Below, piece after piece: positions 1 to 64,000 of a stretch of DNA of 64,000 nt. The position numbers were made by a program, and so were the translations under genes. How positions within the stretch are numbered: the first letter of the stretch is position 1; each line of letters opens with the position of its first letter. The stretch comes from Saccharothrix deserti (lineage in GTDB: Bacteria > Actinomycetota > Actinomycetes > Mycobacteriales > Pseudonocardiaceae), in contig NZ_VKAB01000002.1 in assembly GCF_009769385.1 (NCBI RefSeq), positions 434,001 to 498,000 on the forward strand, in the 5' to 3' direction. Below the pieces are notes generated by a model. The model had not been told where the DNA came from. It made no database searches and saw nothing but the letters and a program-made list of their open reading frames with translations.

Positions 1-185
1 CGGTCGGCGTAGGCCAGGCCGTAGCCCGCAACGCGGGCGTCTTCGGCCTCGCCGTACTCCTCCACGATGGCGAACAACCGTGGCGCCTCGTCTGCCGCGA
101 GCTCACGCATGACCCTGGCGAACTCCTCCGGAGTCCACAGCGGTCCAACGGTGGTCAGTGCCGTCTGCTCAGCCAGCTCGTTCAC
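1..185 (-). CDS. hypothetical protein, N-terminal part (runs off the window edge)
   Basis: A GTG start at 185-183 opens a frame that stays open to the window edge, giving 61 residues that begin VNELAEQTALTTVGPLW and then become acidic and helical. The start overlaps the stop of the upstream prim-pol-like gene (GTGA), so the two are probably translated as a pair. No domain is recognised in the visible part. The C-terminus lies outside the window, so size and function are unknown. Confidence 0.6.
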   Translation of the reverse strand, partial: MNELAEQTALTTVGPLWTPEEFARVMRELAADEAPRLFAIVEEYGEAEDARVAGYGLAYAD

Positions 186-754
186 GCACTTTTCCTTCCT
201 AGGCTCTGGATGAGGTCGGCCAGCACGTCACCAGGCATCAGGACGTTGCCCGCCTGTTCGGGGGTGACCAGCCAGATCACCGGCGTGGTCTCAAGGGCGC
301 TCGGCGGCAGGGGCATCGGCATCCCCACATCCAGCACCCGCGCTTCATTGCTCAGCAGCACCGAGGGCACTGGTGGCCGGACGAGGAAGTAGGCGATCGG
401 CATGTTCGGGAAGGACAACACCGGCGTCGGCAGGGCGGCGAACCACGGGTCGTCCGCCAGGGCCATGACCAGCGACTCGGCCACCATGAACGCACCCAGA
501 CTCGCACCCGTCACGGTGAACACGTTCGGTGCGTACAAGCCGGGAGCCGACCACCACTCCCGCACCACATCGGCATCGGTGGTCGCTTCCTCGACCGGCC
601 GGAGACAGGGACTGGTGACGGGACGCTCGTCAACCGGGTGAGCGAACCGTCCGTCGTGCCAGACGGCTCCGGGTATGACGGGCCAACCGAGTGCGGCGTA
701 GTCCAGGGCGGCTTGCAACGTGGATTGCCGGGTGTCCGGCGTACTGCTCGGCAT
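182..754 (-). CDS. prim-pol N-terminal-domain-like protein
   Basis: A 190-residue protein starting at ATG 754, with a purine-rich stretch (GAAAGG) about 8 nt upstream. The N-terminus has the layout of actinobacterial 'bifunctional DNA primase/polymerase' N-terminal domains: an early ALDYAALGWPVIPGA segment, then an acidic helix ending VREWWSAPG. It is much shorter than a full primase/polymerase and shows no helicase or primase C-terminal part. The triad acidic residues expected of an active prim-pol are not obvious, so a role in DNA synthesis should not be assumed. It is coupled to the partial gene downstream (GTGA overlap) and diverges from the HTH gene at 934. The family call is moderate and the function is unknown. 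Confidence 0.6.
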   Translation of the reverse strand: MPSSTPDTRQSTLQAALDYAALGWPVIPGAVWHDGRFAHPVDERPVTSPCLRPVEEATTDADVVREWWSAPGLYAPNVFTVTGASLGAFMVAESLVMALADDPWFAALPTPVLSFPNMPIAYFLVRPPVPSVLLSNEARVLDVGMPMPLPPSALETTPVIWLVTPEQAGNVLMPGDVLADLIQSLGRKSA

Positions 755-933
755 TGCTTGGCCTTTCCGCTCAAGGGGTCTGCTCGATCAGGGCTGGTCA
801 AGGGTGGAATCCCCCAGGTGCGGCAACCAGCGCCAAGCCACCACACGGATCGAACCGCGATCCGGCAGCGGTACGCTCGACCAGCGACTACTTGCACCGC
901 GGAATGCGACAGCCAGCGCCAGGAGGTCACCCG

Positions 934-1960
934 ATGGCAGTACGGCGAACCTCCCTGGCCCGTGCCCGCAAGGCCGCCGGTTTCACGCAAGAGAAGCTCG
1001 CCGAAGCCGCCCACGTCGAACCGACGACGGTGGGGCGCTGGGAGGCAGGCACACGCGAACCGCTGCCGTACAAGCGTCCACTGCTGGCCAAGCTGCTGAA
1101 GATCACGATCGCCGAGCTGGACGAGCTGCTGCACCCCGAAGCGCCAAGCGTTGCGGCTACGCAACCTGCCGGCTCACTTCTCAGGGATGAGTTTGTCGAC
1201 CAGTCCAGCCTCGCGCCGGTTCAGGTCACTGGCCATGACAGCCGAGAACCAGCAGCAGGTGCGCCTGACGCAGGCGTACCACTTGGCGACTACCGCCCAG
1301 AACTTTCAGCTCGGCTCCAACGTCCTCGCGTCGCTGTCCCACCTGGCTGTGCAGATGGATGATGCCCGAACTGCCGAACGTTTGGCCCTCAAGGGAATAT
1401 CCCAAGTGACGGGCAGCCAAGCCCATGCGCCGCACCTTGTGGCACGTCTCCACACCATGGAGGGTCGGGCACTCGCCATGCAGGGCAAGGAACGCGAGGC
1501 ACGTCGAGCACTTGACGCCGGGGAGAGCGCCCTGGATTCTGTCGGACGCGGCACGCGGGACAGTTGGCTTTCCGGTTTCGATCGGGCTTCCTTCGCCGGC
1601 GAAGTTGCGCTCTGCACGTATGACTTGCAGCGGTACGAGGATGCGACACAGAGCGCCGCCGAAGTAATCGCACTGCGAAGCGCGAGCGACCGCGTACGGA
1701 GTCGTATCCTTGCCAGCTTGACACTCGCGAACGCACTTGCGGCACTAGGCGACCACGCGGGTGCGGCCCGAGTGGGCATTGAGATCATTACAGCTGCTCC
1801 AGGACTCGGATCCGCGCGTGCACACTCCGGCCTCGCGCAGTTGCGGCAGCGGCTTTCCGAGCAGTCCGCCTTGCCGGAGGTCAGTGAGATGAACGACCGC
1901 TTGGCGGCGTCTGCGGCAAGCGCGCAGATACCGGAAGCACAAGCGGAATGGTCCGTATGA
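934..1960 (+). pseudogene. HTH/TPR transcriptional regulator, disrupted by internal deletion and frameshift
   Basis: ATG 934 has a good ribosome site (AGGAGG at 921-926). It opens an XRE-type helix-turn-helix of about 70 residues (FTQEKLAEAAHVEPTTVGRW). That frame ends at 1362 in unrelated sequence. From about 1240 a second frame carries the C-terminal tetratricopeptide part (VRLTQAYHLATTAQNF, then LASLSHLAVQM) and runs to the stop at 1960. Actinobacterial HTH-TPR regulators of this kind are about 400 residues long and continuous. Here the two halves are in different frames and roughly 100-150 residues of the effector domain are missing. I infer a deletion with frameshift somewhere in 1150-1260. 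The stop overlaps the NUDIX start (ATGA), as in an intact regulator-NUDIX pair. Confidence 0.65.
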
Positions 1961-2475
1961 GTCGGCAGGACGATAGCGACCCGGAGCGCTTCAGGTGGCT
2001 GGCCGAGGGGAACGCGCGGCAAGCCCGCAAGCGTGTTTCGGCAAAGGTCGTCATCTGCGACAGGGACGACCGTGTCCTTCTCGTCAACCCGACGTACAAG
2101 CAGTACTGGGACCTTCCGGGTGGCATGGCGGAAGCGAACGAGTCACCCATTGCTGCGGCCGTCCGCGAGGTTGAAGAGGAACTGGGCTTCATCACGCAGA
2201 TCAGCGGACTGCTACTGGTGGACTGGGTAGACGCGCACGGCCCGTGGGACGACCTGCTGGTGTTCATCTTCGATGGCGGGACAGCGTACGAGGAAGACAC
2301 GCGCCGCATGTCGGTAGCCGACGAGGAGATATCCGATTTTGCATTCTTCTCGCTGGATGCCGCTGAAGCGCAGCTGAGGCAGGATATATGGCTCAAGCTT
2401 TCCCGGGCGATGGAGGCGAAGCGGGTAAGCGGTGTGTCATATGGGGAGTTCCACCAAAGTCGGATGGAGTCATGA
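1957..2475 (+). CDS. NUDIX hydrolase
   Basis: A 172-residue protein. ATG 1957 overlaps the preceding stop as ATGA; an in-frame ATG at 1948 is the alternative. A complete Nudix box is visible (GGMAEANESP, then REVEEELGF), giving the Gx5Ex7REUxEExGU pattern that binds Mg2+ and hydrolyses nucleoside diphosphates linked to another group. The strands before it (KVVICDRDDRVLLVN) match the N-terminal Nudix beta-sheet. The substrate cannot be read from the sequence. Pairing with an HTH-TPR regulator is common in actinomycetes; here the regulator is broken, so the gene may be uncoupled from its original control. Confidence 0.85.
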   Translation: MSRQDDSDPERFRWLAEGNARQARKRVSAKVVICDRDDRVLLVNPTYKQYWDLPGGMAEANESPIAAAVREVEEELGFITQISGLLLVDWVDAHGPWDDLLVFIFDGGTAYEEDTRRMSVADEEISDFAFFSLDAAEAQLRQDIWLKLSRAMEAKRVSGVSYGEFHQSRMES

Positions 2476-2880
2476 CCGGTGAACACCGATCGCCCGGTCG
2501 GGACCACGCCGATCCGGTAGGCCAGGCCTTGGAGGCCTCGGCCGCCGACCTCGCGTCGAACGGCAGCCGGCAGGTCGGCCACCGACTCGCGGACGAAAAC
2601 GTTGTGGCGCACCTTCTGTGGCGCCAGCTTCTCGGCGTGCAACAACGCGGCTGATCAGCTGTGCCCGCCGGTAGGCGGCGCAGGACAGCCACACCCGACC
2701 AGGCCGTCGCGGCGCTGCTTGGGCCGGTCGGCGGCCACGAGCAGGTCGCGGATGAGCACGGCAGCAGCGCGCCCTGGGCGGCGTAGTCGACGTTGGTGCG
2801 GAGCGTCATGCGGCGCCACCGCGCTATCCGCCCACACCTTCGTGATCCACATCACCCGATTGACGGTCATGCGGTGACAC
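2476..2880. other. gene-free, apparently decayed stretch
   Basis: No frame here shows a recognisable domain, a ribosome site and consistent length together. Minus-strand pieces look protein-like in short runs (for example VRHNVFVRESVADLPAAV near 2550-2610), but the coding signal changes frame. This suggests a decayed gene or insertion remnant that I cannot identify. The stretch ends at the operator at 2881. Confidence 0.4.
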
Positions 2881-2895
2881 TGATAATGATTACCA
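2881..2895. promoter_or_regulatory. Zur-type operator upstream of the metallophore-like operon
   Basis: TGATAATGATTACCA is a 7-1-7 inverted repeat with one mismatched pair. It is AT-rich in a very GC-rich setting and sits 40 bp before the GTG start at 2935. Actinobacterial Zur (zinc-sensing Fur-family repressor) sites have this TGA-AAT-N-ATT-TCA form. It does not look like an IdeR/DmdR iron box. Zinc repression of the downstream operon is inferred. Another Fur-family protein could bind instead. Confidence 0.65.
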
Positions 2896-2934
2896 TTCCC
2901 TCGACCCGGTCCGACGTCCTCCGGAGGAGCACGC

Positions 2935-4191
2935 GTGGCGCACTTGTTGATGATCGAGAGCTGGGTCGGCGCGATGAGCTCGCTGCTGCCACGGGCGATC
3001 CACGAGTCGGGCCACCGGTTCACCTTCCTCACCCGCGATCTGCACCACTACCTGCGTTCCGCGCCAACGCACCCGCACCCGTTGCTGGCGGCGGAGAACG
3101 TGCTCACCTCCGAGACCAACGACATCCCGGCGCTTCTGTCCTATGTGGAGCGTATGCACGAAGTGCTCCCGTTCGACGGCGTGATCTCCTCCTGCGACTA
3201 CTACCTCTCCACCGTCGCCACGGTGGCCAGGCACCTGAACCTGCCCGGTCCCGACCCGCAGGCCGTCGAACGCGCCTACCGCAAGGACCTCACCCGGACC
3301 ACCACCCGCGACGCGGGCGTGCCCGGCCCCCGGTTCGCCCTCACCGAGGACTGGCCCGCCACCGCGAAAGCCGCCGCCGACCTGGGCTACCCGCTGGTGA
3401 TCAAGCCGGTCGACCTGTGCGCCGGGATGCACGTCCGCGAGGTGCGGGACGAGGCCGGTCTCCGCGAGGCGTTCCTCGCCCTGGAGGCGTTCCCGGTCAA
3501 CGCCCGGGGCCAGGAGCGGGTGCCGACCGTGCTGCTCGAGGAACTCCTCGTCGGCCCCGAGGTGAGCGTGGAGACGGTGACGGTGGCCGGCACGACCTAC
3601 GTGATCGGCGTTACGGACAAGAGCCTGGCCGGGCGGCCGTGGTTCGTGGAGAGCGGCCACATGTTCCCGGCCGCCCTGACCGACGCCGACCGGTCCGCCG
3701 CCGTCGACACCGCCGTGGCCGCGATCGAAGCGCTGGGCCTGGACCACGCCGTGGCGCACACCGAGGTCAAGCTGACCGCCGACGGCCCCCGGCTGATCGA
3801 GGTCAACCCGCGCCCGGCGGGCAACCAGATCACCGAACTGGTCCGCCGCGTCACGGGCATCGACCTGCCTTCCGTGTTCGCCCAGCTCGCCGCCGGCCAA
3901 CAGCCCGACCTGCGCGCCCGCGAAACCGGCGTGCGCAGCGCGGCCATCTCGTTCCTGCTGCCACCGCGCGCCGGGGTGCTGGCCGGCATCGACGGCGTCG
4001 ACACCCTGGCCGCGAACCCCGAGGTGGTCGACTGGGCGGCGAAGCCCGCCGGGCACCGGGCCGGCGAACCGACCAGCAACAACAGCTACCTCGGGCACGT
4101 CATGGTCACGTCACCGGACACCGACGCCCGTGACCGGGCGGAACGCGTCGTGAGCACGCTGGAAGTCCGGTACGCGGAGGGTGCCGAGTGA
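2935..4191 (+). CDS. ATP-grasp amino acid/carboxylate-amine ligase
   Basis: A 418-residue protein. GTG 2935 is preceded by GGAGGA (2923-2928), a strong ribosome site. ATP-grasp features are clear: YPLVIKPVD (ATP-binding lysine), a VLLEELLVGPEVSVETV strand, and the metal-binding HTEVKLT and LIEVNPRPAGNQI segment near residue 290. Enzymes of this group activate a carboxylate as acyl-phosphate and join it to an amine, often making dipeptides. The N-terminal domain (about 1-110) is Rossmann-like, as in L-amino-acid ligases. It is the first gene of the operon; its stop overlaps the next start. With a dipeptide-epimerase-like gene downstream, dipeptide formation is a reasonable inference, but the substrates are unknown. 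Confidence 0.85.
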   Translation: MAHLLMIESWVGAMSSLLPRAIHESGHRFTFLTRDLHHYLRSAPTHPHPLLAAENVLTSETNDIPALLSYVERMHEVLPFDGVISSCDYYLSTVATVARHLNLPGPDPQAVERAYRKDLTRTTTRDAGVPGPRFALTEDWPATAKAAADLGYPLVIKPVDLCAGMHVREVRDEAGLREAFLALEAFPVNARGQERVPTVLLEELLVGPEVSVETVTVAGTTYVIGVTDKSLAGRPWFVESGHMFPAALTDADRSAAVDTAVAAIEALGLDHAVAHTEVKLTADGPRLIEVNPRPAGNQITELVRRVTGIDLPSVFAQLAAGQQPDLRARETGVRSAAISFLLPPRAGVLAGIDGVDTLAANPEVVDWAAKPAGHRAGEPTSNNSYLGHVMVTSPDTDARDRAERVVSTLEVRYAEGAE

Positions 4192-5021
4192 CCGCCGAGG
4201 CGGCCCGCCGCCCGCTGTCCGGCGTCACCGAACTCATCGCCCTCGCGCGCACGGGCGGGATGGGACCCGATCCGGCCGAGTGCCGGGTGAGCGTCGCGTT
4301 CACCACCAGGCAGGGCGCCCGGCACGTCTCGCGCGGCCAGGCGTACCGCAACACCGTGATCAGCGTCCGGGTCGGTGACGCGGTCGGCTCGTGCGCGGTC
4401 GAACCAGACGAGGCGGACGACGCGGAGGTGACCGACTGCGTCGGCGAGAGCGTCGCGGACCTGCTCACCCACCCCGACGCCGCGATCCGCACCGCCGTGC
4501 TGGACGCGTACCTGATGAACGCGCACCCGCACGAACTCTCGGCCGCACAGCAGGTCGTGATCGGCCCCGGCGACTCGCTCGCCAAGTCGATGGCCCGCGC
4601 GTCGGCGGTGGTCGACCTGCTGGACGCCGTGCCGGGACAACGGGTGCTGGTCGTCGGCGTGGTGAACTCGCTGCTGCACCACCTGCGCGCCCGCGGCCTG
4701 CGGTACGTGCCGTGCGACCTCAAGGGCGGTCGCACCGAGTGGGACGAGCCGATCGTGACCGACGCCGAGGCCGCCGTCGCGGACTGCGACCTGGTGCTGG
4801 CCTCCGGCATGACGGTCGGGAACGGCAGCTTCGAACGGCTGCTGCGCACCGCGGTCGCCGCCGACCGGCCGCTGGTGGTGTTCGCCCAGACCGCGAGCGC
4901 GATCGTGCCGTGGTTCCTCGGCTCGGGCGTCACGGCGGTGTCGGCGGAGCCGTACCCCTTCTTCTGGCTGCACGGCGGCCCGACCACGCTGCACCACTAC
5001 CGAGCAGAACGGGTCCGGTGA
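4188..5021 (+). CDS. DUF4213/DUF364 'heavy-metal chelation' family protein
   Basis: A 277-residue protein whose GTG start overlaps the ATP-grasp stop. The N-terminal half (about 1-110) fits DUF4213 (AVLDAYLMNAHP before the junction). The C-terminal half is a Rossmann-like DUF364 domain, with RVLVVGVVNSLLHHLRARG and the typical ASGMTVGNGSFERLL segment. Pfam labels both domains putative heavy-metal chelation, based largely on genomic context and structure; a reaction is not established. A copy inside an amino-acid-ligase/PLP/epimerase operon with a Zur-like box supports a metal-linked role. Whether it is an enzyme or a metal-handling protein cannot be decided from sequence. Confidence 0.8.
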   Translation: MTAEAARRPLSGVTELIALARTGGMGPDPAECRVSVAFTTRQGARHVSRGQAYRNTVISVRVGDAVGSCAVEPDEADDAEVTDCVGESVADLLTHPDAAIRTAVLDAYLMNAHPHELSAAQQVVIGPGDSLAKSMARASAVVDLLDAVPGQRVLVVGVVNSLLHHLRARGLRYVPCDLKGGRTEWDEPIVTDAEAAVADCDLVLASGMTVGNGSFERLLRTAVAADRPLVVFAQTASAIVPWFLGSGVTAVSAEPYPFFWLHGGPTTLHHYRAERVR

Positions 5022-6094
5022 CCGTGCTGTCTCCAGCGGGCACACGCCGCAACCACCACCTGCTCGACCTGCTCGGCAACACCCCGGTCGCCCGCATCGA
5101 CACCCCGCTCCCCCACCGCCACGGCGGTTTCTGGGCGAAGCTGGAGTGCCTGAGCGCGGGCGGCATGAAGGCGCGCTCGGCGGTCGCGATGCTGTTGGCC
5201 GCACGTGAACGCGGCGAACTGCGTCCCGGCGCGGTGGTCGTGGAGTCGACCAGCGGCACCCTCGGCCTCGGACTGGCGTTCGCCGGTCAGGCGTTGGGGC
5301 ACCCGGTCGTGCTGGTGGTCGACCACGAGTTGGAACCGTCGATGCGCGCGCTGCTCCGCGCCCACGGCGCCCGGCTGGAGGTCGTGGACCGGCCGCACCC
5401 GACCGGCGGCTGGCAGCAGGCCCGGCTGGACCGGCTCCAGTCGGTGCTGCGCGGGCTGCCGGGCGCGTACTGGCCCGACCAGTACAACAACCCCGACAAC
5501 CCCGCCGGGTACACGGGTCTGGCCCGGGAACTCGCGACCCAACTGGACCGCGCCGACGTGCTGGTGTGCAGCGTGGGCACCGGCGGGCACAGCGCCGGCG
5601 TCGTCACGGCCCTGCGCCGCTACTGGCCCGACGTGCGGCTGATCGGCGTGGACACCGTCGGCTCGACCATCTTCGGCCAGCCCGCCCGGTCACGCGTGAT
5701 GCGCGGCCTGGGCAGCAGCATCCACCCGCGCAACGTCGCCTACGAGGAGTTCGACGAGGTGCACTGGCTCGGCCCGGTGGAGGTGGTCGACGCCTGCCGC
5801 AGGCTCGCCCGGGACTGCTTCGTCACCGGCGGCTGGAGCACCGGCGCGGTCGCCCTGGTGTCGGCGTGGGTGGCGCGCGTCGAGCCGGGCGCGACCGTGG
5901 TGACGATCTTCCCGGACGGTCCGCACCGCTATCTCGGCACCATCTTCGACGACGATTTCTGCCGGTCACGGGGTCTGTTGGGGACGCCGGAGGACCGGCC
6001 GGTGGAGATCGCGGACACGGCGGAGATCGAGGTCACCAGCTGGGCCAGGTGCCGGTCGGTGTACGCGCCCAAGGCCGTCGGGGTGCCGGCGTGA
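5018..6094 (+). CDS. PLP-dependent cysteine-synthase-family enzyme
   Basis: A 358-residue fold-type II PLP enzyme, with its GTG start coupled to the preceding stop. Visible motifs are LLGNTPV at the N-terminus, the likely PLP lysine in SAGGMKARSA, a substrate loop STSGTLGLGLA in place of the usual TSGNTG, and the phosphate-binding glycine loop VGTGGHSAG. The changed substrate loop argues against ordinary O-acetylserine sulfhydrylase and for a dedicated beta-replacement enzyme. SbnA, which joins O-phosphoserine to glutamate in staphyloferrin B synthesis, is a known metallophore example. Here a beta-replacement on a serine derivative by an amine nucleophile is inferred. The C-terminal tail after residue 310 is extra relative to CysK. 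Confidence 0.85.
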   Translation: MTVLSPAGTRRNHHLLDLLGNTPVARIDTPLPHRHGGFWAKLECLSAGGMKARSAVAMLLAARERGELRPGAVVVESTSGTLGLGLAFAGQALGHPVVLVVDHELEPSMRALLRAHGARLEVVDRPHPTGGWQQARLDRLQSVLRGLPGAYWPDQYNNPDNPAGYTGLARELATQLDRADVLVCSVGTGGHSAGVVTALRRYWPDVRLIGVDTVGSTIFGQPARSRVMRGLGSSIHPRNVAYEEFDEVHWLGPVEVVDACRRLARDCFVTGGWSTGAVALVSAWVARVEPGATVVTIFPDGPHRYLGTIFDDDFCRSRGLLGTPEDRPVEIADTAEIEVTSWARCRSVYAPKAVGVPA

Positions 6095-7107
6095 AGCTCG
6101 ACTGGACGGTGTACGGGCTGGAGCTGCGGTCGCCGTTGCGCATCTCGCGGTCGGTGATGGCACGTCGTGACGCCGTGCGCGTGGTGGTCGAGTGCGACGG
6201 GTTGCGCGGGCACGGCGAGGTGGTGACGAGCCAGTACTACGGGCTGGACGTCTCGCGGATCACCGGTCTGCTGCGGGACTTGGCGCCGGTGGTGGCCGGG
6301 TGCGCTGGGCCTGCGGAGTTGCGCGAACGCCTGCCGGAGCTGCCGCCGGGAGTGCTGGCCGCCGTGGACACCGCCCTGCACGACCTGACGGCGTTGCGGC
6401 AAGGGGTGCCGGTGCACGCCCTCGTCGGCGTTCCACAGTGGACGGACGTGCCGACGGCCTGCACGATCGGTATCGGTGACCCGGCGACGGCTGCCGCCAA
6501 CGCCGCCGAACTGGCCGCACGCGGGTTCACCGTGCTGAAGGTCAAGGTCGGCTCGGAGCACGACGTCGCCACCGTCAAGGCGATCCGGGCCGCCGCGCCG
6601 GACGCGCGCCTCATCCTCGACCCCAACGGCGGTTGGACCGCCGAGCAGGCCGTCCGGATCGTCGAACAGCTCACCGGCGTCGACGCCTTGGAGCAGCCGA
6701 TCGCACCCGGCCGACCGGACGACCTGGCGTGGCTGCACGACCGGTGCCCGGTGCCGTTGATCGCGGACGAGGACGCGGCCACCGCCGCCGACGTGCGTGC
6801 GCTGGCGGGCGTGGTCGACGGCGTGAACGTCAAGCTGGCCAAGTGCGGCGGGATCACCGCGGCCCGCGAGATCATCGACATCGCGCACGCGTCCGGCCTG
6901 GACGTCATGCTCGGCTGCCTGGTGGCCAGTTCGCTCGGCATCGCGCCGGCCGTGCACCTGACCGGCCACGCCCGGTGGGTCGACCTGGACGGCCACCTCC
7001 TGCTCGCCGACGACCCGTGGACCGGTATCGGCGGTGAGGACGGCACGCTGCGGCTGTCCCCCGCGCCCGGTCTCGGCGTGGTGTCCAAAAGGGTTGAGCA
7101 CCGATGA
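6091..7107 (+). CDS. enolase-superfamily dipeptide epimerase-like enzyme
   Basis: A 338-residue protein, GTG start coupled to the previous stop. It belongs to the mandelate-racemase/muconate-lactonizing subgroup. Seen in order are the KxK acid/base pair in LKVKVG, metal ligands in DPNGGW, LEQPI and ADED, the opposite-face lysine in NVKLAKCGG, and a GCLVASS plus DLDGHLLL C-terminus. The last two resemble L-Ala-D/L-Glu epimerases (GCMxES, DLDG), which epimerise dipeptides. All catalytic residues are present, so activity is expected. Next to an ATP-grasp ligase it suggests stereochemical editing of a dipeptide-like intermediate. o-Succinylbenzoate synthase or N-acylamino-acid racemase relatives are the main alternatives. 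Confidence 0.85.
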   Translation: MKLDWTVYGLELRSPLRISRSVMARRDAVRVVVECDGLRGHGEVVTSQYYGLDVSRITGLLRDLAPVVAGCAGPAELRERLPELPPGVLAAVDTALHDLTALRQGVPVHALVGVPQWTDVPTACTIGIGDPATAAANAAELAARGFTVLKVKVGSEHDVATVKAIRAAAPDARLILDPNGGWTAEQAVRIVEQLTGVDALEQPIAPGRPDDLAWLHDRCPVPLIADEDAATAADVRALAGVVDGVNVKLAKCGGITAAREIIDIAHASGLDVMLGCLVASSLGIAPAVHLTGHARWVDLDGHLLLADDPWTGIGGEDGTLRLSPAPGLGVVSKRVEHR

Positions 7108-8285
7108 GGCGTTTCCCTCTGTCGGTGCGCGTGCTGCTGGTCAACCAGTTCGGCGTGAACACCGGTTTCTACCTGCTGATCCCCTACCTGGCCACGCACC
7201 TGGGCGACCTCGGCCTGTCGGTGGCGACGATCGGCGTGGTGCTCGGCGTGCGGACGTTGAGCCAGCAGGGGCTGTTCCTGCTCGGCGGCTCGGCGTCCGA
7301 CCGGCTCGGCCCGCGCCGGATCATCATCGCGGGCTGCGCGATCCGGGCGATCGGGTTCGGGCTGTTCGCGGCGGGCGAGTCGGTGGCGGTGCTGCTGGCC
7401 GCGTCCGTGCTCAGCGGGCTCGCGGGCGCGTTGTTCAACCCGGCCGTGCGCGCCTACATCGCCGAGGAGTCGTCCGACCGGGCGGGCGCGTTCGCCCTGT
7501 TCAACATCTACGGGCAGGCGGGCGCGCTGACCGGTCCGCTGCTGGGCAGCCTGCTGATGCTGTGGGACTTCCGGATCGCCGCGCTGGTCGCGGCCGGGAT
7601 CTTCGCCGTGCTCACCGTCGTGCAGGCGGTCGTGCTGCCCGCACGTCCCGCCCCGCCGCACCAGGGCACCGTGCTGGACGACTGGCGCGAGTGCCTGGCC
7701 GACCGCCGGTTCCTCGCGTTCACCGGCGCGCTCACCGGCATGTTCGTGCTCCAGAACCAGCTCTACCTGGTGCTGCCGTTGGAGGCACGGCGGCTCACCG
7801 ACTCGGCGCTCGCCGTCGCGGCCGTGTTCCTGGTGTCCACGGTGGCCACTCTGCTGTTCCAGGTGCGCATCACCAAGGCGCTGAAGCGGATGGCACGCGG
7901 CCGGGTGATCGCGCTCGGGCTCGCCGTCATGGGGCTGGGGTTCGTGGCGACGGCGGTGAGCCACGTCGGCCCGCTCGGCGGCATCACGCCCGTCCTGGTC
8001 GCGGCGCTGCTGCTGTCGGTGGGCGTGATGATCGCGCACCCGTTCGTCTACGAGCTGATCCCGGCATTCGGCCGCACTGGGCTCGCGGGCACCTACTTCG
8101 GCGTGTTCTACCTGGTCTCGGGCGTCGCCGCGGCCTTGGGCAACGCGGCGATCGGCTGGGTGTTCGGCCGGTCGGGCTGGGTGGCGTCCCTGCTGTGCGT
8201 GGCGATCGGGCTCGGGTGCGCGGCGGCCGTGGCCCGCTTGCACCGACGTGGCGTGCTCGCCAAGAACCGAGAGGTGGCCCGATGA
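7104..8285 (+). CDS. MFS transporter, probable exporter of the operon product
   Basis: A 393-residue, 12-helix major facilitator. The signature between helices 2 and 3 is present (GGSASDRLGPRRIII). ATG 7104 overlaps the epimerase stop. Drug/metabolite efflux MFS proteins of this size commonly secrete small metallophores. Position between the biosynthetic and uptake genes supports export of the product. Nothing in the sequence specifies the substrate. Confidence 0.85.
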   Translation: MRRFPLSVRVLLVNQFGVNTGFYLLIPYLATHLGDLGLSVATIGVVLGVRTLSQQGLFLLGGSASDRLGPRRIIIAGCAIRAIGFGLFAAGESVAVLLAASVLSGLAGALFNPAVRAYIAEESSDRAGAFALFNIYGQAGALTGPLLGSLLMLWDFRIAALVAAGIFAVLTVVQAVVLPARPAPPHQGTVLDDWRECLADRRFLAFTGALTGMFVLQNQLYLVLPLEARRLTDSALAVAAVFLVSTVATLLFQVRITKALKRMARGRVIALGLAVMGLGFVATAVSHVGPLGGITPVLVAALLLSVGVMIAHPFVYELIPAFGRTGLAGTYFGVFYLVSGVAAALGNAAIGWVFGRSGWVASLLCVAIGLGCAAAVARLHRRGVLAKNREVAR

Positions 8286-9148
8286 CGCTGAACGCGAACC
8301 GGCCGAACACGAACCCGCCGAACGCGAACCCGCTGAACACGAGCCCGGCGGGCGAGAACCTGCTGACCGACAACCCGGCGCTCTACGAGCACCAGTTCCC
8401 CGATCCCGACCACGTCGCCGCCCGGTTCACGCACGACATCGTGACGCGCTTCGGGGTTGGCCGCGATTCCGGGGTTGGCCGCGGCCTGCTGGACGTCGGC
8501 TGCGGCACCGGCCGCGACGCCGGCCACCTGGCGAGCCTCGGCTACCGAGTGGTCGGGCTGGACAGCTCCGAGCGGATGGTCGAGTACGCCCGCGAGCACC
8601 ACCCGGCGGTCTCGTTCGTGCGCGGCGACATGCGGTCGTTCTCCCTCGGTCAGCGCTTCGACGTGATCACGTGCCTGGACAGCGCGCTGCTGTACTGCCA
8701 CACGAACGCCGACCTGGACGATTTCCTGCGCCGCTGCCGCGACCACCTGTCACCCGGCGGCCTGCTGGTGGCGGAGATGCGCAACGGCGCGTTCTTCCTC
8801 GGCAACACCGAACTGCTCGACGGCGCCCGCGCCCGCACCGTCGTCTGGGAGGGCGTGCCCTACACCTCGCACACCAAGCTGTGGATCGACCACGCCGCCC
8901 AGCTGCTGCGCAGGCGGCGCGAGTGGTGGTGGCCCGGCGCCCAGCCGCTGGTGCAGCGCTCCGCGTGGCGGCTGCTGTTCCCCCAGGAACTGCGCCACTT
9001 CCTGGACCAGGCCGGGTTCGACGTGCTGGCCCTGTTCGACTCGCCGGGCCCGCGCACCGACGAGCCCTGGACCTCCGACGCCGAGCTGCGCGAAGACCTG
9101 TCCGGAGACCGCCTGCACCTCGTCGCGCGCCTTCGCGAGCCCCAGTGA
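8282..9148 (+). CDS. SAM-dependent methyltransferase
   Basis: A 288-residue class I methyltransferase. Motif I is LLDVGCGTGRDAGHLASLGY (about residue 75), followed by VVGLDSSERMV (the adenosyl-binding acidic strand). The C-terminus carries a conserved FDxPGPRTDEPW-type tail. ATG 8282 overlaps the MFS stop. The first 25 residues are an odd Asn/Pro-rich low-complexity stretch (NANRPNTNPPNANPLNTSP) made from imperfect DNA repeats; family members usually begin near the DNPALYEHQF segment. It probably N- or O-methylates an intermediate of the operon product (inferred). Confidence 0.85.
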   Translation: MTLNANRPNTNPPNANPLNTSPAGENLLTDNPALYEHQFPDPDHVAARFTHDIVTRFGVGRDSGVGRGLLDVGCGTGRDAGHLASLGYRVVGLDSSERMVEYAREHHPAVSFVRGDMRSFSLGQRFDVITCLDSALLYCHTNADLDDFLRRCRDHLSPGGLLVAEMRNGAFFLGNTELLDGARARTVVWEGVPYTSHTKLWIDHAAQLLRRRREWWWPGAQPLVQRSAWRLLFPQELRHFLDQAGFDVLALFDSPGPRTDEPWTSDAELREDLSGDRLHLVARLREPQ

Positions 9149-9174
9149 TGCGCCGCCCAGTGAAAGGAACGACC

Positions 9175-10713
9175 ATGCACCCCCTCAACCGCCGCGGTTT
9201 CCTCGGCCTCACCGCTGGTCTGTCGATCGCCGCTCTCACCGGCTGCGGGACGGCAAGCGGCCCGGCGTCCACCGCGTCCACGCCACGCGACGGCGGCCGG
9301 CTGCGCGCGGCGTTCGCGGGCGGCGGCGCCAAGGAGGTGCTGGACCCGCACCTGGCGAACCTGTTCGTGGAGGCCGCCCGGTCCAAGGCGCTGTACGACA
9401 AGCTCGCCGACCTCGGCCCGGACGTCTCGGCGCAGCCCAGACTCGCCGAGAAGTGGGAGCCCGACGCCACCCTGACCCACTGGCGGATCACCCTGCGCCA
9501 GGCCGCGTTCCACAACGGCCAGCCCGTGCGCGCGGACGACGTGCTGGCCAGTTACGCCCGCATCCTCGACCCCGGCCGCGCGTTCCGGGCCAAGTCCAGC
9601 CTCGCGCTGATCGACCTGCCGAACAGCCGCGCGGTGGACGACCGGACGGTCGAGTTCGCGCTGAAGCGGCCGTTCGTGGAGTTCCCCAACGCGCTCGCCG
9701 CGTTCGGCGCGTACATCGTGCCCGCCGGCACCGAGGACTTCACCAAGCCCGTCGGCTCGGGACCGTTCAGCTTCGTCTCGTTCGAGCCCGGCAAGTCGGT
9801 GCTGCTCAAGCGGTACGCCGAGTACTGGGAGGGCGCGCCGCACCTGGACGAGCTGGAGTTCGTGATCGCCAACGAGGAGTCGGCGCGGGCGAACGCGCTG
9901 CTCGGCGGCCAGGTCGAGTACGCGCACGACCTGACCCCGACCACCGCGCGCAGCCACGCGGCCAGTGACCGGATGGCGATCCACCGCGCGCCCAACAGCG
10001 CCGTGCAGGCGTTCGCGATGAAGCTGGACCGGCCGCCGTTCGACAACAGCGACCTGCGCGAGGCGCTGTTCCTGCTGGCCGACCGGCCGCAGCTGGTCGA
10101 GTCGGTGCTGGCGGGCAGCGGTCAGGTCGGCAACGACCTGTTCGGCAAGGGCTACCAGCACTACGCCGACGACATCCCGCAGCGCACCCGCGACCTGGAC
10201 AAGGCGAAGTTCCTGATCCGCCGGGCCGGCGCCGAGGGGCTGACGGTCAAGCTGGACACGTCCACCGCGGCGGCCGGGATGGTGGAGGCGGCCACGGTGT
10301 TCGCCGACCAGGTCAAGGGCTCGGGGCTGACCATCGAGGTCGTCACCGGCAACAAGGACAGCTACTGGGCCGACACCTTGAAGAACGGGTCGCTGTCGAG
10401 CTTCCGGTCCGGCGCGATGCCGATCGAGACGCACATCGCGCAGCGCCTGCTGACCGGTTCGGGCACCAACGTGACCAAGTGGGCCAGGCCCGAGTTCGAC
10501 GCCCTGTACGACAAGGCGGTGTCCACTGTGGACGCGGCCGAGCGCGGCGCGGTGTACCGGGAGATGCAACGCTCCCTGCACACCGAGGGCGGCTACCTGA
10601 TGTGGGGCTTCGCGGACTGGATCGTCGGCGCCGCGCCACGGGTCGGCGGCATCTCCACCGCGCCCGCGAACACGCTGGACTGGGCGCGGTTCGACAAGGT
10701 GTGGTTGGGGTGA
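9175..10713 (+). CDS. Tat-exported lipoprotein, Opp/Nik-type ABC substrate-binding protein
   Basis: A 512-residue SBP_bac_5 (peptide/nickel) binding protein. I choose ATG 9175 because AAAGGA lies 8 nt upstream; an in-frame ATG at 9148 would overlap the methyltransferase stop. The N-terminus has a twin-arginine motif (RRGFLGLTAG) and a lipobox (LTGC, Cys near residue 24), so it is probably folded before export and anchored outside the membrane. This family binds oligopeptides, nickel-chelates or opine-metal complexes. It is followed at once by both permeases and the ATPase. Uptake of the metal-loaded product is inferred. Confidence 0.88.
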   Translation: MHPLNRRGFLGLTAGLSIAALTGCGTASGPASTASTPRDGGRLRAAFAGGGAKEVLDPHLANLFVEAARSKALYDKLADLGPDVSAQPRLAEKWEPDATLTHWRITLRQAAFHNGQPVRADDVLASYARILDPGRAFRAKSSLALIDLPNSRAVDDRTVEFALKRPFVEFPNALAAFGAYIVPAGTEDFTKPVGSGPFSFVSFEPGKSVLLKRYAEYWEGAPHLDELEFVIANEESARANALLGGQVEYAHDLTPTTARSHAASDRMAIHRAPNSAVQAFAMKLDRPPFDNSDLREALFLLADRPQLVESVLAGSGQVGNDLFGKGYQHYADDIPQRTRDLDKAKFLIRRAGAEGLTVKLDTSTAAAGMVEAATVFADQVKGSGLTIEVVTGNKDSYWADTLKNGSLSSFRSGAMPIETHIAQRLLTGSGTNVTKWARPEFDALYDKAVSTVDAAERGAVYREMQRSLHTEGGYLMWGFADWIVGAAPRVGGISTAPANTLDWARFDKVWLG

Positions 10714-11654
10714 GCCTGCGCCGGTACGCGGCCCGGCGGCTGGCCATCGGCGCGGTCCAGGTGCTCGCCGTCGTCACCGTCGTGTTCCTCCTGGTGCAGG
10801 CGTTGCCGGGGGACGCGGCGGTGGCGTTGGCGGGCGACAACCCGGACCCTCGCCGGATCGAGGAGATCCGGACCGCGATGGGCCTGGACCGGCCGCCGCT
10901 CGACCGGTTCGGCGGGTGGCTGTGGGGTCTCGTGCACGGTGACTTCGGCGTGTCCCTGATCTCCGGCCGGCCCGTCGTGGAGTTCCTGCACGACGGGCTC
11001 GGCCCGACGCTCGTGCTGGCGCTGCTCGCCCTCGTACTGCTGATCCCGCTGTCGGTGCTGCTCGGCGTGCTGGCCGCGTTGCGCGAGGGCGGCGTGCTGG
11101 ACCGGATCGTCACCACGGTCACCGTGGGGCTGCACTCGATCCCGGAGTTCGCGCTGGCCGTCGTGCTCATCGCGTTGTTCGGGGTGCAGCTGCAGTGGCT
11201 GCCGCCGACGGCGGTGGGTGCGGATCTGTTGGCGGAGCCCGCCGTGCTGGTGCTGCCGCTGGTGGTGCTCGTGGCCCGGCCGTTGTGCTCGATCAGCCGC
11301 CTGGTGCGGGCCGGGATGATCGACGCGCTGGCGTCGGACTACGTCCGGCACGCCCGCCGGCTGGGCATCGGGGTGAACCGCGTCCGGTTCGCGCACGCCC
11401 TGCCGACCGCGCTGGCGCCGGCCGTGCAGCAGGTGGCGCGGACCACCGACTGGCTGCTGGGCGGCGTGATCGTGGTCGAGGCGGTGTTCGTCATCCCCGG
11501 TCTGGGCACCACGCTGGTGGACGCGGTCGCGGGCCGTGACCTGCCGGTGGTGCAGGGGCTGGCGGTGGTCTTCGCGGTCACCACCGTGGTGGTGAACCTG
11601 GTCGCGGACCTGGTCGTGTTCCGGCTCGCGCCGCGATCGGTGGCGATCGCGTGA
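10710..11654 (+). CDS. ABC transporter permease, DppB/NikB type
   Basis: A 314-residue membrane protein; GTG 10710 overlaps the binding-protein stop. It shows the DppB layout: N-terminal helix (VLAVVTVVFLLVQALPGDAA), then a core with the EAA-type coupling loop near SDYVRHARRLGIGVNRV and a terminal IPGLGTTLVDAVAGRD segment. It should form the pore with the next gene product. Translational coupling through the whole importer implies equimolar expression. Confidence 0.88.
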   Translation: MSLRRYAARRLAIGAVQVLAVVTVVFLLVQALPGDAAVALAGDNPDPRRIEEIRTAMGLDRPPLDRFGGWLWGLVHGDFGVSLISGRPVVEFLHDGLGPTLVLALLALVLLIPLSVLLGVLAALREGGVLDRIVTTVTVGLHSIPEFALAVVLIALFGVQLQWLPPTAVGADLLAEPAVLVLPLVVLVARPLCSISRLVRAGMIDALASDYVRHARRLGIGVNRVRFAHALPTALAPAVQQVARTTDWLLGGVIVVEAVFVIPGLGTTLVDAVAGRDLPVVQGLAVVFAVTTVVVNLVADLVVFRLAPRSVAIA

Positions 11655-12439
11655 GCCGCTTGAATCCCGTGCGGGGCGTCGGCGCGCTGCTCGTCGTGGT
11701 GCCGTTGGCGTTGGCGCTGGTCGGGCCGTGGTTCGTGCCGGACTCCCCGACGAGGGGCGCGCCGTTCACCCCGAACTCGTCGTTGGGCACCGATTTCGTC
11801 GGCCGGGACGTGTGGCACCAGGTGCTCGCGGGCGGGCAGACGGTGGTGCTGGTCGCGTTGCTGGCGACGTTGTTCTCCTACGTCGTGGGCGTGCCGTGGG
11901 GCGTGATGGCCGCGATGTCACGGCCCCGGATCGTGGACGAGGTGCTGATGCGGCCCCTCGACCTGCTGCTCGCGGTGCCGTCCCTGCTCGTGCTGATCCT
12001 GGTGGCCGCCATCGCCGGCCCGGGTCTGCCGGTGCTGATCGGTGTCGTGGCACTGGTCAACTTCCCCGATGTGGCACGGATTTCCCGTGCCGCCGCGCTG
12101 GAGATCTCCGGACGTCCCGCCTTGGAGGCGATGCGGTTGCAAGGCGAGACGTGGTGGCGGACGTCCATCGTCTACACGGGACGGTCGATGCTGCGGACCC
12201 TGGCCGCGGACCTGGGCGTCCGGCTGACCGGTGCGCTCTACCTGGTCGCGTCGGCCAGCTTCCTCGGTGTCGGGGTGGCGCCGGACGCCGCCGACTGGGC
12301 CGTGATGGTCGACCGCAACCGGGTCGGTCTGTTCCTCCAGCCGTGGGCGGTGGTCGTGCCCGCGGTGCTCATCGTGGCGTTGTCGGTCGGGCTGAACCTG
12401 GTGTTCGACCGGGCACTGCGTGCGGAGGCGCGGACATGA
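11651..12439 (+). CDS. ABC transporter permease, DppC/NikC type
   Basis: A 262-residue membrane protein, GTG start overlapping the previous stop. It has the DppC N-terminal signature (LGTDFVGRDVWHQVLAGG) and an EAA loop near residues 155-175 (ALEAMRLQGETWW). It pairs with the preceding permease to make the translocation channel. Confidence 0.88.
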   Translation: MSRLNPVRGVGALLVVVPLALALVGPWFVPDSPTRGAPFTPNSSLGTDFVGRDVWHQVLAGGQTVVLVALLATLFSYVVGVPWGVMAAMSRPRIVDEVLMRPLDLLLAVPSLLVLILVAAIAGPGLPVLIGVVALVNFPDVARISRAAALEISGRPALEAMRLQGETWWRTSIVYTGRSMLRTLAADLGVRLTGALYLVASASFLGVGVAPDAADWAVMVDRNRVGLFLQPWAVVVPAVLIVALSVGLNLVFDRALRAEART

Positions 12440-13908
12440 CGCCCGTGGTGCACGTCGAGGGCCTGCGCGCGGTGGCCGGGTCGAAGACCCTGGTCGACGG
12501 GGTGAGCTTCGCGCTGTCCGCCGGGCGGGTGGTCGCGCTGGTCGGCGCGTCCGGCAGCGGCAAGACCACCACGGGGCTGGCGCTGCTCGGCGAGCACGCG
12601 CCGGGGGTGGCGGTGAGCGGGCAGGTCACGGTGACCGGGCACGTCGGGTTCGTCCCGCAGCAACCGTCGGCGGCGCTGAACCCGGTGCGACGGCTCGGTG
12701 GCGTGTTCCGGGAGATCGCCGCGTTGCACCCCGGTGATCGGGACGAGCTGATCGCCACGGCACTGCGTCGCGCACGGGTGCCCGCCGAGTTGCTGCGCCG
12801 CTACCCGCACGAGCTGTCCGGTGGTCAGCAGCAGCGCGTGGTGCTGGCCCAGGCGCTGGTCGGCGATCCGGCGGTGATCGTCGCGGACGAGCCCACCACG
12901 GGCCAGGACCCGATCACGCGGGCCGAAGTGGTGGACGAGCTCGCGTCCGTCGTGGCTCAGGGTGTCTCGCTGGTCCTGCTCACGCACGACCTGGACGTCG
13001 TGCGCGCGTTGGCGGACGAGGTGGTCGTCCTGCGGTCGGGTCAGGTGGTCGAGGCGGGGCCGACGGCCGACGTGCTCGACCGGCCGCGCTCGGCGTACGC
13101 GGCTGCCTTGGTCGCCGCACAGCCCCGCGTCACGATGGCCTCGGGTCGCCCGCCCGCTCCGCCTCGGCTGGAGACCCGCGCGGTGACGGCGCGGCACGGC
13201 TCCACCACCGTGCTGCGTGACGTCGACGTGCAGGTGGGTGCGGGTGAATGCCTCGCGGTCGTGGGTCGGTCCGGCAGCGGGAAGACGACGCTCGCCCGGT
13301 GCCTCGCCGGGCTGCACCCCGCGTTCACCGGTGACGTGCTGCTCGACGGTCGGCCGCTGCCACGGTCGCTGCGCCGGCGTTCACGTGCCGAGCTGGCCGC
13401 CGTTCAGTACGTGTTCCAGGACGCCCGCGCGTCGTTCGACTCGTACCGCACGGTGCTCGACCAGGTGGGCCGCACCGCCGTGCGCCTTGGCGGGGTCACC
13501 GATCCCCGAGAGGTGGCGTTGGCGGAACTGGCCGCCGTGGGGCTGGACGAGGCGACCGTGACCCGCCGACCGGCGGGGTTGTCCGGCGGCGAGCTGCAAC
13601 GGGCCGCGCTGGTGCGCGCGCTGCTCGCCCGGCCGGACGTGCTGGTGTGCGACGAGATCACGTCCGGGCTGGACACCCTGACCCAGGCGAGCCTGCTCGA
13701 CCAGCTCGCCGCTTTGACCTGCACCGTGGTGCTGATCAGCCACGACCTGGCCGTGGTGGCGAGGCTGGCCGACCGCGTCGCCGTGCTGCACCAAGGACAC
13801 GTCGTCGAGCACGGAGCGGCAGGCGACGTACTGGGCTCCCCCACCCATCCGGTGACCACTGGCCTCCTGGGCCGCGCAATGGAAGGAACAGAGGAGAAAA
13901 GGAAATGA
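12436..13908 (+). CDS. fused double ABC ATPase (DppD-DppF fusion)
   Basis: 490 residues containing two complete nucleotide-binding domains. Walker A is GASGSGKTT (first half) and GRSGSGKTT (second half); ABC signatures are LSGGQQQRV and LSGGELQRA. Both Walker B segments are intact (VIVADEPTT and VLVCDEITS). Opp/Dpp systems usually encode these as two proteins; fusions occur in actinobacteria. ATG 12436 overlaps the permease stop. It powers import through the two permeases. Confidence 0.9.
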   Translation: MTPVVHVEGLRAVAGSKTLVDGVSFALSAGRVVALVGASGSGKTTTGLALLGEHAPGVAVSGQVTVTGHVGFVPQQPSAALNPVRRLGGVFREIAALHPGDRDELIATALRRARVPAELLRRYPHELSGGQQQRVVLAQALVGDPAVIVADEPTTGQDPITRAEVVDELASVVAQGVSLVLLTHDLDVVRALADEVVVLRSGQVVEAGPTADVLDRPRSAYAAALVAAQPRVTMASGRPPAPPRLETRAVTARHGSTTVLRDVDVQVGAGECLAVVGRSGSGKTTLARCLAGLHPAFTGDVLLDGRPLPRSLRRRSRAELAAVQYVFQDARASFDSYRTVLDQVGRTAVRLGGVTDPREVALAELAAVGLDEATVTRRPAGLSGGELQRAALVRALLARPDVLVCDEITSGLDTLTQASLLDQLAALTCTVVLISHDLAVVARLADRVAVLHQGHVVEHGAAGDVLGSPTHPVTTGLLGRAMEGTEEKRK

Positions 13909-14456
13909 CCTTGTACCACCGCGAAGTAGGGCCCTACGAGGTCCGCCGGGCGACCGAGGCCGACCTGCCCGGCGCGCGCAGCGTCATGCTGGACACCTTC
14001 TACCACGAGTTCGGCTACGGCTACCGGCCCGAGTGGCACGGTGACGTGGTCGACCTCGACGGGGCGTACGTGCGGCCGGAGCGGCACGCGTTGTTCGTCG
14101 CGGTGAAGGGTGACGAGGTGGTGGCCACGACCGGTGTGCGCGCCACGGCGCCGTCCAGCCCGCCGCACCCGGCCTGGCTCGCCGCCCGTTACCCCGACGG
14201 CAGCACCGCCCAGCTGTTCCGCGTGTACGTGCGGCCCGAGCACCGGCGCTGCGGCCTGGCGCGGGCGTTGGTCGACATGGCCACGTCGTTCGTCGCGCGG
14301 ACGCCGGGTTACGAAGCGCTGTACCTGCACACCGACACCAGGATCGCCGGGGCCGAGCCGTTCTGGCGGAGCGTGGCGACGGAGGTGCACGACGCGCGTG
14401 ACGGCGACCCGATCAGCTTCCAGACCGTCCACTTCGAGATCCCGTTGGGACGCTGA
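13905..14456 (+). CDS. GNAT-family N-acetyltransferase
   Basis: A 183-residue protein, ATG 13905 overlapping the ATPase stop, with a purine-rich GAGGAGAAAAGGAA before it. The acetyl-CoA-binding segment (VYVRPEHRRCGLARALV) matches the GNAT R/Q-x-x-G-x-G/A motif. It may acetylate or release an operon intermediate, or serve as self-protection. Last gene of the operon; the hairpin at 14477-14512 follows. Confidence 0.8.
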   Translation: MTLYHREVGPYEVRRATEADLPGARSVMLDTFYHEFGYGYRPEWHGDVVDLDGAYVRPERHALFVAVKGDEVVATTGVRATAPSSPPHPAWLAARYPDGSTAQLFRVYVRPEHRRCGLARALVDMATSFVARTPGYEALYLHTDTRIAGAEPFWRSVATEVHDARDGDPISFQTVHFEIPLGR

Positions 14457-14476
14457 GCGGCGGGGGTTTGAAACCA

Positions 14477-14512
14477 GGTGGGCAGACGGATGAGGTAACA
14501 CGTCTGCCCACC
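14477..14512 (+). terminator. hairpin terminator of the metallophore-like operon
   Basis: A 12-bp perfect stem (GGTGGGCAGACG / CGTCTGCCCACC) with a 12-nt loop, 20 bp after the GNAT stop and without a T-tract, typical of high-GC actinomycetes. Confidence 0.7.
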
Positions 14513-14570
14513 CGGCAAGTTCGGGGGTGAGGCCGCTCCGGCTGTTCGCCGGGGTGCCTGCCTCTAGAGT

Positions 14571-14584
14571 GTTATCGCTAACAA
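14571..14584. promoter_or_regulatory. LacI-type operator, no gene attached (1)
   Basis: TGTTATCGCTAACA is a 14-bp inverted repeat with a central CG and one mismatched pair. It fits the LacI/GalR (cre-like) consensus TGWNANCGNTNWCA. It lies between two convergent genes, where an operator is not expected. Confidence 0.45.
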
Positions 14585-14643
14585 CTTTTGTCAAGGCCTG
14601 GTGACGGCACTGTGACATGACCGCGAACGTCGAGGCCAACCGC

Positions 14644-14661
14644 GCTGTTAACGTTAACAGC
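14644..14661. promoter_or_regulatory. LacI-type operator, no gene attached (2)
   Basis: GCTGTTAACGTTAACAGC is a perfect 18-bp palindrome whose core also fits the LacI/GalR consensus. It sits 60 bp from site 1 and just beyond the 3' end of the SDR gene. It may be left over from a lost promoter. Confidence 0.45.
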
Positions 14662-14673
14662 CAGTATCGAACG

Positions 14674-15528
14674 CTAACTCCCAGCAGCTCCGCGCCGGAG
14701 CAGATCCGCCAACGACGTGGCGGGGTGCCCGGTGAGGGTCGGAACGGCGTCGCCGACCTCGGAGAGCTCACCGTTCGCGATGGCGGTGTAGGTGGAGACC
14801 CACGCGTCCACCTGCCACCCAGGCGCGCCGTACGAGGCGCGTGAGCGATACGCCTCGTCGAGGGTCTCCGGGTGGTAGGTGATCGTCCGCCCGGTGGCTT
14901 CGGACAGCAGTGCCGCGGCCTCGTGCAACGTGAGCGCCCCCGGCCCGGTCAGGTCGTAGGTGCGGCCGACATGGGCGTCCGGGTCCGTGAGCACAGCAGT
15001 GGCAGCGTCCGCGATGTCGTCCTGCGCCACGGCGGCCACGCGACCGTCCCCGGCGGGGCCGCGCATCACGTCGTCGGGGCCGACGAAGGCGGGAAAGAAG
15101 TCGGCGTAGAGGTTGTCACGCAGGAACGTGAACTCCATGCCACTGGCCCGGATGTGTTCTTCGGTGGCCCAGTGGTCGCGCGCGAGCGTGAACGTGGCGT
15201 CCGGCGCCGCGCCGGCGAACGAGGTGTAGACCAGGTGCCCGACACCGGCAGCCGCCGCGGCGTCGACGAAGGCGCGGTGCTGGTCGACGCGGTCCCGCGA
15301 TTCGGAGGCCGAGACCATGAGGACCGTCGGGATGCCGTCCAGGGCCTCCCGAACGGCGTCGTAGTCGGTGAAACTCGCCTTCGCCGTAGTCGCCCCCGGC
15401 AGCTCCGGCGCACGGGCGGGGTCACGGACCAGCAGCAGCTGGTCGATCCCGGCATCGGCGAGACGACGGGCAACGCGCCCGCCGAGGTGTCCGGTGGCGC
15501 CGGTGACAGCGATCAAAGGCGTCGACAT
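14674..15528 (-). CDS. NmrA/QorB-like NAD(P)H-binding SDR oxidoreductase
   Basis: 284 residues from ATG 15528, chosen because a GGGAGGA sequence precedes it; an upstream in-frame ATG at 15597 would overlap the next gene's end. The N-terminus is a Rossmann fold (VTGATGHLGGRVARRL) of the atypical SDR/NmrA type. Residues further on (VYTSFAGAAPDATFTLARDH) resemble NAD(P)H:quinone oxidoreductase QorB, which reduces quinones or senses redox state. No YxxxK catalytic pair is evident, as usual in atypical SDRs. The substrate is unknown. Confidence 0.8.
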   Translation of the reverse strand: MSTPLIAVTGATGHLGGRVARRLADAGIDQLLLVRDPARAPELPGATTAKASFTDYDAVREALDGIPTVLMVSASESRDRVDQHRAFVDAAAAAGVGHLVYTSFAGAAPDATFTLARDHWATEEHIRASGMEFTFLRDNLYADFFPAFVGPDDVMRGPAGDGRVAAVAQDDIADAATAVLTDPDAHVGRTYDLTGPGALTLHEAAALLSEATGRTITYHPETLDEAYRSRASYGAPGWQVDAWVSTYTAIANGELSEVGDAVPTLTGHPATSLADLLRRGAAGS

Positions 15529-15589
15529 GGCGGCGTGTTCCTCCCGATGTTCCGTCTGCTCCGGCGGATCAAGGCTTGCACAGATCTCC

Positions 15590-16501
15590 TCAGTCACCGT
15601 CGCCCAGGGCGTCTCCGATCACCCGGACGACCTCCCGCCACGCCGCCGGGTCTTCACGCACCGTCCGGTTGACCTCGACGTGGACGAAGACCGTCCCGTG
15701 CCTGGCGGCGGCCTCGCCCTGCTTGTTCCGCCTGCCCTCCAGCTCGCCGCAATCGCGCTCCCACGCCCGGCAGACGCGCAGTTCCCCCTCCAGGCCGGCG
15801 GCGACGCGTTCGACCAGGGCGCCCGCCTCTCCCGAGCCGGGTGAGAGCACCACGTCCGCCGACGGCAGGCTGTCGTCCTCGAAGCCGTGCAACTGCACTT
15901 GGGGCAGGCCTCGACGCGCGTGCTCCTCGGCCAGGGCGTGGAACCCGGAGTCGGTGCGGTGGGCGGCGTCGCCCGCGCCGCCCGCGACCCGGCGGTGGGT
16001 GCCGGCCACGGCGAGCACCGCACCGGGCACCCGGCGGAACAGTTCGACGCCGATCTCGTCGGTGCGCAGGTCGTTGGCCGGATGGGGCACCTGCACGACC
16101 ACGCGCGCGGGCCGCGACGCGTCGATGACGTAGAAGCCCCATCCCCGCTTGGCATCGGGAGCGCTCGCGACGGCGACGTAGGGACGTCCGGTGTGCGCGT
16201 CGGTGCCCCGTTCCACGGTCAGGCCCAGCGCCTCGGTCGCGCCGGACGCCTCCGACGAGCCGCTGCCGAGTGCGGTGACCGCCTCGACGAACGCGCGCCG
16301 TTGCCGCTCGTCGGGCGGCACGTACGGGACGTCGTCGCGCAGGGCGGCGGCGAACTCGTCGAGTCGTGCTCCGAGACCGTCGGCCGAGGGCCCGGCGGGC
16401 GCCGGTTCGTCGGGCGGACCGGGCAAGGCGATGAGCAACCCGCCCACGGTGATGACGACAACCGTGAGTAACCAACTTGCACGTATTCGCAACCCCGCCA
16501 C
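15590..16501 (-). CDS. secreted protein of unknown function beside the PGA-type cluster
   Basis: 303 residues starting at GTG 16501. An N-terminal hydrophobic segment (WLLTVVVITVGGLLIALPG) indicates a signal peptide or anchor. The C-terminal half contains histidine/acid-rich segments (VVQVPHPANDLRTDEIG, AHRTDSGFHAL, VQLHGFEDD). They suggest a metal-dependent hydrolase and loosely recall zinc peptidases and poly-gamma-glutamate hydrolases. I do not recognise the family with confidence. It is divergent from the sensor/pgsB/pgsC operon. A polymer-trimming role is only a context-based guess. Confidence 0.55.
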   Translation of the reverse strand: MAGLRIRASWLLTVVVITVGGLLIALPGPPDEPAPAGPSADGLGARLDEFAAALRDDVPYVPPDERQRRAFVEAVTALGSGSSEASGATEALGLTVERGTDAHTGRPYVAVASAPDAKRGWGFYVIDASRPARVVVQVPHPANDLRTDEIGVELFRRVPGAVLAVAGTHRRVAGGAGDAAHRTDSGFHALAEEHARRGLPQVQLHGFEDDSLPSADVVLSPGSGEAGALVERVAAGLEGELRVCRAWERDCGELEGRRNKQGEAAARHGTVFVHVEVNRTVREDPAAWREVVRVIGDALGDGD

Positions 16502-16655
16502 GTTACGTAATCTGCCTCACTTCATCCAGGCGAGACTCATATCCCCCGTGTGGGTGCAAAGCCTCGCATCTAGTGCACAATCTACGAGTTTGCGACAACG
16601 GGGTAGCGCGCTCGGGGAGCGCACCCTTTCCCAGGGTGACGGTCGGAGAGCTGTG
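16502..16655. promoter_or_regulatory. divergent promoter region
   Basis: About 150 bp between divergent starts, comparatively AT-rich, with the palindrome ATTACGTAA-type core at 16504-16512. It presumably carries promoters for both the secreted protein and the PGA-type operon. No known operator is recognised. Confidence 0.4.
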
Positions 16656-18905
16656 GTGCGCCACCAAAGAATTACGGTGCGTGATGAACGGGTAAGACGC
16701 CTGCGGGCGCAACTCCCGGAGGCGGCGTTCCCGGCCACGGTCCGGACGCTGCCCGCACTGCTGTTGGTCCTGTTCCTGGCGCTCGCGGCGGCCACCGCCG
16801 TGCTGTTGGACGACCGCGAAGGGCAGGCCGTCCCCGGCGCCTTCCTCGAATCGCAGCGGGAACTCGCGGCGAGCGTGGCGCGGTCGGTCGGAGCGACGGC
16901 CAACCAGAGCCTGAGCGATCTGCGCGCGGCCTCGGCGGGAGCGGCACCCGAGGCGGTCGACCCGATGCTCGACGCACTCGTGCGCAGCCGGAAGTGGCGC
17001 GGCGCGGCGGTGTTCGCCGGGTCCTCACGCACGCTGGTCGCCACGCGGGGCGAACCGGTGCCGGCGCAGGCCATCCCGGCCTCGGTCAACGGCGCGGCCG
17101 TGACCTCGATGTCCGCCGCCAACGGCGAACTCGTCCTGATCACCACCACGGAGCTCCCGGGCGGGCGGCTCCTGGCCGCGACCACGGCCGTGCGGCTGCC
17201 CGAGGCGGAAGCGGACGAGCTCCTGCGGCAGTCGTTCGTGCTGACGACCCTGTCCGGCAAGGTCGTCGGAGCCACCGCATCACCCGCGCAGGACCGGGAC
17301 ACCCGGATCGCCGCGCTGGTCGCGGACGCGGGCCGGGCCGCGGGCGGCGGCACGCCCGGTGTCCGGCTCGGACCGGCCGAGGACCGGACCCAGCCGACCC
17401 TCGCCTACGCGCGGGTGACGCCGTCGAGCACCCCGGACGGCCTCGACCTCGCCGTGGTCGCGGTGGCCGACGGCCCGCTGTCCGGCAGCGACGCCGAAGG
17501 TTCCGGCCTCGTGCCCGCCGCCATCCTGGCGGCGCTCGCCGTCGTCGGGTTCGTCCTGGTCAAGCGGGTTGTCACCAGACCGGTCCTGGCCGCGCGCGCC
17601 GACCTGCTCGGCGTCGCGGCCGGCAACCTGGACACGGAGATCCGCTCTTCCTCCACCGGCGAAGTCGCCCGCATCGTGGCCGCCGCCCGGATGTGCCGTG
17701 ACCGGCTCGTCGGTGACGACGATCATGACGACGACCGTGACGACACCGCGCCGCAGCGGCGTCGCGTGATCACGGCACGCGTGACGTCCGGCGTGGTCGC
17801 GCTGGCGGTCTTCGGCTGGTCTGCCGGGATGCTGGTGGCGTTCCGCACCACCGAAGTCGAGATCCACCCGGCGGTGGTGGCCAGTGTCCGGACCCAGACC
17901 GGCAAGGCCACCGACGCGCTGCGCCGCAGCATGAACGACGGCCTCGCCGACCTGGCGGCCGTCGCGGGCACGACCGGGAACGACGCCGCACTGAGGACGG
18001 CGCTGGAAGGGCTGCTGGCCGACCAGACCCGGTACCGCAGCCTCTACCTGGTCGACCGGAGTGGGACGGCAGGCGAACCGGTCGGCCGGCCACCGCTGCG
18101 CCGCACCGAGGCGCCCGCCGCGACCGCCGGTTTCCGCCAGCACAACCAGGTGGGACGGGTGCCGGTGATCCTCGCGGAGGTGCCCGTTCCCGGCCGCGGC
18201 ACGACGCTGGTCGGCGAATTCGACCTCGACCACATCCGCGTCCTGCTGGACCAGGTCCCCGGTCACGCCCGCGTGGTCGACGGGGACTTCCGCACCATCA
18301 ACGCCACCGACGGCTTCGTCGCCTTCGAGGAGGTGACCGCGGCCGGCCTGCGCGACAGCGCCGCGCGGGCCAAGCTCGGCGGCGCCGTCGGCGAGATCCG
18401 GCAGGGTTCCGACGGGCCGGCGATCGTGGCCTCCGCCGCCGTGCTCGGCGGCGAGGTGGAGCGGCTGGGCTGGACCGTGGTGACCGAGCTGCCCGGCGGC
18501 GAACTGGCGCTGCCGGTGAACCAGACCCGCCGGCACGCACAGCTGGTCGCGCTCATCGGCGCCCTGGTCGCGTTGTTCGGCTACGGGTGGCTGCTGTTCA
18601 CCGTGCTCGGACCGCTGCGCCGGGTGGCGCGGGCGGCCGACCTGCTGGTGGCGGGCGACCTCCGGTCGGTGATCTACCCGCAGCGCCACGACGAGATCGG
18701 CACGATCGCCTCCTGCCTGGAGATCTGCCGACAGGCCGTGGTCCAGGGACCGGACCGGCTGGGCGAGGTCCGCCGTCCGCGCGGCGCGGCCACCGATCCG
18801 ACGCTGCTGATGAAGCCGGTCGAACGGCCCGCGCCCACCACGCGCTCCCCACGCCGACGTGCTCCGGAACGTCCGCGCCCCAAGGTCGGACGGGGCTCGG
18901 CGTGA
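16656..18905 (+). CDS. membrane protein with duplicated sensor-HAMP modules
   Basis: 749 residues. I choose GTG 16656 (GGAGAG upstream); GTG 16677 is possible. Four membrane helices are seen at about 31-52, 283-303, 375-397 and 628-650. Each pair encloses an extracellular domain of about 230 residues and is followed by a HAMP-like segment (VLAARADLLGVAAGNLD near 305; RRVARAADLLVAGDLRSV near 655). An acidic linker (DDDHDDDRDD) separates the modules. There is no kinase, cyclase or methyl-accepting output; the tail is short and basic/proline-rich. It is coupled by GTGA to pgsB. I infer a sensor or scaffold for polymer synthesis. The architecture recalls GlnX-type sensors. Confidence 0.7.
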   Translation: MRHQRITVRDERVRRLRAQLPEAAFPATVRTLPALLLVLFLALAAATAVLLDDREGQAVPGAFLESQRELAASVARSVGATANQSLSDLRAASAGAAPEAVDPMLDALVRSRKWRGAAVFAGSSRTLVATRGEPVPAQAIPASVNGAAVTSMSAANGELVLITTTELPGGRLLAATTAVRLPEAEADELLRQSFVLTTLSGKVVGATASPAQDRDTRIAALVADAGRAAGGGTPGVRLGPAEDRTQPTLAYARVTPSSTPDGLDLAVVAVADGPLSGSDAEGSGLVPAAILAALAVVGFVLVKRVVTRPVLAARADLLGVAAGNLDTEIRSSSTGEVARIVAAARMCRDRLVGDDDHDDDRDDTAPQRRRVITARVTSGVVALAVFGWSAGMLVAFRTTEVEIHPAVVASVRTQTGKATDALRRSMNDGLADLAAVAGTTGNDAALRTALEGLLADQTRYRSLYLVDRSGTAGEPVGRPPLRRTEAPAATAGFRQHNQVGRVPVILAEVPVPGRGTTLVGEFDLDHIRVLLDQVPGHARVVDGDFRTINATDGFVAFEEVTAAGLRDSAARAKLGGAVGEIRQGSDGPAIVASAAVLGGEVERLGWTVVTELPGGELALPVNQTRRHAQLVALIGALVALFGYGWLLFTVLGPLRRVARAADLLVAGDLRSVIYPQRHDEIGTIASCLEICRQAVVQGPDRLGEVRRPRGAATDPTLLMKPVERPAPTTRSPRRRAPERPRPKVGRGSA

Positions 18906-20374
18906 CCTACCTGTACGTGGTCTTCCTGATCCTCACCACGGGCCTGCTCGCCGCCGGCGTCCTCGAGCAACGCCGGCACCTGGCCCAGCTGCACCACATC
19001 GAGCACCGTGTGCTGGTCAACGGCATCCGCGGCAAGAGCTCCATCACGCGCCTGTGCGCGGGCGCGCTGCGCGGCGGCGGGCTCGTCACCACGGCCAAGA
19101 CGACGGGGACGGCGGCGCGGTTCATCCACCCCGACGGGAGCGAGGAGCCCGTCTACCGCAAGTGGGGCATCGCCAACGTCGTGGAGCAGATCGGCATCGT
19201 GCGGCGGGCCGCGGCGTACCGGTCCGACGCGTTGGTCATCGAGTGCATGGCGGTGATGCCCGACCTCCAGGAGATCAACCAGAGCAAGCTGATCCGGTCC
19301 ACCATCGGCGTGCTGTGCAACGTGCGGGAGGACCACCTGGCCGAGATGGGCCCCACGCTGGACGACGTGGCCCGCTCGCTGAGCCGGTCCATGCCGGTCG
19401 GCGGCGTCTGCGTGACCGCCGAACGCGACCGGCTGCACATCCTGGAGGAGGAGGCGGCCGAGCGGGACTGCGAGTTGATCGCGGTGGACCCGGAGTCGGT
19501 CACCGACGAGGAGATGGCCGGGTTCGGCTGGGTCACGTTCAAGGAGAACGTGGCGATCGCGCTGGCGGTGGCGGACCTGCTGGGCGTCAACCGGCGACTG
19601 GCGTTGGCGGGCATGTGGGCCGCCCCACCGGACCCCGGCGTGTTGTCCGTGCAGACGCGGGCGGTGGGCGGCAAGCGGGTCAAGCTCGCGAACGTGTTCG
19701 CCGCCAACGACCCCGAGTCGACGTTGATGAACGTCGAACGGCTGCTGGAGCAGGGCTCGATCGCACGCCCGTTGCACGTCGTGATCAACTGCCGCCCGGA
19801 CCGGGTCGAGCGCAACCGGCAGATGGGCGCGCTGATCGCCCGGATCGACCCCGACCGGGTCGTCCTGATCGGCGACCCGACCCGCAGTGCGCGTGCCACC
19901 ATCGACGAGGCCTGGCAGGACCGCGTCACCGACCTCGGCGGCGCCCGCGGCCCCGAGGACCTGCTCGACGCGATCCTGGCCGATGTGGACGGCACCGCCT
20001 CCCTGGTGGCCATCGGCAACATCCACGGTCAGGGCGAGGTGCTGCTCGCGGCCCTGGAAGGGCTCGAAGAGGTCGCGCCGGACGAGCGGCCGGCGGCACG
20101 TGAACAGCCCCCGGCCCGGCCGCCGCGCATCGCGCCACCCGTGCGCGACCGGCACGAGGCGCACCGAGGCATGCGCGGCAACCTCTTCGAACCGCCGCCG
20201 CCCCGGCACCACCAGGCCCACCGTCCGCGGCGGCCCCACCCCCACGGCGCACACCCGTCGACCGCCCAACCGCCCGACCCCCGGCTGCCCGACCCCCGGC
20301 CCCACGGCACCCCGCCTCACGGCACGCCGCCCCACGGCACCCCGCCCGCGCCTCGACCCAGGAAGCACTCGTGA
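18902..20374 (+). CDS. pgsB: PgsB/CapB-type poly-gamma-glutamate ligase with His/Pro-rich tail
   Basis: 490 residues, GTG start coupled to the sensor gene. An N-terminal membrane helix is followed by the Mur-ligase-like P-loop NGIRGKSS (about 40-47), then AKTTGTAARFI and VLCNVREDHLAEMG, all characteristic of PgsB/CapB, which polymerises glutamate through gamma-amide bonds at the membrane. Beyond residue 390 there is an atypical tail rich in proline, histidine and arginine (RHHQAHRPRRPHPHG), ending in a threefold PHGTP repeat. The catalytic core is complete. The product could be gamma-PGA or another amide-linked acidic polymer. The symbol is by family. Confidence 0.85.
   Translation: MTYLYVVFLILTTGLLAAGVLEQRRHLAQLHHIEHRVLVNGIRGKSSITRLCAGALRGGGLVTTAKTTGTAARFIHPDGSEEPVYRKWGIANVVEQIGIVRRAAAYRSDALVIECMAVMPDLQEINQSKLIRSTIGVLCNVREDHLAEMGPTLDDVARSLSRSMPVGGVCVTAERDRLHILEEEAAERDCELIAVDPESVTDEEMAGFGWVTFKENVAIALAVADLLGVNRRLALAGMWAAPPDPGVLSVQTRAVGGKRVKLANVFAANDPESTLMNVERLLEQGSIARPLHVVINCRPDRVERNRQMGALIARIDPDRVVLIGDPTRSARATIDEAWQDRVTDLGGARGPEDLLDAILADVDGTASLVAIGNIHGQGEVLLAALEGLEEVAPDERPAAREQPPARPPRIAPPVRDRHEAHRGMRGNLFEPPPPRHHQAHRPRRPHPHGAHPSTAQPPDPRLPDPRPHGTPPHGTPPHGTPPAPRPRKHS
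20301..20345 (+). repeat. 15-bp tandem repeat coding PHGTP units
   Basis: Three tandem 15-bp units of the form CCCACGGCACCCCGC (the middle one with two changes) encode the repeated His-Gly-Thr-Pro-Pro units near the PgsB C-terminus. It is in frame, so copy-number change would alter tail length without a frameshift. Confidence 0.8.
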
Positions 20375-20856
20375 CCAACGGATCCCTCCTCCTGCCCGAG
20401 GTGGCCACCCTCGGCCTCGCCATCGGCCTGGTGTTCTCGCTGGCGTGCTACCTCACCACCAACCTGTCGCCAGGTGGGATGATCACGCCGGGGTGGCTGG
20501 CGCTGACCCTCGTCGAGGACTACCGGCGGGCGCTGCTGGTGGTGGTCATGAGCGCGGTGACCTTCGGCGCGGTCAAGCTGCTGCAACGGGTCGTGATCCT
20601 CTACGGCAAGCGGCTGTTCGCCGCCGTGGTGCTCACCGGGGTGTTGCTCCAGACGACGTTGTTCATGCTCATCCAGAGCGACTACCCACTGCTGTTCGCC
20701 CACCAGACGCTCGGCTTCGTGGTGCCGGGCCTGATCGCCTACCAACTCGTCCGGCAGCCTCCGGTCGTCACGGTGCTCGCCACGGGTACGGTCAGCGCCG
20801 CCGGCTACGGCGTGCTGGCCAGCGGCGTGCTGGTCGGGCTGGTGCCCACGGTGTGA
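20371..20856 (+). CDS. pgsC: PgsC/CapC-type membrane subunit of PGA synthase
   Basis: 161 residues, GTG start overlapping the pgsB stop. Five or so membrane helices cover nearly the whole chain, and the PgsC signature LSPGGMITPGWLAL is present after helix 1. PgsC forms the membrane complex with PgsB and is needed for polymer synthesis and export. The length matches PgsC (about 150). No PgsA/CapA follows. Confidence 0.85.
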   Translation: MTNGSLLLPEVATLGLAIGLVFSLACYLTTNLSPGGMITPGWLALTLVEDYRRALLVVVMSAVTFGAVKLLQRVVILYGKRLFAAVVLTGVLLQTTLFMLIQSDYPLLFAHQTLGFVVPGLIAYQLVRQPPVVTVLATGTVSAAGYGVLASGVLVGLVPTV

Positions 20857-20876
20857 ACGGACTCGCTGGAGGTTCG

Positions 20877-21905
20877 GTGAACGGGAGAAGCGGGCGTCTG
20901 GCGCTGGCGGGCGTCGTCGCGGCCGTCGCGGTCGTGGCGGGTGTCGTGTGGTGGCCGGACAGGTCCGCCGACGTCCCTCCGGTAGGACACCTGGAGACCC
21001 CGCTCGCCCAGCAGGACCACGCCGCGCCACTGTCCGAACTGGCCTTCGAACGGGTCACCGGACCCGCCCGCACCGTCGTGCGCGACCAGACGGGCGCGAT
21101 CGTCGCGACGTTCACCGACGACGCCAGGACCGCCGTGATCAACGGCCCGCGCCGCTCGTTCAGCGAGCCGAAGGCAACCACCGCCGTGATCAACACCTCC
21201 GCGTGGGTGCGGTTGCTGCCCCAGCCGTGGCGGGCCGGGTCGGAGAGCGCCGACTGGTTCCGGACCTGGTTCCGGGACGCCCGGCAGGACACCAGCCCGG
21301 ACGTTCTGGCGATCGCCACGGAGTACACCGTCGACGCGCCCGCCGAGACCGACGCCAAGGGCGTGCGCTTCCGCGGTGACGCGTCTTTCGGGCCGGTCAA
21401 GGCGTCCGGGGCGGGACGGCAGGAGCAGTCGGACTTCTACGACTACCTCGGTGTGCCGTGGGAGTTCGCGAACGGTTCCAGCGGGCAGCCGGAGAACAGC
21501 CGCTACGGCGCCGTGGACTGCTCGGGCTACATCCGACTCGTGTTCGGTTACCGCCTGGGAATGCCCCTGCTCGGCACCAACACCGCGGGTCCCGGCATCC
21601 CCCGGCGCGCGTACGCGATCTCGGAGTTCGGCCCCGGCGTCCAACTGGTGCCGAACGAGCGCCGCCGCGCCACCGACTACGGCGTCCTGCAACCCGGTGA
21701 CCTGGTGTTCTTCGAGGTGGAGGACGACCAGGACACGCTCGACCACGTCGGCATCTACTTCGGCCTCGACAGCAACGGCCACCACCGGTTCATCTCCAGC
21801 CGGGAACGCATCAACGGACCGACGCTCGGCGACGTCGGCGGCACCTCGCTGCTGGACGACGGCGGCCACTACTCGACGGCGTGGCGGTCCGCCCGACGCC
21901 TCTGA
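20877..21905 (+). CDS. NlpC/P60-family secreted cysteine hydrolase
   Basis: 342 residues from GTG 20877 (GGAGG four bases upstream); GTG 20853, overlapping the pgsC stop, is the alternative. An N-terminal helix (LALAGVVAAVAVVAGVVWW) is a signal or anchor. The C-terminal catalytic domain has Cys in GAVDCSGYIR (about 215) and His in DTLDHVGIYFG, the NlpC/P60 pair that cuts gamma-D-glutamyl bonds in peptidoglycan. Lying in the PgsBC operon, it may cut or transfer the gamma-linked polymer, filling the role of a depolymerase. This is inference from context. Confidence 0.82.
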   Translation: MNGRSGRLALAGVVAAVAVVAGVVWWPDRSADVPPVGHLETPLAQQDHAAPLSELAFERVTGPARTVVRDQTGAIVATFTDDARTAVINGPRRSFSEPKATTAVINTSAWVRLLPQPWRAGSESADWFRTWFRDARQDTSPDVLAIATEYTVDAPAETDAKGVRFRGDASFGPVKASGAGRQEQSDFYDYLGVPWEFANGSSGQPENSRYGAVDCSGYIRLVFGYRLGMPLLGTNTAGPGIPRRAYAISEFGPGVQLVPNERRRATDYGVLQPGDLVFFEVEDDQDTLDHVGIYFGLDSNGHHRFISSRERINGPTLGDVGGTSLLDDGGHYSTAWRSARRL

Positions 21906-22200
21906 GACCACCGCCTGGATCTCCGCGGGATTCAACCCGGGCGAAAAGGTCTTCAGCGAATCGACAGGTTTGTTCAGCCCGCTGATCCGTAGATATACAA
22001 AGCCGAACTATTACGGCCAAAACAAGCGCGCGTTCCCGAACGCCCGCAATTCACGTGCATGAACATTCTGTCGATTCCGACGGGTTCGGGCTACGGTCTT
22101 CTGGGAGCGCTCCCAGAAGCCTGCCGCCGAAGTAACCGCTGTTCACAGATGTGCACCACTGGGAGTCGTTCGGCCAACCCTGCTCGCGAGGAGGCGACGC
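21906..22200. promoter_or_regulatory. promoter region of the pectate lyase gene
   Basis: About 295 bp without a gene. It has AT-rich patches (around 21985-22025), the CebR-type palindrome at 22098-22119 and a GAGGAGG-type ribosome site just before ATG 22201. Confidence 0.6.
22098..22119. promoter_or_regulatory. CebR-type operator (perfect 22-bp palindrome)
   Basis: The core TGGGAGCGCTCCCA equals the published streptomycete CebR box (cellobiose-responsive LacI repressor). Here the symmetry extends to 22 bp. It lies about 80 bp upstream of the CBM2 pectate lyase start, so repression relieved by cello-oligosaccharides is expected. Confidence 0.8.
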
Positions 22201-23421
22201 ATGAGTCTGCGCACAGGCAAGCGCAAAAGAACGTTGACCGGGCGGATCGCGGCGATCACGGCCGCGGCCTCGGTGACGACGGTGACCGCGGCATTGGTGG
22301 TGGTCGGCGGTCAGAGCGCGTACGCGGCCGTCGGGTGTCGCGTCGACTACACCGTCACCAACCAGTGGAGCGGCGGCTTCGGCGCGAACGTCACGGTCAC
22401 GAACCTCGGTGACGCGCTGTCGAGCTGGACCCTGGAGTGGAACTTCACCGCGGGCCAGCGCGTCGACCAGCTCTGGAGCGGCGAGTTCAGCCAGTCCGGC
22501 AGCACCGTGACGGTCAAGAACGCCTCGTGGAACGGCTCGATCGCCACCGGCGCGTCGGTGACGCCCGGCTTCAACGGCACGTGGACCGGCTCGAACCCGG
22601 CACCGACTTCGTTCAAGCTCAACGGTGTGACGTGCACCGGCTCGCCCAGCAGCACGTCCCCCTCGACGTCGACCTCCACGTCCACGTCCACCTCCACCAC
22701 GACGCGGCCGACCACGACCACCACTACCAGCAACCCTGGCGGCGGTGACGGCAGCGGGCCGTGGCCCGCGGACACCGGCAGCGTGCACCAGACCACGACC
22801 AAGGACGCCGGTACGTTCTTCGACGGTGGGATGAAGCGGTACTACGGCATCGGTGACGGTGGTCAGGGCGAGAGCCAGGACCCGATGTTCGAGGTGGCCA
22901 ACGGCGGCACCATCCAGAACGTCATCATCGACGCGCCCGCCGGTGACGGCATCCACTGCCTGGGCACCTGCACGATCCGCAACGTGTGGTGGAACGACGT
23001 CGGCGAGGACGCGGCCACGTTCCTGTCCCCCAGTTCCTCGGCCACCTACCTGGTGGACGGCGGCGGCGCGAAGTCCGGCGCGGACAAGGTGTTCCAGCAC
23101 AACGGCGCGGGCACCCTCACCATCCGCAACTTCCAGGTGCACAGCTCCGGCAAGCTCTACCGGGCCTGCGGCAACTGCACCAACTCCTACCAGCGGCACG
23201 TGGTGATGGACGGCATCACCGCCCGCTCCACCAAGGTGCTGGCCGGTATCAACACCAACTGGGGCGACACCGCCCGGTTCTCCCGGATCACCGTGTACGG
23301 CAGCACCACGATCTGCGAGAAGTACAAGGGCGTGCCGAAGGGCAGCGAGCCCACGAAGATCGGCGAAGGCGCGGACGGCGTGAACTGCTTGTACTCACCG
23401 TCCGACATCACCCAGCGATAG
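22201..23421 (+). CDS. secreted CBM2 - pectate lyase (PL3-type)
   Basis: 406 residues with a long basic signal peptide ending near AYAAVG (about 43). Residues 43-143 form a cellulose-binding module of family 2 (WSGGFGANVTVTN, flanking Cys, conserved Trp). A Ser/Thr-rich linker with TSTSTST and TTTTTT runs follows. The C-terminal 225 residues match bacterial PL3 pectate lyases (DAPAGDGIHCLGTCTIRNVW, then GVNCLYSPSDI), which cleave polygalacturonate by Ca2+-assisted beta-elimination. The CBM targets the enzyme to cellulose in intact walls. It is a single-gene unit behind the CebR-type box, and a 13-bp stem follows. Confidence 0.88.
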   Translation: MSLRTGKRKRTLTGRIAAITAAASVTTVTAALVVVGGQSAYAAVGCRVDYTVTNQWSGGFGANVTVTNLGDALSSWTLEWNFTAGQRVDQLWSGEFSQSGSTVTVKNASWNGSIATGASVTPGFNGTWTGSNPAPTSFKLNGVTCTGSPSSTSPSTSTSTSTSTSTTTRPTTTTTTSNPGGGDGSGPWPADTGSVHQTTTKDAGTFFDGGMKRYYGIGDGGQGESQDPMFEVANGGTIQNVIIDAPAGDGIHCLGTCTIRNVWWNDVGEDAATFLSPSSSATYLVDGGGAKSGADKVFQHNGAGTLTIRNFQVHSSGKLYRACGNCTNSYQRHVVMDGITARSTKVLAGINTNWGDTARFSRITVYGSTTICEKYKGVPKGSEPTKIGEGADGVNCLYSPSDITQR

Positions 23422-23442
23422 CGGCTGGAGATCCACAGCGGT

Positions 23443-23479
23443 GCGGGCGCGGAAGAGGGACATCCCCTTCCGCGCCCGC
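23443..23479. terminator. bidirectional hairpin terminator
   Basis: A 13-bp stem (GCGGGCGCGGAAG / CTTCCGCGCCCGC) with an 11-nt loop lies between the convergent pectate lyase (+) and methyltransferase (-) genes. Confidence 0.7.
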
Positions 23480-23501
23480 GCCACCGACTCCTACTGGGCG
23501 A

Positions 23502-24179
23502 TCAGGCGGACGGGGAGTTCCAGACCACGCCGCACAGGTAGAGGTCGAGGGTGTCGTCCAGGTGGGCGCCCGGGAAGGCCTGCCGGTAGTGGGCGTGGCA
23601 TTCCCCGCGCGTCGGTGGGGTGTTCCGCGCTACGTGGTCCAGCCAAGTCGGGTGCAGGCGCAGGCGGAGGACGTCCAAGGCCACGCCGGGCGACCTGTGC
23701 CGGACGGACATCATGGTGGCCACCCGGAACGCCTGCGCGCGGTGCCACAGGGGGTGGCGGTTCGGTGGGTTCACCACGTCGATCACCACCAAGCGGCCAC
23801 CGGGGGCGACGAGCGACCTCACGTGCGGCAGGACGCGGGGGTAGTCGCGCAAGGCGAAGAGGGTGTTCACGGCCAGCACGAGGTCGAAGCGCCCGTCCCG
23901 GTCCGCTGTCACGTCGAAGAGGTCCCGGGCCTGGTAGGTGATGTTGGGGCGAGCGTTGTCGGCCTCCGCCAGGGCGATCTCGCGTGCGGCGCCGTCCACG
24001 GCCAGGACTTCCGCGTAACGGTCCGCCAGCAGGCCGCTGTACCGGCCCGAGCCGCAGCCGAGGTCCAGTGCCCGCCCACCGTCGCCGACGACGCCCGTCA
24101 GCCACGGTCGGTACAGGACGTCGGTGATCTCCGCGTACCGTTGGTAGCGGCGGGCCAGGATGTCGAAGTGCGTGGTCAC
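23502..24179 (-). CDS. SAM-dependent methyltransferase, class I
   Basis: 225 residues from GTG 24179, coupled to the preceding binding-protein stop (GTGA). Motif I is ALDLGCGSGRYSGLL, followed by VLAVDGAAREI and the post-motif FDLVLAVNTLFAL. The substrate is unknown. Co-translation with an NMT1/THI5-like binding lipoprotein suggests a role connected to the imported compound, but nothing in the sequence confirms it. Confidence 0.8.
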   Translation of the reverse strand: MTTHFDILARRYQRYAEITDVLYRPWLTGVVGDGGRALDLGCGSGRYSGLLADRYAEVLAVDGAAREIALAEADNARPNITYQARDLFDVTADRDGRFDLVLAVNTLFALRDYPRVLPHVRSLVAPGGRLVVIDVVNPPNRHPLWHRAQAFRVATMMSVRHRSPGVALDVLRLRLHPTWLDHVARNTPPTRGECHAHYRQAFPGAHLDDTLDLYLCGVVWNSPSA

Positions 24180-25324
24180 CAGGTGATCGCCGGGTCGACG
24201 AACGCGTTGCTCACCAGGTCTTCCGGCTTCAGCCCGGTCGGGACGGCGCGGCGTTTGGCTTCCTGCAACGGCTTCAGGTCCTCGATGAGCTTCGCCACGC
24301 GGGTCGCGTCGAAGTCGCCGATCGTCGGCGTCACGCCGTCGTGGCCAAGGCCCAGTCCGCGGATCTGCTCGCCCGCGTACCGGGCCCGTTCGACGCTGTA
24401 CTCCGTTCCCGCGTTGAGCTCGCGGACCATCCGCACCAACGCCTCGTCGGTCGCCGCCGGGTCCGCGGAGTAGGCGCGCGTGCTGCGTTGCAACATCGGC
24501 ACGAGCTTCTTCAGGCACGGGCTCAGCCGCTCGACCTCCGCCGACGACACCGCGAGCGTCTCCGGGTAGATCGGGTAGCCGCTGTCGTGCACCAGGGCGA
24601 ACCCCACCGGACGCCGCCACGCGTCGATCTCCTGCTCGTACCGGTACGGCTCGTTGGTCGCGTACCCCTGCTGCGCGATCGCGCCGTCGGCCGCGACGAA
24701 CCGCGCCGGCGCGCCGTCGTAGGAGCCGTCCACCTGCGCCTGCTTCAGCTGTCCACTGTGGATCAGGTAGTCCATGTAGGACGCCCCGTTGGCGTACACC
24801 ACCGTGGTGCCGGTGCGGCCGATGTCGGCGATGGAGCGCCAGTCCGGGTGGTGCTCCTCCGACCACATGATCATCTGCGGGCTCTTGTCCAGCGGCGCGA
24901 AGACCGCCGTCGTCGGGAACGTCGCCGCCTCCTGCACCGCCTCGTCGGTGGCGATGCTGCCCAGCGTGATCGACGGGTCCGCCGCCATCAGCGCCGACAC
25001 CCGCTGGAACCCGGTCACCGGCCCGCCCGCGCGGACCTGGAGCCGCACGCCCGTGTCGCGCCCGTCGTCCAGCAACGGCCCTTCGACGGCCTTGCGCCGG
25101 TCGTCCACGGTGAAACCGCTGCCCAACAGCCGGTACAGACCGCCGTGCTCGGCCTGCGGGAACCAGTTCATCTGCACCACGACGGTGTCCGGGCACGTCC
25201 CGCGCAGCGACTCGGCGGCGGGCGGCAGCGACTCACCGCCCGGCCCACCCTCGGGCGTCGTGCACGCGGCCAGCAACAACACCGATAACGCGAGTAACGA
25301 CGACGCGCGCCGGGCAGACGACAT
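24176..25324 (-). CDS. NMT1/THI5-like ABC substrate-binding lipoprotein
   Basis: 382 residues from ATG 25324; in-frame ATGs at 25330, 25333 and 25366 are possible, and no ribosome site helps choose. The lipobox LLAAC follows a hydrophobic core. The mature start, VVVQMNWFPQAEHGGLYRL, matches binding proteins for thiamine-precursor pyrimidines and related aromatic or sulfonate compounds. Divergent from its ATPase and permease genes, which complete the importer. No TPP riboswitch is recognised upstream. The ligand is undetermined. Confidence 0.8.
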   Translation of the reverse strand: MSSARRASSLLALSVLLLAACTTPEGGPGGESLPPAAESLRGTCPDTVVVQMNWFPQAEHGGLYRLLGSGFTVDDRRKAVEGPLLDDGRDTGVRLQVRAGGPVTGFQRVSALMAADPSITLGSIATDEAVQEAATFPTTAVFAPLDKSPQMIMWSEEHHPDWRSIADIGRTGTTVVYANGASYMDYLIHSGQLKQAQVDGSYDGAPARFVAADGAIAQQGYATNEPYRYEQEIDAWRRPVGFALVHDSGYPIYPETLAVSSAEVERLSPCLKKLVPMLQRSTRAYSADPAATDEALVRMVRELNAGTEYSVERARYAGEQIRGLGLGHDGVTPTIGDFDATRVAKLIEDLKPLQEAKRRAVPTGLKPEDLVSNAFVDPAITW

Positions 25325-25404
25325 GAACATCATCTTGGCACAGTGGCGAACCCGCTCGTGTGCCATTCTTCGGGTGTGGAAGTCTCCCGGCGGGGAGGTT
25401 GGCC

Positions 25405-26136
25405 ATGGGGGAGCTGCTGGCGCTGGACGACGTCGACGTGTCGTTCCCCGGCGGGGTGCACGCGGTGGACCGGGTCGGTCTGCACGTCCGTGCCGGCGAG
25501 ATCGTCGCGCTGATGGGACCGTCGGGTTGCGGCAAGAGCACGGTGTTGCAGGTCGCCGCCGGGTTGCGCGCGCCGACGTCGGGCACGGTCACCCGGCACA
25601 CCGACCGGATCGGCTACGTCTTCCAGGACCCCACCCTGCTGCCGTGGCGGACCACGCGGCGCAACGTCGAGCTGTTCGGCGAGTTGGACGGCCTGCCCAG
25701 GACCGAACGCCGCGCCCGCGCGGACCGGGTGCTGACGGCGGTCGGGCTGGCGGAGTTCGGCCACGTCAGGCCGGCGCGGCTGTCCGGCGGCATGCGGATG
25801 CGGGTCGCGTTGGCGCGGGCGCTGCTGGTCGAGCCGGAGCTGTTCCTGTTCGACGAGCCGTTCGCCGCGCTGGACGAGCTGACCCGGCACGAGCTGGGCG
25901 ACGAGCTGCTGCGGCTGTTCGCACGGCACGGGTTCGGTGCGCTGTTCGTCACGCACTCGGCGGGCGAGGCCGTGTACCTGGCGGACCGGGTGCTGGTGAT
26001 GTCCCCGCGGCCGGGCCGGATCGTGGGCGAGGTGGCCGTGCCGTTCGGCTATCCCCGTCCGCCGGAGCTGCGGTCGAGTCCCGAGTTCGCGGCGTTGGTG
26101 GGGTCGGTGTCGCAGACGTTGGTGCGGGCCTCGTGA
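25405..26136 (+). CDS. ABC transporter ATPase (nitrate/taurine/THI5 type)
   Basis: 243 residues. ATG 25405 is set by GGGGAGG at 25392-25398. Walker A is GPSGCGKST, the Q-loop is YVFQDPTLLPWRT, the signature is LSGGMRMRV, and Walker B is LFLFDEPFAALDE. The QDPTLLPW form is typical of the SsuB/TauB/ThiZ group. It pairs with the overlapping permease and the divergent binding protein. Confidence 0.88.
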   Translation: MGELLALDDVDVSFPGGVHAVDRVGLHVRAGEIVALMGPSGCGKSTVLQVAAGLRAPTSGTVTRHTDRIGYVFQDPTLLPWRTTRRNVELFGELDGLPRTERRARADRVLTAVGLAEFGHVRPARLSGGMRMRVALARALLVEPELFLFDEPFAALDELTRHELGDELLRLFARHGFGALFVTHSAGEAVYLADRVLVMSPRPGRIVGEVAVPFGYPRPPELRSSPEFAALVGSVSQTLVRAS

Positions 26137-26930
26137 AGGTCCGGATCGTGCGGATGGCGAAGAAGGTCCTGCCGCCTTTGGCGGTGTTGCTGGTCGTGCT
26201 CGGCGCGTGGACGTTCGTCAGCCACGTCGTGCTGTCGCCGCGCCGCCGGTTCCTGCTGCCGCCGGTGGACGAGGTGGTCCGGGTCGGGTTCGGCGATCCG
26301 GACAACCTGGCCGAGTTGCTCGCGGCGTTGTCGCTGACCAGCCGGGTGGCGGGGTTGGGGCTGCTGATCTCGGTGGTGCTGGGCGTGGGGTTGGCCGTGC
26401 TGATGGCGCAGTCGCGGTGGCTGGAGCGCGCGGTCTACCCGTACGTCGTGGTGGTGCAGACGATCCCGGTGCTGGCGCTGGTGCCGTTGTTCGGGTTCTG
26501 GTTCGGCTTCGGGTTCGCGAGCCGGGTGCTGGTGTGCGTGCTGCTGTCGCTGTTCCCGTTGGTGGCCAACACGTTGTTCGGCATCCGGTCCGTGCCCGAG
26601 GCGCAGCACCAGCTCTTCGACCTGCACCGGGCCGGGCGGTGGACGCGGCTGTGGAAGCTCCAGCTGCCTGCCGCGCTGCCCGCGATGTTCACCGGCTTGC
26701 GGATCGCGTCGGGCGGGAGCGTCATCGGGGCGGTGGTCGGCGACTTCTTCTTCCGCCAGGGCGAGCCGGGCCTGGGCGTGCTGATCGACCAGTACCGGTC
26801 CCAGCTCGCGTCGGCCCGGATGTTCGCGGCGGTGATCCTGGCGAGCGCGCTGGGCATCGCGGTGTTCGTGGTGTTCGGGGCCCTCGCCCGCTGGGTCGTC
26901 GGACGGTGGCACGAGTCGGCGGACGGCTGA
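26133..26930 (+). CDS. ABC transporter permease (SsuC/ThiX type)
   Basis: 265 residues, GTG 26133 overlapping the ATPase stop. Six membrane helices; the EAA coupling loop is near FDLHRAGRWTRLWKLQLPAA. It forms the pore of the NMT1/THI5-type importer. A long hairpin follows at 26970. Confidence 0.87.
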   Translation: MKVRIVRMAKKVLPPLAVLLVVLGAWTFVSHVVLSPRRRFLLPPVDEVVRVGFGDPDNLAELLAALSLTSRVAGLGLLISVVLGVGLAVLMAQSRWLERAVYPYVVVVQTIPVLALVPLFGFWFGFGFASRVLVCVLLSLFPLVANTLFGIRSVPEAQHQLFDLHRAGRWTRLWKLQLPAALPAMFTGLRIASGGSVIGAVVGDFFFRQGEPGLGVLIDQYRSQLASARMFAAVILASALGIAVFVVFGALARWVVGRWHESADG

Positions 26931-26969
26931 CGACGGCAAGACCGCACGACCGCACCGGAGACGCCGGTC

Positions 26970-27009
26970 GTGGTCCCGGGGAAGCCGCGGTGGGCTTCCC
27001 CGGGACCAC
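26970..27009. terminator. strong hairpin, 17-bp perfect stem
   Basis: GTGGTCCCGGGGAAGCC pairs perfectly with GGCTTCCCCGGGACCAC across a 6-nt loop. It terminates the permease operon (+) and lies exactly where the truncated sigma gene (-) loses homology. Confidence 0.8.
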
Positions 27010-27220
27010 GGATCACGGCCCGCACCAGCACTTTGCGCACGTACGCGTCGACCCGCCCATCCCGGTCCAGCCGCCCCCAGTGCACGTAGACCTTGGCCAG
27101 CGCGGTCTGCGCCAGGTCCTCGGCCTTGTGCCAATCACCGCACAACAAGAAGGCGGTCCGCCGGACGACGGCCGCCCGTGCCTCGAAGTACGCCCGGAAC
27201 TCGCGGTCCCGATCGTGCAC
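27010..27220 (-). pseudogene. ECF sigma factor (SigE-like group), truncated after region 2
   Basis: From ATG 27220 about 68 residues match the N-terminus of actinobacterial SigE-type ECF factors (FEARAAVVRRTAFLLCGDWH, then KAEDLAQTALAKVYVHWGR and VDAYVRKVLVR). Region 2, which binds core polymerase and the -10 element, is complete. Region 4, needed for -35 recognition, is absent: the frame runs into the hairpin and then into unrelated sequence opposite the permease. A normal protein is about 170 residues. I call it a 3'-deleted remnant. Confidence 0.7.
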
Positions 27221-27340
27221 GTGACACCTCCCTCACTCGGTCACCCCCAATACGGCGTCCGCCGGCACCCCGTTGCCTGGAACTTTAGGTAACCGGTGAT
27301 CACGGGAAGTGACGAGCCCGGGGTGGCCGGCCGCGAAACG

Positions 27341-27374
27341 CCTCTGGGGGCCGGCCGCAGCCGACCCCCAGAGG
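27341..27374 (-). terminator. hairpin terminator after the xylanase gene
   Basis: A 10-bp stem (CCTCTGGGGG / CCCCCAGAGG) with a 14-nt loop, just beyond the stop of the minus-strand xylanase. Confidence 0.65.
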
Positions 27375-27386
27375 GGAGGGGAGATC

Positions 27387-28868
<1,482 letters not shown>

Positions 28869-28926
28869 TCACTTCAGGTGGTGGAACAGGGTCGGACGAA
28901 CGCCTCCGAGACCGGTTCACCGGCCG

Positions 28927-30480
28927 TCAGGGTTCGAGTGGCGCGTCGCCGGTGATCTCCTCGTAGTCGAACCAGTCGAACGACGCGGTGCCCTCCGTGA
29001 CGTACATGCCGATCACCCGTCCGGTGAAGCCCGCGGCGACCTCGGTGGACAGGTAGCGACCGTCGAGGCTCGCCAGGGCCACCGGCTCACCGGCGTCCAC
29101 CGAGAACGTCAGGGTGTCCGGACCGGCCAGGCCGACCGCGGCACCGTCCGACGGCGGCAGCGGGACGCCCGTGCGGGTGGTCACGACGAGCGTCAGCGGA
29201 CCGTCCGGGACGGGCTGCTCGGCCACGCACTGGCGCAGGGGGCCGATGCGGGCGATGACCCGGGCGTGCCCCTCCGCCACCTCCAGGTCGTAGTGGTGGG
29301 CTTCGTCCATCCGCACCGACAGCCCTGCTCGCACCGACAGCCCGGCCCGCGCCGGCCCCGGATCCAGCCGGACGGCCACCCGGCAGTCGAGGTGCTGCTG
29401 ACGTCGGCCGACGAACGTGTGGCCGGGCCGGTCGAGGGTCGGGCCGGTCGCGTGCAGGGTGAGCCGGCCGGGACGTTCGTCCAACGACCACGAGCCGTCC
29501 GGCCGGCCGCGCGGTGAGATCCACTGCGGCGCCAGGTCCGGCGCGTCGAAGTCGTCACGCGGCGCGGGCGGTTCGACGGGGTGCCAGGCGTTCGGCGCCG
29601 GGTGGCGCGGTTCGACGGGACCGACTCGCGGCCACCCGTCCACCCACTCCACCGGCGTGAGGAAGGTTTCCCGCCCCAGCACGTGGTACCCCGGCGTGAA
29701 GCCCTTCGGCCTGGTCGCGAGCAGCACCATCCACCACGAACCGTCCGGTGTGGACACGAGGTCGGCGTGGCCGGTGCTCTGGATCGGCAGGTTGGTGCTG
29801 CGGTGCGTCAGAACGGGGTTGTCCGGAGCCGGTTCGAACGGCCCGCGCGGCGAGCGCCCCCGCGCCATGGCCACGGTGTGGCCGCGTTCCGTGCCGCCCT
29901 CGGCGATCAGGAGGTACCACCACTCGCCGATCCGGTACAGGTGCGGCGCTTCGGGGTACTGCAACCCCGTGCCCGACCAGATGGGCCACGGCCCTTCCAG
30001 CACGACGCCCGCTTCCGGGTCGATGCGCGCCACCTGGACGCCGGAGAACGCGCACCAGCAGTTGCCGTCCTCGTCCCAGGCCAGGTCGGGGTCGATGCCC
30101 GGCAGGTCGATCCACACCGGGTCCGACCACGGCCCTTCCGGGCGTTCGCTGGTGACGATGAAGTTGCCGCCGGCCGACACGTTCGTGGTGATCATCCAGA
30201 ACCGGCCGTCGTGGTGGCGGATGGTCGGCGCGTACACGCCGCCCGAGGACGACGCCTTCGGCGGCAGCTGTTCGGGCCGGTCCAGCACGTTCCCGAGCTG
30301 CCGCCAGTGCACCAGGTCCCGGCTGTGCATGATCGGCACGCCGGGGAAGTACTCGAAGCTGGAGCAGACGAGGTAGTAGTCGTCACCGACCCGGCACACG
30401 CTCGGGTCGGGGTGGAACCCGCCGATCACGGGGTTGTCGTAGCACCGCGCCGGGGCGTCGGGTTCTGTCCGCACGGGCAA
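28927..30480 (-). CDS. GH43 beta-xylosidase/arabinofuranosidase
   Basis: 517 residues, no signal peptide, so probably cytoplasmic. It has the five-bladed GH43 propeller with the catalytic base in GFHPDPSV, the pKa-modulating Asp in GIDPDLAWDEDG and the acid Glu in YPEAPHLYR. A C-terminal beta-sandwich (about 310-517, FDAPDLAPQW onward) is as in GH43 subfamily 11-type xylosidases. A small duplicated RAGLSV segment occurs near residue 390. It removes xylose from imported xylo-oligosaccharides. Seven bp separate it from the GH3 gene, so it is probably co-transcribed. Confidence 0.88.
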   Translation of the reverse strand: MPVRTEPDAPARCYDNPVIGGFHPDPSVCRVGDDYYLVCSSFEYFPGVPIMHSRDLVHWRQLGNVLDRPEQLPPKASSSGGVYAPTIRHHDGRFWMITTNVSAGGNFIVTSERPEGPWSDPVWIDLPGIDPDLAWDEDGNCWCAFSGVQVARIDPEAGVVLEGPWPIWSGTGLQYPEAPHLYRIGEWWYLLIAEGGTERGHTVAMARGRSPRGPFEPAPDNPVLTHRSTNLPIQSTGHADLVSTPDGSWWMVLLATRPKGFTPGYHVLGRETFLTPVEWVDGWPRVGPVEPRHPAPNAWHPVEPPAPRDDFDAPDLAPQWISPRGRPDGSWSLDERPGRLTLHATGPTLDRPGHTFVGRRQQHLDCRVAVRLDPGPARAGLSVRAGLSVRMDEAHHYDLEVAEGHARVIARIGPLRQCVAEQPVPDGPLTLVVTTRTGVPLPPSDGAAVGLAGPDTLTFSVDAGEPVALASLDGRYLSTEVAAGFTGRVIGMYVTEGTASFDWFDYEEITGDAPLEP

Positions 30481-30486
30481 CCGCTC

Positions 30487-32886
30487 CTATTGGCCGAGGT
30501 CGTGGACGACGTGGGTGCTGGTCAGCCGACGCGCGCCGGCGAGGACCAGCGGCGCGCCGGTGAGCCGGACGTCGGTGCGCAACGAGAGCGCGCCGACCGA
30601 CGCGCCGGTCGCGAACGTGATCAACCCTGGTTCCACCACGCGGTGTCCGTCGACGCCGGTGAACGACAGCACGTCGGCCGGCACGTCGAACGCCACCACG
30701 CGCGCCTCCCACGGCGCCAGCCCGACCCGGGCGAAACCGACGAGCTGCGTGACCGGCCGGACGACCGAGGCGACCGGGTCGGAGGCGTAGAGCTGCACGA
30801 CCTCGTCCACCGTGCGGGAGCCGGTGTTGCGGACGGTGACGCGCACTTCCACCGAACCGTCCACAGTAGACTCTTCGACGTCCGCGGACAGCGACTCGTA
30901 CCGCACGGCCGAGTAGGACAGCCCGTGCCCGAACGGGTACAGCGCGGTCGGGTCCAGCGCCGAGATGCCGTCGGTCTTCGCGCCGAGCGGCGGCTGGAGG
31001 TACGTCGACGGGTTGATGGACCGCGAACGCGGCACCTGCACGGGCAGCCGCCCGGACGGGTTGACCCGGCCGCTGAGCACACCGGCGACGGCCGTCGCGC
31101 CTTCCACACCGGGGAAGAACGCCTGGACCACGGCGGCGGCACGGTCCGCGTACTCACCGAGGGCGTACGGGCGTCCCGACACGACGACCAGCACGGTCGG
31201 CGTCCCGGTGGCCAGGACCGCGTCGACCAGCTGTCCTTGGACACCGGGCAGCCGCAGGTCGGCCGCGTCGCACCCCTCACCGGAGGTGCCCTCGCCGAAC
31301 AGCCCCGCCCGGTCTCCGACGAACAGCAGCGCGAAGTCCGATTCCGCCGCGATCCGAGCGGCCTCGGCGATGCCCGAGTCGTCGTCACCGGAAACCTCGG
31401 CGCCTGGGGCGTACCGGACGTCGGTCCCGGTGAACTCCGCCTCGATCTCCTGCCGGATCGTCGCGATCGGCAGACCCATACCGCTGTCGGGGAACCGGTG
31501 CAGCACGTGGTTGGGGAACGCGTAGCAGCCCAGCAGGGTCCGGGCGTCGTCGGCGCACGGCCCGATGACCGCGAGCCGCCCGACACCGGCCTGGCCCAGC
31601 GGCAACACGCCGTCGGGGTTGGCCAGCAGCACGACCGACCGTTCGGCCACCGCACGGGCGAGCCGCCGGTTGTCGGCGTTGTCCAGGTCGACGTCGGACG
31701 CGGAGTCCGGGACGAGCGGGTCGCCGTCGAGCAGCCCCAGCTCGATCTTCTGCCGCAACACCCGCCGCACCGAGTCGTCCACCACCGCCTCGTCCACCGC
31801 GCCGGAACGGACGTGCTCCACCAGCCGCCCGCCGTAGCCGCGCGTCTCCGGCAGCTCCACGTCGATGCCCGCACGGATCGCGATCGCGCCCGCCGTGCCC
31901 TCGTCGTCCGCGATCCGGTGCATGGAGGCCAGGAACGGCACCGACCAGTAGTCCGAGACCACCGTCCCGGTGAAGCCCCAGTGGTCGCGCAGCAGTTCCC
32001 GCAGCAGTGCCGCGCTGGCGGCGACCGGCACGCCGTCGACGTCGGTGTAGGAGTTCATCACCGAACGCGCGCCGCCCTTGCGCAGGGCGGTTTCGAACGG
32101 CGGCAGGATCACGTCGGCCATCTCGCGCGGGCCGATGCTGACCGGCGCGTGGTTGCGCGCGGCACGGGACGCGGCGTAGCCCGCGAAGTGCTTGAGCGTG
32201 GCGATGATCCCGGCGCTCTCCAGGCCGCGCACGTACGCCGCGCCCAACTGGCCGACCAGGTACGGGTCCTCCCCCAACGTCTCCTCGACCCGGCCCCACC
32301 GGTAGTCCCGCACCACGTCGAGCACCGGGGACAGGCCCTGGTGCACCCCGACGGCCCGCAGGTCGCGCCCGATCGCACCGGCCATCTCCCGCACCAGGTC
32401 GACGTCGAACGTCGCGGCCCACGCCAACGGCGTCGGGTACGCGGTCGCGCCGAACGTCGCGAAACCCGTGAGGCACTCCTCGTGCGCGATCGCCGGGATG
32501 CCCAGCCGGTTGCCCTCGACCACCCGCTGCTGCCAGGAGCGCAGCCGCTCCACGCCCTCGGCCACGCTGATCGGTGCGGTGCCGAACACGCGGGTGAGGT
32601 GCCCGACCCCACCGCGCAACTGCTCGTCCAGGTCGGCGGTGGTCGACACCGTGAAGACGTCCGGCAACGGCGCCGACTGCGCCGCCGAACCCCCGCCGTC
32701 CGAACCGCCGCTGTCGGCGCTGGTCGTGTCGATCCACACGGACCCGAGCTGCGCGACCTTCTCCTCCAGCGTCATCGCGTGCAACAGGGCTTCCACCCGG
32801 TCGTGGAGCGGCAGGCCCTGGTCGCGCCAAGGGGTGTCCCCCGGCGCGTCCGTGTCGTCCGGGGACCGGTCGGTGACTGAGGTCAT
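30487..32886 (-). CDS. bxlA: GH3 beta-xylosidase/beta-glucosidase (BxlA-like)
   Basis: 799 residues from ATG 32886 (AAGGAAG upstream); no signal peptide. The GH3 N-terminal barrel contains the substrate-binding KHFAGY and the nucleophile Asp in TVVSDYWSV. The alpha/beta domain and the C-terminal fibronectin-III-like domain (YPFGHGLSYS onward) are complete. In streptomycete bxlREFGA loci the GH3 enzyme is an intracellular beta-xylosidase acting on xylobiose brought in by the adjacent transporter; the order here is the same. Glucosidase activity cannot be excluded. Confidence 0.88.
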   Translation of the reverse strand: MTSVTDRSPDDTDAPGDTPWRDQGLPLHDRVEALLHAMTLEEKVAQLGSVWIDTTSADSGGSDGGGSAAQSAPLPDVFTVSTTADLDEQLRGGVGHLTRVFGTAPISVAEGVERLRSWQQRVVEGNRLGIPAIAHEECLTGFATFGATAYPTPLAWAATFDVDLVREMAGAIGRDLRAVGVHQGLSPVLDVVRDYRWGRVEETLGEDPYLVGQLGAAYVRGLESAGIIATLKHFAGYAASRAARNHAPVSIGPREMADVILPPFETALRKGGARSVMNSYTDVDGVPVAASAALLRELLRDHWGFTGTVVSDYWSVPFLASMHRIADDEGTAGAIAIRAGIDVELPETRGYGGRLVEHVRSGAVDEAVVDDSVRRVLRQKIELGLLDGDPLVPDSASDVDLDNADNRRLARAVAERSVVLLANPDGVLPLGQAGVGRLAVIGPCADDARTLLGCYAFPNHVLHRFPDSGMGLPIATIRQEIEAEFTGTDVRYAPGAEVSGDDDSGIAEAARIAAESDFALLFVGDRAGLFGEGTSGEGCDAADLRLPGVQGQLVDAVLATGTPTVLVVVSGRPYALGEYADRAAAVVQAFFPGVEGATAVAGVLSGRVNPSGRLPVQVPRSRSINPSTYLQPPLGAKTDGISALDPTALYPFGHGLSYSAVRYESLSADVEESTVDGSVEVRVTVRNTGSRTVDEVVQLYASDPVASVVRPVTQLVGFARVGLAPWEARVVAFDVPADVLSFTGVDGHRVVEPGLITFATGASVGALSLRTDVRLTGAPLVLAGARRLTSTHVVHDLGQ

Positions 32887-32933
32887 GTTCTTCCTTGCTG
32901 TCGCTGATGGCTGTCGCGGATGAGTCGGGCGCG

Positions 32934-33815
32934 TCAGCCCTTGAAGGCGCCGTCCAAGATGCCCGCGACCATGCGCCGCCCGACGACGGCGAACAGCGCG
33001 ACGAGCGGGATGGTAGCCAGGAACGAGCCGGACATGGCCAGGCCGAGGTCGATGTCGTAGCTGTTCTGGAGGGCTTTGATGGCGATCTGGGCGGTGTAGC
33101 GCTCCGGCGACTTGAGCACGATGAACGGCCACAGGAAGTCGTTCCACGCGGTCACGAACCCGAACAGGCCCAGCACGAACGCCGCCGGGCGCACGATCGG
33201 GAACACGATCCGCCAGAACACCTGCCACGTGCCGGCGCCGTCGATCCGCGCCGCCTGGAGGAGTTCGTCGGTGATCGTGGCGGAGATGTGCTGGCGCATC
33301 CAGAAGATGCCGAAGGCACTCGCGAGGCCGGGCACGACCAGCGCCTGGAGCGTGTCGACCCAGCCCAGCTCCGAGATGATCATGTACTGCGGGATGATGG
33401 CCAGCTGCGTCGGCACCGTCATGGTGAGCACGACCACCAGGAACAGCGCGTTGCGGCCGGGGAAGCGCAGTTTGGCGAACGCGAAACCGGCGAGCGAGCA
33501 CAGCAGCGCGTGGCCGACGCCGATGGACGTGGCCACGAACAGGCTGTTGGCCATCGCCTGGAGGAACGGCACGGTGCTGAGCACCAGCCCCGCCAGGTGG
33601 AAGAAGTTGCCGCCGGGCACGATCTCCGGCGGCAGCTGCGTCGCCGTGGCCGTGTCGGTGGTGGCGACCACGAACATCCAGTACAGCGGGAAGAGGGACG
33701 CGATCGCGGCGGAGACGAGCAGGACGTAGCTCCACCACCGGACGCGGTCGATGCGCCGACGTCGTGGCGGCGCCCCGGATGATCGTGCCCGGGATCGTGC
33801 GCTGGTGGTCGTCAT
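32934..33815 (-). CDS. bxlG: sugar ABC permease, MalG-type (BxlG-like)
   Basis: 293 residues from ATG 33815, overlapping the upstream permease stop (ATGA). Six helices; the EAA loop is LLQAARIDGAGTWQVFWRIV. Second membrane subunit of the xylobiose-type importer. The ATPase is not in this locus; such systems normally share the MsiK-type ATPase encoded elsewhere. Confidence 0.88.
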   Translation of the reverse strand: MTTTSARSRARSSGAPPRRRRIDRVRWWSYVLLVSAAIASLFPLYWMFVVATTDTATATQLPPEIVPGGNFFHLAGLVLSTVPFLQAMANSLFVATSIGVGHALLCSLAGFAFAKLRFPGRNALFLVVVLTMTVPTQLAIIPQYMIISELGWVDTLQALVVPGLASAFGIFWMRQHISATITDELLQAARIDGAGTWQVFWRIVFPIVRPAAFVLGLFGFVTAWNDFLWPFIVLKSPERYTAQIAIKALQNSYDIDLGLAMSGSFLATIPLVALFAVVGRRMVAGILDGAFKG

Positions 33816-34765
33816 CGTTCCGCCCGGATGCGCGTCGACAGCAGGTAGTTGATCAGCGCGACCACGACCACCAGCACGAACAGCGCCACCCCGATCGCCG
33901 AGCCGTAGCCGAACTGGAACTGGCCGAAGCCCTGCTCGTAGAGGAACAGCGTCAGGGTCTGGCACTGGCGGATCGGCCCGCACGTGAGCGGTGCGCTGCG
34001 CGAGAGCAGCAGCGGTTCGGTGAAGATCTGGAGGCCGCCGATGGTCGACGTGACGACCGTGAAGATGATGACGGGCCGCAGCGACGGGATGGTGATGTGC
34101 CGGAACTGCTTCCAGCCGCTCGCCCCGTCGATCGCCGCCGCTTCGAAGACGTCACGCGGTATCGCCTGCAGTGAAGCCAGGTAGAGCAGGGTGGTGTAGC
34201 CGAACCAGCGCCACAGCACCATCGTCGCGATGAGGACGTGGCTGCCCCACGTGGACTGGGTGAAGTCGACCGCCTCCACCCCCACCAGCCCGAGCAACCA
34301 GTTCAGCAGCCCGTAGTCCCGGTCGAACAGCTGCGCGAACACGATCGTCGTCGCGGCCACCGACGTGATGTACGGGACGAGCACGGACATGCGGAAGAAC
34401 AACGCGAACCGCAGCCTGGCGTGGTTGAGCACGTGCGCCAGCAGCAGTGCCAGCGCGAGCTGCGGCACGGTGGACAGGAACCAGATGCTCACCGTGTTGC
34501 CGGCCGCGTTCCAGAACCGCGGGTCCTCCAGCATGCGGGTGAAGTTGTCCATCCCGATGAACGTGTGGTCGCCGATCGGGTTCCAGTCGAACAGCGCCAC
34601 GTAGAACGTGAACAGCAGCGGGAACAGCCCGAACACCGCGAAGATCACGAAGAACGGCGCGATGTAGGCGTACGGCGCCAGGCGCTCGCCGATGCGGCGG
34701 AAGGGCCGTCCGGCGGGTGGTGGCGCGGGCGGGGCGGTGCGCGCGGGGGCGAGTGTCGTGGTCAC
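33812..34765 (-). CDS. bxlF: sugar ABC permease, MalF-type (BxlF-like)
   Basis: 317 residues with a Pro/Ala-rich cytoplasmic N-terminus, six helices and the EAA loop VFEAAAIDGASGWKQFRHI. Paired with the MalG-type subunit. Seven bp after the binding-protein gene. Confidence 0.88.
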   Translation of the reverse strand: MTTTLAPARTAPPAPPPAGRPFRRIGERLAPYAYIAPFFVIFAVFGLFPLLFTFYVALFDWNPIGDHTFIGMDNFTRMLEDPRFWNAAGNTVSIWFLSTVPQLALALLLAHVLNHARLRFALFFRMSVLVPYITSVAATTIVFAQLFDRDYGLLNWLLGLVGVEAVDFTQSTWGSHVLIATMVLWRWFGYTTLLYLASLQAIPRDVFEAAAIDGASGWKQFRHITIPSLRPVIIFTVVTSTIGGLQIFTEPLLLSRSAPLTCGPIRQCQTLTLFLYEQGFGQFQFGYGSAIGVALFVLVVVVALINYLLSTRIRAER

Positions 34766-34772
34766 CGCGTCG

Positions 34773-36047
34773 TCACTTGCCGATGGCGGTCTTGATGTTC
34801 TTCAGCGCCTCGTCCCACGCCTTGGCCGGATCGCCGCCGCCCTGCTCGACGTTGGTGATGGCGTTGAGGAACTCCTGGCCGATGGTGGAGCTGTCCGGCC
34901 CGATGACGAACGGCTTGAGCCCGAGCAGCGAGGCGGTGTAGATCTTTCCGGTCGGCGCGTCGGAGAAGAACGGGTCCTTGTGGCCGGCCAGCGCGGGGTC
35001 CTCGTAGACCGACGGCGTGGTGGGCAGCGAGCCGGAATCCACGAAGTGCTCCAGCTGGCCCTGCGGGGACTGCGTCTCCTTGATGTAGTCCCAGGCGGCC
35101 TTGGCGTTCTTGGCCCGCTTGGGGATGGCGAGGTAGCTGCCGCCCCAGTTGCCCGACTCGCCGGGGATCACCGCGATGTCCCACTTGCCCTTGGTGTCGG
35201 GCGCGTTGCTGCGGATCTGGTTGAGCATCCACGACGGCGCGGCGATGGCAGCGAACTGGCCCTGCGCCATGCCCGCGCTCCAGCCGTTGGAGAACGACGA
35301 CTGCTTCGCCGTGATACCGGCGTCGACGGCCTTCAGCGCCTGGTCGAACGCGGTCTTCACCTGGGGGCTGCTGCCGTAGACCACGCCGCCCTTGTCGTCG
35401 TAGTACTTCTGCGGGCCCTGGTTGACCGACTGGTGGAACACGCTCGTCGCCGCGTTGTCCACGAACGCCTTGCCGGTCGCCGCCTTGTACTTCTTGCCGG
35501 TCTCGATGAACTCGTCCCACGTCGGCCACAGCGCGCCGACGGCCTCGCGGTCGGTCGGCAGGCCGGCGGCGGCGAAGAGGTCCGTGCGGTAGGCGACGGC
35601 CATGCCGCCGACGTCGGTCGGGATGCCCAGGATCTCGCCGCCCGCGGCGGTGCTCTGGCTCATCACCCAGTCCAGGTAGTCGCCCTTGATCCCGTCCGCG
35701 CCCAGGGTGCGCAGGTCGACGAAGTTCTGCGACTGCTGCACGAACTTCGGCAGGTCGTCGCCCTGGATGAGGACCAGGTCCGGGACCTTCCCGCCGGCCA
35801 GCGCGGTCGTCAACGACTGCGCCGTCTCGACCGAGCTGCCCACCTCGGTCAGCTTGACCTCGATGTCGGGGTGCTTCGCCTTGTAGTCGTCGACCGACGC
35901 CTTCTGGTTGATCCCGGTGAACGACCAGAACTCGAACGACTTGCCGTCGCCGGCACTGACGGCGTCGCCGCCGGAGCCGGGGGAACAGCCGGTGGCCAGG
36001 ACGAGGGCCGCGGCGAGGGCGACCGGCACGGCGGTGCGGAGTTTCAC
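34773..36047 (-). CDS. bxlE: sugar-binding lipoprotein (BxlE-like)
   Basis: 424 residues from GTG 36047, chosen because GGAG lies about 8 nt upstream and the start gives a compact signal peptide with lipobox ATGC. Family-1 extracellular solute-binding protein (FEFWSFTGINQKASVDDYKA). It would bind xylobiose-type oligosaccharides. First gene of the minus-strand operon and divergent from the LacI regulator, the arrangement seen in bxlRE loci. The ligand is inferred from neighbours. Confidence 0.87.
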   Translation of the reverse strand: MKLRTAVPVALAAALVLATGCSPGSGGDAVSAGDGKSFEFWSFTGINQKASVDDYKAKHPDIEVKLTEVGSSVETAQSLTTALAGGKVPDLVLIQGDDLPKFVQQSQNFVDLRTLGADGIKGDYLDWVMSQSTAAGGEILGIPTDVGGMAVAYRTDLFAAAGLPTDREAVGALWPTWDEFIETGKKYKAATGKAFVDNAATSVFHQSVNQGPQKYYDDKGGVVYGSSPQVKTAFDQALKAVDAGITAKQSSFSNGWSAGMAQGQFAAIAAPSWMLNQIRSNAPDTKGKWDIAVIPGESGNWGGSYLAIPKRAKNAKAAWDYIKETQSPQGQLEHFVDSGSLPTTPSVYEDPALAGHKDPFFSDAPTGKIYTASLLGLKPFVIGPDSSTIGQEFLNAITNVEQGGGDPAKAWDEALKNIKTAIGK

Positions 36048-36258
36048 GGCGGGTCTCCAAAGGGGGATCAGGGACACGTGAGCGCGATCTCCGGCCGGAT
36101 GGTCGCTGATACGTTCGGCGCTGAAAGTTTCGAAGCAAGTTCCGATTCTTACCGCCGCGACAGTAAGCGGGGTCACATCCCCCGGTCAAGACACCCGAAG
36201 GCAACGCGTCCGAAACCTTCGGGAGAAACGGCGAAGCACGGCGTTAGACTTTCGGGCC
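36048..36258. promoter_or_regulatory. divergent bxlE/lacI promoter region
   Basis: Contains GAAAGTTTC at 36123-36131 (the palindromic motif reported upstream of streptomycete xylan genes) and the imperfect palindrome CCGAAACCTTCGG at 36210-36222. Both are plausible sites for the divergent LacI protein. Confidence 0.6.
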
Positions 36259-37296
36259 ATGACCTACCCGCGGGAACCGGCGTCCGGCCCGGCCGACGGC
36301 GAAGGCGCCACGATCGCCCAGATCGCCGAGCTGGCCGGGGTGTCCGTCGCGACGGTGTCCAAGGTCGTCAACGGGCGCTCGGAGGTCGCCGTCGAGACCC
36401 GCGCCATGGTGGAAACCGTCATCCGCGAGCACGGCTACCGGAGGCAGAAGAAGATCAACCGCGCCGCGCTCGTCGAACTCGTGTTCCACGAGTTGGAGGG
36501 CGCGTACGCGATGGAGGTCATCAAGGGCGTGGAGCGGGTGGCAAGCGAGCACAACCTCGCCCTCGTGCTCACCGAGCTGCACGGTCGGCACACGCCCGGC
36601 CGGACCTGGATCGAAGGCGTGCTCGCCCGCCGTCCCACCGGCGTGATCACGGTGTTCTCCGGGCCGACGCCCGAGCAGTGCGACCAGCTCAAGAGCCGCG
36701 GCATCCCGTTCGTGCTGGTGGACCCCACCGGCGATCCGGGGCACGAGTTCCCGTCGGTGGGCACCAGCAACTGGAGCGGCGGCCTGTCCGCCACCCGGCA
36801 CCTGCTCGACCTGGGTCACCGCCGGATCGCGGCGATCACCGGACCGCCGCACGCCCTGTCCAGCCGGGCCCGGCTCGACGGTTACCGCGCGGCGTTGGAC
36901 ACGGCGGGCGTGCCGGTCGACCCGGAGCTGGTCCGCGAGGGCGACTTCAACATCGCCGACGGCCTGGCGCACACCCGTGACCTGCTGCGACTGGCCGATC
37001 CGCCGACCGCCGTGTTCGCGTTCAACGACGCCACGGCGCTCGGCGCCTACCAGGCCGCGCACGAGGCGGGGCTGCGCATCCCGGACGACCTGAGCGTGGT
37101 CGGCTTCGACGACGTGCCGCCCGCCCAGTGGGCCATCCCCGCGCTGACCACGGTCCGGCAGCCGTTGAGGGACATGGCCGCCGCCGCGACCGACATCGTG
37201 CTGGCCATCGCGAACGGCGACACACCGGACCGGCACCGCCTGGTCCTGGCCACGGAACTGGTCGTCCGCTCCAGCACCGCCCGCCCACGCGCCTGA
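36259..37296 (+). CDS. bxlR: LacI-family regulator (BxlR-like)
   Basis: 345 residues. The N-terminal HTH is clear (TIAQIAELAGVSVATVSKVV) with a hinge near residue 55. The C-terminal periplasmic-binding-like sensor ends with the typical LSVVGFDDVPPA and LTTVRQPLRDM. It probably represses the divergent xylobiose uptake operon in the absence of inducer. The unusual dense GAL-like ligand domain is intact. A 15-bp hairpin follows. Confidence 0.87.
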   Translation: MTYPREPASGPADGEGATIAQIAELAGVSVATVSKVVNGRSEVAVETRAMVETVIREHGYRRQKKINRAALVELVFHELEGAYAMEVIKGVERVASEHNLALVLTELHGRHTPGRTWIEGVLARRPTGVITVFSGPTPEQCDQLKSRGIPFVLVDPTGDPGHEFPSVGTSNWSGGLSATRHLLDLGHRRIAAITGPPHALSSRARLDGYRAALDTAGVPVDPELVREGDFNIADGLAHTRDLLRLADPPTAVFAFNDATALGAYQAAHEAGLRIPDDLSVVGFDDVPPAQWAIPALTTVRQPLRDMAAAATDIVLAIANGDTPDRHRLVLATELVVRSSTARPRA

Positions 37297-37340
37297 AGCC
37301 CACCTCACCGAAACAAGACAACGATCAGTCCGAAACGTAC

Positions 37341-37377
37341 GAGGGGCCCGTGCGCCCCCGAAGCGCACGGGCCCCTC
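37341..37377. terminator. bidirectional hairpin terminator
   Basis: A perfect 15-bp stem (GAGGGGCCCGTGCGC / GCGCACGGGCCCCTC) with a 7-nt loop between the convergent lacI (+) and CU044_5270-type (-) genes. Confidence 0.8.
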
Positions 37378-37399
37378 TCCAAGCCGCCTGACTCCCCGA

Positions 37400-38506
37400 T
37401 CAGCCGGCGGGCTTGACCCCGATGGCGTCCACGACGCCCGTGGTCACCGAGGTGAACTGCATGACGGTCCCGGCCTTGAAGCCGTCCACGTCGTCGGTCA
37501 TGACCTGGCGTTCGCCGATGAACTGGCCGGTCGCCGGGTCGACGATGACGTCCTGGCGCCGGTCGCCGTCGTCGACGCCCAGCGCGATGCCGATCCGGCC
37601 GCCCAGGTTGGCCTGCCCGTCGGTCACCTGGAGACCGGGGACCTTCGCCAGCGCCTTGTAGATGTTCGCCCGCACGTCCTTGGTGATCAGGCCGCTGCGC
37701 AACGCGTCGGCGGCGTAGACCAGCAGCTCGATGCCACCCCGGTCGTTGTCCGGCGCGTCGGCCTGCAGCCGTTCGAACAGGGCGTCCGGGTCGGTCGGCA
37801 GGCCCGCCTGCCACGCTGCGGTCGGGATCTGCCAGCTGCCCTCGTTCTGGCACTTCACGTCCGAGTAGAAGTCGCCGCACTTCGCGCGCCACTCCCCCTC
37901 CGGCCAACCGCCCTCGGTCTCCGCGCCGGCCGCTTTCGCCTCCTCCTCCGTGCCGATCACCCACTGCCGGTTGCCGGTGACGTCGCGGCGCAACATCCAC
38001 TCGTCCTGCTCGTTCGCCGGGGCCCACGTCTCCATCAGGTTCTCCGCGAGCAGGGCGAACTTCTCGTCACCCATGTCGTGGGTCGCCATCCACCAGGCGT
38101 GCGTGGCGATGTAGCGGTACTGGCCGGGGCCGACCGGCTCGTCCACCGCGCCGATCGCCTGCGCCGCCGCCCGGTCCAGCGTCGCCACCGCCTCCGCGGT
38201 CGCGGGCGCCTTGCCCCGGAACGGGAGGGTCTGCGCGATCAGCGCGCCCGCCACCAGCACGCCGACGGCCGCCGCCGCGGCCACCCAACGCCGCGCGGAC
38301 CGGCGCGGTCGAGGTTCCACGGCCGTGGCGACCTCGGGTTCCTGTGTAGTGGTCACTTGCGTCTCCCCCTGCTCGGTGGTGATCATCAGCGCCGCCCTGG
38401 CCCGTGCGAGCACCTGCTCGTCCGTGCGGACGTCGGCGTTCACGGCCTCCAACGCGGCGTCCAGCTCGTCCTCGGTCCAGACGCGGCGGATGTTGTCGTC
38501 ACTCAT
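37400..38506 (-). CDS. CU044_5270-family membrane protein, partner of the ECF sigma factor
   Basis: 368 residues. A cytoplasmic N-terminus (about 1-70) precedes one membrane helix (WVAAAAAVGVLVAGALIA) and a large extracellular domain containing a Trp/Cys-rich middle (WRAKCGDFYSDVKC). This matches the actinobacterial CU044_5270 family, regularly encoded after ECF sigma factors and thought to act like an anti-sigma or envelope sensor. Its ATG overlaps the sigma stop by 8 bp. No classic zinc anti-sigma motif (HxxxCxxC) is seen in the N-terminus. Function is inferred from coupling. Confidence 0.78.
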   Translation of the reverse strand: MSDDNIRRVWTEDELDAALEAVNADVRTDEQVLARARAALMITTEQGETQVTTTQEPEVATAVEPRPRRSARRWVAAAAAVGVLVAGALIAQTLPFRGKAPATAEAVATLDRAAAQAIGAVDEPVGPGQYRYIATHAWWMATHDMGDEKFALLAENLMETWAPANEQDEWMLRRDVTGNRQWVIGTEEEAKAAGAETEGGWPEGEWRAKCGDFYSDVKCQNEGSWQIPTAAWQAGLPTDPDALFERLQADAPDNDRGGIELLVYAADALRSGLITKDVRANIYKALAKVPGLQVTDGQANLGGRIGIALGVDDGDRRQDVIVDPATGQFIGERQVMTDDVDGFKAGTVMQFTSVTTGVVDAIGVKPAG

Positions 38507-39092
38507 CGCCGCTCCTCGTGTGTTCGGTGTTCGACGCGTGCGCCCGCAACCGCCGCCGCACGCGGTGCAGCCGGGAGCGGACCGTGCCGACCGGGATGCC
38601 GAGTGCTTCGGCCACCTCGTTCGAGTCCAGTCCGGCCCAGCTGGTCAGCAGCAGGACGTCCCGGTCACCCGCCTCCAGGTCGACCAGGGCGCCGGCCAGC
38701 AGCCGGGCCCGTGCCGAGGCGTCGACCTGGTCGGCCACCCGGTTCTCGTGGTCCTCGTACCCGGCGGTCGACCCGGCCGCCCGCGCCGCCGCGTGCAGCC
38801 CGCGCACCTCCTGCCGCACGTGTCTGCGCAGCAGGTTGGTGGCGATGCCGTAGAGCCAGGACCGCGCCGTGCCGCGGCCGGGGTCGTACCCCGAACGGGT
38901 CTGGTAGGCGACCAGGAAGGTCTCGCCGACGAGGTCGTCGGCCAGGTGGCCGACCCGGCGCGCCAGGTACCGGTGCAGCGGCCGGGAGTGCCGGTCGAAC
39001 AGCTGCCCGAAGATCCGCGACAGGTGCGGTCCGGACAGGTCCGGCCGGTCGTCGGTGTCCGACGCCCCGTCGCCGCCCGTGTGATCGGTCAT
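38499..39092 (-). CDS. ECF RNA polymerase sigma factor
   Basis: 197 residues from ATG 39092 (GAGGAC upstream). Region 2 contains DDLVGETFLVAYQTRSGYDP and RSWLYGIATNLLRRHVR. Region 4 is a normal HTH (DSNEVAEALGIPVGTVRSRL). Complete, unlike the remnant at 27010. Co-translated with the membrane protein, which probably controls it in response to an envelope signal. The regulon is not visible here. Confidence 0.87.
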   Translation of the reverse strand: MTDHTGGDGASDTDDRPDLSGPHLSRIFGQLFDRHSRPLHRYLARRVGHLADDLVGETFLVAYQTRSGYDPGRGTARSWLYGIATNLLRRHVRQEVRGLHAAARAAGSTAGYEDHENRVADQVDASARARLLAGALVDLEAGDRDVLLLTSWAGLDSNEVAEALGIPVGTVRSRLHRVRRRLRAHASNTEHTRSGDE

Positions 39093-39145
39093 CGTCCTCA
39101 CACCTGGTGTTGCCCGCAGCGGTCCGCCGCGTTCACGCCAGGATC

Positions 39146-39190
39146 GTCAGGCCCGTCAGGCCCGTCAGGCCCGTCAGGCCCGTCAGGCCG
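39146..39190. repeat. 9-bp tandem repeat, five units
   Basis: GTCAGGCCC repeated four times exactly and once with a final change (GTCAGGCCG), in the 100-bp gap between the sigma gene start and the TetR gene end. Noncoding, a candidate slippage site. Confidence 0.85.
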
Positions 39191-39195
39191 GGGCG

Positions 39196-39807
39196 TCAGT
39201 CGAACAGGACACCGTGCAAGGTCGAGGTGAGGTGGCGCGTCAACTTGTCGGCCGACATCGCGGCGAGCGGGCCGTCGGCCAGCACGTACCGGCTGAACGT
39301 GACGCCGATCAGGTACGCGCCGAGGAGGTCGACGCGCTCGGCGACGTCCGGGCTGTCGAGCACCGTCCGGTACGCGCCAAGGCTTTCCTCGCGCATCGCC
39401 CGCAGCAGCGCCTTGGCCGCGTCCTGGTCCGTGGCGGCGCTGCGCAACAACGCGACGAACGGGTCGGCGCTGTCCGCCGACTCCATCCGTTCGACGTAGG
39501 CGCGAGCGACCCGTGCGGCGAGCCCTTCGACGTCACCCTTGACGCTGTCGGCGAGATCGCGCGTACCGGGCACGGCAGCGAGGAACAGCTGCTCCTTGGA
39601 CGAGAAGTGCAACATCACGAGCCCGTGCGTCACCTCGGCCCGCCGCGCGATCTCCCGGATCGTCGCCTTGGCATACCCGCGCTCCGCGAACACCGACCGC
39701 GCCGCACCGATGATGGCCACCCGCCGCCCCTCGGGATCACGCACCCGCTTCCGCTTCTCCTGCGCCTCAGGTGCGGGCGAGCCGGACTGCGACGGCTTGG
39801 GCGACAT
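39196..39807 (-). CDS. TetR-family transcriptional regulator
   Basis: 203 residues from ATG 39807. A basic leader (EKRKRVRDPEGRR) precedes the HTH (ATIREIARRAEVTHGLVMLHF). The C-terminal ligand domain carries the motif LIGVTFSRYVLADGPLA, common in actinomycete TetR proteins of the TetR_C_17 type. A near-perfect 20-bp palindrome ends 25 bp upstream of the start, so it is probably self-regulated. The ligand is unknown. Confidence 0.85.
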   Translation of the reverse strand: MSPKPSQSGSPAPEAQEKRKRVRDPEGRRVAIIGAARSVFAERGYAKATIREIARRAEVTHGLVMLHFSSKEQLFLAAVPGTRDLADSVKGDVEGLAARVARAYVERMESADSADPFVALLRSAATDQDAAKALLRAMREESLGAYRTVLDSPDVAERVDLLGAYLIGVTFSRYVLADGPLAAMSADKLTRHLTSTLHGVLFD

Positions 39808-39812
39808 GCCCC

Positions 39813-39832
39813 TACTGTACAGCTGGACAGTA
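39813..39832. promoter_or_regulatory. TetR autoregulatory operator
   Basis: TACTGTACAGCTGGACAGTA, a 20-bp inverted repeat with one mismatched pair, begins 5 bp upstream of the TetR start codon. Binding here would block transcription or initiation. Confidence 0.65.
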
Positions 39833-39857
39833 ACGAGGTCGGCGCGCCGGTCGGGCT

Positions 39858-40508
39858 CTACCAGACGTCGATGATCACTCCGTGCCAGAACCCGGAATCG
39901 GCACGGACGGCGGGATCGATGGCCTGGAACCGTCGCAGAACATGACGGCACAGGTCCAGATACTCAGCGTAGGGCTCGTCGGCCGGCCGCCCCGCTCGGT
40001 AAGCAAGCACCTCGGCCTCTCCCGCACGCCTCTGCTCCTCCGCCAGCAGCGGCAGGATCCAGTGCCACCGCCAGGCGCAGTCGACCAGGGCGGCGATCGT
40101 CGAGTTGACCAGCGAAGGCTGGATGCCGGAGGGGTGCAGGTGCGCCAGGTCGGGGTGGACATCCGTGTACCTCGGTAGCGCGAGGACGTCGCCCACACCC
40201 TCGACCGCGACGAGCCTCGCCGTGCCGTACGAGCCGAGCACGTAGAACGAAGACCCATCCGCCCCGGTCTCAGCCTGTTCGGAAGTCTGGTACCCGCCGA
40301 CGACACCGAGGAGACCGTCGTCTCGCGCCGGCGGGAGCCCATAGCGGCTCAGCGCCGACTTCCCCGGGTCGGGCAGCCTCCAGGCCGCCGCCCGCGATAC
40401 CGGCAGGACCGGTACACCGCCCGACCGGGCCAGATCACGCAGGGCCAGATCACGCAGGCTCGCGTCGAGGATCCGATCCACCGCACCCCGCGTTCCGACC
40501 GCCTCCAC
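39858..40508 (-). CDS. SUKH-4-like immunity-family protein
   Basis: 216 residues from GTG 40508; the start is uncertain. The central and C-terminal parts (SSFYVLGSYGTARLVAVEG; STIAALVDCAWRWHWILPLL; EYLDLCRHVLRRFQAIDP) resemble actinobacterial SUKH-4 proteins, a superfamily linked to immunity against contact-dependent toxins. No toxin gene lies beside it. The N-terminal LRDLALRDLA comes from a 15-bp duplication. Family call is moderate; many such proteins are orphans. Confidence 0.6.
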   Translation of the reverse strand: MEAVGTRGAVDRILDASLRDLALRDLARSGGVPVLPVSRAAAWRLPDPGKSALSRYGLPPARDDGLLGVVGGYQTSEQAETGADGSSFYVLGSYGTARLVAVEGVGDVLALPRYTDVHPDLAHLHPSGIQPSLVNSTIAALVDCAWRWHWILPLLAEEQRRAGEAEVLAYRAGRPADEPYAEYLDLCRHVLRRFQAIDPAVRADSGFWHGVIIDVW

Positions 40509-40540
40509 ACCGCCGAAAATACGCGACGCGGAGGCAGCGG

Positions 40541-40852
40541 TCAGATCGACTCCACCCGGTACGGGTCGTGCTCGGCGAGCAGCTTCTCCAGCCTCGCCTG
40601 ATCCACCCGGCTCACCACGTACGTCTCCTCCTGCCGGTCGCGGATGCACTTGGCCAGGGTGAACGCCGAGGTGACGGTGAACAGCAGGCCGAGCGCCAGG
40701 AACGCACGCACCCAACCGGTCACCGGCAGGTAGGCGACGCCGAGCCCGACGGCGCCCAGCGACACGGCGAACGACACCACCGCCTGCGCGAAGAACGCGG
40801 TGGTGGTCGGCGAGTGCTGCCTCGCCGTTGAGGACATGGCGGTTGACGTCAT
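40541..40852 (-). CDS. YiaA/YiaB two-helix inner membrane protein
   Basis: 103 residues from ATG 40852 (ATG 40837 also possible). Two pairs of hydrophobic segments (FFAQAVVSFAVSLGAVGLGV and WVRAFLALGLLFTVTSAFTL) followed by RDRQEE match the YiaAB family of small membrane proteins of unknown function. The charged C-terminus is probably cytoplasmic. Confidence 0.78.
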   Translation of the reverse strand: MTSTAMSSTARQHSPTTTAFFAQAVVSFAVSLGAVGLGVAYLPVTGWVRAFLALGLLFTVTSAFTLAKCIRDRQEETYVVSRVDQARLEKLLAEHDPYRVESI

Positions 40853-40930
40853 GGACGAAGAGTCCCGCCGACGTGGACGGATGTCATGAGTACAGCTACT
40901 CAATCGCACTGACCCCGCCGGGGGCCTGAC

Positions 40931-40961
40931 GGCGGGACCGGGGTGGTCACCCGGTCCCGCC
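40931..40961 (-). terminator. hairpin terminator after the PL9-type lyase gene
   Basis: 12-bp perfect stem (GGCGGGACCGGG / CCCGGTCCCGCC), 7-nt loop, 16 bp beyond the lyase stop. Confidence 0.75.
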
Positions 40962-40976
40962 GCGTGACGCGATCGG

Positions 40977-42551
40977 TCAGAAGCGCGCTCCGACGTCCGC
41001 GCCGTTGCTCGGGCGCAGGAAGGTGGAGGACGGGATCGAGCCGTCGGCGGTGCGCGGGCCCGTGATCGTGCCCGCGTCCGTGCTCACGAACGACCACGTG
41101 CCGCCGAGGTTCCACGAGTTGCCGCTGCCGGTGGAGTTCGAGCCCAGCGAGACGGCGGTGCCGTTGGCCACCGCCAGGTTCTTCGTCAACGTGCTGGACG
41201 AGCGGTTGAAGTTGAAGCCGGTGCCGGGGTTGTCCCACGCGGTGCTGCGCTCGATCTTGTGCTGGCCGGGGTTGTTGTTGTCGATGAAGCCGCCGACCGC
41301 GTTGTCCCACGTCATGCTGTTGCGCACGGTGTGGTTGGCGGACACGCCGTTGCCGCCCAGCTTGAACCCGTTGCCGTCACCGGTGAAGTCGGGCAGGTTC
41401 CAGCGGTTGAACCCGTTGCCCCAGGCGAGGCTGTTCTCCAGGAGGATCGGCGAGGAGAACATCCAGTAGTCGAGCCCGTCGTCGGAGTTGTTCCACAGCC
41501 GCGCGCCACGCACCACGTTGCCGCTGCCGCTGCCTTCCTTGATGGCGAGGCCGTCGGCGCTCTCGCCGTTCTTGCGCGGGTCGCGGTTGCCGTAGGCGTC
41601 CAGGTTGATGATCTGGTTGTTGCTCGAAGCGCCCTGGATGTGCAGACCGGACTCGTAGTTGTCCCTGGTGACGAGCCGCTCGAAGACGCTGTTGTTGGTG
41701 TCCAGACCGAAGATCCCGTACGGGCCGTGGATGATCTCCAGGCCGATCAGCCGCCAGTAGTCGCCCTCGATGTGCACGGCGCCGCGCTCGGGGCGCGGGA
41801 TGCTGGAGCCGACGGCGCCCGGCGTGTAAGGCATGTTCTCGCCGTCGATGATCACGCGCTCGTTGTTGTAGTTGCGCATGGTGATCGGCTGGCTCGACGT
41901 GCCGTTCTTGAGCAGCTGGATGTTGGTGCTGGGCGCGTACGTGCCGGCGCGGAGGTAGATGGTGTAGCCCGGCTGGGCCAGGTCGACCGCGCGCTGGACG
42001 GTGCGCAGCGGTGCGGCCGGCGTGCCGGCGTTGCTGTCGTTGCCGTTGGGCGCCACGTACAGCGCGTTGGCCGGCGCCGGTGTGCTGTCCTGGGTGAAGT
42101 CCAGGTAGTCGACGTTGGGCAGGCCGGTGGCGGTGGTCGGGCTGAACCGGATCGTGCTCGTGCCCGCCGGCACCGAGATCGACACGGTCTTCGACGCCCA
42201 CGTCGACCACGCGCCCGTCGCCTCGAACGAGACCGACTGCACGGTGGAGCCGTTGACGACGACGTCGGCGGGCCGGGCGGTGGTGCCGCCGTTGGCGAAC
42301 CGGACCGCGACCGTCGCGGAGCCCGCCGTCGCGTTGACGGTGAACTGCGCGGAGGCTCCGACGGCGTTGTCCGCGTTGCAGAACCCCGTTCCCGAGTAGC
42401 CGGACCAGTTGGTGTCGATGGTGCCCGTGCAGACGGCGGGCGAGGTCTCGGCCTCGTGGTGCGTCGTCGCGGCGGTCGCCGTGGGCCCCGGTAACACCAA
42501 GGCCGCGACTGCGACCAAGGCGGTGGCTGCGACAAGGGGTTTCACTCTCAT
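40977..42551 (-). CDS. secreted pectate lyase (PL9-type) with N-terminal carbohydrate-binding module
   Basis: 524 residues from ATG 42551. Signal peptide about 1-28. Residues about 30-155 form a CBM35/CBM6-type beta-sandwich (HHEAETSPAVCTG; VAVRFANGGTTARPADVVV). The rest is a right-handed beta-helix beginning LYVAPNGNDSNAGTPAAPL, with the PL9 segments YNNERVIIDGENMPY and SADGLAIKEGSGSGNVVRG. Family 9 lyases cleave polygalacturonate. It complements the PL3 enzyme at 22201. Single-gene unit behind a weak CebR-like site. Confidence 0.82.
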   Translation of the reverse strand: MRVKPLVAATALVAVAALVLPGPTATAATTHHEAETSPAVCTGTIDTNWSGYSGTGFCNADNAVGASAQFTVNATAGSATVAVRFANGGTTARPADVVVNGSTVQSVSFEATGAWSTWASKTVSISVPAGTSTIRFSPTTATGLPNVDYLDFTQDSTPAPANALYVAPNGNDSNAGTPAAPLRTVQRAVDLAQPGYTIYLRAGTYAPSTNIQLLKNGTSSQPITMRNYNNERVIIDGENMPYTPGAVGSSIPRPERGAVHIEGDYWRLIGLEIIHGPYGIFGLDTNNSVFERLVTRDNYESGLHIQGASSNNQIINLDAYGNRDPRKNGESADGLAIKEGSGSGNVVRGARLWNNSDDGLDYWMFSSPILLENSLAWGNGFNRWNLPDFTGDGNGFKLGGNGVSANHTVRNSMTWDNAVGGFIDNNNPGQHKIERSTAWDNPGTGFNFNRSSSTLTKNLAVANGTAVSLGSNSTGSGNSWNLGGTWSFVSTDAGTITGPRTADGSIPSSTFLRPSNGADVGARF

Positions 42552-42906
42552 CGTGTTTCTCCCGTGGTGTGACGCGGAGCGGACATCGGTGTCGGCAGGT
42601 AGAGCACGCCTCCTGGCGAGAACAAATGAGCGAAATCGCAACCAGCGCGCCGTTCACGTCTCTGAACTGCGTAAACGTGGCTTGGGAGCGTTCCCGGGCA
42701 CGCTAACGCACCCCTTTGGAAACGCGCAATGTTTCCGTCGCAAATCCTTCGGATTCACAATTATGAACAAACGAAAAGGCGGTGCCGGTCCGCTCGTCGG
42801 CGCACCGCGACGGGCCGCCGCGGGAGCGGAACGCGCCTTTGGGCCATTCGAGCGGTTGATCCGTGACTTGCCTCGGGCGGGTAACCCCGCGCCGTATGGT
42901 CGCGCC
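42552..42906. promoter_or_regulatory. divergent intergenic region
   Basis: 355 bp between the lyase and the protease start. It contains the CebR-like site at 42683-42696 and an AT-rich patch (42720-42780). I see no gene, although the frame of the protease stays open upstream to an ATG at 42763. Confidence 0.5.
42683..42696. promoter_or_regulatory. degenerate CebR-like operator
   Basis: TGGGAGCGTTCCCG matches 12 of 14 positions of the CebR box TGGGAGCGCTCCCA and lies about 130 bp upstream of the lyase start. It may be a weaker CebR site or one for a related LacI protein. Confidence 0.5.
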
Positions 42907-44430
42907 GTGGCGGCTGGACAGCGACGTTCGTCCGACGACGAACAGTGGCGGGTGCGCCTCGTCGACACCGAGGGCCGCACCCATGGTGCCGGGGTTCAAC
43001 TGGGGCAGCGGCACGTGCTGACGTGTGCCCACGTCGTGTCCGACATCGGCGACGACGTCGTGGTGCGAGCCGGTTCCACCACCGCGCGGGCCGTCGGACG
43101 CCACAGCGTGCCGACGCTGCCGGACGGTCGCGGTGACGTGGCGCTGCTCGAACTGGATCGCGAGTTACCCGGTGACGGGGCCGTGTTGAGCCGGGCGGCG
43201 GTGAGCTGGGACCGCGCCGTGCACGTGTTCGGGTTCCCCGAGGGGGTCGGGGACGGTGTCTACGCGCGCACGGTGCTCGCGGGCCGGGCCGGTCCCGGGT
43301 CGGAGTGGATCCAGATGAACGCCCGGTCCGGCGTCGAGCAACGGGTGCGTCGCGGGTTCAGCGGCAGCGGGGTCGTCGACGAGCAGACCGGCGCCGTGCT
43401 CGGCATCGTGGTCAGCGAGTACAAGGACAAGACGCAGGCGCAGGCGAGCCTGTCGTGGATGATCCCGGTGGAGACGATCCTCTCGCACCTGCCCGAGGTG
43501 GATCGGTGGGTGACCGGGGAATCCGCCGCCGACGAGGTGTTCAGCGGCCGGGCCGAGGCCGAGGTCTCGCGGGTCGGTGTGGCAAAAGCGCTGGCGGACT
43601 GGCTGGCCCGGGGTGACCGCGGTGATGTCGTGATCACGGTGGTGGGCGCGGACCGGCGGGAGCTGTACCGGCTGGTGGCGTTGTCCGACCGGGAGTCGCG
43701 GTTGGTCGCCCCCGACGCGCCGGAGGGCACGGTGCCGGCCGTCGGCAGCATCGACCTGGCGGTGGACGCCTCGGGCCGGACCGCGGACGAGGTGGCGCGG
43801 CGGATCGTGCGCCGGGTGGGGATCGCCGTGGACGAGCGGGTCGGGTCGAGCGCGCTGGTCCGGGCGGGCATCCCGCCGATGACGGTCGCGGTGGACGGCG
43901 TGGACGAGGCCGTCGACCCCGACGAGTTGCTGAACGGCGTGCTGCGACCGCTCGCGGAGCACGGGACCCGGCTCATCCTCGGGTTCCGGCACGAGTCGTC
44001 GCCCAGCCTGGCCGCGGCCTGGACGTGGGAGGTCGACCAGCGCCTGGACGACCTGACCCGGGTGGTCGTGCGGCGCGGCGGCGACCGGGCGGCAAGGCTG
44101 CGGCAGCGGGTGACCGAGCTGCGGATCATCGCCAGTCGCCTGGGCCCGGCGGAAGTGCGACCGCGGCTGGAGGAGTTCACCCGCGAGGTGGCCGCCATCG
44201 AGGCGGACGCCGATCCCGGCGACGTGCCGCGCGAACTCCACGAACAGGAGAAGCTGCTCGGTGTCTACCTGGCGAAGGCGGTGAAGCGCCGGATCGCCGA
44301 GCGCGCCGACCTCGTGGCCCTCCACCGCACGGCCACCGGGTTGCTGCGGCAATCGCCACCCGATCTGGACGCCGTGAAGGACACGGTCCTGGCGTACGCG
44401 CTCGCGGTGCGGCGGGAGGAGCGGGCATGA
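42907..44430 (+). CDS. trypsin-like serine protease with helical C-terminal domain
   Basis: 507 residues from GTG 42907, where protein-like composition begins; the start is not fixed by a ribosome site. There is no signal peptide, so it is probably cytoplasmic. The S1-type triad is visible: His in LTCAHVV, Asp in RGDVALLEL, Ser in GFSGSGVV. After residue 200 comes an alpha/beta region (VVITVVGADRRELYRL) and then a long helical tail (about 370-507). Its stop overlaps the kinase start. Cytoplasmic trypsin-like proteases fused to such regions occur in bacterial signalling or conflict systems. The substrate is unknown; partners in the operon are candidates. Confidence 0.75.
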   Translation: MAAGQRRSSDDEQWRVRLVDTEGRTHGAGVQLGQRHVLTCAHVVSDIGDDVVVRAGSTTARAVGRHSVPTLPDGRGDVALLELDRELPGDGAVLSRAAVSWDRAVHVFGFPEGVGDGVYARTVLAGRAGPGSEWIQMNARSGVEQRVRRGFSGSGVVDEQTGAVLGIVVSEYKDKTQAQASLSWMIPVETILSHLPEVDRWVTGESAADEVFSGRAEAEVSRVGVAKALADWLARGDRGDVVITVVGADRRELYRLVALSDRESRLVAPDAPEGTVPAVGSIDLAVDASGRTADEVARRIVRRVGIAVDERVGSSALVRAGIPPMTVAVDGVDEAVDPDELLNGVLRPLAEHGTRLILGFRHESSPSLAAAWTWEVDQRLDDLTRVVVRRGGDRAARLRQRVTELRIIASRLGPAEVRPRLEEFTREVAAIEADADPGDVPRELHEQEKLLGVYLAKAVKRRIAERADLVALHRTATGLLRQSPPDLDAVKDTVLAYALAVRREERA

Positions 44431-46676
44431 CCCCGTGCAACCGGCCCGGCTGCGGCGGAACCGTGGAGGAGACGGGCTTCTGCGACACGTGCGACCGGCG
44501 GCCGTTGAGCGGTGAGGCCGCGGTGGACCCCGGCAGCAGCCGGCAGGGTGCGGGCGACGCGTTGTCGTTGCCCGTCTTCGAGTTCCCCGATCCGTCGAGC
44601 CGCATCCGCACCGACGCGGAGGTGTCGGAGAGCAGCCGCGTGTGCGGCAGGTGCGGTGCCCCGATCGGCCGCAGCTACAAGGGGAGCCCGGGGCTCGCCG
44701 AGGGGGTCTGCCGCCGGTGCGGTCACCCGTACTCGTTCCTGCCGACGCTGCACGAGGGCACCGTGGTGGCCGACCAGTACGAGGTGTTGGGGTGCTTCGC
44801 CCGCGGCGGCCTCGGCTGGGTCTACCTCGCGCGCGACACGCACCTGGACGGCAACCTCGTGGTGCTCAAGGGTTTGATCGACGCGCGCGACACCCGACTG
44901 GCCGTGGCCGAACGCCGTGCGTTGACCACCATGGACCACAAGAACATCGTGCGGATCTTCAACTTCGTGTCGCACCGCGATGCCCGGACCGGCGAGTCGC
45001 GCGACTACATCGTGATGGAGTACGTCGACGGCCTGGAGCTCAGCGAGGTCCAGAAGCGGTCCGCGCTCGGGCGCGAGCCGTTGCGGGTGGAGCACATCCT
45101 CACCTGCGTCAGGTACGTCCTGGAGGCGTTCGAGTACCTGCACGGCCGCGGGTTCCTCTACTGCGACATGAAGCCGGCCAACGTGATCGTCCGGCCCGGC
45201 AACCGGGGCGAGCACGAGAGCCGGGTGAAGCTGATCGACCTCGGCGCGGTGCGCAGGATCGGCGACCACGTCTCGCCGAAGATCGGCACGGAGGGGTACG
45301 AGGCGCCCGAAGCGGACACCGCACGCGGGCTGACCGTGCGGTCCGACCTGCACACCGTCGGTGTGATGCTGGATCGGCTGTTCCACGCCAGCGTCGACTG
45401 GGGCGAGGTGTACCGCCCCGCGAACGACCCGAGTCCCCTCGCGATCGGGCTGGAGTCGTTCGAACGGCTCTGGAAGCGCGCGGCCCACACGAATCCCGAC
45501 CGGCGGTTCGGGTCGGCCCGGGAGATGCTCGACCAGCTCGACGGCGTGCTCCGGGAGTTCGCCTCGCTGCGCGACGGGGTCGCCCGACCCGAGCCGTCCA
45601 CCACGTTCACGCCCACGGCGGCGCTGCTCGACGACGGGCTCGGCTCGGTGCCGCCGCTGGCCCGCTGGACCCGGCCCGAGGAGTACCGCGGCACCGGCGA
45701 GTCGCTGCCGGACGGCCGCCCCACCCCCGGCGCGGTCGCGGTCGGGCTGCCCGTGCCGCGGGTCGATCCCGACGACGCCGCCGCCGACGTCGTGACGGCC
45801 GCCGGCGCGTCCGAGCCGCGTCGGCTGCTCGACAAGCTGTCGACGGCCGGGCTCGACACCCCCGAGGTCCTGTTCGCCCGCTGCCGGGCGCACCTGGAGT
45901 TGGCGGAACTCGACCACGCGGCGGACGACCTGCGCGCGGCCGGGGACCTGGTGACCGACGACTGGCGGATCGCCTGGCACAGGGGGCTGCTCGCGCTGGC
46001 CCGGGGCGACGTCGGCGCGGCCCGGTCGGAGTTCGACGCCGTGTACGACGCCCTGCCGGGTGAGGACGCGCCGAAGCTCGCGCTCGGGTTCTGCGCCGAG
46101 CACGGCGGTGATCCGTTCCGCGCGGAGAGGCTCTACGAGGCGGTGTGGCGGCGCGACCGGTCGCAGGGCAGCGCCGTCTTCGGGTTGGCCCGCATCCGGC
46201 TCGCCCGACGTGATCGGGCCGGCGCCGTGGCGTTGCTGGACGAGGTGCCGAAGGTGTCGCGGCACTACGACGCCGCCGCGGTCGCGGCCGTGGTCGTGCT
46301 CTCCGGCAGGCTGGGATCAGCCGACGAGGGCGAACGGGGTGAACCCGACCCGGCCGACCTGCGCAAGGCCGCGGAACGGTTGTCCGGGCTCTACCTGGAC
46401 GGCGGCGCTCCGACCGGACCCGCCCGTGACCGGATGACCGCGATCCTGCGCGAAGCCGCGTTCGAGTCGGTCGACAACCCGGTCGTGCTGCCCGCGGGCG
46501 CGCTGTTCGGCGACGGGCCCGGCAAGAAGCCCGGCAAGAAGGAGCCCAGCGAGAAGCAGCTGAGCGGGAAGCTCGCGCAGTCGTACCGGGCGTTGGCCGG
46601 GCAGGCCGACGACGCCGACGACCTCGGTCTCCTGATCGACCTGGCCAACAAGACTCGTCCGAGGACGTGGGTATGA
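44427..46676 (+). CDS. pknG: PknG-like serine/threonine protein kinase
   Basis: 749 residues, the length of mycobacterial PknG (750), and the same order of parts. An N-terminal Cys cluster (CNRPGCGG, CDTC) is followed by a rubredoxin/zinc-ribbon-like module (VCGRCGAP about 72; VCRRCGHPY about 95), the kinase domain (FARGGLGWVYLARD; VVLKG; catalytic YCDMKPANVIV; LIDLGA in place of DFG), and a tetratricopeptide C-terminus (about 460-749). No membrane helix. PknG phosphorylates GarA-type FHA proteins to control glutamate metabolism. The GlnX/GlnH-like genes downstream reinforce the match. The extra N-terminal Cys pair is not in classical PknG. Confidence 0.85.
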   Translation: MTPCNRPGCGGTVEETGFCDTCDRRPLSGEAAVDPGSSRQGAGDALSLPVFEFPDPSSRIRTDAEVSESSRVCGRCGAPIGRSYKGSPGLAEGVCRRCGHPYSFLPTLHEGTVVADQYEVLGCFARGGLGWVYLARDTHLDGNLVVLKGLIDARDTRLAVAERRALTTMDHKNIVRIFNFVSHRDARTGESRDYIVMEYVDGLELSEVQKRSALGREPLRVEHILTCVRYVLEAFEYLHGRGFLYCDMKPANVIVRPGNRGEHESRVKLIDLGAVRRIGDHVSPKIGTEGYEAPEADTARGLTVRSDLHTVGVMLDRLFHASVDWGEVYRPANDPSPLAIGLESFERLWKRAAHTNPDRRFGSAREMLDQLDGVLREFASLRDGVARPEPSTTFTPTAALLDDGLGSVPPLARWTRPEEYRGTGESLPDGRPTPGAVAVGLPVPRVDPDDAAADVVTAAGASEPRRLLDKLSTAGLDTPEVLFARCRAHLELAELDHAADDLRAAGDLVTDDWRIAWHRGLLALARGDVGAARSEFDAVYDALPGEDAPKLALGFCAEHGGDPFRAERLYEAVWRRDRSQGSAVFGLARIRLARRDRAGAVALLDEVPKVSRHYDAAAVAAVVVLSGRLGSADEGERGEPDPADLRKAAERLSGLYLDGGAPTGPARDRMTAILREAAFESVDNPVVLPAGALFGDGPGKKPGKKEPSEKQLSGKLAQSYRALAGQADDADDLGLLIDLANKTRPRTWV

Positions 46677-48103
46677 CCTCAGGAACGCAGCCCCGGATCA
46701 CCCTGGCGGTGGAGCAGAACGAGTACCTGTCACCGGGCGACGCGGAGATGCACGCCGTGCTGACCGTCACGGCGGAAGGGCTCGGCGGCCTCGTGGGACC
46801 GGGTGCGGCCGACGCCGCCGAGGTGATCGCCATCGACTGCTCCAGTTCCATGCTCTACCCGCCGACGAAGATCGCCTCGGCGCGGGAGGCGGCCTCCGCC
46901 GCGATCGACGCGTTGCGCGACGGCGTGTTCTTCGCCGTGATCGCGGGCACCGACACCGCGCGCGAGGTGTACCCGAAGGGCGGGCGGCTCGTCGCGGCCA
47001 CGGCCGAGTCCAGGGCGGTGGCGAAGCAGGCGGTGCGCCGGCTGAGACCCGACGGCGGCACCGCCATCGGCACGTGGCTGCGCCTGGCGGACCGGCTGCT
47101 GGCCGCCCACCCGTCCGCGATCCGGCACGTCATGCTGCTCACCGACGGGCGCAACGAGCACGAGACCAGGCAGCAGCTGGACGCCGTGCTCGCGGCCTGC
47201 GAGGGGCGCTTCACCTGCGACGCGCGCGGTGTCGGGGCGGACTGGTCGCCCGAGGAGCTGCTGCGCATCGTGTCCGTGCTGCACGGGTCCGCCGACGCCG
47301 TCCGGGCCGGCGAGGAGCTGGTGGCCGACTTCACCGCGATGATGCGCACGGCGATGGACAAGGTGGTGCCGGACGTCCGGATCCGGATCCGGACCGGGCG
47401 GTCCGCCCGGCTGCGGTTCGTCAAGCAGGTGCTGCCCACGCAGGCGGACCTGACCGAGCTCGGCACCAGGGTCGACCCGCGCACGACGGTGTTCTCGACC
47501 GGCGCGTGGGGCGAGGAGAGCCGGGACTTCCACGTGTGCCTGGACGTGACCAGGGGTGACGCGCCGCTGAACGAGGAGGTCCAGGCCGCCCGGGTCGACC
47601 TCGAAGTCGACCACCCCGGCACGGCTCGGGGCGAGCCGGGCGTGATCCAGGTGCGGTGGACCAACGAGTTCAAGCTCTCCAGCGTGATCCACCCGCTGGT
47701 CGCCCACTACAGCAAGCAGACCGACCTCGGGACGGCGATGATGGCCGGCTACGAGGCCTACGACGCCGGGAACGTGCGGCGCGCCGAGGAGCAGTGGGGA
47801 CAGGCCGTGGCGCTCGCGTCCGCGACGGGCAACGCGGAGGTCCTGCGGCGGCTCGGCAGGCTGGTGGACGTCGTCGGCGAGCCGGCAGCCGGCGTGGTTC
47901 GGGTCAAGTCGTCGCTCTCGCCGCACGACCTCCTCAGCGGCGCGATGGGCTCGGTGAAGTCCAGCCGCGCCCCGCGGGTCGAGGTGGAGGAGGTCGCGGA
48001 GCCCGAAGGGCCGGACGTCGTCTGCCCGAACTGCGAGCTGGTGTGGCCGCCCGGATCGGTGTTCTGCGAGGGGTGCCGCCAACGCATCGAGGCGTCCCCG
48101 TGA
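46673..48103 (+). CDS. VWA-domain protein with C-terminal zinc ribbon
   Basis: 476 residues, ATG 46673 overlapping the kinase stop. A von Willebrand A domain (about 45-220) has an intact MIDAS motif (IDCSSSM) and the conserved LLTDGRNEH strand. The C-terminus carries a single zinc ribbon (VVCPNCELVWPPG, FCEGCRQRI), echoing the Cys modules in the kinase. No signal peptide. VWA proteins assemble complexes through metal-dependent contacts, so a scaffold between kinase and sensor is plausible (inferred). It is absent from the mycobacterial pknG operon. Confidence 0.78.
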   Translation: MTSGTQPRITLAVEQNEYLSPGDAEMHAVLTVTAEGLGGLVGPGAADAAEVIAIDCSSSMLYPPTKIASAREAASAAIDALRDGVFFAVIAGTDTAREVYPKGGRLVAATAESRAVAKQAVRRLRPDGGTAIGTWLRLADRLLAAHPSAIRHVMLLTDGRNEHETRQQLDAVLAACEGRFTCDARGVGADWSPEELLRIVSVLHGSADAVRAGEELVADFTAMMRTAMDKVVPDVRIRIRTGRSARLRFVKQVLPTQADLTELGTRVDPRTTVFSTGAWGEESRDFHVCLDVTRGDAPLNEEVQAARVDLEVDHPGTARGEPGVIQVRWTNEFKLSSVIHPLVAHYSKQTDLGTAMMAGYEAYDAGNVRRAEEQWGQAVALASATGNAEVLRRLGRLVDVVGEPAAGVVRVKSSLSPHDLLSGAMGSVKSSRAPRVEVEEVAEPEGPDVVCPNCELVWPPGSVFCEGCRQRIEASP

Positions 48104-49257
48104 CCGCTCTGCGCCCCTCCCCCCTCCCCGGGCCGCTGCACCGCGTCCGCCGCCGGCTGCGGGCGCGGTGGAAGACCCGGACGGCACTGCGGTCGCTGCT
48201 CGCGGGCCTTCTCGCGACGACCGCGGTGGTGGCGGCGTTCTCGTGGGCCGCCTTCGACAGCGTCCACGACACCATCGACACGGTGGACACCCGGACGTCC
48301 CGCGCGCTGTTGGCGGCGTCGGCCGCGAAGTCGGCACTCGTGGAGGCCGACCAGTTGGCGATCAACAGCTTCGTCACCGGTGAGGCGAGGCTCTCGGGAC
48401 CGGGCGACCGCTACCAGAACCGGATCGCGGCGGCGAGCCAGAGCCTCGCCCAGGTCGCGGAGGACAACGTCGCCGGCGACGCCGGCAGCGAGCAGATCCA
48501 GGTCGTGGAAGGACTGCTGGTCGCCTACACCGGGTGGATCGGGCAGGCGGACGCGCACCACCGGCAGGACAGCGGCCTGGCCACGATCGACCTCTGGTAC
48601 GCCTCCCGACTGCTGCACGCGGAGAACAGCGGCGTGCTGGCGCAGCTCGACCAGCTCGTGCGGGTGCAGCGGGACGCGCTGGACAGCCAGCTGGCGGAAA
48701 GCTCGACGTCACCGTGGCGGACCGCGTCGCTCGCCGTGCCGGTGGTCCTGCTGTTCGGCCTCCTGGTCGGCGCGCAGGTGTTCCACGCCAAGCGGTTCCG
48801 CCGCGTGTTCAACCCGGCCCTCCTGCTGGCCACGGTGGTCCTGGCGGCCGTGTGCGTGATCACCGGGCACGGTTTGGTCGCACAGCACCGGGTCGAGGGC
48901 GCGGACGGTGACCTGCGTGCCCTCGTCGGCACTTGGGAGAACCGGACGTCCGCCACGGCGGCCGTCGGCCAACAGGCGCTCAGCGACCTGGTGACCGGCG
49001 AGTGCCGGGGCGCGGACGGCGGGTGCGGCTACACCGTCACCGAGTTCATCTCCGAACTCCGCGCGGCCGACGCCGGGACCCGGCCCACCGACCTGGAGCT
49101 GACCCGGCAGGTCGAGCAGGTCAACGACAAGATCGCCGCGGCGAACGGCGCCGCGGACCTGGAACTCCTGATCCCGGCCGGCGCCCTGCTGATCGCGGTG
49201 CTGGTGTGGCTCGGGTTCCTGCCCCGTCTCGAGGAGTACAGGCACAGGCGACGATGA
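48100..49257 (+). CDS. GlnX-like membrane sensor
   Basis: 385 residues, GTG start coupled to the VWA stop. Four membrane helices (about 33-50, 208-225, 240-260, 358-378) bracket two extracellular helical domains; the first contains TVDTRTSRALLAASAAKSAL. No enzymatic output domain. This is the layout of GlnX (Rv0412c-type), the membrane protein that links the binding protein GlnH to PknG in mycobacteria. The match is by architecture and context. Confidence 0.75.
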   Translation: MTALRPSPLPGPLHRVRRRLRARWKTRTALRSLLAGLLATTAVVAAFSWAAFDSVHDTIDTVDTRTSRALLAASAAKSALVEADQLAINSFVTGEARLSGPGDRYQNRIAAASQSLAQVAEDNVAGDAGSEQIQVVEGLLVAYTGWIGQADAHHRQDSGLATIDLWYASRLLHAENSGVLAQLDQLVRVQRDALDSQLAESSTSPWRTASLAVPVVLLFGLLVGAQVFHAKRFRRVFNPALLLATVVLAAVCVITGHGLVAQHRVEGADGDLRALVGTWENRTSATAAVGQQALSDLVTGECRGADGGCGYTVTEFISELRAADAGTRPTDLELTRQVEQVNDKIAAANGAADLELLIPAGALLIAVLVWLGFLPRLEEYRHRRR

Positions 49258-50555
49258 CCAGGACAACGGCACTACTGCTCACCGCGTTGCTCGCGGCGGC
49301 CGGCCTGTCCGGGTGCGCGGGCGCCGGTTCCCTGCCCACCGTCACGGTCCTCGGCTCCTGGACCGGCGAGGAGGAGAAGAGTTTCGAGGCCGTGCTGGCG
49401 GAGTTCGAGGCGGAGGAGAACATCGACGTCGAGTACAGCGGGACCCGCGCGCTCAGCCAGGTGTTGCGATCCGAGGTGCAGCAAGGGACACCGCCCGACC
49501 TGGCGGTGCTGCCGAGTCCCGGCGAGCTGGCCAACTACGCGCGCGACGACTACCTGCAGGCGCTCGACGACGTGCTCGGTCCGCAGACCGACGAGTACAG
49601 CGGTCAGTGGGTGGACCTGGAACGGGCGGCCACCGATCGCCGTTACGGCGTCGCGGTGAAGGCCGACCTCAAGGGCACCGTCTGGTTCAACCCGAAACGC
49701 CTGCCGGGACCGAAGCCCGCCACCGAGGAGGAGCTGTCGGCGTTCCTCCGCGATATCGCCGGCAGGGGCGCGACGCCGTGGTGCATGGGGATGGGCTCCA
49801 CCCCCGACTCGGGTTGGCCGGGGACCGACTGGGTGGAGAACATCCTGTTGCAGCAGGCCGGACCCGACGTGTACGGGCAGTGGGCGGGCGGCCGGCTGGA
49901 GTGGACGTCGGAGCCGGTCAAGCGGGCTTGGCTGACGTGGGGACAGCTCGCCGGGCCGACCGCGGTGCGCGGCGGGCCGAAGTCCGTGCTGCTCACCGAT
50001 TTCGGGGACGCCGGCCGAGGCCTCTTCGACCAGCCGGTCGGCTGCCTGCTGGACCACCAGGGCACCTTCGCCATGAGCACGTACAAGGGCTACGACATGC
50101 CGCTCGTCGCCGGGGAGGACTTCGACTTCTTCCCGTTCCCCTCGTCCACGGTCGGCGACCGGGCGTGGGAGGTCTCGGCCGACCTGGCGGCGATGTTCAA
50201 CCGCACGCCCGAGTCGGAGAAGCTGATCAGGTTCCTCGCCTCCGCGCGGGGCCAGGAGATCTGGCCGGGCAAAGGCGGGGCGTTCTCGGTGAACCGCAAG
50301 GTGCCGACGGCGGTGTACGCCGACGACGTGAGCAGGAAGATCGCCACCACGCTGACCTCGTCGGGCACGTTCTGCTTCGACGCGTCGGACCTGATGCCGG
50401 GGGTGATGCGCACCGCGTTCTACCGGGCGGCGCTCGAGTACGTCAACGACCCGACCCGCTTGGACACCGCGCTGGCACAACTCGAAACCGTGCGGAAGAA
50501 CATCGAGGGGGACGAGTGGTTGAACTTCCCCTGCGGTGGACGGGCCACCGGGTAG
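49254..50555 (+). CDS. substrate-binding lipoprotein of the kinase operon (GlnH position)
   Basis: 433 residues, ATG overlapping the previous stop. Lipobox LSGC at about residue 19-22. The fold is the family-1 (carbohydrate-type) solute-binding protein: TVLGSWTGEEEKSFEAVLAE, GTPPDLAVLPSPGE, WFNPKRLPGP. Mycobacterial GlnH is an amino-acid-type protein, so the sensed ligand here is probably different, perhaps a sugar. No permease or ATPase lies beside it, which supports sensing rather than transport. Confidence 0.8.
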   Translation: MTRTTALLLTALLAAAGLSGCAGAGSLPTVTVLGSWTGEEEKSFEAVLAEFEAEENIDVEYSGTRALSQVLRSEVQQGTPPDLAVLPSPGELANYARDDYLQALDDVLGPQTDEYSGQWVDLERAATDRRYGVAVKADLKGTVWFNPKRLPGPKPATEEELSAFLRDIAGRGATPWCMGMGSTPDSGWPGTDWVENILLQQAGPDVYGQWAGGRLEWTSEPVKRAWLTWGQLAGPTAVRGGPKSVLLTDFGDAGRGLFDQPVGCLLDHQGTFAMSTYKGYDMPLVAGEDFDFFPFPSSTVGDRAWEVSADLAAMFNRTPESEKLIRFLASARGQEIWPGKGGAFSVNRKVPTAVYADDVSRKIATTLTSSGTFCFDASDLMPGVMRTAFYRAALEYVNDPTRLDTALAQLETVRKNIEGDEWLNFPCGGRATG

Positions 50556-50583
50556 CCCGGTGCACGGTGGACGTGCACCGGGC
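50555..50583 (+). terminator. hairpin terminator of the kinase operon
   Basis: 12-bp perfect stem (GCCCGGTGCACG / CGTGCACCGGGC) with a 5-nt loop, beginning at the last base of the lipoprotein stop codon. Confidence 0.75.
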
Positions 50584-50588
50584 GGCAC

Positions 50589-50622
50589 GGCTTCAGGGGT
50601 GCCTTGGCTTCAGGGGTGCCTT
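50589..50622. repeat. 17-bp tandem duplication
   Basis: GGCTTCAGGGGTGCCTT occurs twice in direct tandem. The second copy runs into the stop codon of the minus-strand VWA gene. Confidence 0.85.
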
Positions 50623-52207
50623 ACCGGTTGTGGGGGACCACGATGTCGACGGAGCCGTAGCCGGTGTTGCCCGCCTTGTCGGTCGCCTGGTAGGTGACCG
50701 TGTAGATGCGACCGCCGCCGGAGCCGCTGCGTTCGGCCCTGACGTGGATCTGGCCGTCCGGGGTCACCTCGATGTCGTCGGCGGTGGTGCCGTCGCCTTG
50801 GCCGTCATCGGGTTCGGTGCTGGTGACGCCGACCAGGCTGACGACCGGGGCGGGGTCGGTGTCGTCGGTCGCGGTGACCGTGGTGTCGACCCGGACCATG
50901 CGGTGGTTCGGCGGCCAGATGCTGGTGGGCGTCGCGGTCACGGTGACGGTGGGCGCCACGACGTCGCCGGGGCTCACGGCCTCTTCGAAGATCTGCCGCA
51001 GGATCTCGGCGTAGTCGGCGGCCGTCCCGCCGGGGCGGAAGAAGAACAGTCCACCGGTTTCCTTGGCTAGTTGCTCGAAGACGACGCGAGCGGACGGTGT
51101 GGCCGCCGCCGTGCCGAGACCGGCGGCGGCCGCGGCGCAGTCACCGGACAGCATCACGTGGACGGGCACGCCCAGGCTCCGCGCCCGCGCGACGGCGGAG
51201 CTGATGTCGCCGCTGTGCGGTGACGCGTCGGTCACCAGGACGATCTCGCCCGCGCTGTCCTCGTCGGCGGCCAGCCTGTCCAGTGCCATGTTCACCGCGC
51301 CGAGGGAGTCCTCGGGGCAGTCGCCGCCGCCACCGGGGAACAGGCCGTTGACCGCGGAGATGGCGGCGGCGGTGTCCTCGGTGTTGGCCAGCCGCAGCGT
51401 GGGGCCGTCCTTGAAGCTGATCAGCTCGTAGGAGACACCGCGCTGCACCTGGTCGTAGTCGGTGTTGCGGGAGCCGATGAAGTCGGCCAACGCCGTCTTC
51501 ACGCCGGCGAGCTCGTTGCTCATCGAGCCGGTGTCGTCGACGGCCAGGTCGACCCGCAACGGCGGCCAGGTGGCGACGACGTTCTGGACCTTGACCTCGC
51601 CACCGCACGAACCGGTGTGCGTGGTCTCCATGGCCGTGCGGTTGATCGGGTTGCGGGCGCCGCCCGCGGCCTTGAGGATCCGGAAGTCCACTTGGGCGCC
51701 GGTGGTCAGGAAGTCGTCCGCGAAGATGAACCCGTTGCGGATACCGCCGACGGGGTCACGGGACACCGTGGACGCCATGAACCCGCTGACGGCGGCGGTC
51801 TGCGCGCCGAACGGGCAGGTGACGACGGTCTTGCCCTGGCCGATGATGTCGTTGCCCGCGGCCCGGATGGTGGAGACGACGCTGCCCAGGCCGAAGAAGA
51901 CGCCCGCGGTGCCGACCTCATCGGCGCTGCGGGGATCTTCGACCGTGATCTCCTTGGTGGTCCGGTCGATGCCGTACACCTTGGCGGGGTCGAGCTGGTT
52001 GAGGTACCGCAAACCGAGACCGCGTAAGAGGTCTCCCAGCAACGGGTCCTGCGCCACGGCCGCCTGGCTGTACTCGGCCGACAGTTCCGCGAACCCGGCG
52101 GTCGCGGACGTTGTCGGGACTGTCTCGGCGGCCGCGTGCGGCGCCCAGGAACACAGTCCCGCGACCAACGCCGCGACCGGTACGAGTCTTCGTCTCTTGG
52201 TTGTCAT
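50621..52207 (-). CDS. secreted VWA-domain protein
   Basis: 528 residues. Signal peptide about 1-27 (ending AAAET). The middle (about 210-400) is a VWA domain with MIDAS DDTGSMS and a later LVTDASPHSGD. The C-terminus (about 415-528) is an Ig/HYR-like beta domain (VTVTATPTSIWPPNHRMV; YTVTYQATDKAGNTG), a form often used in extracellular adhesion. Monocistronic. It is convergent with the kinase operon, and I see no functional link beyond sharing a VWA fold. Ligand unknown. Confidence 0.82.
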   Translation of the reverse strand: MTTKRRRLVPVAALVAGLCSWAPHAAAETVPTTSATAGFAELSAEYSQAAVAQDPLLGDLLRGLGLRYLNQLDPAKVYGIDRTTKEITVEDPRSADEVGTAGVFFGLGSVVSTIRAAGNDIIGQGKTVVTCPFGAQTAAVSGFMASTVSRDPVGGIRNGFIFADDFLTTGAQVDFRILKAAGGARNPINRTAMETTHTGSCGGEVKVQNVVATWPPLRVDLAVDDTGSMSNELAGVKTALADFIGSRNTDYDQVQRGVSYELISFKDGPTLRLANTEDTAAAISAVNGLFPGGGGDCPEDSLGAVNMALDRLAADEDSAGEIVLVTDASPHSGDISSAVARARSLGVPVHVMLSGDCAAAAAGLGTAAATPSARVVFEQLAKETGGLFFFRPGGTAADYAEILRQIFEEAVSPGDVVAPTVTVTATPTSIWPPNHRMVRVDTTVTATDDTDPAPVVSLVGVTSTEPDDGQGDGTTADDIEVTPDGQIHVRAERSGSGGGRIYTVTYQATDKAGNTGYGSVDIVVPHNR

Positions 52208-52325
52208 GGCCCCTCTTTCGGTTGGGTGGCACGCGCTCTCGACGTGTCGCGGCCGGCACGACCGTCGTTAACCCGCCGACCGGACATCACCCGTCCGGCC
52301 TCCCCACGCCGGTGGCCGACCACTG

Positions 52326-52740
52326 TCAGTGGAGTGCCGCCCGCACGACGAGTTCGAACGTGGGGCGGGGATCGGTGTCGTCGTGCAGGGCGATGCGCTG
52401 CACGACGTGCCCCTCGAAGCAGGCTCCGATCGCGGTGGCGGCGGCCTGTGGATCGCGTGCGCCGAGTCGTGCGAGGGCGACCGTGCCCACGGCCTCCATG
52501 GACGCACGTGGGCGTGCCAGCAACTCCCGGAGGGCCGGCGTGTGGCCGGCCTCCATGAAGAGGGTCAGCCGAGCGGTCGTCGAGGCCCGTCCGGGGCCGG
52601 TCATGTGCTCGAACGCCTGGCACAGCGCGTCGACGAACTCGTCCGGCGAGGTGGGCGCGAAGGCGACGCCGACCTGCGCCAGGTCGATTTCCGCGAGGCG
52701 GGCGACCACGCCGGACAACGGGCGGCTCTCGTTCCCTCGC
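52326..52740 (-). pseudogene. TetR-family regulator remnant, C-terminal part only
   Basis: About 138 residues of a TetR ligand-binding domain are recognisable (FVDALCQAFEHMTGPGRAST; RLTLFMEAGHTPALRELLA; ending ATAIGACFEGHVVQRIALHD). The DNA-binding HTH that should precede it is absent: upstream sequence in this frame lies opposite the small gene at 52742 and has no HTH. No convincing start codon with ribosome site is present. Probably a 5'-deleted remnant. Confidence 0.65.
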
Positions 52741-52741
52741 G

Positions 52742-52900
52742 TCAGGCGCGCAACGGGTTGAGGTCCCCGAGCAGCAGGTCGAGCAGCGGGGCGAACAGGT
52801 CGGCGAACAGTTCCCGGAGCGCCGGCACGAAGATGAGCAGCGCGATCAACAGCGCCACGTACGGTGCCACGCTGCGCTTGCCCTTGCGCTTCGACGCCAT
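52742..52900 (-). CDS. small membrane protein, 52 residues
   Basis: ATG 52900 opens a short frame: basic N-terminus (MASKRKGKRSVAPY), one hydrophobic helix (VALLIALLIFVPALRELFA) and an amphipathic end (LFAPLLDLLLGDLNPL). It has the look of conserved small actinobacterial membrane proteins of unknown function. It abuts the TetR remnant. Confidence 0.6.
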   Translation of the reverse strand: MASKRKGKRSVAPYVALLIALLIFVPALRELFADLFAPLLDLLLGDLNPLRA

Positions 52901-53092
52901 GCACGCCCCCGGAGTGCCGCAGGATTGCCCGACAGCCATGGTCGCACGGATCGGCCGTGAACCTCGGGACGAAGCAGGCCGGCTACTCCGACCGAGGGCA
53001 ACTCCCGCCGGGACGTATCCGCGAGCCCCTGCCGGACTCCTTGAGCACGGGTCCCGGCAGGGCCCCCGGCCGCACCCACCACGGGAGTTCCC

Positions 53093-53920
53093 TTGACCGA
53101 CTTCGCGAGCATCGCCGCACAGCGGCCCGCCACCATCGAGGAGGCGATCCCCTGCATGCAGGTCGCCCTCCGCTACTTCCACGAGCGCAACGACTACCGG
53201 GCCGTGTTCCTGCGGGCGTACTACATCATCACGCTGAACGTGCACTCGGCGATCCACCGGTACGGCGACTACAAGAACCCGATCTTCTTCGACGCCGACT
53301 GGGTGAGAGCCCAGGCCGGTCACTTCGCGTCGCTGTACTTCCAGTCGATGACCACGCACGAGCGGGACCCCGAGTCGGAGCGGGCGTGGAAACTCGCCCA
53401 CCGGATGGCGGAGGAGAAGACCTCCACCGTGCTGCAGGACCTCCTCCTCGGGCTGAACGCGCACATCAACTACGACCTCGCCTACGGCACGTTCCTCAAC
53501 CTCCGGCAGCACGGGGACGACGCCGCACACCTGCTGCTCCCCCGCCGCAAGTTCGACCACGACCAGGTGAACAACATCCTGGTCCGCTCGATCCCGCAGA
53601 TCGCCGAAACCCTCACCCGCGACTACGGCGGCGGGATCGGCCTGCTGCGCAAGACCCTGAACGGCCTGGACGTCGTGCTGACCGGCACCGGCCTGAAGCA
53701 CTACCGGGAGCGGGTGTGGTGGTCGGCGGTCTCCTACCTGACCACCGCGGACGAGGAAGAGCTCAACCTGGTCCACCAGAAGCTCAACTGGGAGTCCGCC
53801 CAGCTGGCCAAGCTGATCGCCGACACGAGCGTGTGGAGCCTGCCGGTGCGCCGACTGGGCCGTGCCATCCGCAAGGAGGACTACAGCGGCATCATCCTGG
53901 AAAGCGCGGCGACCGTGTGA
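53093..53920 (+). CDS. DUF5995-family protein
   Basis: 275 residues from TTG 53093, set by CGGGAG about 6 nt upstream. Mostly helical, with conserved segments IEEAIPCMQVALRYFHERND and GLNAHINYDLAYGTF, matching the DUF5995 family of unknown function. The His/Asp-rich N-H-x-N-x-D segments could bind metal, but this is not established. No signal peptide. Convergent with the Rieske gene. Confidence 0.75.
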   Translation: MTDFASIAAQRPATIEEAIPCMQVALRYFHERNDYRAVFLRAYYIITLNVHSAIHRYGDYKNPIFFDADWVRAQAGHFASLYFQSMTTHERDPESERAWKLAHRMAEEKTSTVLQDLLLGLNAHINYDLAYGTFLNLRQHGDDAAHLLLPRRKFDHDQVNNILVRSIPQIAETLTRDYGGGIGLLRKTLNGLDVVLTGTGLKHYRERVWWSAVSYLTTADEEELNLVHQKLNWESAQLAKLIADTSVWSLPVRRLGRAIRKEDYSGIILESAATV

Positions 53921-53932
53921 CACCCGAAAGGC

Positions 53933-55054
53933 TTACGCAAGCTTGTCGGTCACCCACGAGTGGAACGCGGCGATGTGGTGCTCACTCGGCACCAGCACGC
54001 CGCCGCGCCGGTAGACGCGGGACGACATGGCGGGCTGGCAGCGTTCACAGGCGTCGAAGTCCTGCTGGTTGACGCGGTGGAAGAGCTCGACCGAGCGGGA
54101 GACGTCCTTACCCGTCGCGACGACCTCCTTGCTGTACAGCCAATCGCACTCCACGATCGTGCGATCGGCCGCGACCGGGTACATGCGGTGGAAGATGACG
54201 TGGTCGGGCACGAGGTTGATGAACACCTGCGGGTTGACGGTGACCGCGTAGTAACGCCGGTCCTGCTCCTCCGACAGGTGTTCCAGCTTGCCGAAGCCCT
54301 CGCTGCCGTCCACGGTGAAGCCCTGCACCTCGGAGGCGAACTCGGCGCCGTGCCCGACGTAGTACTGCGCCGCGTACCCGTCGGCGAACTCGGGCAGCAC
54401 CTCGGTCAGCTCCGGGTGGATCGTGGCGCAGTGGTAGCACTCCATGAAGTTCTCGACGATCAGCTTCCAGTTCGCCTTGACGTCGTAGACGATCCGCCGC
54501 CCGACCTCCAGCGAGTCGACCTCCCACCGGTCGATCAGCTCCGCGTCGCCGAGCCTGGCCGTGGCGGCGCCGACCACGGTGTCCTCGAAGGACGGCGGGT
54601 CGTCCGCCAGGCACACCCAGGCGTAGCCCAGCCACTCCCGCAGGTGCACGCCGACCAGCCCGTACTCGACCCGGTCGATGTCGGGCATCTTGGTCAGGTT
54701 GGGCGCGGCGACGAGCTTGCCGTCCAGGCCGTAGGTCCAGGCGTGGTAAGGGCATTGCAGTGACCGCTTGGTCTCCCCCGACTCCTCCACGCACAGCTTC
54801 GCGCCGCGGTGGCGGCAGACGTTCAGGAACGCTCTCAGCACGCCGTCCCGGCCGCGCACCAGCAACACGCTCTCCCGGCCCACCTGCACGGTCTTGAACT
54901 TGCCCGGCGTGTCGATCTCGCCGGCACGCGCCGCGGCGAACCAGTGCGTCTCGAAGATCCGCGACTGCTCCAGCTCGAAGATCGCCGGATCGGTGTAGTA
55001 GTGGCCCGACAACGTGGCCAGGAGGCTGGGTGGCAGGTTCGTGCCGAGCGTCAT
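53933..55054 (-). CDS. Rieske oxygenase alpha subunit, probable glycine-betaine (N-methyl) demethylase
   Basis: 373 residues; ATG 55054 overlaps the reductase stop. The Rieske [2Fe-2S] site is complete (CRHRG, CPYHAWTY; about 82-105). The mononuclear iron site follows (ENFMECYHCATIHPE, with a distal Asp). The sequence type resembles GbcA/Stc2-like enzymes that oxidatively demethylate quaternary amines, releasing formaldehyde. Neighbouring formaldehyde-mycothiol, betaine-aldehyde and choline dehydrogenase genes support glycine betaine as substrate. Proline betaine or carnitine are alternatives. Confidence 0.8.
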   Translation of the reverse strand: MTLGTNLPPSLLATLSGHYYTDPAIFELEQSRIFETHWFAAARAGEIDTPGKFKTVQVGRESVLLVRGRDGVLRAFLNVCRHRGAKLCVEESGETKRSLQCPYHAWTYGLDGKLVAAPNLTKMPDIDRVEYGLVGVHLREWLGYAWVCLADDPPSFEDTVVGAATARLGDAELIDRWEVDSLEVGRRIVYDVKANWKLIVENFMECYHCATIHPELTEVLPEFADGYAAQYYVGHGAEFASEVQGFTVDGSEGFGKLEHLSEEQDRRYYAVTVNPQVFINLVPDHVIFHRMYPVAADRTIVECDWLYSKEVVATGKDVSRSVELFHRVNQQDFDACERCQPAMSSRVYRRGGVLVPSEHHIAAFHSWVTDKLA

Positions 55055-56220
55055 CGGACTACCTCCGCTTCGGGGACGGCCAGCTCGCGGCGCAGGCGGC
55101 CGAAGAGCTTGGCGCGGTTGACGGCGAGCACGGCGACGGAACGCCCGTCCCGCCGGTAGACGGCGGCGAACGACCGCTCCGCCGGGTCGCCCTCGGCGAT
55201 CTCGACGGCGTCGCCGGGACGGCGGTGGCCCGCGAACTGCAGCCGCACGCCGTACTGGTCGGACCAGAAGTAAGGGGCCGCCGACCGCACGTCGGCCCGC
55301 CGGCCGAGCAGGGTCGCGGCGGCGATCTCCGGCTGCTGCACGGCGTTCGTCCAGTGCTCCAGCCGCAGGGCCGAGCCCGCGAACCGGTTGTACGACAACG
55401 CGCAGTCGCCCACGGCCACGATCCCGGGGACCCCGGTCGCGCACCGGGCGTCGGTGAGCACGCCGCCGTCCACCTCGACCCCGGAGCCCGCGAGCCAGTC
55501 CACGTTCGGCACCGCGCCGACGCCGACGACCACGGTCGCGGCGGGCAGTTCCCGGTCGTCGGCCAGCCGGACCGCGCGCACCCGGCCCGCTCCGACGAAC
55601 CCGGCCACGCCCACACCGGTGACGAGGCGGGTGCCGTTATCGGTGTGCAGGGCGGCGACGAGCGCGCCCATCTCGGGACCGAGCGGACCGGCCAACGGCG
55701 TGGGCAGCGCCTCGACCACGGTCACGTCCAGCCCCAGGGCGCGGGCCGTCGAGGCGACCTCGGCGCCGATGAACCCGGCGCCGATCACCACCAGCGGTCC
55801 GCCCTCGGCGAGTTCGGCGCGCAACGCGAGGGCGTCGTCCAACGACCGCAACGTGTGCACGCCCGCGAGTCCCGAGCCGGGCAGGGTGCGGGCCCGTGCG
55901 CCGGTGGCCAGCACGACGCCGTCGGAGACCAGCTCCTCGCCGGAGTCCAGCCGGACCGCGCGGCGCGAGGCGTCGAGCGCGATCGCCTTGTGCCCCAACC
56001 ACCAGTCGACGTCGAGCTCGTCGTCGTCCGGAGTGGACAGTGCGAGGTCCTCGACCGAGGCCTTGCCCGCCAGGAATTCCTTCGACAGCGGCGGCCGGTC
56101 GTAGGGCCGGTGCGGTTCGTCGCCGACGACCACGATCCGGCCGTCGTAGGACTGCGACCGCAGCGCGCGTGCGGCGGACAGACCCGCGAGCGACGCGCCC
56201 ACCACCGTGATGGCCCGCAT
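55051..56220 (-). CDS. FAD-dependent ferredoxin reductase of the Rieske system
   Basis: 389 residues, ATG overlapping the ferredoxin stop. FAD-binding GASLAGLSAARALR near the N-terminus, the NAD-binding VVIGAGFIGAEVASTARALG at about 145, and the C-terminal GIVAVGDCAL plus HWTNAVQQ, all typical of BphA4-type reductases. It passes electrons from NAD(P)H to the Rieske ferredoxin. Pseudomonad GbcB fuses these functions; here they are separate. Confidence 0.9.
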   Translation of the reverse strand: MRAITVVGASLAGLSAARALRSQSYDGRIVVVGDEPHRPYDRPPLSKEFLAGKASVEDLALSTPDDDELDVDWWLGHKAIALDASRRAVRLDSGEELVSDGVVLATGARARTLPGSGLAGVHTLRSLDDALALRAELAEGGPLVVIGAGFIGAEVASTARALGLDVTVVEALPTPLAGPLGPEMGALVAALHTDNGTRLVTGVGVAGFVGAGRVRAVRLADDRELPAATVVVGVGAVPNVDWLAGSGVEVDGGVLTDARCATGVPGIVAVGDCALSYNRFAGSALRLEHWTNAVQQPEIAAATLLGRRADVRSAAPYFWSDQYGVRLQFAGHRRPGDAVEIAEGDPAERSFAAVYRRDGRSVAVLAVNRAKLFGRLRRELAVPEAEVVR

Positions 56221-56561
56221 CAGGCCACCTCGCCGTGTCCGACAACCGGGGAATCAGCCGGCACGGACACGCGCACGTACACGTAATCGTTCTCCACCAC
56301 CACCTCGTGCGTCCGCACGGGTCTCTTCGCCGGCGGTCCGGTGGGTCTGCCGGTGCGCAGGTCGAAGCACGTGGCGTGCAGGGGGCACTCGACCAGGCAA
56401 CCCTCCAGCCAGCCGTCGGCCAGGGAGGCGTCCTGATGGGTGCAGGTGTCGTCGATGGCGTAGAGCACGCCGTCGGCGTTGAACACCGCGATCGGCACTT
56501 CGGCCTCGACGCGGACCGCTTCGCCGACCGGCAGGTCGGGCACGGCGCAAACCGGGATCAT
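56220..56561 (-). CDS. Rieske ferredoxin
   Basis: 113 residues from ATG 56561. The [2Fe-2S] ligands are CTH (about 40-42) and CPLH (about 59-62), with the usual hydrophobic spacer. It carries electrons from the FAD reductase to the oxygenase. First gene of the three-gene operon, next to paired IclR-type boxes. Confidence 0.9.
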   Translation of the reverse strand: MIPVCAVPDLPVGEAVRVEAEVPIAVFNADGVLYAIDDTCTHQDASLADGWLEGCLVECPLHATCFDLRTGRPTGPPAKRPVRTHEVVVENDYVYVRVSVPADSPVVGHGEVA

Positions 56562-56571
56562 GAACGCCTCC

Positions 56572-56609
56572 GTTGTGCTATCCACAACTGGTCGTGCTAT
56601 ACGCAACAG
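56572..56609. promoter_or_regulatory. paired IclR-type boxes upstream of the Rieske operon
   Basis: Box A is GTTGTGCTATCCACAAC (56572-56588), an inverted repeat. Box B is GTCGTGCTATACGCAAC (56591-56607), of the same form. They lie between the divergent ferredoxin and iclR genes. A related pair occurs at 63635. Confidence 0.65.
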
Positions 56610-56681
56610 ATTGAGGCTCATACCGCGACCCGTCAAGGGTCCCACCAGGGGAAAATCGTGACCGCTGGGTAAAGTTGCGCC

Positions 56682-57452
56682 ATGGGGAACGAACAGCCCG
56701 CCGTCCAGGTCCAGTCGGTCGACCGCGCGCTGGCGATCCTGGACCTGCTGGCCCGACGCGGCGAGGCGGGCGTCACCGAGATCGCCGCCGAGCTCGACGT
56801 GCACAAGTCGACCGCGTTCCGGCTGGTCGGCGCGCTGGAGAACCGCCGGCTGGTCGAGCAGGTCAGCGACCGCGGCAAGTACCGGCTGGGCTTCGGCATC
56901 ATCCGGCTGGCGGGCGCGACCACGGCGACCCTGGACCTGCCCCGCGAGGGTCAGGCCGTGTGCGAACGGCTGGCGACCGAACTGGACGAGACGGTCAACC
57001 TGGCCATCATGGACTCCGGCGCGGCCACGAACATCACCCAGGCCTACGGATCCGCCGCCGTGACCACCCGCAACTGGATCGGCCAGCGCACCCCGCTGCA
57101 CGCCACGTCCAGCGGCAAGGTGCTCCTGGCGTGGGCCGAAGAGCCGGTGCTGAACGCCGCACTGGACACCCTGGAGCGCTTCACCCCGAACACCATCACC
57201 AGCCGCTCCAAGCTCTTGGCCGAACTCGACACCGTCCGAGAGCAGGGCTGGGCCTCGACCAACGAGGAACTGGAGATCGGCCTCAACGCGGTCGCCGCCC
57301 CGATTCGCGGCGCGGGCGGCACGGTCGTGGCGGCGGTCAGCGTCTCCGGCCCCGCCTACCGCCTGACCGTCGACTCCTTCGCGTCCGTCACCGAGAAGCT
57401 GCTCGCGGGCGCGTACGAGATCAGCACCAGGATCGGCTACTTCGGCAACTAG
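56682..57452 (+). CDS. IclR-family regulator
   Basis: 256 residues from ATG 56682. Winged HTH (VTEIAAELDVHKSTAFRLVG) and a C-terminal effector domain (TPLHATSSGKVLLAW; GLNAVAAPIRGAGGTVVAAV) of normal length. Divergent from the Rieske operon with boxes between. It probably responds to betaine or a breakdown product and controls both this operon and the purU-betB unit, judged from the shared boxes. Confidence 0.88.
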   Translation: MGNEQPAVQVQSVDRALAILDLLARRGEAGVTEIAAELDVHKSTAFRLVGALENRRLVEQVSDRGKYRLGFGIIRLAGATTATLDLPREGQAVCERLATELDETVNLAIMDSGAATNITQAYGSAAVTTRNWIGQRTPLHATSSGKVLLAWAEEPVLNAALDTLERFTPNTITSRSKLLAELDTVREQGWASTNEELEIGLNAVAAPIRGAGGTVVAAVSVSGPAYRLTVDSFASVTEKLLAGAYEISTRIGYFGN

Positions 57453-57473
57453 GACCGTGAGCCGGGCGCAGAG

Positions 57474-58088
57474 CTAGGCGATGTTCCCGGCCTCCGCGCC
57501 GATCGTGGTCGAGTCGCCGTGACCCGTGTGGACTTCCGTTTCCGGCGGCAGGGTCAGCAGGCGTTCCGAAATGGACTTGATGATCGTCGGGTGGTCGCTG
57601 AACGACCTCCCGGTCGCACCCGGTCCGCCCTGGAACAGCGTGTCGCCGGTGAACACCGCGCCCAGCGACGGCGCGTAGAGGCACACCGCGCCGGGTGAGT
57701 GGCCCGGCGTGTGCAGCACGTGCAGGTCCACTCCCCCGACACTCAGCACCTGTCCGTCGCTCAACGGCTCGAACGACCACGACGAGTGGACGCGACGCCA
57801 CAGCACCTCGTCGTCCGGGTGCAGCAGCACGGGCGCGCCGGTGGCCTTGGCCAGTTCCCGCGCCGCGCCGATGTGGTCGTCGTGCGCATGGGTGCACACG
57901 ATCGCGGAGACGCTCCGGTCACCGATCGCCCGCACGATCGCCAACGCGTCGTGCGCCGCGTCGATCACCACGACCTCGTGCTCGTCGCCGACGAGCCACA
58001 CGTTGTTGTCCACGTCCCACGTCCCGCCGTCGAGGCTGAACGTCCCGGACGTCACGACCCGCTCGATCACAGCACCACCACCGATCAC
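57474..58088 (-). CDS. metallo-beta-lactamase-fold hydrolase
   Basis: 204 residues, GTG start overlapping the mscR stop. Zinc ligands in [18 protein letters not shown] and VFTGDTLF, with a final HTGHGDST. In actinobacteria this gene commonly follows mscR and is thought to hydrolyse S-formylmycothiol to formate and mycothiol, completing formaldehyde detoxification. The pairing here fits well. Confidence 0.85.
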
Positions 58089-59170
58089 AGCACTACCACC
58101 GACCGCAGCACGTCGCCGTGGTGCATCCGCTCGAACGCCTTCTCCACGTCCTCAAGCGCGATGGTCTCGGACACGAACGCGTCCAGGTCCAGCCGCCCCT
58201 GCCGGTAGAGGTCGACGAGCATCGGGAAGTCCCGCGACGGCAGGCAGTCTCCGTACCAGGACGACTTGAGCGAGCCACCGCGCGAGAACATGTCGATCAG
58301 CGGCATCTCCAGCTTCATGTCCGGGGTGGGCACGCCGACCAGCACCACGGTGCCCGCCAGGTCACGGGCGTAGAAAGCGGTCTTCCACGTCTCCGGCCGC
58401 CCGACCGCGTCGATCACGACGTCCGCGCCGAAGCCCCCGGTCAGCTCCCGGATGGCCTCGACCGCGTCCACACCGGTCGAGTTGACCGTGTGCGTGGCGC
58501 CGAAGTCCTTGGCCCACGCCAGCTTCCGGTCGTCCACGTCGACCGCGATGATCTTGGCCGCACCCGCCAACCGGGCGCCGGCGATGGCCGCGTCGCCCAC
58601 GCCGCCGCAGCCGATGACGGCCACCGAGTCGCCTCTGGTCACGCCGCCGGTGTTGAGCGCCGCGCCCAGCCCGGCCATGACGCCGCACCCGAGCAGCCCA
58701 ACGGCCGCCGGTGACGCCGACGGGTCGACCTTGGTGCACTGCCCCGCCGCCACCAGCGTCTTCTCCGCGAACGCACCGATGCCCAGCGCGGGCGACAGCG
58801 GCGTGCCGTCGGCCAGCGTCATGGGCTGGGTCGCGTTGTGGGTGGCGAAGCAGTACCAGGGCCGGCCGCGCAGGCACGCCCGGCACGTGCCGCACACCGC
58901 ACGCCAGTTGAGCACCACGAAGTCGCCGGGCACGAGGTCCGTGACGCCCTCGCCGACCGATTCCACCGTCCCGGCCGCCTCGTGGCCGAGCAGGAACGGG
59001 AACTCGTCGTTGATCCCGCCCTGTCTGTAGTGCAGGTCGGTGTGGCAGACGCCGCAGGTCTTGACGCGGACCAGCGCCTCACCGGGCCCCGGGTCGGGCA
59101 CGATGATCGTCTCCACCGAGACGGGCGCCCCCTTGGACCGGGCGACGACCGCACGTACCTCGTGACTCAT
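58085..59170 (-). CDS. mscR: S-(hydroxymethyl)mycothiol dehydrogenase
   Basis: 361 residues from ATG 59170 (AGGAA upstream). Class III alcohol dehydrogenase fold: catalytic zinc in [14 protein letters not shown] and GHEAAG, structural zinc in [18 protein letters not shown]-binding [13 protein letters not shown]. The long [13 protein letters not shown] segment is typical of the mycothiol-dependent enzyme. It oxidises the formaldehyde-mycothiol adduct, as needed when betaine is demethylated. An IS element now lies immediately upstream. Confidence 0.88.
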
Positions 59171-59182
59171 GACGGCTGCTTC

Positions 59183-60600
59183 CTATTCCTTGATCAGAGT
59201 TGATCGGATTCGGATGTTTTGCTCTCCGCACCGGCAGTGACCTGCGGTGTTGGAGTCCTGGTCCGGCAGTCTGGACCGTTGGCGATCTCGTTCCTGGATG
59301 ATCTGCTTCACCCGCGTGTGCGGGGTGTGCAGGCCGATGTCGGGGTCGGCGGCTCGCTCCAGGATGTTGATCGCAGCGGCGTGGTCGGCGTGCCACACGG
59401 CCCCGCACCGGGTGCAGTGAAGCCGGTCCCCGGCCCGTTTCCCGAAGGAGTCGGTGCCGGGGATGACTTGTGACGTGTAGGCAGCGTTGACCAGCCGCAA
59501 CGCAGAACCTCTGCGTTCCGACACGTTCGCCAGCGCCTCGGCGGTGACCCCCTTGGTCCAGGCCGCCAGGCGCCGGTTGGTGTTCCTACCGAGCCGTTTC
59601 CGGCCGGTGAAGGTTCTTGTCAGGTCCTCGGCCACGACGAGCGCGGCCTTGTCGACCACCGCGTGCGCGGCCTTGAAGGTGATGTCCCGGACTCGGCGCT
59701 GCCACGCGGCCGAGCGACGCCGACGTTTGATCACGCCGAGGTTGTTGTCCCGGATACGCCGGGCTTTCGCGTGGTCGCCGCGTTCGATGGCTTTCCCCGC
59801 GATGCTACGGAGCTTCGCGCGACGAGCGTTCTTCGTCTTCCGGTGGTCCGATTCGCCGGTGAGCAGTTCGCCCAGTTCGGTGCCGTGGTGGTGGCCGTCG
59901 GAGTCGGTGAGGACTTCGCTGTAGCCCTTGTCCACGCCAATCTCACGGTCACCGCAGGGTCGCTTCGACGACGTCAAGGTGGTCGCGTCGATCGTGTAGT
60001 GCACCTCGACCCGGTCGGCGCGCAAGATCAGTCGTAGCGTCCCGGTGGGGGCGACGGTGGTGTTCAGCGGGATCGTGACCAGCCGGCGGCGCTCCAGTCC
60101 GGGTACGGCCAGCCACACGTTGCCGCGCTCCGCGAGGGTGAAGGTGCGGTACTGGTCGGAGCGCACCACGATCTGGTTGTGGGTACGGTTGCGGCCACGT
60201 CTGGTGTGCTGGCGCATCAACCGGCACAGGTACGGATCACCGGTCCACATGTCCCGCTTCAACGCGGTGAACATCCGCCTCCGCTCCGCCGCGTCCCCGG
60301 TTCGCCGGTGGACGGCCTTGCGGACCTGGCCTTGGCGGCCTCGCGATTCGCGGTGATGTCCGCGACCGCGTCCCGCACCGTTTCCTTCCACGCGTTCGCC
60401 AACACCGTGAAGGCACCGGCGGTGCCGTCGGCCATCCACCGGTCGCGGATGACCCGGTCCGTGACACCGACGCCGTTGACGGAGCCGTACTCGCGCCACA
60501 CCTTGGACCGGATGACGCCGAGCCGCCGGGCCTGCTCCGCGAGCTGCTCGAACTTGCCCGCGTTGAGGTCCGCGGAGTAGGCGACACGGGTGACCTTCAC
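59183..60600 (-). pseudogene. tnpB: TnpB (IS200/IS605-IS607 accessory RNA-guided nuclease), frameshifted
   Basis: GTG 60600 overlaps the tnpA stop and reads VKVTRVAYSADLNAGKFEQL. Near 60322-60330 one base appears missing: the frame switches, and the rest of TnpB continues in another frame to 59183. The RuvC residues are visible in the second part (EIGVDKGYSEVL; LVVAEDLTRTF; WHADHAAAINIL). Only one CxxC of the zinc ribbon (CTRC) is seen; the position of the first reads QVIPGTD. The protein is therefore probably not made intact, unless frameshifting or a sequencing error is involved. Confidence 0.75.
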
Positions 60601-61199
60601 CGGCCACCGCCGCCCAGGGCGTCCCTCAGGGCCTTCTCGTAGCGGCGCAGACCGTGCAGGCGGTGGGAGAACGTGTGCACGATCGACAGCAGGTCCTGCA
60701 CCAGCTCTTCCAGCGGCGACAGCGACTCCTGGTTCGCGACCAGGATCGTGCAGCCGTTCTTCTCGGCCACGTGCTCCAGGTAGTCGAACCCGAACCGGGC
60801 CAACCGGTCCGTGTGGGCGACGACCAGCGTGGCTATCTCGCCCCGCTCGATCGCATCCATCACCGCGAGCAGCTTCTCGCGCTTGAGGTCCATACCGCCG
60901 CCGACTTCGGTGATCCACCGGTCGACAGCAAGACCACGGCCGAGGCAGAACCGCTCCATCGCCTGGACCTGCGAGTCCAGGTCGCTTTTCTGTCCGCGAG
61001 TGGAAACCCGGCAGTACACAACTGTCTGACGACCTGCTTCCTCGAATCCGGGTTGCAGAACTCGCCGCACGTCGGCGTCGGTGAAGTACCGCTGACCAGA
61101 CGCCGTCCGCTTGGCGGTGATACGACCTTCCCGCTCCCACCTGCGAATAGTGGAAGCGGAACGACCGACACGTAGCGCGAACTCGCTGATCCGGTACAT
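60597..61199 (-). CDS. tnpA: IS607-family serine recombinase transposase
   Basis: 200 residues from ATG 61199 (an upstream ATG at 61220 is less typical). MerR-like HTH at the N-terminus (MYRISEFALRVGRSASTIRR) followed by a resolvase-type catalytic domain: nucleophile Ser in VVYCRVSTRGQKSDL, then LVVAHTDRLARFGF. Intact, so the element may still move. Confidence 0.9.
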   Translation of the reverse strand: MYRISEFALRVGRSASTIRRWEREGRITAKRTASGQRYFTDADVRRVLQPGFEEAGRQTVVYCRVSTRGQKSDLDSQVQAMERFCLGRGLAVDRWITEVGGGMDLKREKLLAVMDAIERGEIATLVVAHTDRLARFGFDYLEHVAEKNGCTILVANQESLSPLEELVQDLLSIVHTFSHRLHGLRRYEKALRDALGGGGR

Positions 61200-61252
61200 G
61201 CTGACCACTATAGCCAACATTAGATAGGAGTGAGTAAGAAACGCGCACTAGA

Positions 61253-62743
61253 TCACCTCTCCTCGGGCGGACCGGTTCTGGTGAACCAGTGCTCCGGACG
61301 GGGGGCGGTGTTCTCGTAGACGTGCTTGGCCTCCTGGTACTCCGCGAGGCCGGTGGGACCGAGTTCGCGGCCGATGCCGGAGCGCTTGAAACCGCCCCAC
61401 TCGGCCTGCGGGAGGTACGGCCCGAAGTCGTTGATCCACACGGTACCGTGCCGCAGCCTGCGGGCGACCCGGCGCGCGCGGTCGCGGTCGCCCGACCACA
61501 CGGCGCCGGCCAGGCCGTAGTCGGTGTCGTTGCCCAGCTCGACGGCCTCGTCCTCGGTGGTGAACCGCTCGACGGTGAGGATCGGGCCGAAGGTCTCCTC
61601 CTGCACGATGCTCATCGACCGGTCGCAGTCGTCGAAGATCGTGGGCAGGTAGAAGAACCCCGCCCGCAACCGCGGGTCGTCCGGCCGCTTGCCGCCGGTG
61701 AGCAGCGTCGCGCCGTCCGCCAGGCCCTGCGCCACGTGCCGCTCGACCTTGGCGAGGTGCTCGGCGGAGACCAGCGGGCCGCTGCGGCTGTCCGGGTCCA
61801 GGCCGTTGCCCAACCGGATGCGCTCCGCGCGGCGGACGAGTTCGGCGACGAAATCGTCGTGCAACCGCTCGTGGACGATGAGCCGGGTGCCGGCCGAGCA
61901 CACCTGTCCCGCGTGCAGGAACACGCCGGTCAGCGCGTGGTCGACGGCCGCCTCGAAGTCGGCGTCGGGGAACACGACGTTGGGGTTCTTGCCGCCCAGT
62001 TCCAGCGCGATCTTCTTCACCGTGTCCGCCGCCGAACGCATGATCGCCTGGCCGGTCCGCAGCCCTCCGGTGAACGACACCAGGTCCACTTCCGGCGCGG
62101 CGGTGAGCGCCGGACCGACCTCGGGACCGGCGCCGAGGATCAGGTTCACCACCCCGTCTGGCACGCCCGCCCGCTCGATCAGCTCGACCAGCTTCACCGT
62201 GGTCAGCGGCGTGACCTCGCTCGGCTTCACCACGATCGTGTTGCCGGCGGCCAGCGCGGGCGCGATCTTCCACGACGCCTGGAGCAGCGGGTAGTTCCAC
62301 GGGGCGATCAGCACGCACACGCCGACCGGCTCGTGCACGACCTCGCTCACGATGTCGGGATTCCCGACCTCGACGCGTCGGGTGTGGTCGACTTCGGCCA
62401 GGTCGGCGTAGTAGCGGAACACCGACACCACGTCGTCCACGTCGATCTCGCTCTCGACCAGCGTCTTGCCGGTGTCGAGCGTCTCCCAGCGGGCGATGTC
62501 GGCCTTGTTACGCACCAGTAGGTCGGCGACGCGGCGCAGCAGCTCGGCGCGCTGCCGCGGGGTCCAGCGCGGCCACTCGCCGGTGTCGAACGCCCGGCGC
62601 GCCGCCCGCACGGCCTCGCGCGCGTCCTCGGCGGTCGCCTCGTCGACCTTCGCGATCACCGCCTGGTCGAACGGGTTGACGACCTCGCGCTGACGTCCCC
62701 CGGCGCCGCTCGTCCAGCGGCCGGCGACGAACAGGTTCGGCAT
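61253..62743 (-). CDS. betB: betaine-aldehyde dehydrogenase (BetB-like)
   Basis: 496 residues of the NAD-dependent aldehyde dehydrogenase family. Active-site Glu in ELGGKNPNVVF, catalytic Cys in HAGQVCSAGTRL, cofactor-binding IAPWNYPLLQASWK. The length and the C-terminal NDFGPYLPQAEWGGFKRSG are those of betaine-aldehyde dehydrogenases. It makes glycine betaine from the aldehyde produced by the choline dehydrogenase encoded from 63795. Co-directional with purU, 21 bp away. Confidence 0.87.
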   Translation of the reverse strand: MPNLFVAGRWTSGAGGRQREVVNPFDQAVIAKVDEATAEDAREAVRAARRAFDTGEWPRWTPRQRAELLRRVADLLVRNKADIARWETLDTGKTLVESEIDVDDVVSVFRYYADLAEVDHTRRVEVGNPDIVSEVVHEPVGVCVLIAPWNYPLLQASWKIAPALAAGNTIVVKPSEVTPLTTVKLVELIERAGVPDGVVNLILGAGPEVGPALTAAPEVDLVSFTGGLRTGQAIMRSAADTVKKIALELGGKNPNVVFPDADFEAAVDHALTGVFLHAGQVCSAGTRLIVHERLHDDFVAELVRRAERIRLGNGLDPDSRSGPLVSAEHLAKVERHVAQGLADGATLLTGGKRPDDPRLRAGFFYLPTIFDDCDRSMSIVQEETFGPILTVERFTTEDEAVELGNDTDYGLAGAVWSGDRDRARRVARRLRHGTVWINDFGPYLPQAEWGGFKRSGIGRELGPTGLAEYQEAKHVYENTAPRPEHWFTRTGPPEER

Positions 62744-62764
62744 TGGCTGACCCCTTCTGGCGGA

Positions 62765-63622
62765 CTAGCGGAAGACGACGGTCCGGTGCCCGTCCAGCAG
62801 CACCCGACGCTCCACGTGCCATTGGACCGCACGCGACAGCGCCATGCACTCCGCGTCGCGGCCGACCACGGCCAACTCGTCGGGGCCGAGCGAGTGGTCG
62901 ACCCGGATGACCTCCTGCTCGATGATCGGCCCCTCGTCCAGGTCGGGTGTCACGTAGTGGGCGGTCGCGCCGACCACCTTCACGCCCCGGTCGAACGCCT
63001 GCGCGTAGGGCTTGGCGCCCTTGAAGCTGGGCAGGAACGAGTGGTGGATGTTGATCACCCGGCCGTCCAGCTTCTGGCACAGCTCGTCCGAGAGCACCTG
63101 CATGTACCGGGCCAGCACGACCAGTTCCACGTCGTGTTCGGCGACCAGCTCCAGCAGCCGCGCCTCGGCGGCGGGCTTGGTGTCCTTGGTCACCGGGACG
63201 TGCTCGAACGGGATGCCGTAGGAACGGGCCAGCGGCTCGAAGTCGGGGTGGTTGGACACGATCAGCGGGATGTCGATCCTCAGCTGGCCGGTCCGCCACC
63301 GGTAGAGCAGGTCGTTGAGGCAGTGGCCGGACTTCGACACCATCAGCAGCACCTTGGGCCGCGCCTCGGCGTCGTCCATCCGCCAGTCCATGTCGTAGGC
63401 GGCGGCGACCTTCGCGAACGACTGCCGCAGCCGGTCGAACGTGACCGGCTCCCGGCGGACGGCGAAGTGCACGCGCATGTAGAAGCGCTCGCTCAGGCGG
63501 GAGTCGAACTGCCGGCTGTCCACGATGTCGCAGCCGTGCTCGACCAGGAACCCCGAGACACCGTGCACGATGCCGGGCCGCTCGGGGCAGGTCAGTGTGA
63601 GCACGAAGTCGGTGTTCGCCAT
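62765..63622 (-). CDS. purU: formyltetrahydrofolate deformylase
   Basis: 285 residues. N-terminal ACT domain (FVLTLTCPERPGIVHGVSGF) and a C-terminal formyltransferase-like domain with the catalytic segment INIHHSFLPSFKGA and the Asp in TPDLDEGPI. It hydrolyses 10-formyl-THF to THF and formate, disposing of one-carbon units from methyl-group oxidation. purU is a frequent neighbour of betaine/sarcosine catabolic genes. Confidence 0.92.
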   Translation of the reverse strand: MANTDFVLTLTCPERPGIVHGVSGFLVEHGCDIVDSRQFDSRLSERFYMRVHFAVRREPVTFDRLRQSFAKVAAAYDMDWRMDDAEARPKVLLMVSKSGHCLNDLLYRWRTGQLRIDIPLIVSNHPDFEPLARSYGIPFEHVPVTKDTKPAAEARLLELVAEHDVELVVLARYMQVLSDELCQKLDGRVINIHHSFLPSFKGAKPYAQAFDRGVKVVGATAHYVTPDLDEGPIIEQEVIRVDHSLGPDELAVVGRDAECMALSRAVQWHVERRVLLDGHRTVVFR

Positions 63623-63634
63623 ACGACCTCCGCT

Positions 63635-63673
63635 GTTGCACTATCCGGCACACTGGTCGCGATGTGCAACAGC
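63635..63673. promoter_or_regulatory. paired IclR-type boxes upstream of purU-betB
   Basis: GTTGCACTATCCGGCAC (63635-63651) followed by GTCGCGATGTGCAAC (63656-63670). The arrangement and the shared CTATCC, ACTGGTCG-type and GCAACAG blocks match the element at 56572. It lies between purU and the divergent GMC gene. Confidence 0.6.
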
Positions 63674-63794
63674 ATGACCCGACGGTCGTCACAGCGTCAA
63701 CCCTTGAGGTGAGCCAGGCCCGCAGCTAGCCTTCACATGGTTCGCATGACGAGACGTGTTGATCCCTGCGCAACAACCGCTCGGGAGGACCGCT

Positions 63795-64000
63795 TTGGAC
63801 CAGCGATACGACTACATCATCGTCGGAGGCGGATCGGCGGGCAGCTCGCTGGCCAACCGGCTGTCCGCGGACCCGTCGACCTCGGTGCTCGTGCTCGAAG
63901 CGGGCCGCCCCGACTGGACCTGGGACCTGTTCATCCACATGCCCGCCGCCCTGACGATGGTCATCGGGAACCGCTTCTACGACTGGAAGTACGTCTCCGA
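63795..64000 (+). CDS. GMC oxidoreductase, choline-dehydrogenase-like (partial, runs off the window)
   Basis: TTG 63795 follows GGGAGGA (63783-63789) at good spacing. The 68 visible residues begin [20 protein letters not shown], the GMC-family FAD dinucleotide-binding fold, and continue to [11 protein letters not shown] and a YDWKYVS segment typical of choline/alcohol dehydrogenases. Beside betB, choline oxidation to betaine aldehyde is the likely role. The substrate domain is outside the window. Confidence 0.8.

What the first reader, a model, noticed from the sequence alone, without database searches (positions are those of the whole stretch)
2881..14512. Zur-box-controlled 11-gene operon likely to make, export and re-import an undescribed amino-acid metallophore
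Seen: eleven co-directional genes, nine with 4-bp start/stop overlaps, between a Zur-like palindrome and a hairpin. They encode an ATP-grasp ligase, DUF4213/DUF364, a cysteine-synthase-like enzyme, a dipeptide-epimerase-like enzyme, MFS, methyltransferase, a complete Opp/Nik-type importer and GNAT. Known: zincophores are Zur-controlled, and staphylopine and [S,S]-EDDS systems join small biosynthetic sets with dedicated transport; SbnA-type PLP enzymes build metallophore precursors. Inference: a small dipeptide- or diamino-acid-based chelator, possibly epimerised and methylated. I do not recognise this exact enzyme set in any characterised pathway.
Basis: partly seen in the sequence, partly recalled or inferred. 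Interest (0 to 1): 0.9.

Follow-up and report, generated by a model that had tools for sequence, protein, structure and literature searches.

The report
Zinc-starvation operon making a metal scavenger
A soil actinobacterium carries an eleven-gene operon, apparently switched on by zinc starvation, that most likely builds, exports and re-imports a small amino-acid-based metal-grabbing molecule, and relatives of its two core enzymes turn up in separate clusters controlled by a vitamin B12 sensor, which suggests that the same chemistry is also used to collect cobalt.

Summary
Observation confirmed: eleven co-directional genes, nine of ten junctions with 4-bp overlaps, a near-consensus Zur box 39 nt before gene 1, a strong hairpin after gene 11. 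Genes 1-10 keep order and strand in 73 of 80 related loci. A Zur-like box (3 or fewer mismatches) precedes gene 1 in 68 of 79; the reversed pattern gives 0.

The larger result lies outside the window. The SbnA-like PLP enzyme and DUF364 are a portable core. Type A (this operon) and type K (remote SbnA-like enzyme, usually GHMP kinase and FecBCD importer) carry Zur boxes. Type B (DUF364, SbnA-like, MFS, importer in 13 of 21) has none at its promoter but a cobalamin riboswitch in 21 of 21 loci, against 0 of 16 A/K sources tested. Where type B lacks an importer, a Nik/Opp-type one lies elsewhere behind a second cobalamin riboswitch in 8 of 8 genomes.

I read the window operon as a zinc-repressed system that makes, exports and recaptures an aminopolycarboxylate-type metallophore with peptide tailoring. 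The product, the metal and zinc-dependent expression are not shown. The searches made found no description of this gene set.

The parts
2881..2895 (+). Zur-like 7-1-7 palindrome TGATAATGATTACCA, 39 nt before the GTG start of g1
   Evidence: a box with 3 or fewer mismatches in 68 of 79 related promoters
2935..4191 (+). g1: ATP-grasp amino-acid ligase (ATP-grasp_4 + LAL_C2), GTG start
   Evidence: nearest solved structure L-amino acid ligase BL00235, 3vot
4188..5021 (+). g2: DUF364 protein, predicted two-domain enzyme; core gene
   Evidence: PF04016 41.5 bits over cut-off 23; AlphaFold2 model pLDDT 90.5, best Foldseek match 3l5o DUF364; conserved positions in 61 sequences
5018..6094 (+). g3: SbnA-like PLP beta-replacement enzyme; core gene, GTG start
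   Evidence: TIGR03945 253.7 bits, below the equivalog cut-off 349.95; best PDB match SbnA 5d87; active-site comparison
6091..7107 (+). g4: enolase-superfamily dipeptide-epimerase-like enzyme
   Evidence: K150, K152, D177, E201, D226, K248 invariant in 10 sequences and DxD 298/300 in the 9 that reach it
7104..8285 (+). g5: MFS transporter, likely exporter
   Evidence: MFS_1 123.6 bits; best NCBIfam MdtH 140.9 bits, below cut-off
8282..9148 (+). g6: class I SAM-dependent methyltransferase
9148..10713 (+). g7: SBP_bac_5 (Nik/Opp type) solute-binding lipoprotein with RRGFLG...LTGC signal (by eye); true start may be the ATG near 9175
10710..11654 (+). g8: ABC permease 1 (Nik/Opp type)
11651..12439 (+). 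g9: ABC permease 2 (Nik/Opp type)
12436..13908 (+). g10: double ABC ATPase (two ABC_tran stretches, oligo_HPY)
13905..14456 (+). g11: GNAT acetyltransferase, accessory
   Evidence: in 48 of 80 relatives
14474..14515 (+). strong hairpin after the operon, no U-tract

Best explanation
A Zur-repressed operon for a secreted zinc metallophore. Zinc-loaded Zur sits on the box at 2881 and keeps the operon off; zinc starvation opens it. The SbnA-like enzyme g3 joins a serine-derived aminoacrylate (from O-phosphoserine or O-acetylserine) to the amino group of another amino acid, giving an N-(2-amino-2-carboxyethyl)-amino acid, the building block of marasmines and of the SbnA product. With no SbnB beside it, the conjugate is probably kept as the chelating scaffold. 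DUF364 (g2) performs a second core step of unknown chemistry. In this type-A version the ATP-grasp ligase g1 adds an amino acid through an amide bond, g4 inverts a stereocentre of the dipeptide-like intermediate, and g6 methylates. MFS g5 exports the product; lipoprotein g7 with g8-g10 re-imports the metal complex. Shown from sequence: gene order, conservation, Zur boxes, family memberships. Inferred from families and literature: every chemical step, the direction of transport, the action of Zur, and zinc as the metal carried.
For: Operon conserved in 73 of 80 loci; the loci come from Pseudonocardiaceae, Streptomyces, Micromonospora, Actinoplanes, Nonomuraea and Frankia; also on plasmids of Rhodococcus and Streptomyces. 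Zur-like box before g1 in 68 of 79 at 3 or fewer mismatches, reversed pattern 0 of 79, Markov shuffles 5 of 1580. In the host genome 6 sites match TGAWAATGATTWTCA with 2 or fewer mismatches, reversed control 1; they include an operon with an anchored-repeat ABC substrate-binding protein (TIGR03772 over cut-off; next best the zinc-binding AztC, below cut-off) 4.6 kb upstream, and a ZigA-like GTPase (476 of 600 bits) beside a Fur-family-like gene. g3 is closest to SbnA among solved structures and keeps K47 and R132, with Tyr at 152; no SbnB over cut-off in the genome, best 95.7 bits. The core recurs with MFS and other importers next to metal-type switches: Zur boxes in 14 of 15 type K loci and cobalamin riboswitches in 21 of 21 type B loci. 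The fungal PLP enzyme AMA synthase condenses O-phosphoserine with Asp (PMC12751119, passages), and NikA binds Zn-, Ni- and Co-AMA (PMC11091072, passages), so scaffold and importer types fit each other.
Against: No metabolite, expression or binding data. 11 of 79 promoters lack a box at 3 or fewer mismatches (8 with 4, 2 with 5, one masked by N), a few of the 3-mismatch matches (such as L032) look like chance, and Rhodococcus L096 has none before g1. Every protein that matched (g1, g3-g9) scores below the NCBIfam cut-offs of its nearest named families, so substrates cannot be read off. The role of DUF364 is unknown. Dipeptide epimerase, ligase and Opp-type importer also suit peptide metabolism. 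The MFS direction is assumed.
Confidence: 0.7

Rival explanations
1. The operon makes an antibiotic-like dipeptide or antimetabolite (bacilysin/dapdiamide logic: ATP-grasp ligase, SbnA-type Dap synthesis, MFS self-resistance export) whose production merely responds to zinc.
For: g1 resembles L-amino acid ligases including BacD and, weakly, DdaF; MFS; methyltransferase.
Against: Importer genes are in the same operon in nearly all relatives (g7 75, g8 74, g9 76, g10 76 of 80); Zur boxes next to zinc-type genes of the same genome; core relatives under cobalamin riboswitches without the ligase.
Confidence: 0.1
2. A peptide or D-amino-acid utilisation pathway: Opp-type import, epimerase and ligase remodel scavenged dipeptides.
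For: Dipeptide-epimerase-like g4 with DxD motif; Opp/Nik-type importer.
Against: No peptidase among the eleven products; SbnA-like and MFS genes do not fit catabolism; Zur boxes and cobalamin riboswitches mark metal supply, not amino-acid supply.
Confidence: 0.06
3. The product is a broad or non-zinc metallophore (nickel, cobalt or iron) that Zur controls because zinc-free cells need it secondarily.
For: Importer is Nik-like (g7 best NCBIfam Opp5A_nikA, below cut-off); a marasmine binds Zn, Ni and Co (PMC11091072, passages); type B points to cobalt.
Against: Types A and K mostly carry Zur boxes and none of the 16 A/K sources tested has a cobalamin riboswitch.
Confidence: 0.12
4. The product is an intracellular zinc buffer and the MFS is not an exporter.
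For: Eight type B units have no importer beside them, and MFS direction is unproven.
Against: In those 8 genomes a Nik/Opp-type importer lipoprotein gene lies behind a second cobalamin riboswitch; type A, and 14 of 15 type K loci, carry importers.
Confidence: 0.05

Closest known systems
Marasmines (aspergillomarasmine A, toxin A; fungal AMA synthase)
   Same: A cysteine-synthase-like PLP enzyme condenses O-phosphoserine with an amino acid and the conjugate is kept as a Zn/Ni/Co chelator (PMC12751119 and PMC11091072, passages)
   Different: Fungal; DUF364, ligase, epimerase, Zur box and dedicated importer are not part of it as far as I recall; no sequence comparison made here
Staphyloferrin B pathway, SbnA/SbnB
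   Same: g3 is nearest to SbnA in sequence
   Different: No SbnB over cut-off, no NIS-synthetase hit in the operon, score below the SbnA equivalog cut-off, Thr for N77 and His for S189 in all 46 A/B sequences
[S,S]-EDDS (aes) of Amycolatopsis japonicum (recalled)
   Same: Zur-controlled actinobacterial aminopolycarboxylate with an SbnA-type enzyme (recalled)
   Different: Recalled set includes an SbnB-like gene and lacks DUF364, ATP-grasp and epimerase; not compared by sequence here
Opine zincophores (staphylopine, pseudopaline; cnt)
   Same: Small amino-acid chelator, exporter plus Opp- or FecCD-type importer; both importer types are described in actinobacterial cnt clusters (PMC7438024, passages)
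   Different: No opine dehydrogenase or nicotianamine-synthase-like hit among the Pfam matches of the operon
DUF364 family (3l5o)
   Same: Same fold; the authors of 3l5o proposed a role in chelator synthesis from genome context (PMC2954201, parts 1-3 of 4 read)
   Different: They named flavin/pterin-like or siderophore products and did not describe this operon, Zur or cobalamin control in the parts read

Membership tests
Zur regulon | Zur box in the promoter, same motif as zinc-type genes of the genome | tested here: met
Zur regulon | Zinc- and Zur-dependent transcription | not testable with these tools
   needs RNA from grown cells
SbnA (TIGR03945 equivalog) | Score over curated cut-off 349.95 | tested here: not met
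   253.7 bits
SbnA-type beta-replacement enzymes | PLP lysine, Arg at 132 and Tyr at 152 | tested here: met
   all three invariant in 46 of 46 type A/B sequences; the chain compared, 5d87, has F at 152, which I recall to be an engineered change
Staphyloferrin B / Dap pathway | SbnB partner | tested here: not met
   none in the operon; none over cut-off in the genome, best 95.7 of 326.9 bits
Opine metallophores (cnt) | CntM opine dehydrogenase and CntL | tested here: not met
   no such Pfam hit in any of the eleven products
[S,S]-EDDS (aes) | aes gene set | not tested
   no aes sequence was compared; set recalled only
DUF364 (PF04016) | Score over gathering cut-off and two-domain fold | tested here: met
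   41.5 over 23 bits; Foldseek to 3l5o, TMq 0.61-0.62. A type B member, L106, scores 21.5, just below the cut-off
Dipeptide epimerases (enolase superfamily) | KxK and second catalytic Lys, metal-ligand acids, DxD for the free ammonium group (motif roles recalled) | tested here: met
   10 sequences; one row (L041) was cut before the DxD. NCBIfam scores are below all cut-offs
Metallophore biosynthesis systems | A metal-binding secreted product | not testable with these tools
   needs culture and mass spectrometry

The most novel reading that the evidence does not exclude
SbnA-like plus DUF364 is a two-enzyme metallophore chassis that actinobacteria re-wire between metals by swapping the switch and the importer: Zur boxes with peptide tailoring (type A) or kinase-fed synthesis and FecBCD import (type K) for zinc, and a cobalamin riboswitch with a Nik-type importer (type B) for cobalt. 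Type B would be a biosynthetic cobalt metallophore switched on when vitamin B12 runs low, with importer and biosynthesis in some genomes at two unlinked loci, each behind its own riboswitch.
Probability: 0.5. Interest if true: 0.92.

Novelty: new variant of a known kind. Interest (0 to 1): 0.82.

Why it matters
It would define a new pathway class for small zinc chelators in Streptomyces and relatives, give a first biochemical role to DUF364, and point to a vitamin-B12-controlled cobalt metallophore, a kind of molecule for which a search of 5.39 million open papers with four name variants found no paper. It is testable with one deletion and one LC-MS run per type.

Tried and rejected
Rejected: that the box is a chance palindrome; that the gene set is local to one strain; that the chelator is an opine (no CntM-like hit); that free Dap is the product via SbnB; that types differ only by host phylogeny (DUF364 types are each one side of a branch, but 16 of 21 type B genomes carry a second DUF364 copy, my count; four of these second copies were typed by gene content as A or K: L105, L107, L110, L141; the rest only by identity).

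Led nowhere: PMC5387054 matched 'aesA' only through 'Aesar'; PMC7174638 (M. smegmatis Zur) holds none of six searched words outside its reference list; the ATP-grasp relatives L100-L102 lie in other pathways; the PDB sequence search with g2 gave no DUF364 hit, the fold search did. Paper searches made: (10 of 10). They cover open-licence PMC only. The EDDS cluster was not compared by sequence.

Limits: the 80 loci are the best 80 of 291. Type labels of the fetched loci rest on gene content by tblastn. All 21 type B loci come from one family; a search of 150 genomes of the order with a type B DUF364 at E 1e-60 found 3 matches, all of them copies of type A or K already known. The riboswitch contrast covers 16 A/K sources; L098 was dropped and never searched by Rfam. 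Of the 8 split genomes six belong to one genus (g46) and two to another (g25); in two of them (L182, L199) no ATPase gene of the type B kind was found beside the importer, and for four (G137, G120, G153, G046) only the lipoprotein gene and riboswitch were placed.
Full report
WHAT IS THERE. The window lies in a 10.8-Mb genome (G000, contig C2); its operon is most like those of Saccharothrix (up to 97% protein identity). Eleven + strand genes run from 2935 to 14456, nine of ten junctions with 4-bp overlaps. Families: ATP-grasp ligase, DUF364, SbnA-like PALP, dipeptide-epimerase-like enolase-superfamily protein, MFS, class I methyltransferase, and a Nik/Opp-type importer of lipoprotein, two permeases and a double ATPase, then GNAT. 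A hairpin (-28.9 kcal/mol, z -4.7) follows at 14474-14515, without a U-tract.

ZUR CONTROL. The box at 2881-2895 has 1 mismatch to the idealised palindrome; 0.03 matches are expected in the window at up to 3 mismatches. It also fits the S. coelicolor Zur ChIP motif with 1 mismatch (PMC5472717, passages). In 80 related loci (best 80 of 291), 79 could be scanned in about 300 bp before g1 (L048 was too short): 22 have 1, 27 have 2, 19 have 3, 8 have 4, 2 have 5 mismatches, and one stretch is masked. The reversed pattern gives 0 of 79 at 3 or fewer; Markov shuffles give 5 of 1580. In the host genome six sites match within 2 mismatches, against 1 for the reversed pattern: this operon; an operon with an anchored-repeat, AztC-like ABC substrate-binding protein 4.6 kb upstream; a ZigA-like GTPase with a Fur-family-like gene; a FecCD-like ABC (read by eye); an NRPS-like gene facing an ABC exporter (by eye, with weak NRPS hits); and one inside a helicase-like gene, perhaps chance (by eye).

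CONSERVATION. Genes g1-g10 keep order and strand in 73 of 80 loci; g1, g2 and g3 are in 80 of 80. The loci come from Saccharothrix, Lentzea, Actinokineospora, Micromonospora, Actinoplanes, Nonomuraea, Streptomyces, Frankia and others; plasmids of Rhodococcus and Streptomyces carry the set too. DUF364 relatives occur in 82 of 200 genomes drawn from the family and 30 of 394 from the class. The 40 stretches that I then fetched and the plasmid loci L096-L099 and L103 fall into three architectures.

THREE ARCHITECTURES. Type A is this operon (7 of the 40 stretches). Type K (12 of the 40, plus L097-L099) has DUF364 and a remote SbnA-like PALP (131-141 bits to the SbnA model for two members); of its 15 loci 12 show a GHMP kinase (PF00288 48.4 and 41.5 bits in two), 14 an MFS gene (not seen in L116), 14 a FecBCD-type importer (not L117) and 7 a small methyltransferase. 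Type B (21 of the 40) has DUF364, SbnA-like and MFS, with a Nik/Opp importer beside it in 13 of 21. In the DUF364 tree A, B and K are each one side of a branch (support 92/79, 99/97, 100/100); in the PALP tree B and K are, and A is not, and K stands on a very long branch. Types A and B share an almost identical set of conserved g3 residues, including Thr for N77, His for S189 and Gly at 185 (46 sequences), so they probably use similar substrates.

METAL SWITCHES. Zur-like boxes (3 or fewer mismatches) occur in 14 of 15 type K loci (not L116), by their coordinates next to genes at the cluster's promoters, and before g1 in 7 of 7 type A stretches of the same fetches; of the two type A plasmid loci L103 has one and L096 has not. 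Type B has none at the promoter in 21 of 21 (one stray site in L138); these roughly 280 kb serve as background for the motif. Type B instead carries Rfam Cobalamin riboswitches (85-103 bits, gathering 31.5) on the coding strand, 199-331 nt before the DUF364 match, in 21 of 21. None of 16 A/K sources has one: A: window, L001, L009, L025, L041, L107, L113, L140, L141, L142; K: L097, L099, L116, L117, L121, L143.

A PREDICTION THAT HELD. Eight type B units have no importer beside them. If B is a metal-uptake system, the importer should sit elsewhere under the same switch. In 8 of 8 genomes (G101, G129, G186, G079; G137, G120, G153, G046) a Nik/Opp-type lipoprotein gene, 67-74% identical to that of type B locus L108, lies 201-473 nt behind a separate cobalamin riboswitch. 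These genomes hold 7 or 8 riboswitch matches each (E up to 0.001). In the four genomes whose stretches were read, both permease genes follow; an ATPase gene of the same kind follows in two (L190, L197) and was not found in the other two (L182, L199). Six of the eight genomes are one genus, so this is fewer than eight independent events.

HOW IT LIKELY WORKS. g3 is closest to SbnA, which joins O-phosphoserine and Glu; fungal AMA synthase joins O-phosphoserine and Asp and yields the marasmines, which are kept as chelators (PMC12751119, passages). Zn-, Ni- and Co-AMA bind NikA (PMC11091072, passages), a protein of the family of g7. Hence an aminopolycarboxylate scaffold with Nik-type uptake is chemically coherent. 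No SbnB passes its cut-off in the genome. DUF364 is a confidently predicted two-domain protein (pLDDT 90.5) like 3l5o with 43 positions conserved in at least 95% of 61 sequences (the window and 60 of types A, B and K; the long-branch row L121_K was left out), which fits an enzyme. The authors of 3l5o inferred a catalytic cleft and chelator synthesis (PMC2954201, parts 1-3 of 4 read). The GHMP kinase in type K suggests a kinase-made O-phospho-amino acid feeding the PALP; that is inference. In type A, g1, g4 (catalytic residues conserved) and g6 would add an amino acid, invert a centre and methylate.

WHAT IS NOT SHOWN. No step of chemistry, no metal, no direction of transport and no regulation was measured. 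Family scores are below equivalog cut-offs. Cobalt for type B is inferred from the riboswitch and the Nik-like importer (best NCBIfam Opp5A_nikA, below cut-off).

NOVELTY. Searches for DUF364 (7 papers), PF04016 and several phrases (4 papers), cobalophore/cobaltophore and two variants (0 papers) and zincophore terms showed, in their listings, no description of the operon; only open-licence PMC is covered. The opine-zincophore survey does not use the words DUF, ATP-grasp, EDDS or cysteine synthase (PMC7438024, word search with passages). antiSMASH has an 'aminopolycarboxylic acid' class (PMC11260486, passage); whether its rule catches this operon was not tested.

Noticed in passing
L106, L108, L109, L111, L112, L124-L139: DUF364 - SbnA-like - MFS (- Nik/Opp ABC) clusters behind a cobalamin riboswitch in 21 of 21 loci; a candidate B12-controlled cobalt metallophore system.
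   Followed up: yes
L182, L190, L197, L199 and G137:C1:4330248, G120:C1:2224117, G153:C28:50211, G046:C1:94488: Unlinked Nik/Opp-type importer genes behind a second cobalamin riboswitch in the 8 genomes whose type B unit lacks an importer.
   Followed up: yes
L110, L114-L123, L143, L097-L099: Type K clusters: DUF364, remote SbnA-like PALP, GHMP kinase in 12 and FecBCD importer in 14 of 15, with Zur-like boxes in 14 of 15.
   Followed up: partly
L081:10625-12298 (G000:C2, about 4.6 kb before this operon's Zur box): Anchored-repeat, AztC-like ABC substrate-binding gene divergent from repeat-type surface proteins, with a Zur box between them and by eye a second, weaker one.
   Followed up: partly
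L087 (G000:C32:45058): Zur-like box between an ABC exporter and an NRPS-like gene that reads by eye like a carrier plus cyclisation/condensation domain; possibly a second, coelibactin-like zincophore in the same genome.
   Followed up: no
L084 (G000:C3:388944): Zur-like box at a ZigA-like COG0523 GTPase beside a Fur-family-like gene whose open frame has an odd N-terminal stretch and a short masked run.
   Followed up: no
L144, L146 (G000:C14, C16): Two further SbnA-like genes (258.6 and 251.9 bits, below cut-off) in the host genome, contexts not examined.
   Followed up: no
L100:6822-9098: Streptomyces globosus plasmid: one protein annotated as a PLP enzyme also matches the ATP-grasp ligase, beside a kinase, a lyase-family gene and two NRPS genes.
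   Followed up: no
rows with open frames of about 540-590 aa: Several DUF364 copies lie in unusually long, similar-length open frames; they may be fused with or overlap the small methyltransferase seen just upstream in L097.
   Followed up: no
window 1948-2475: An ORF that reads by eye like a Nudix hydrolase lies upstream of the operon; its family was not tested.
   Followed up: no
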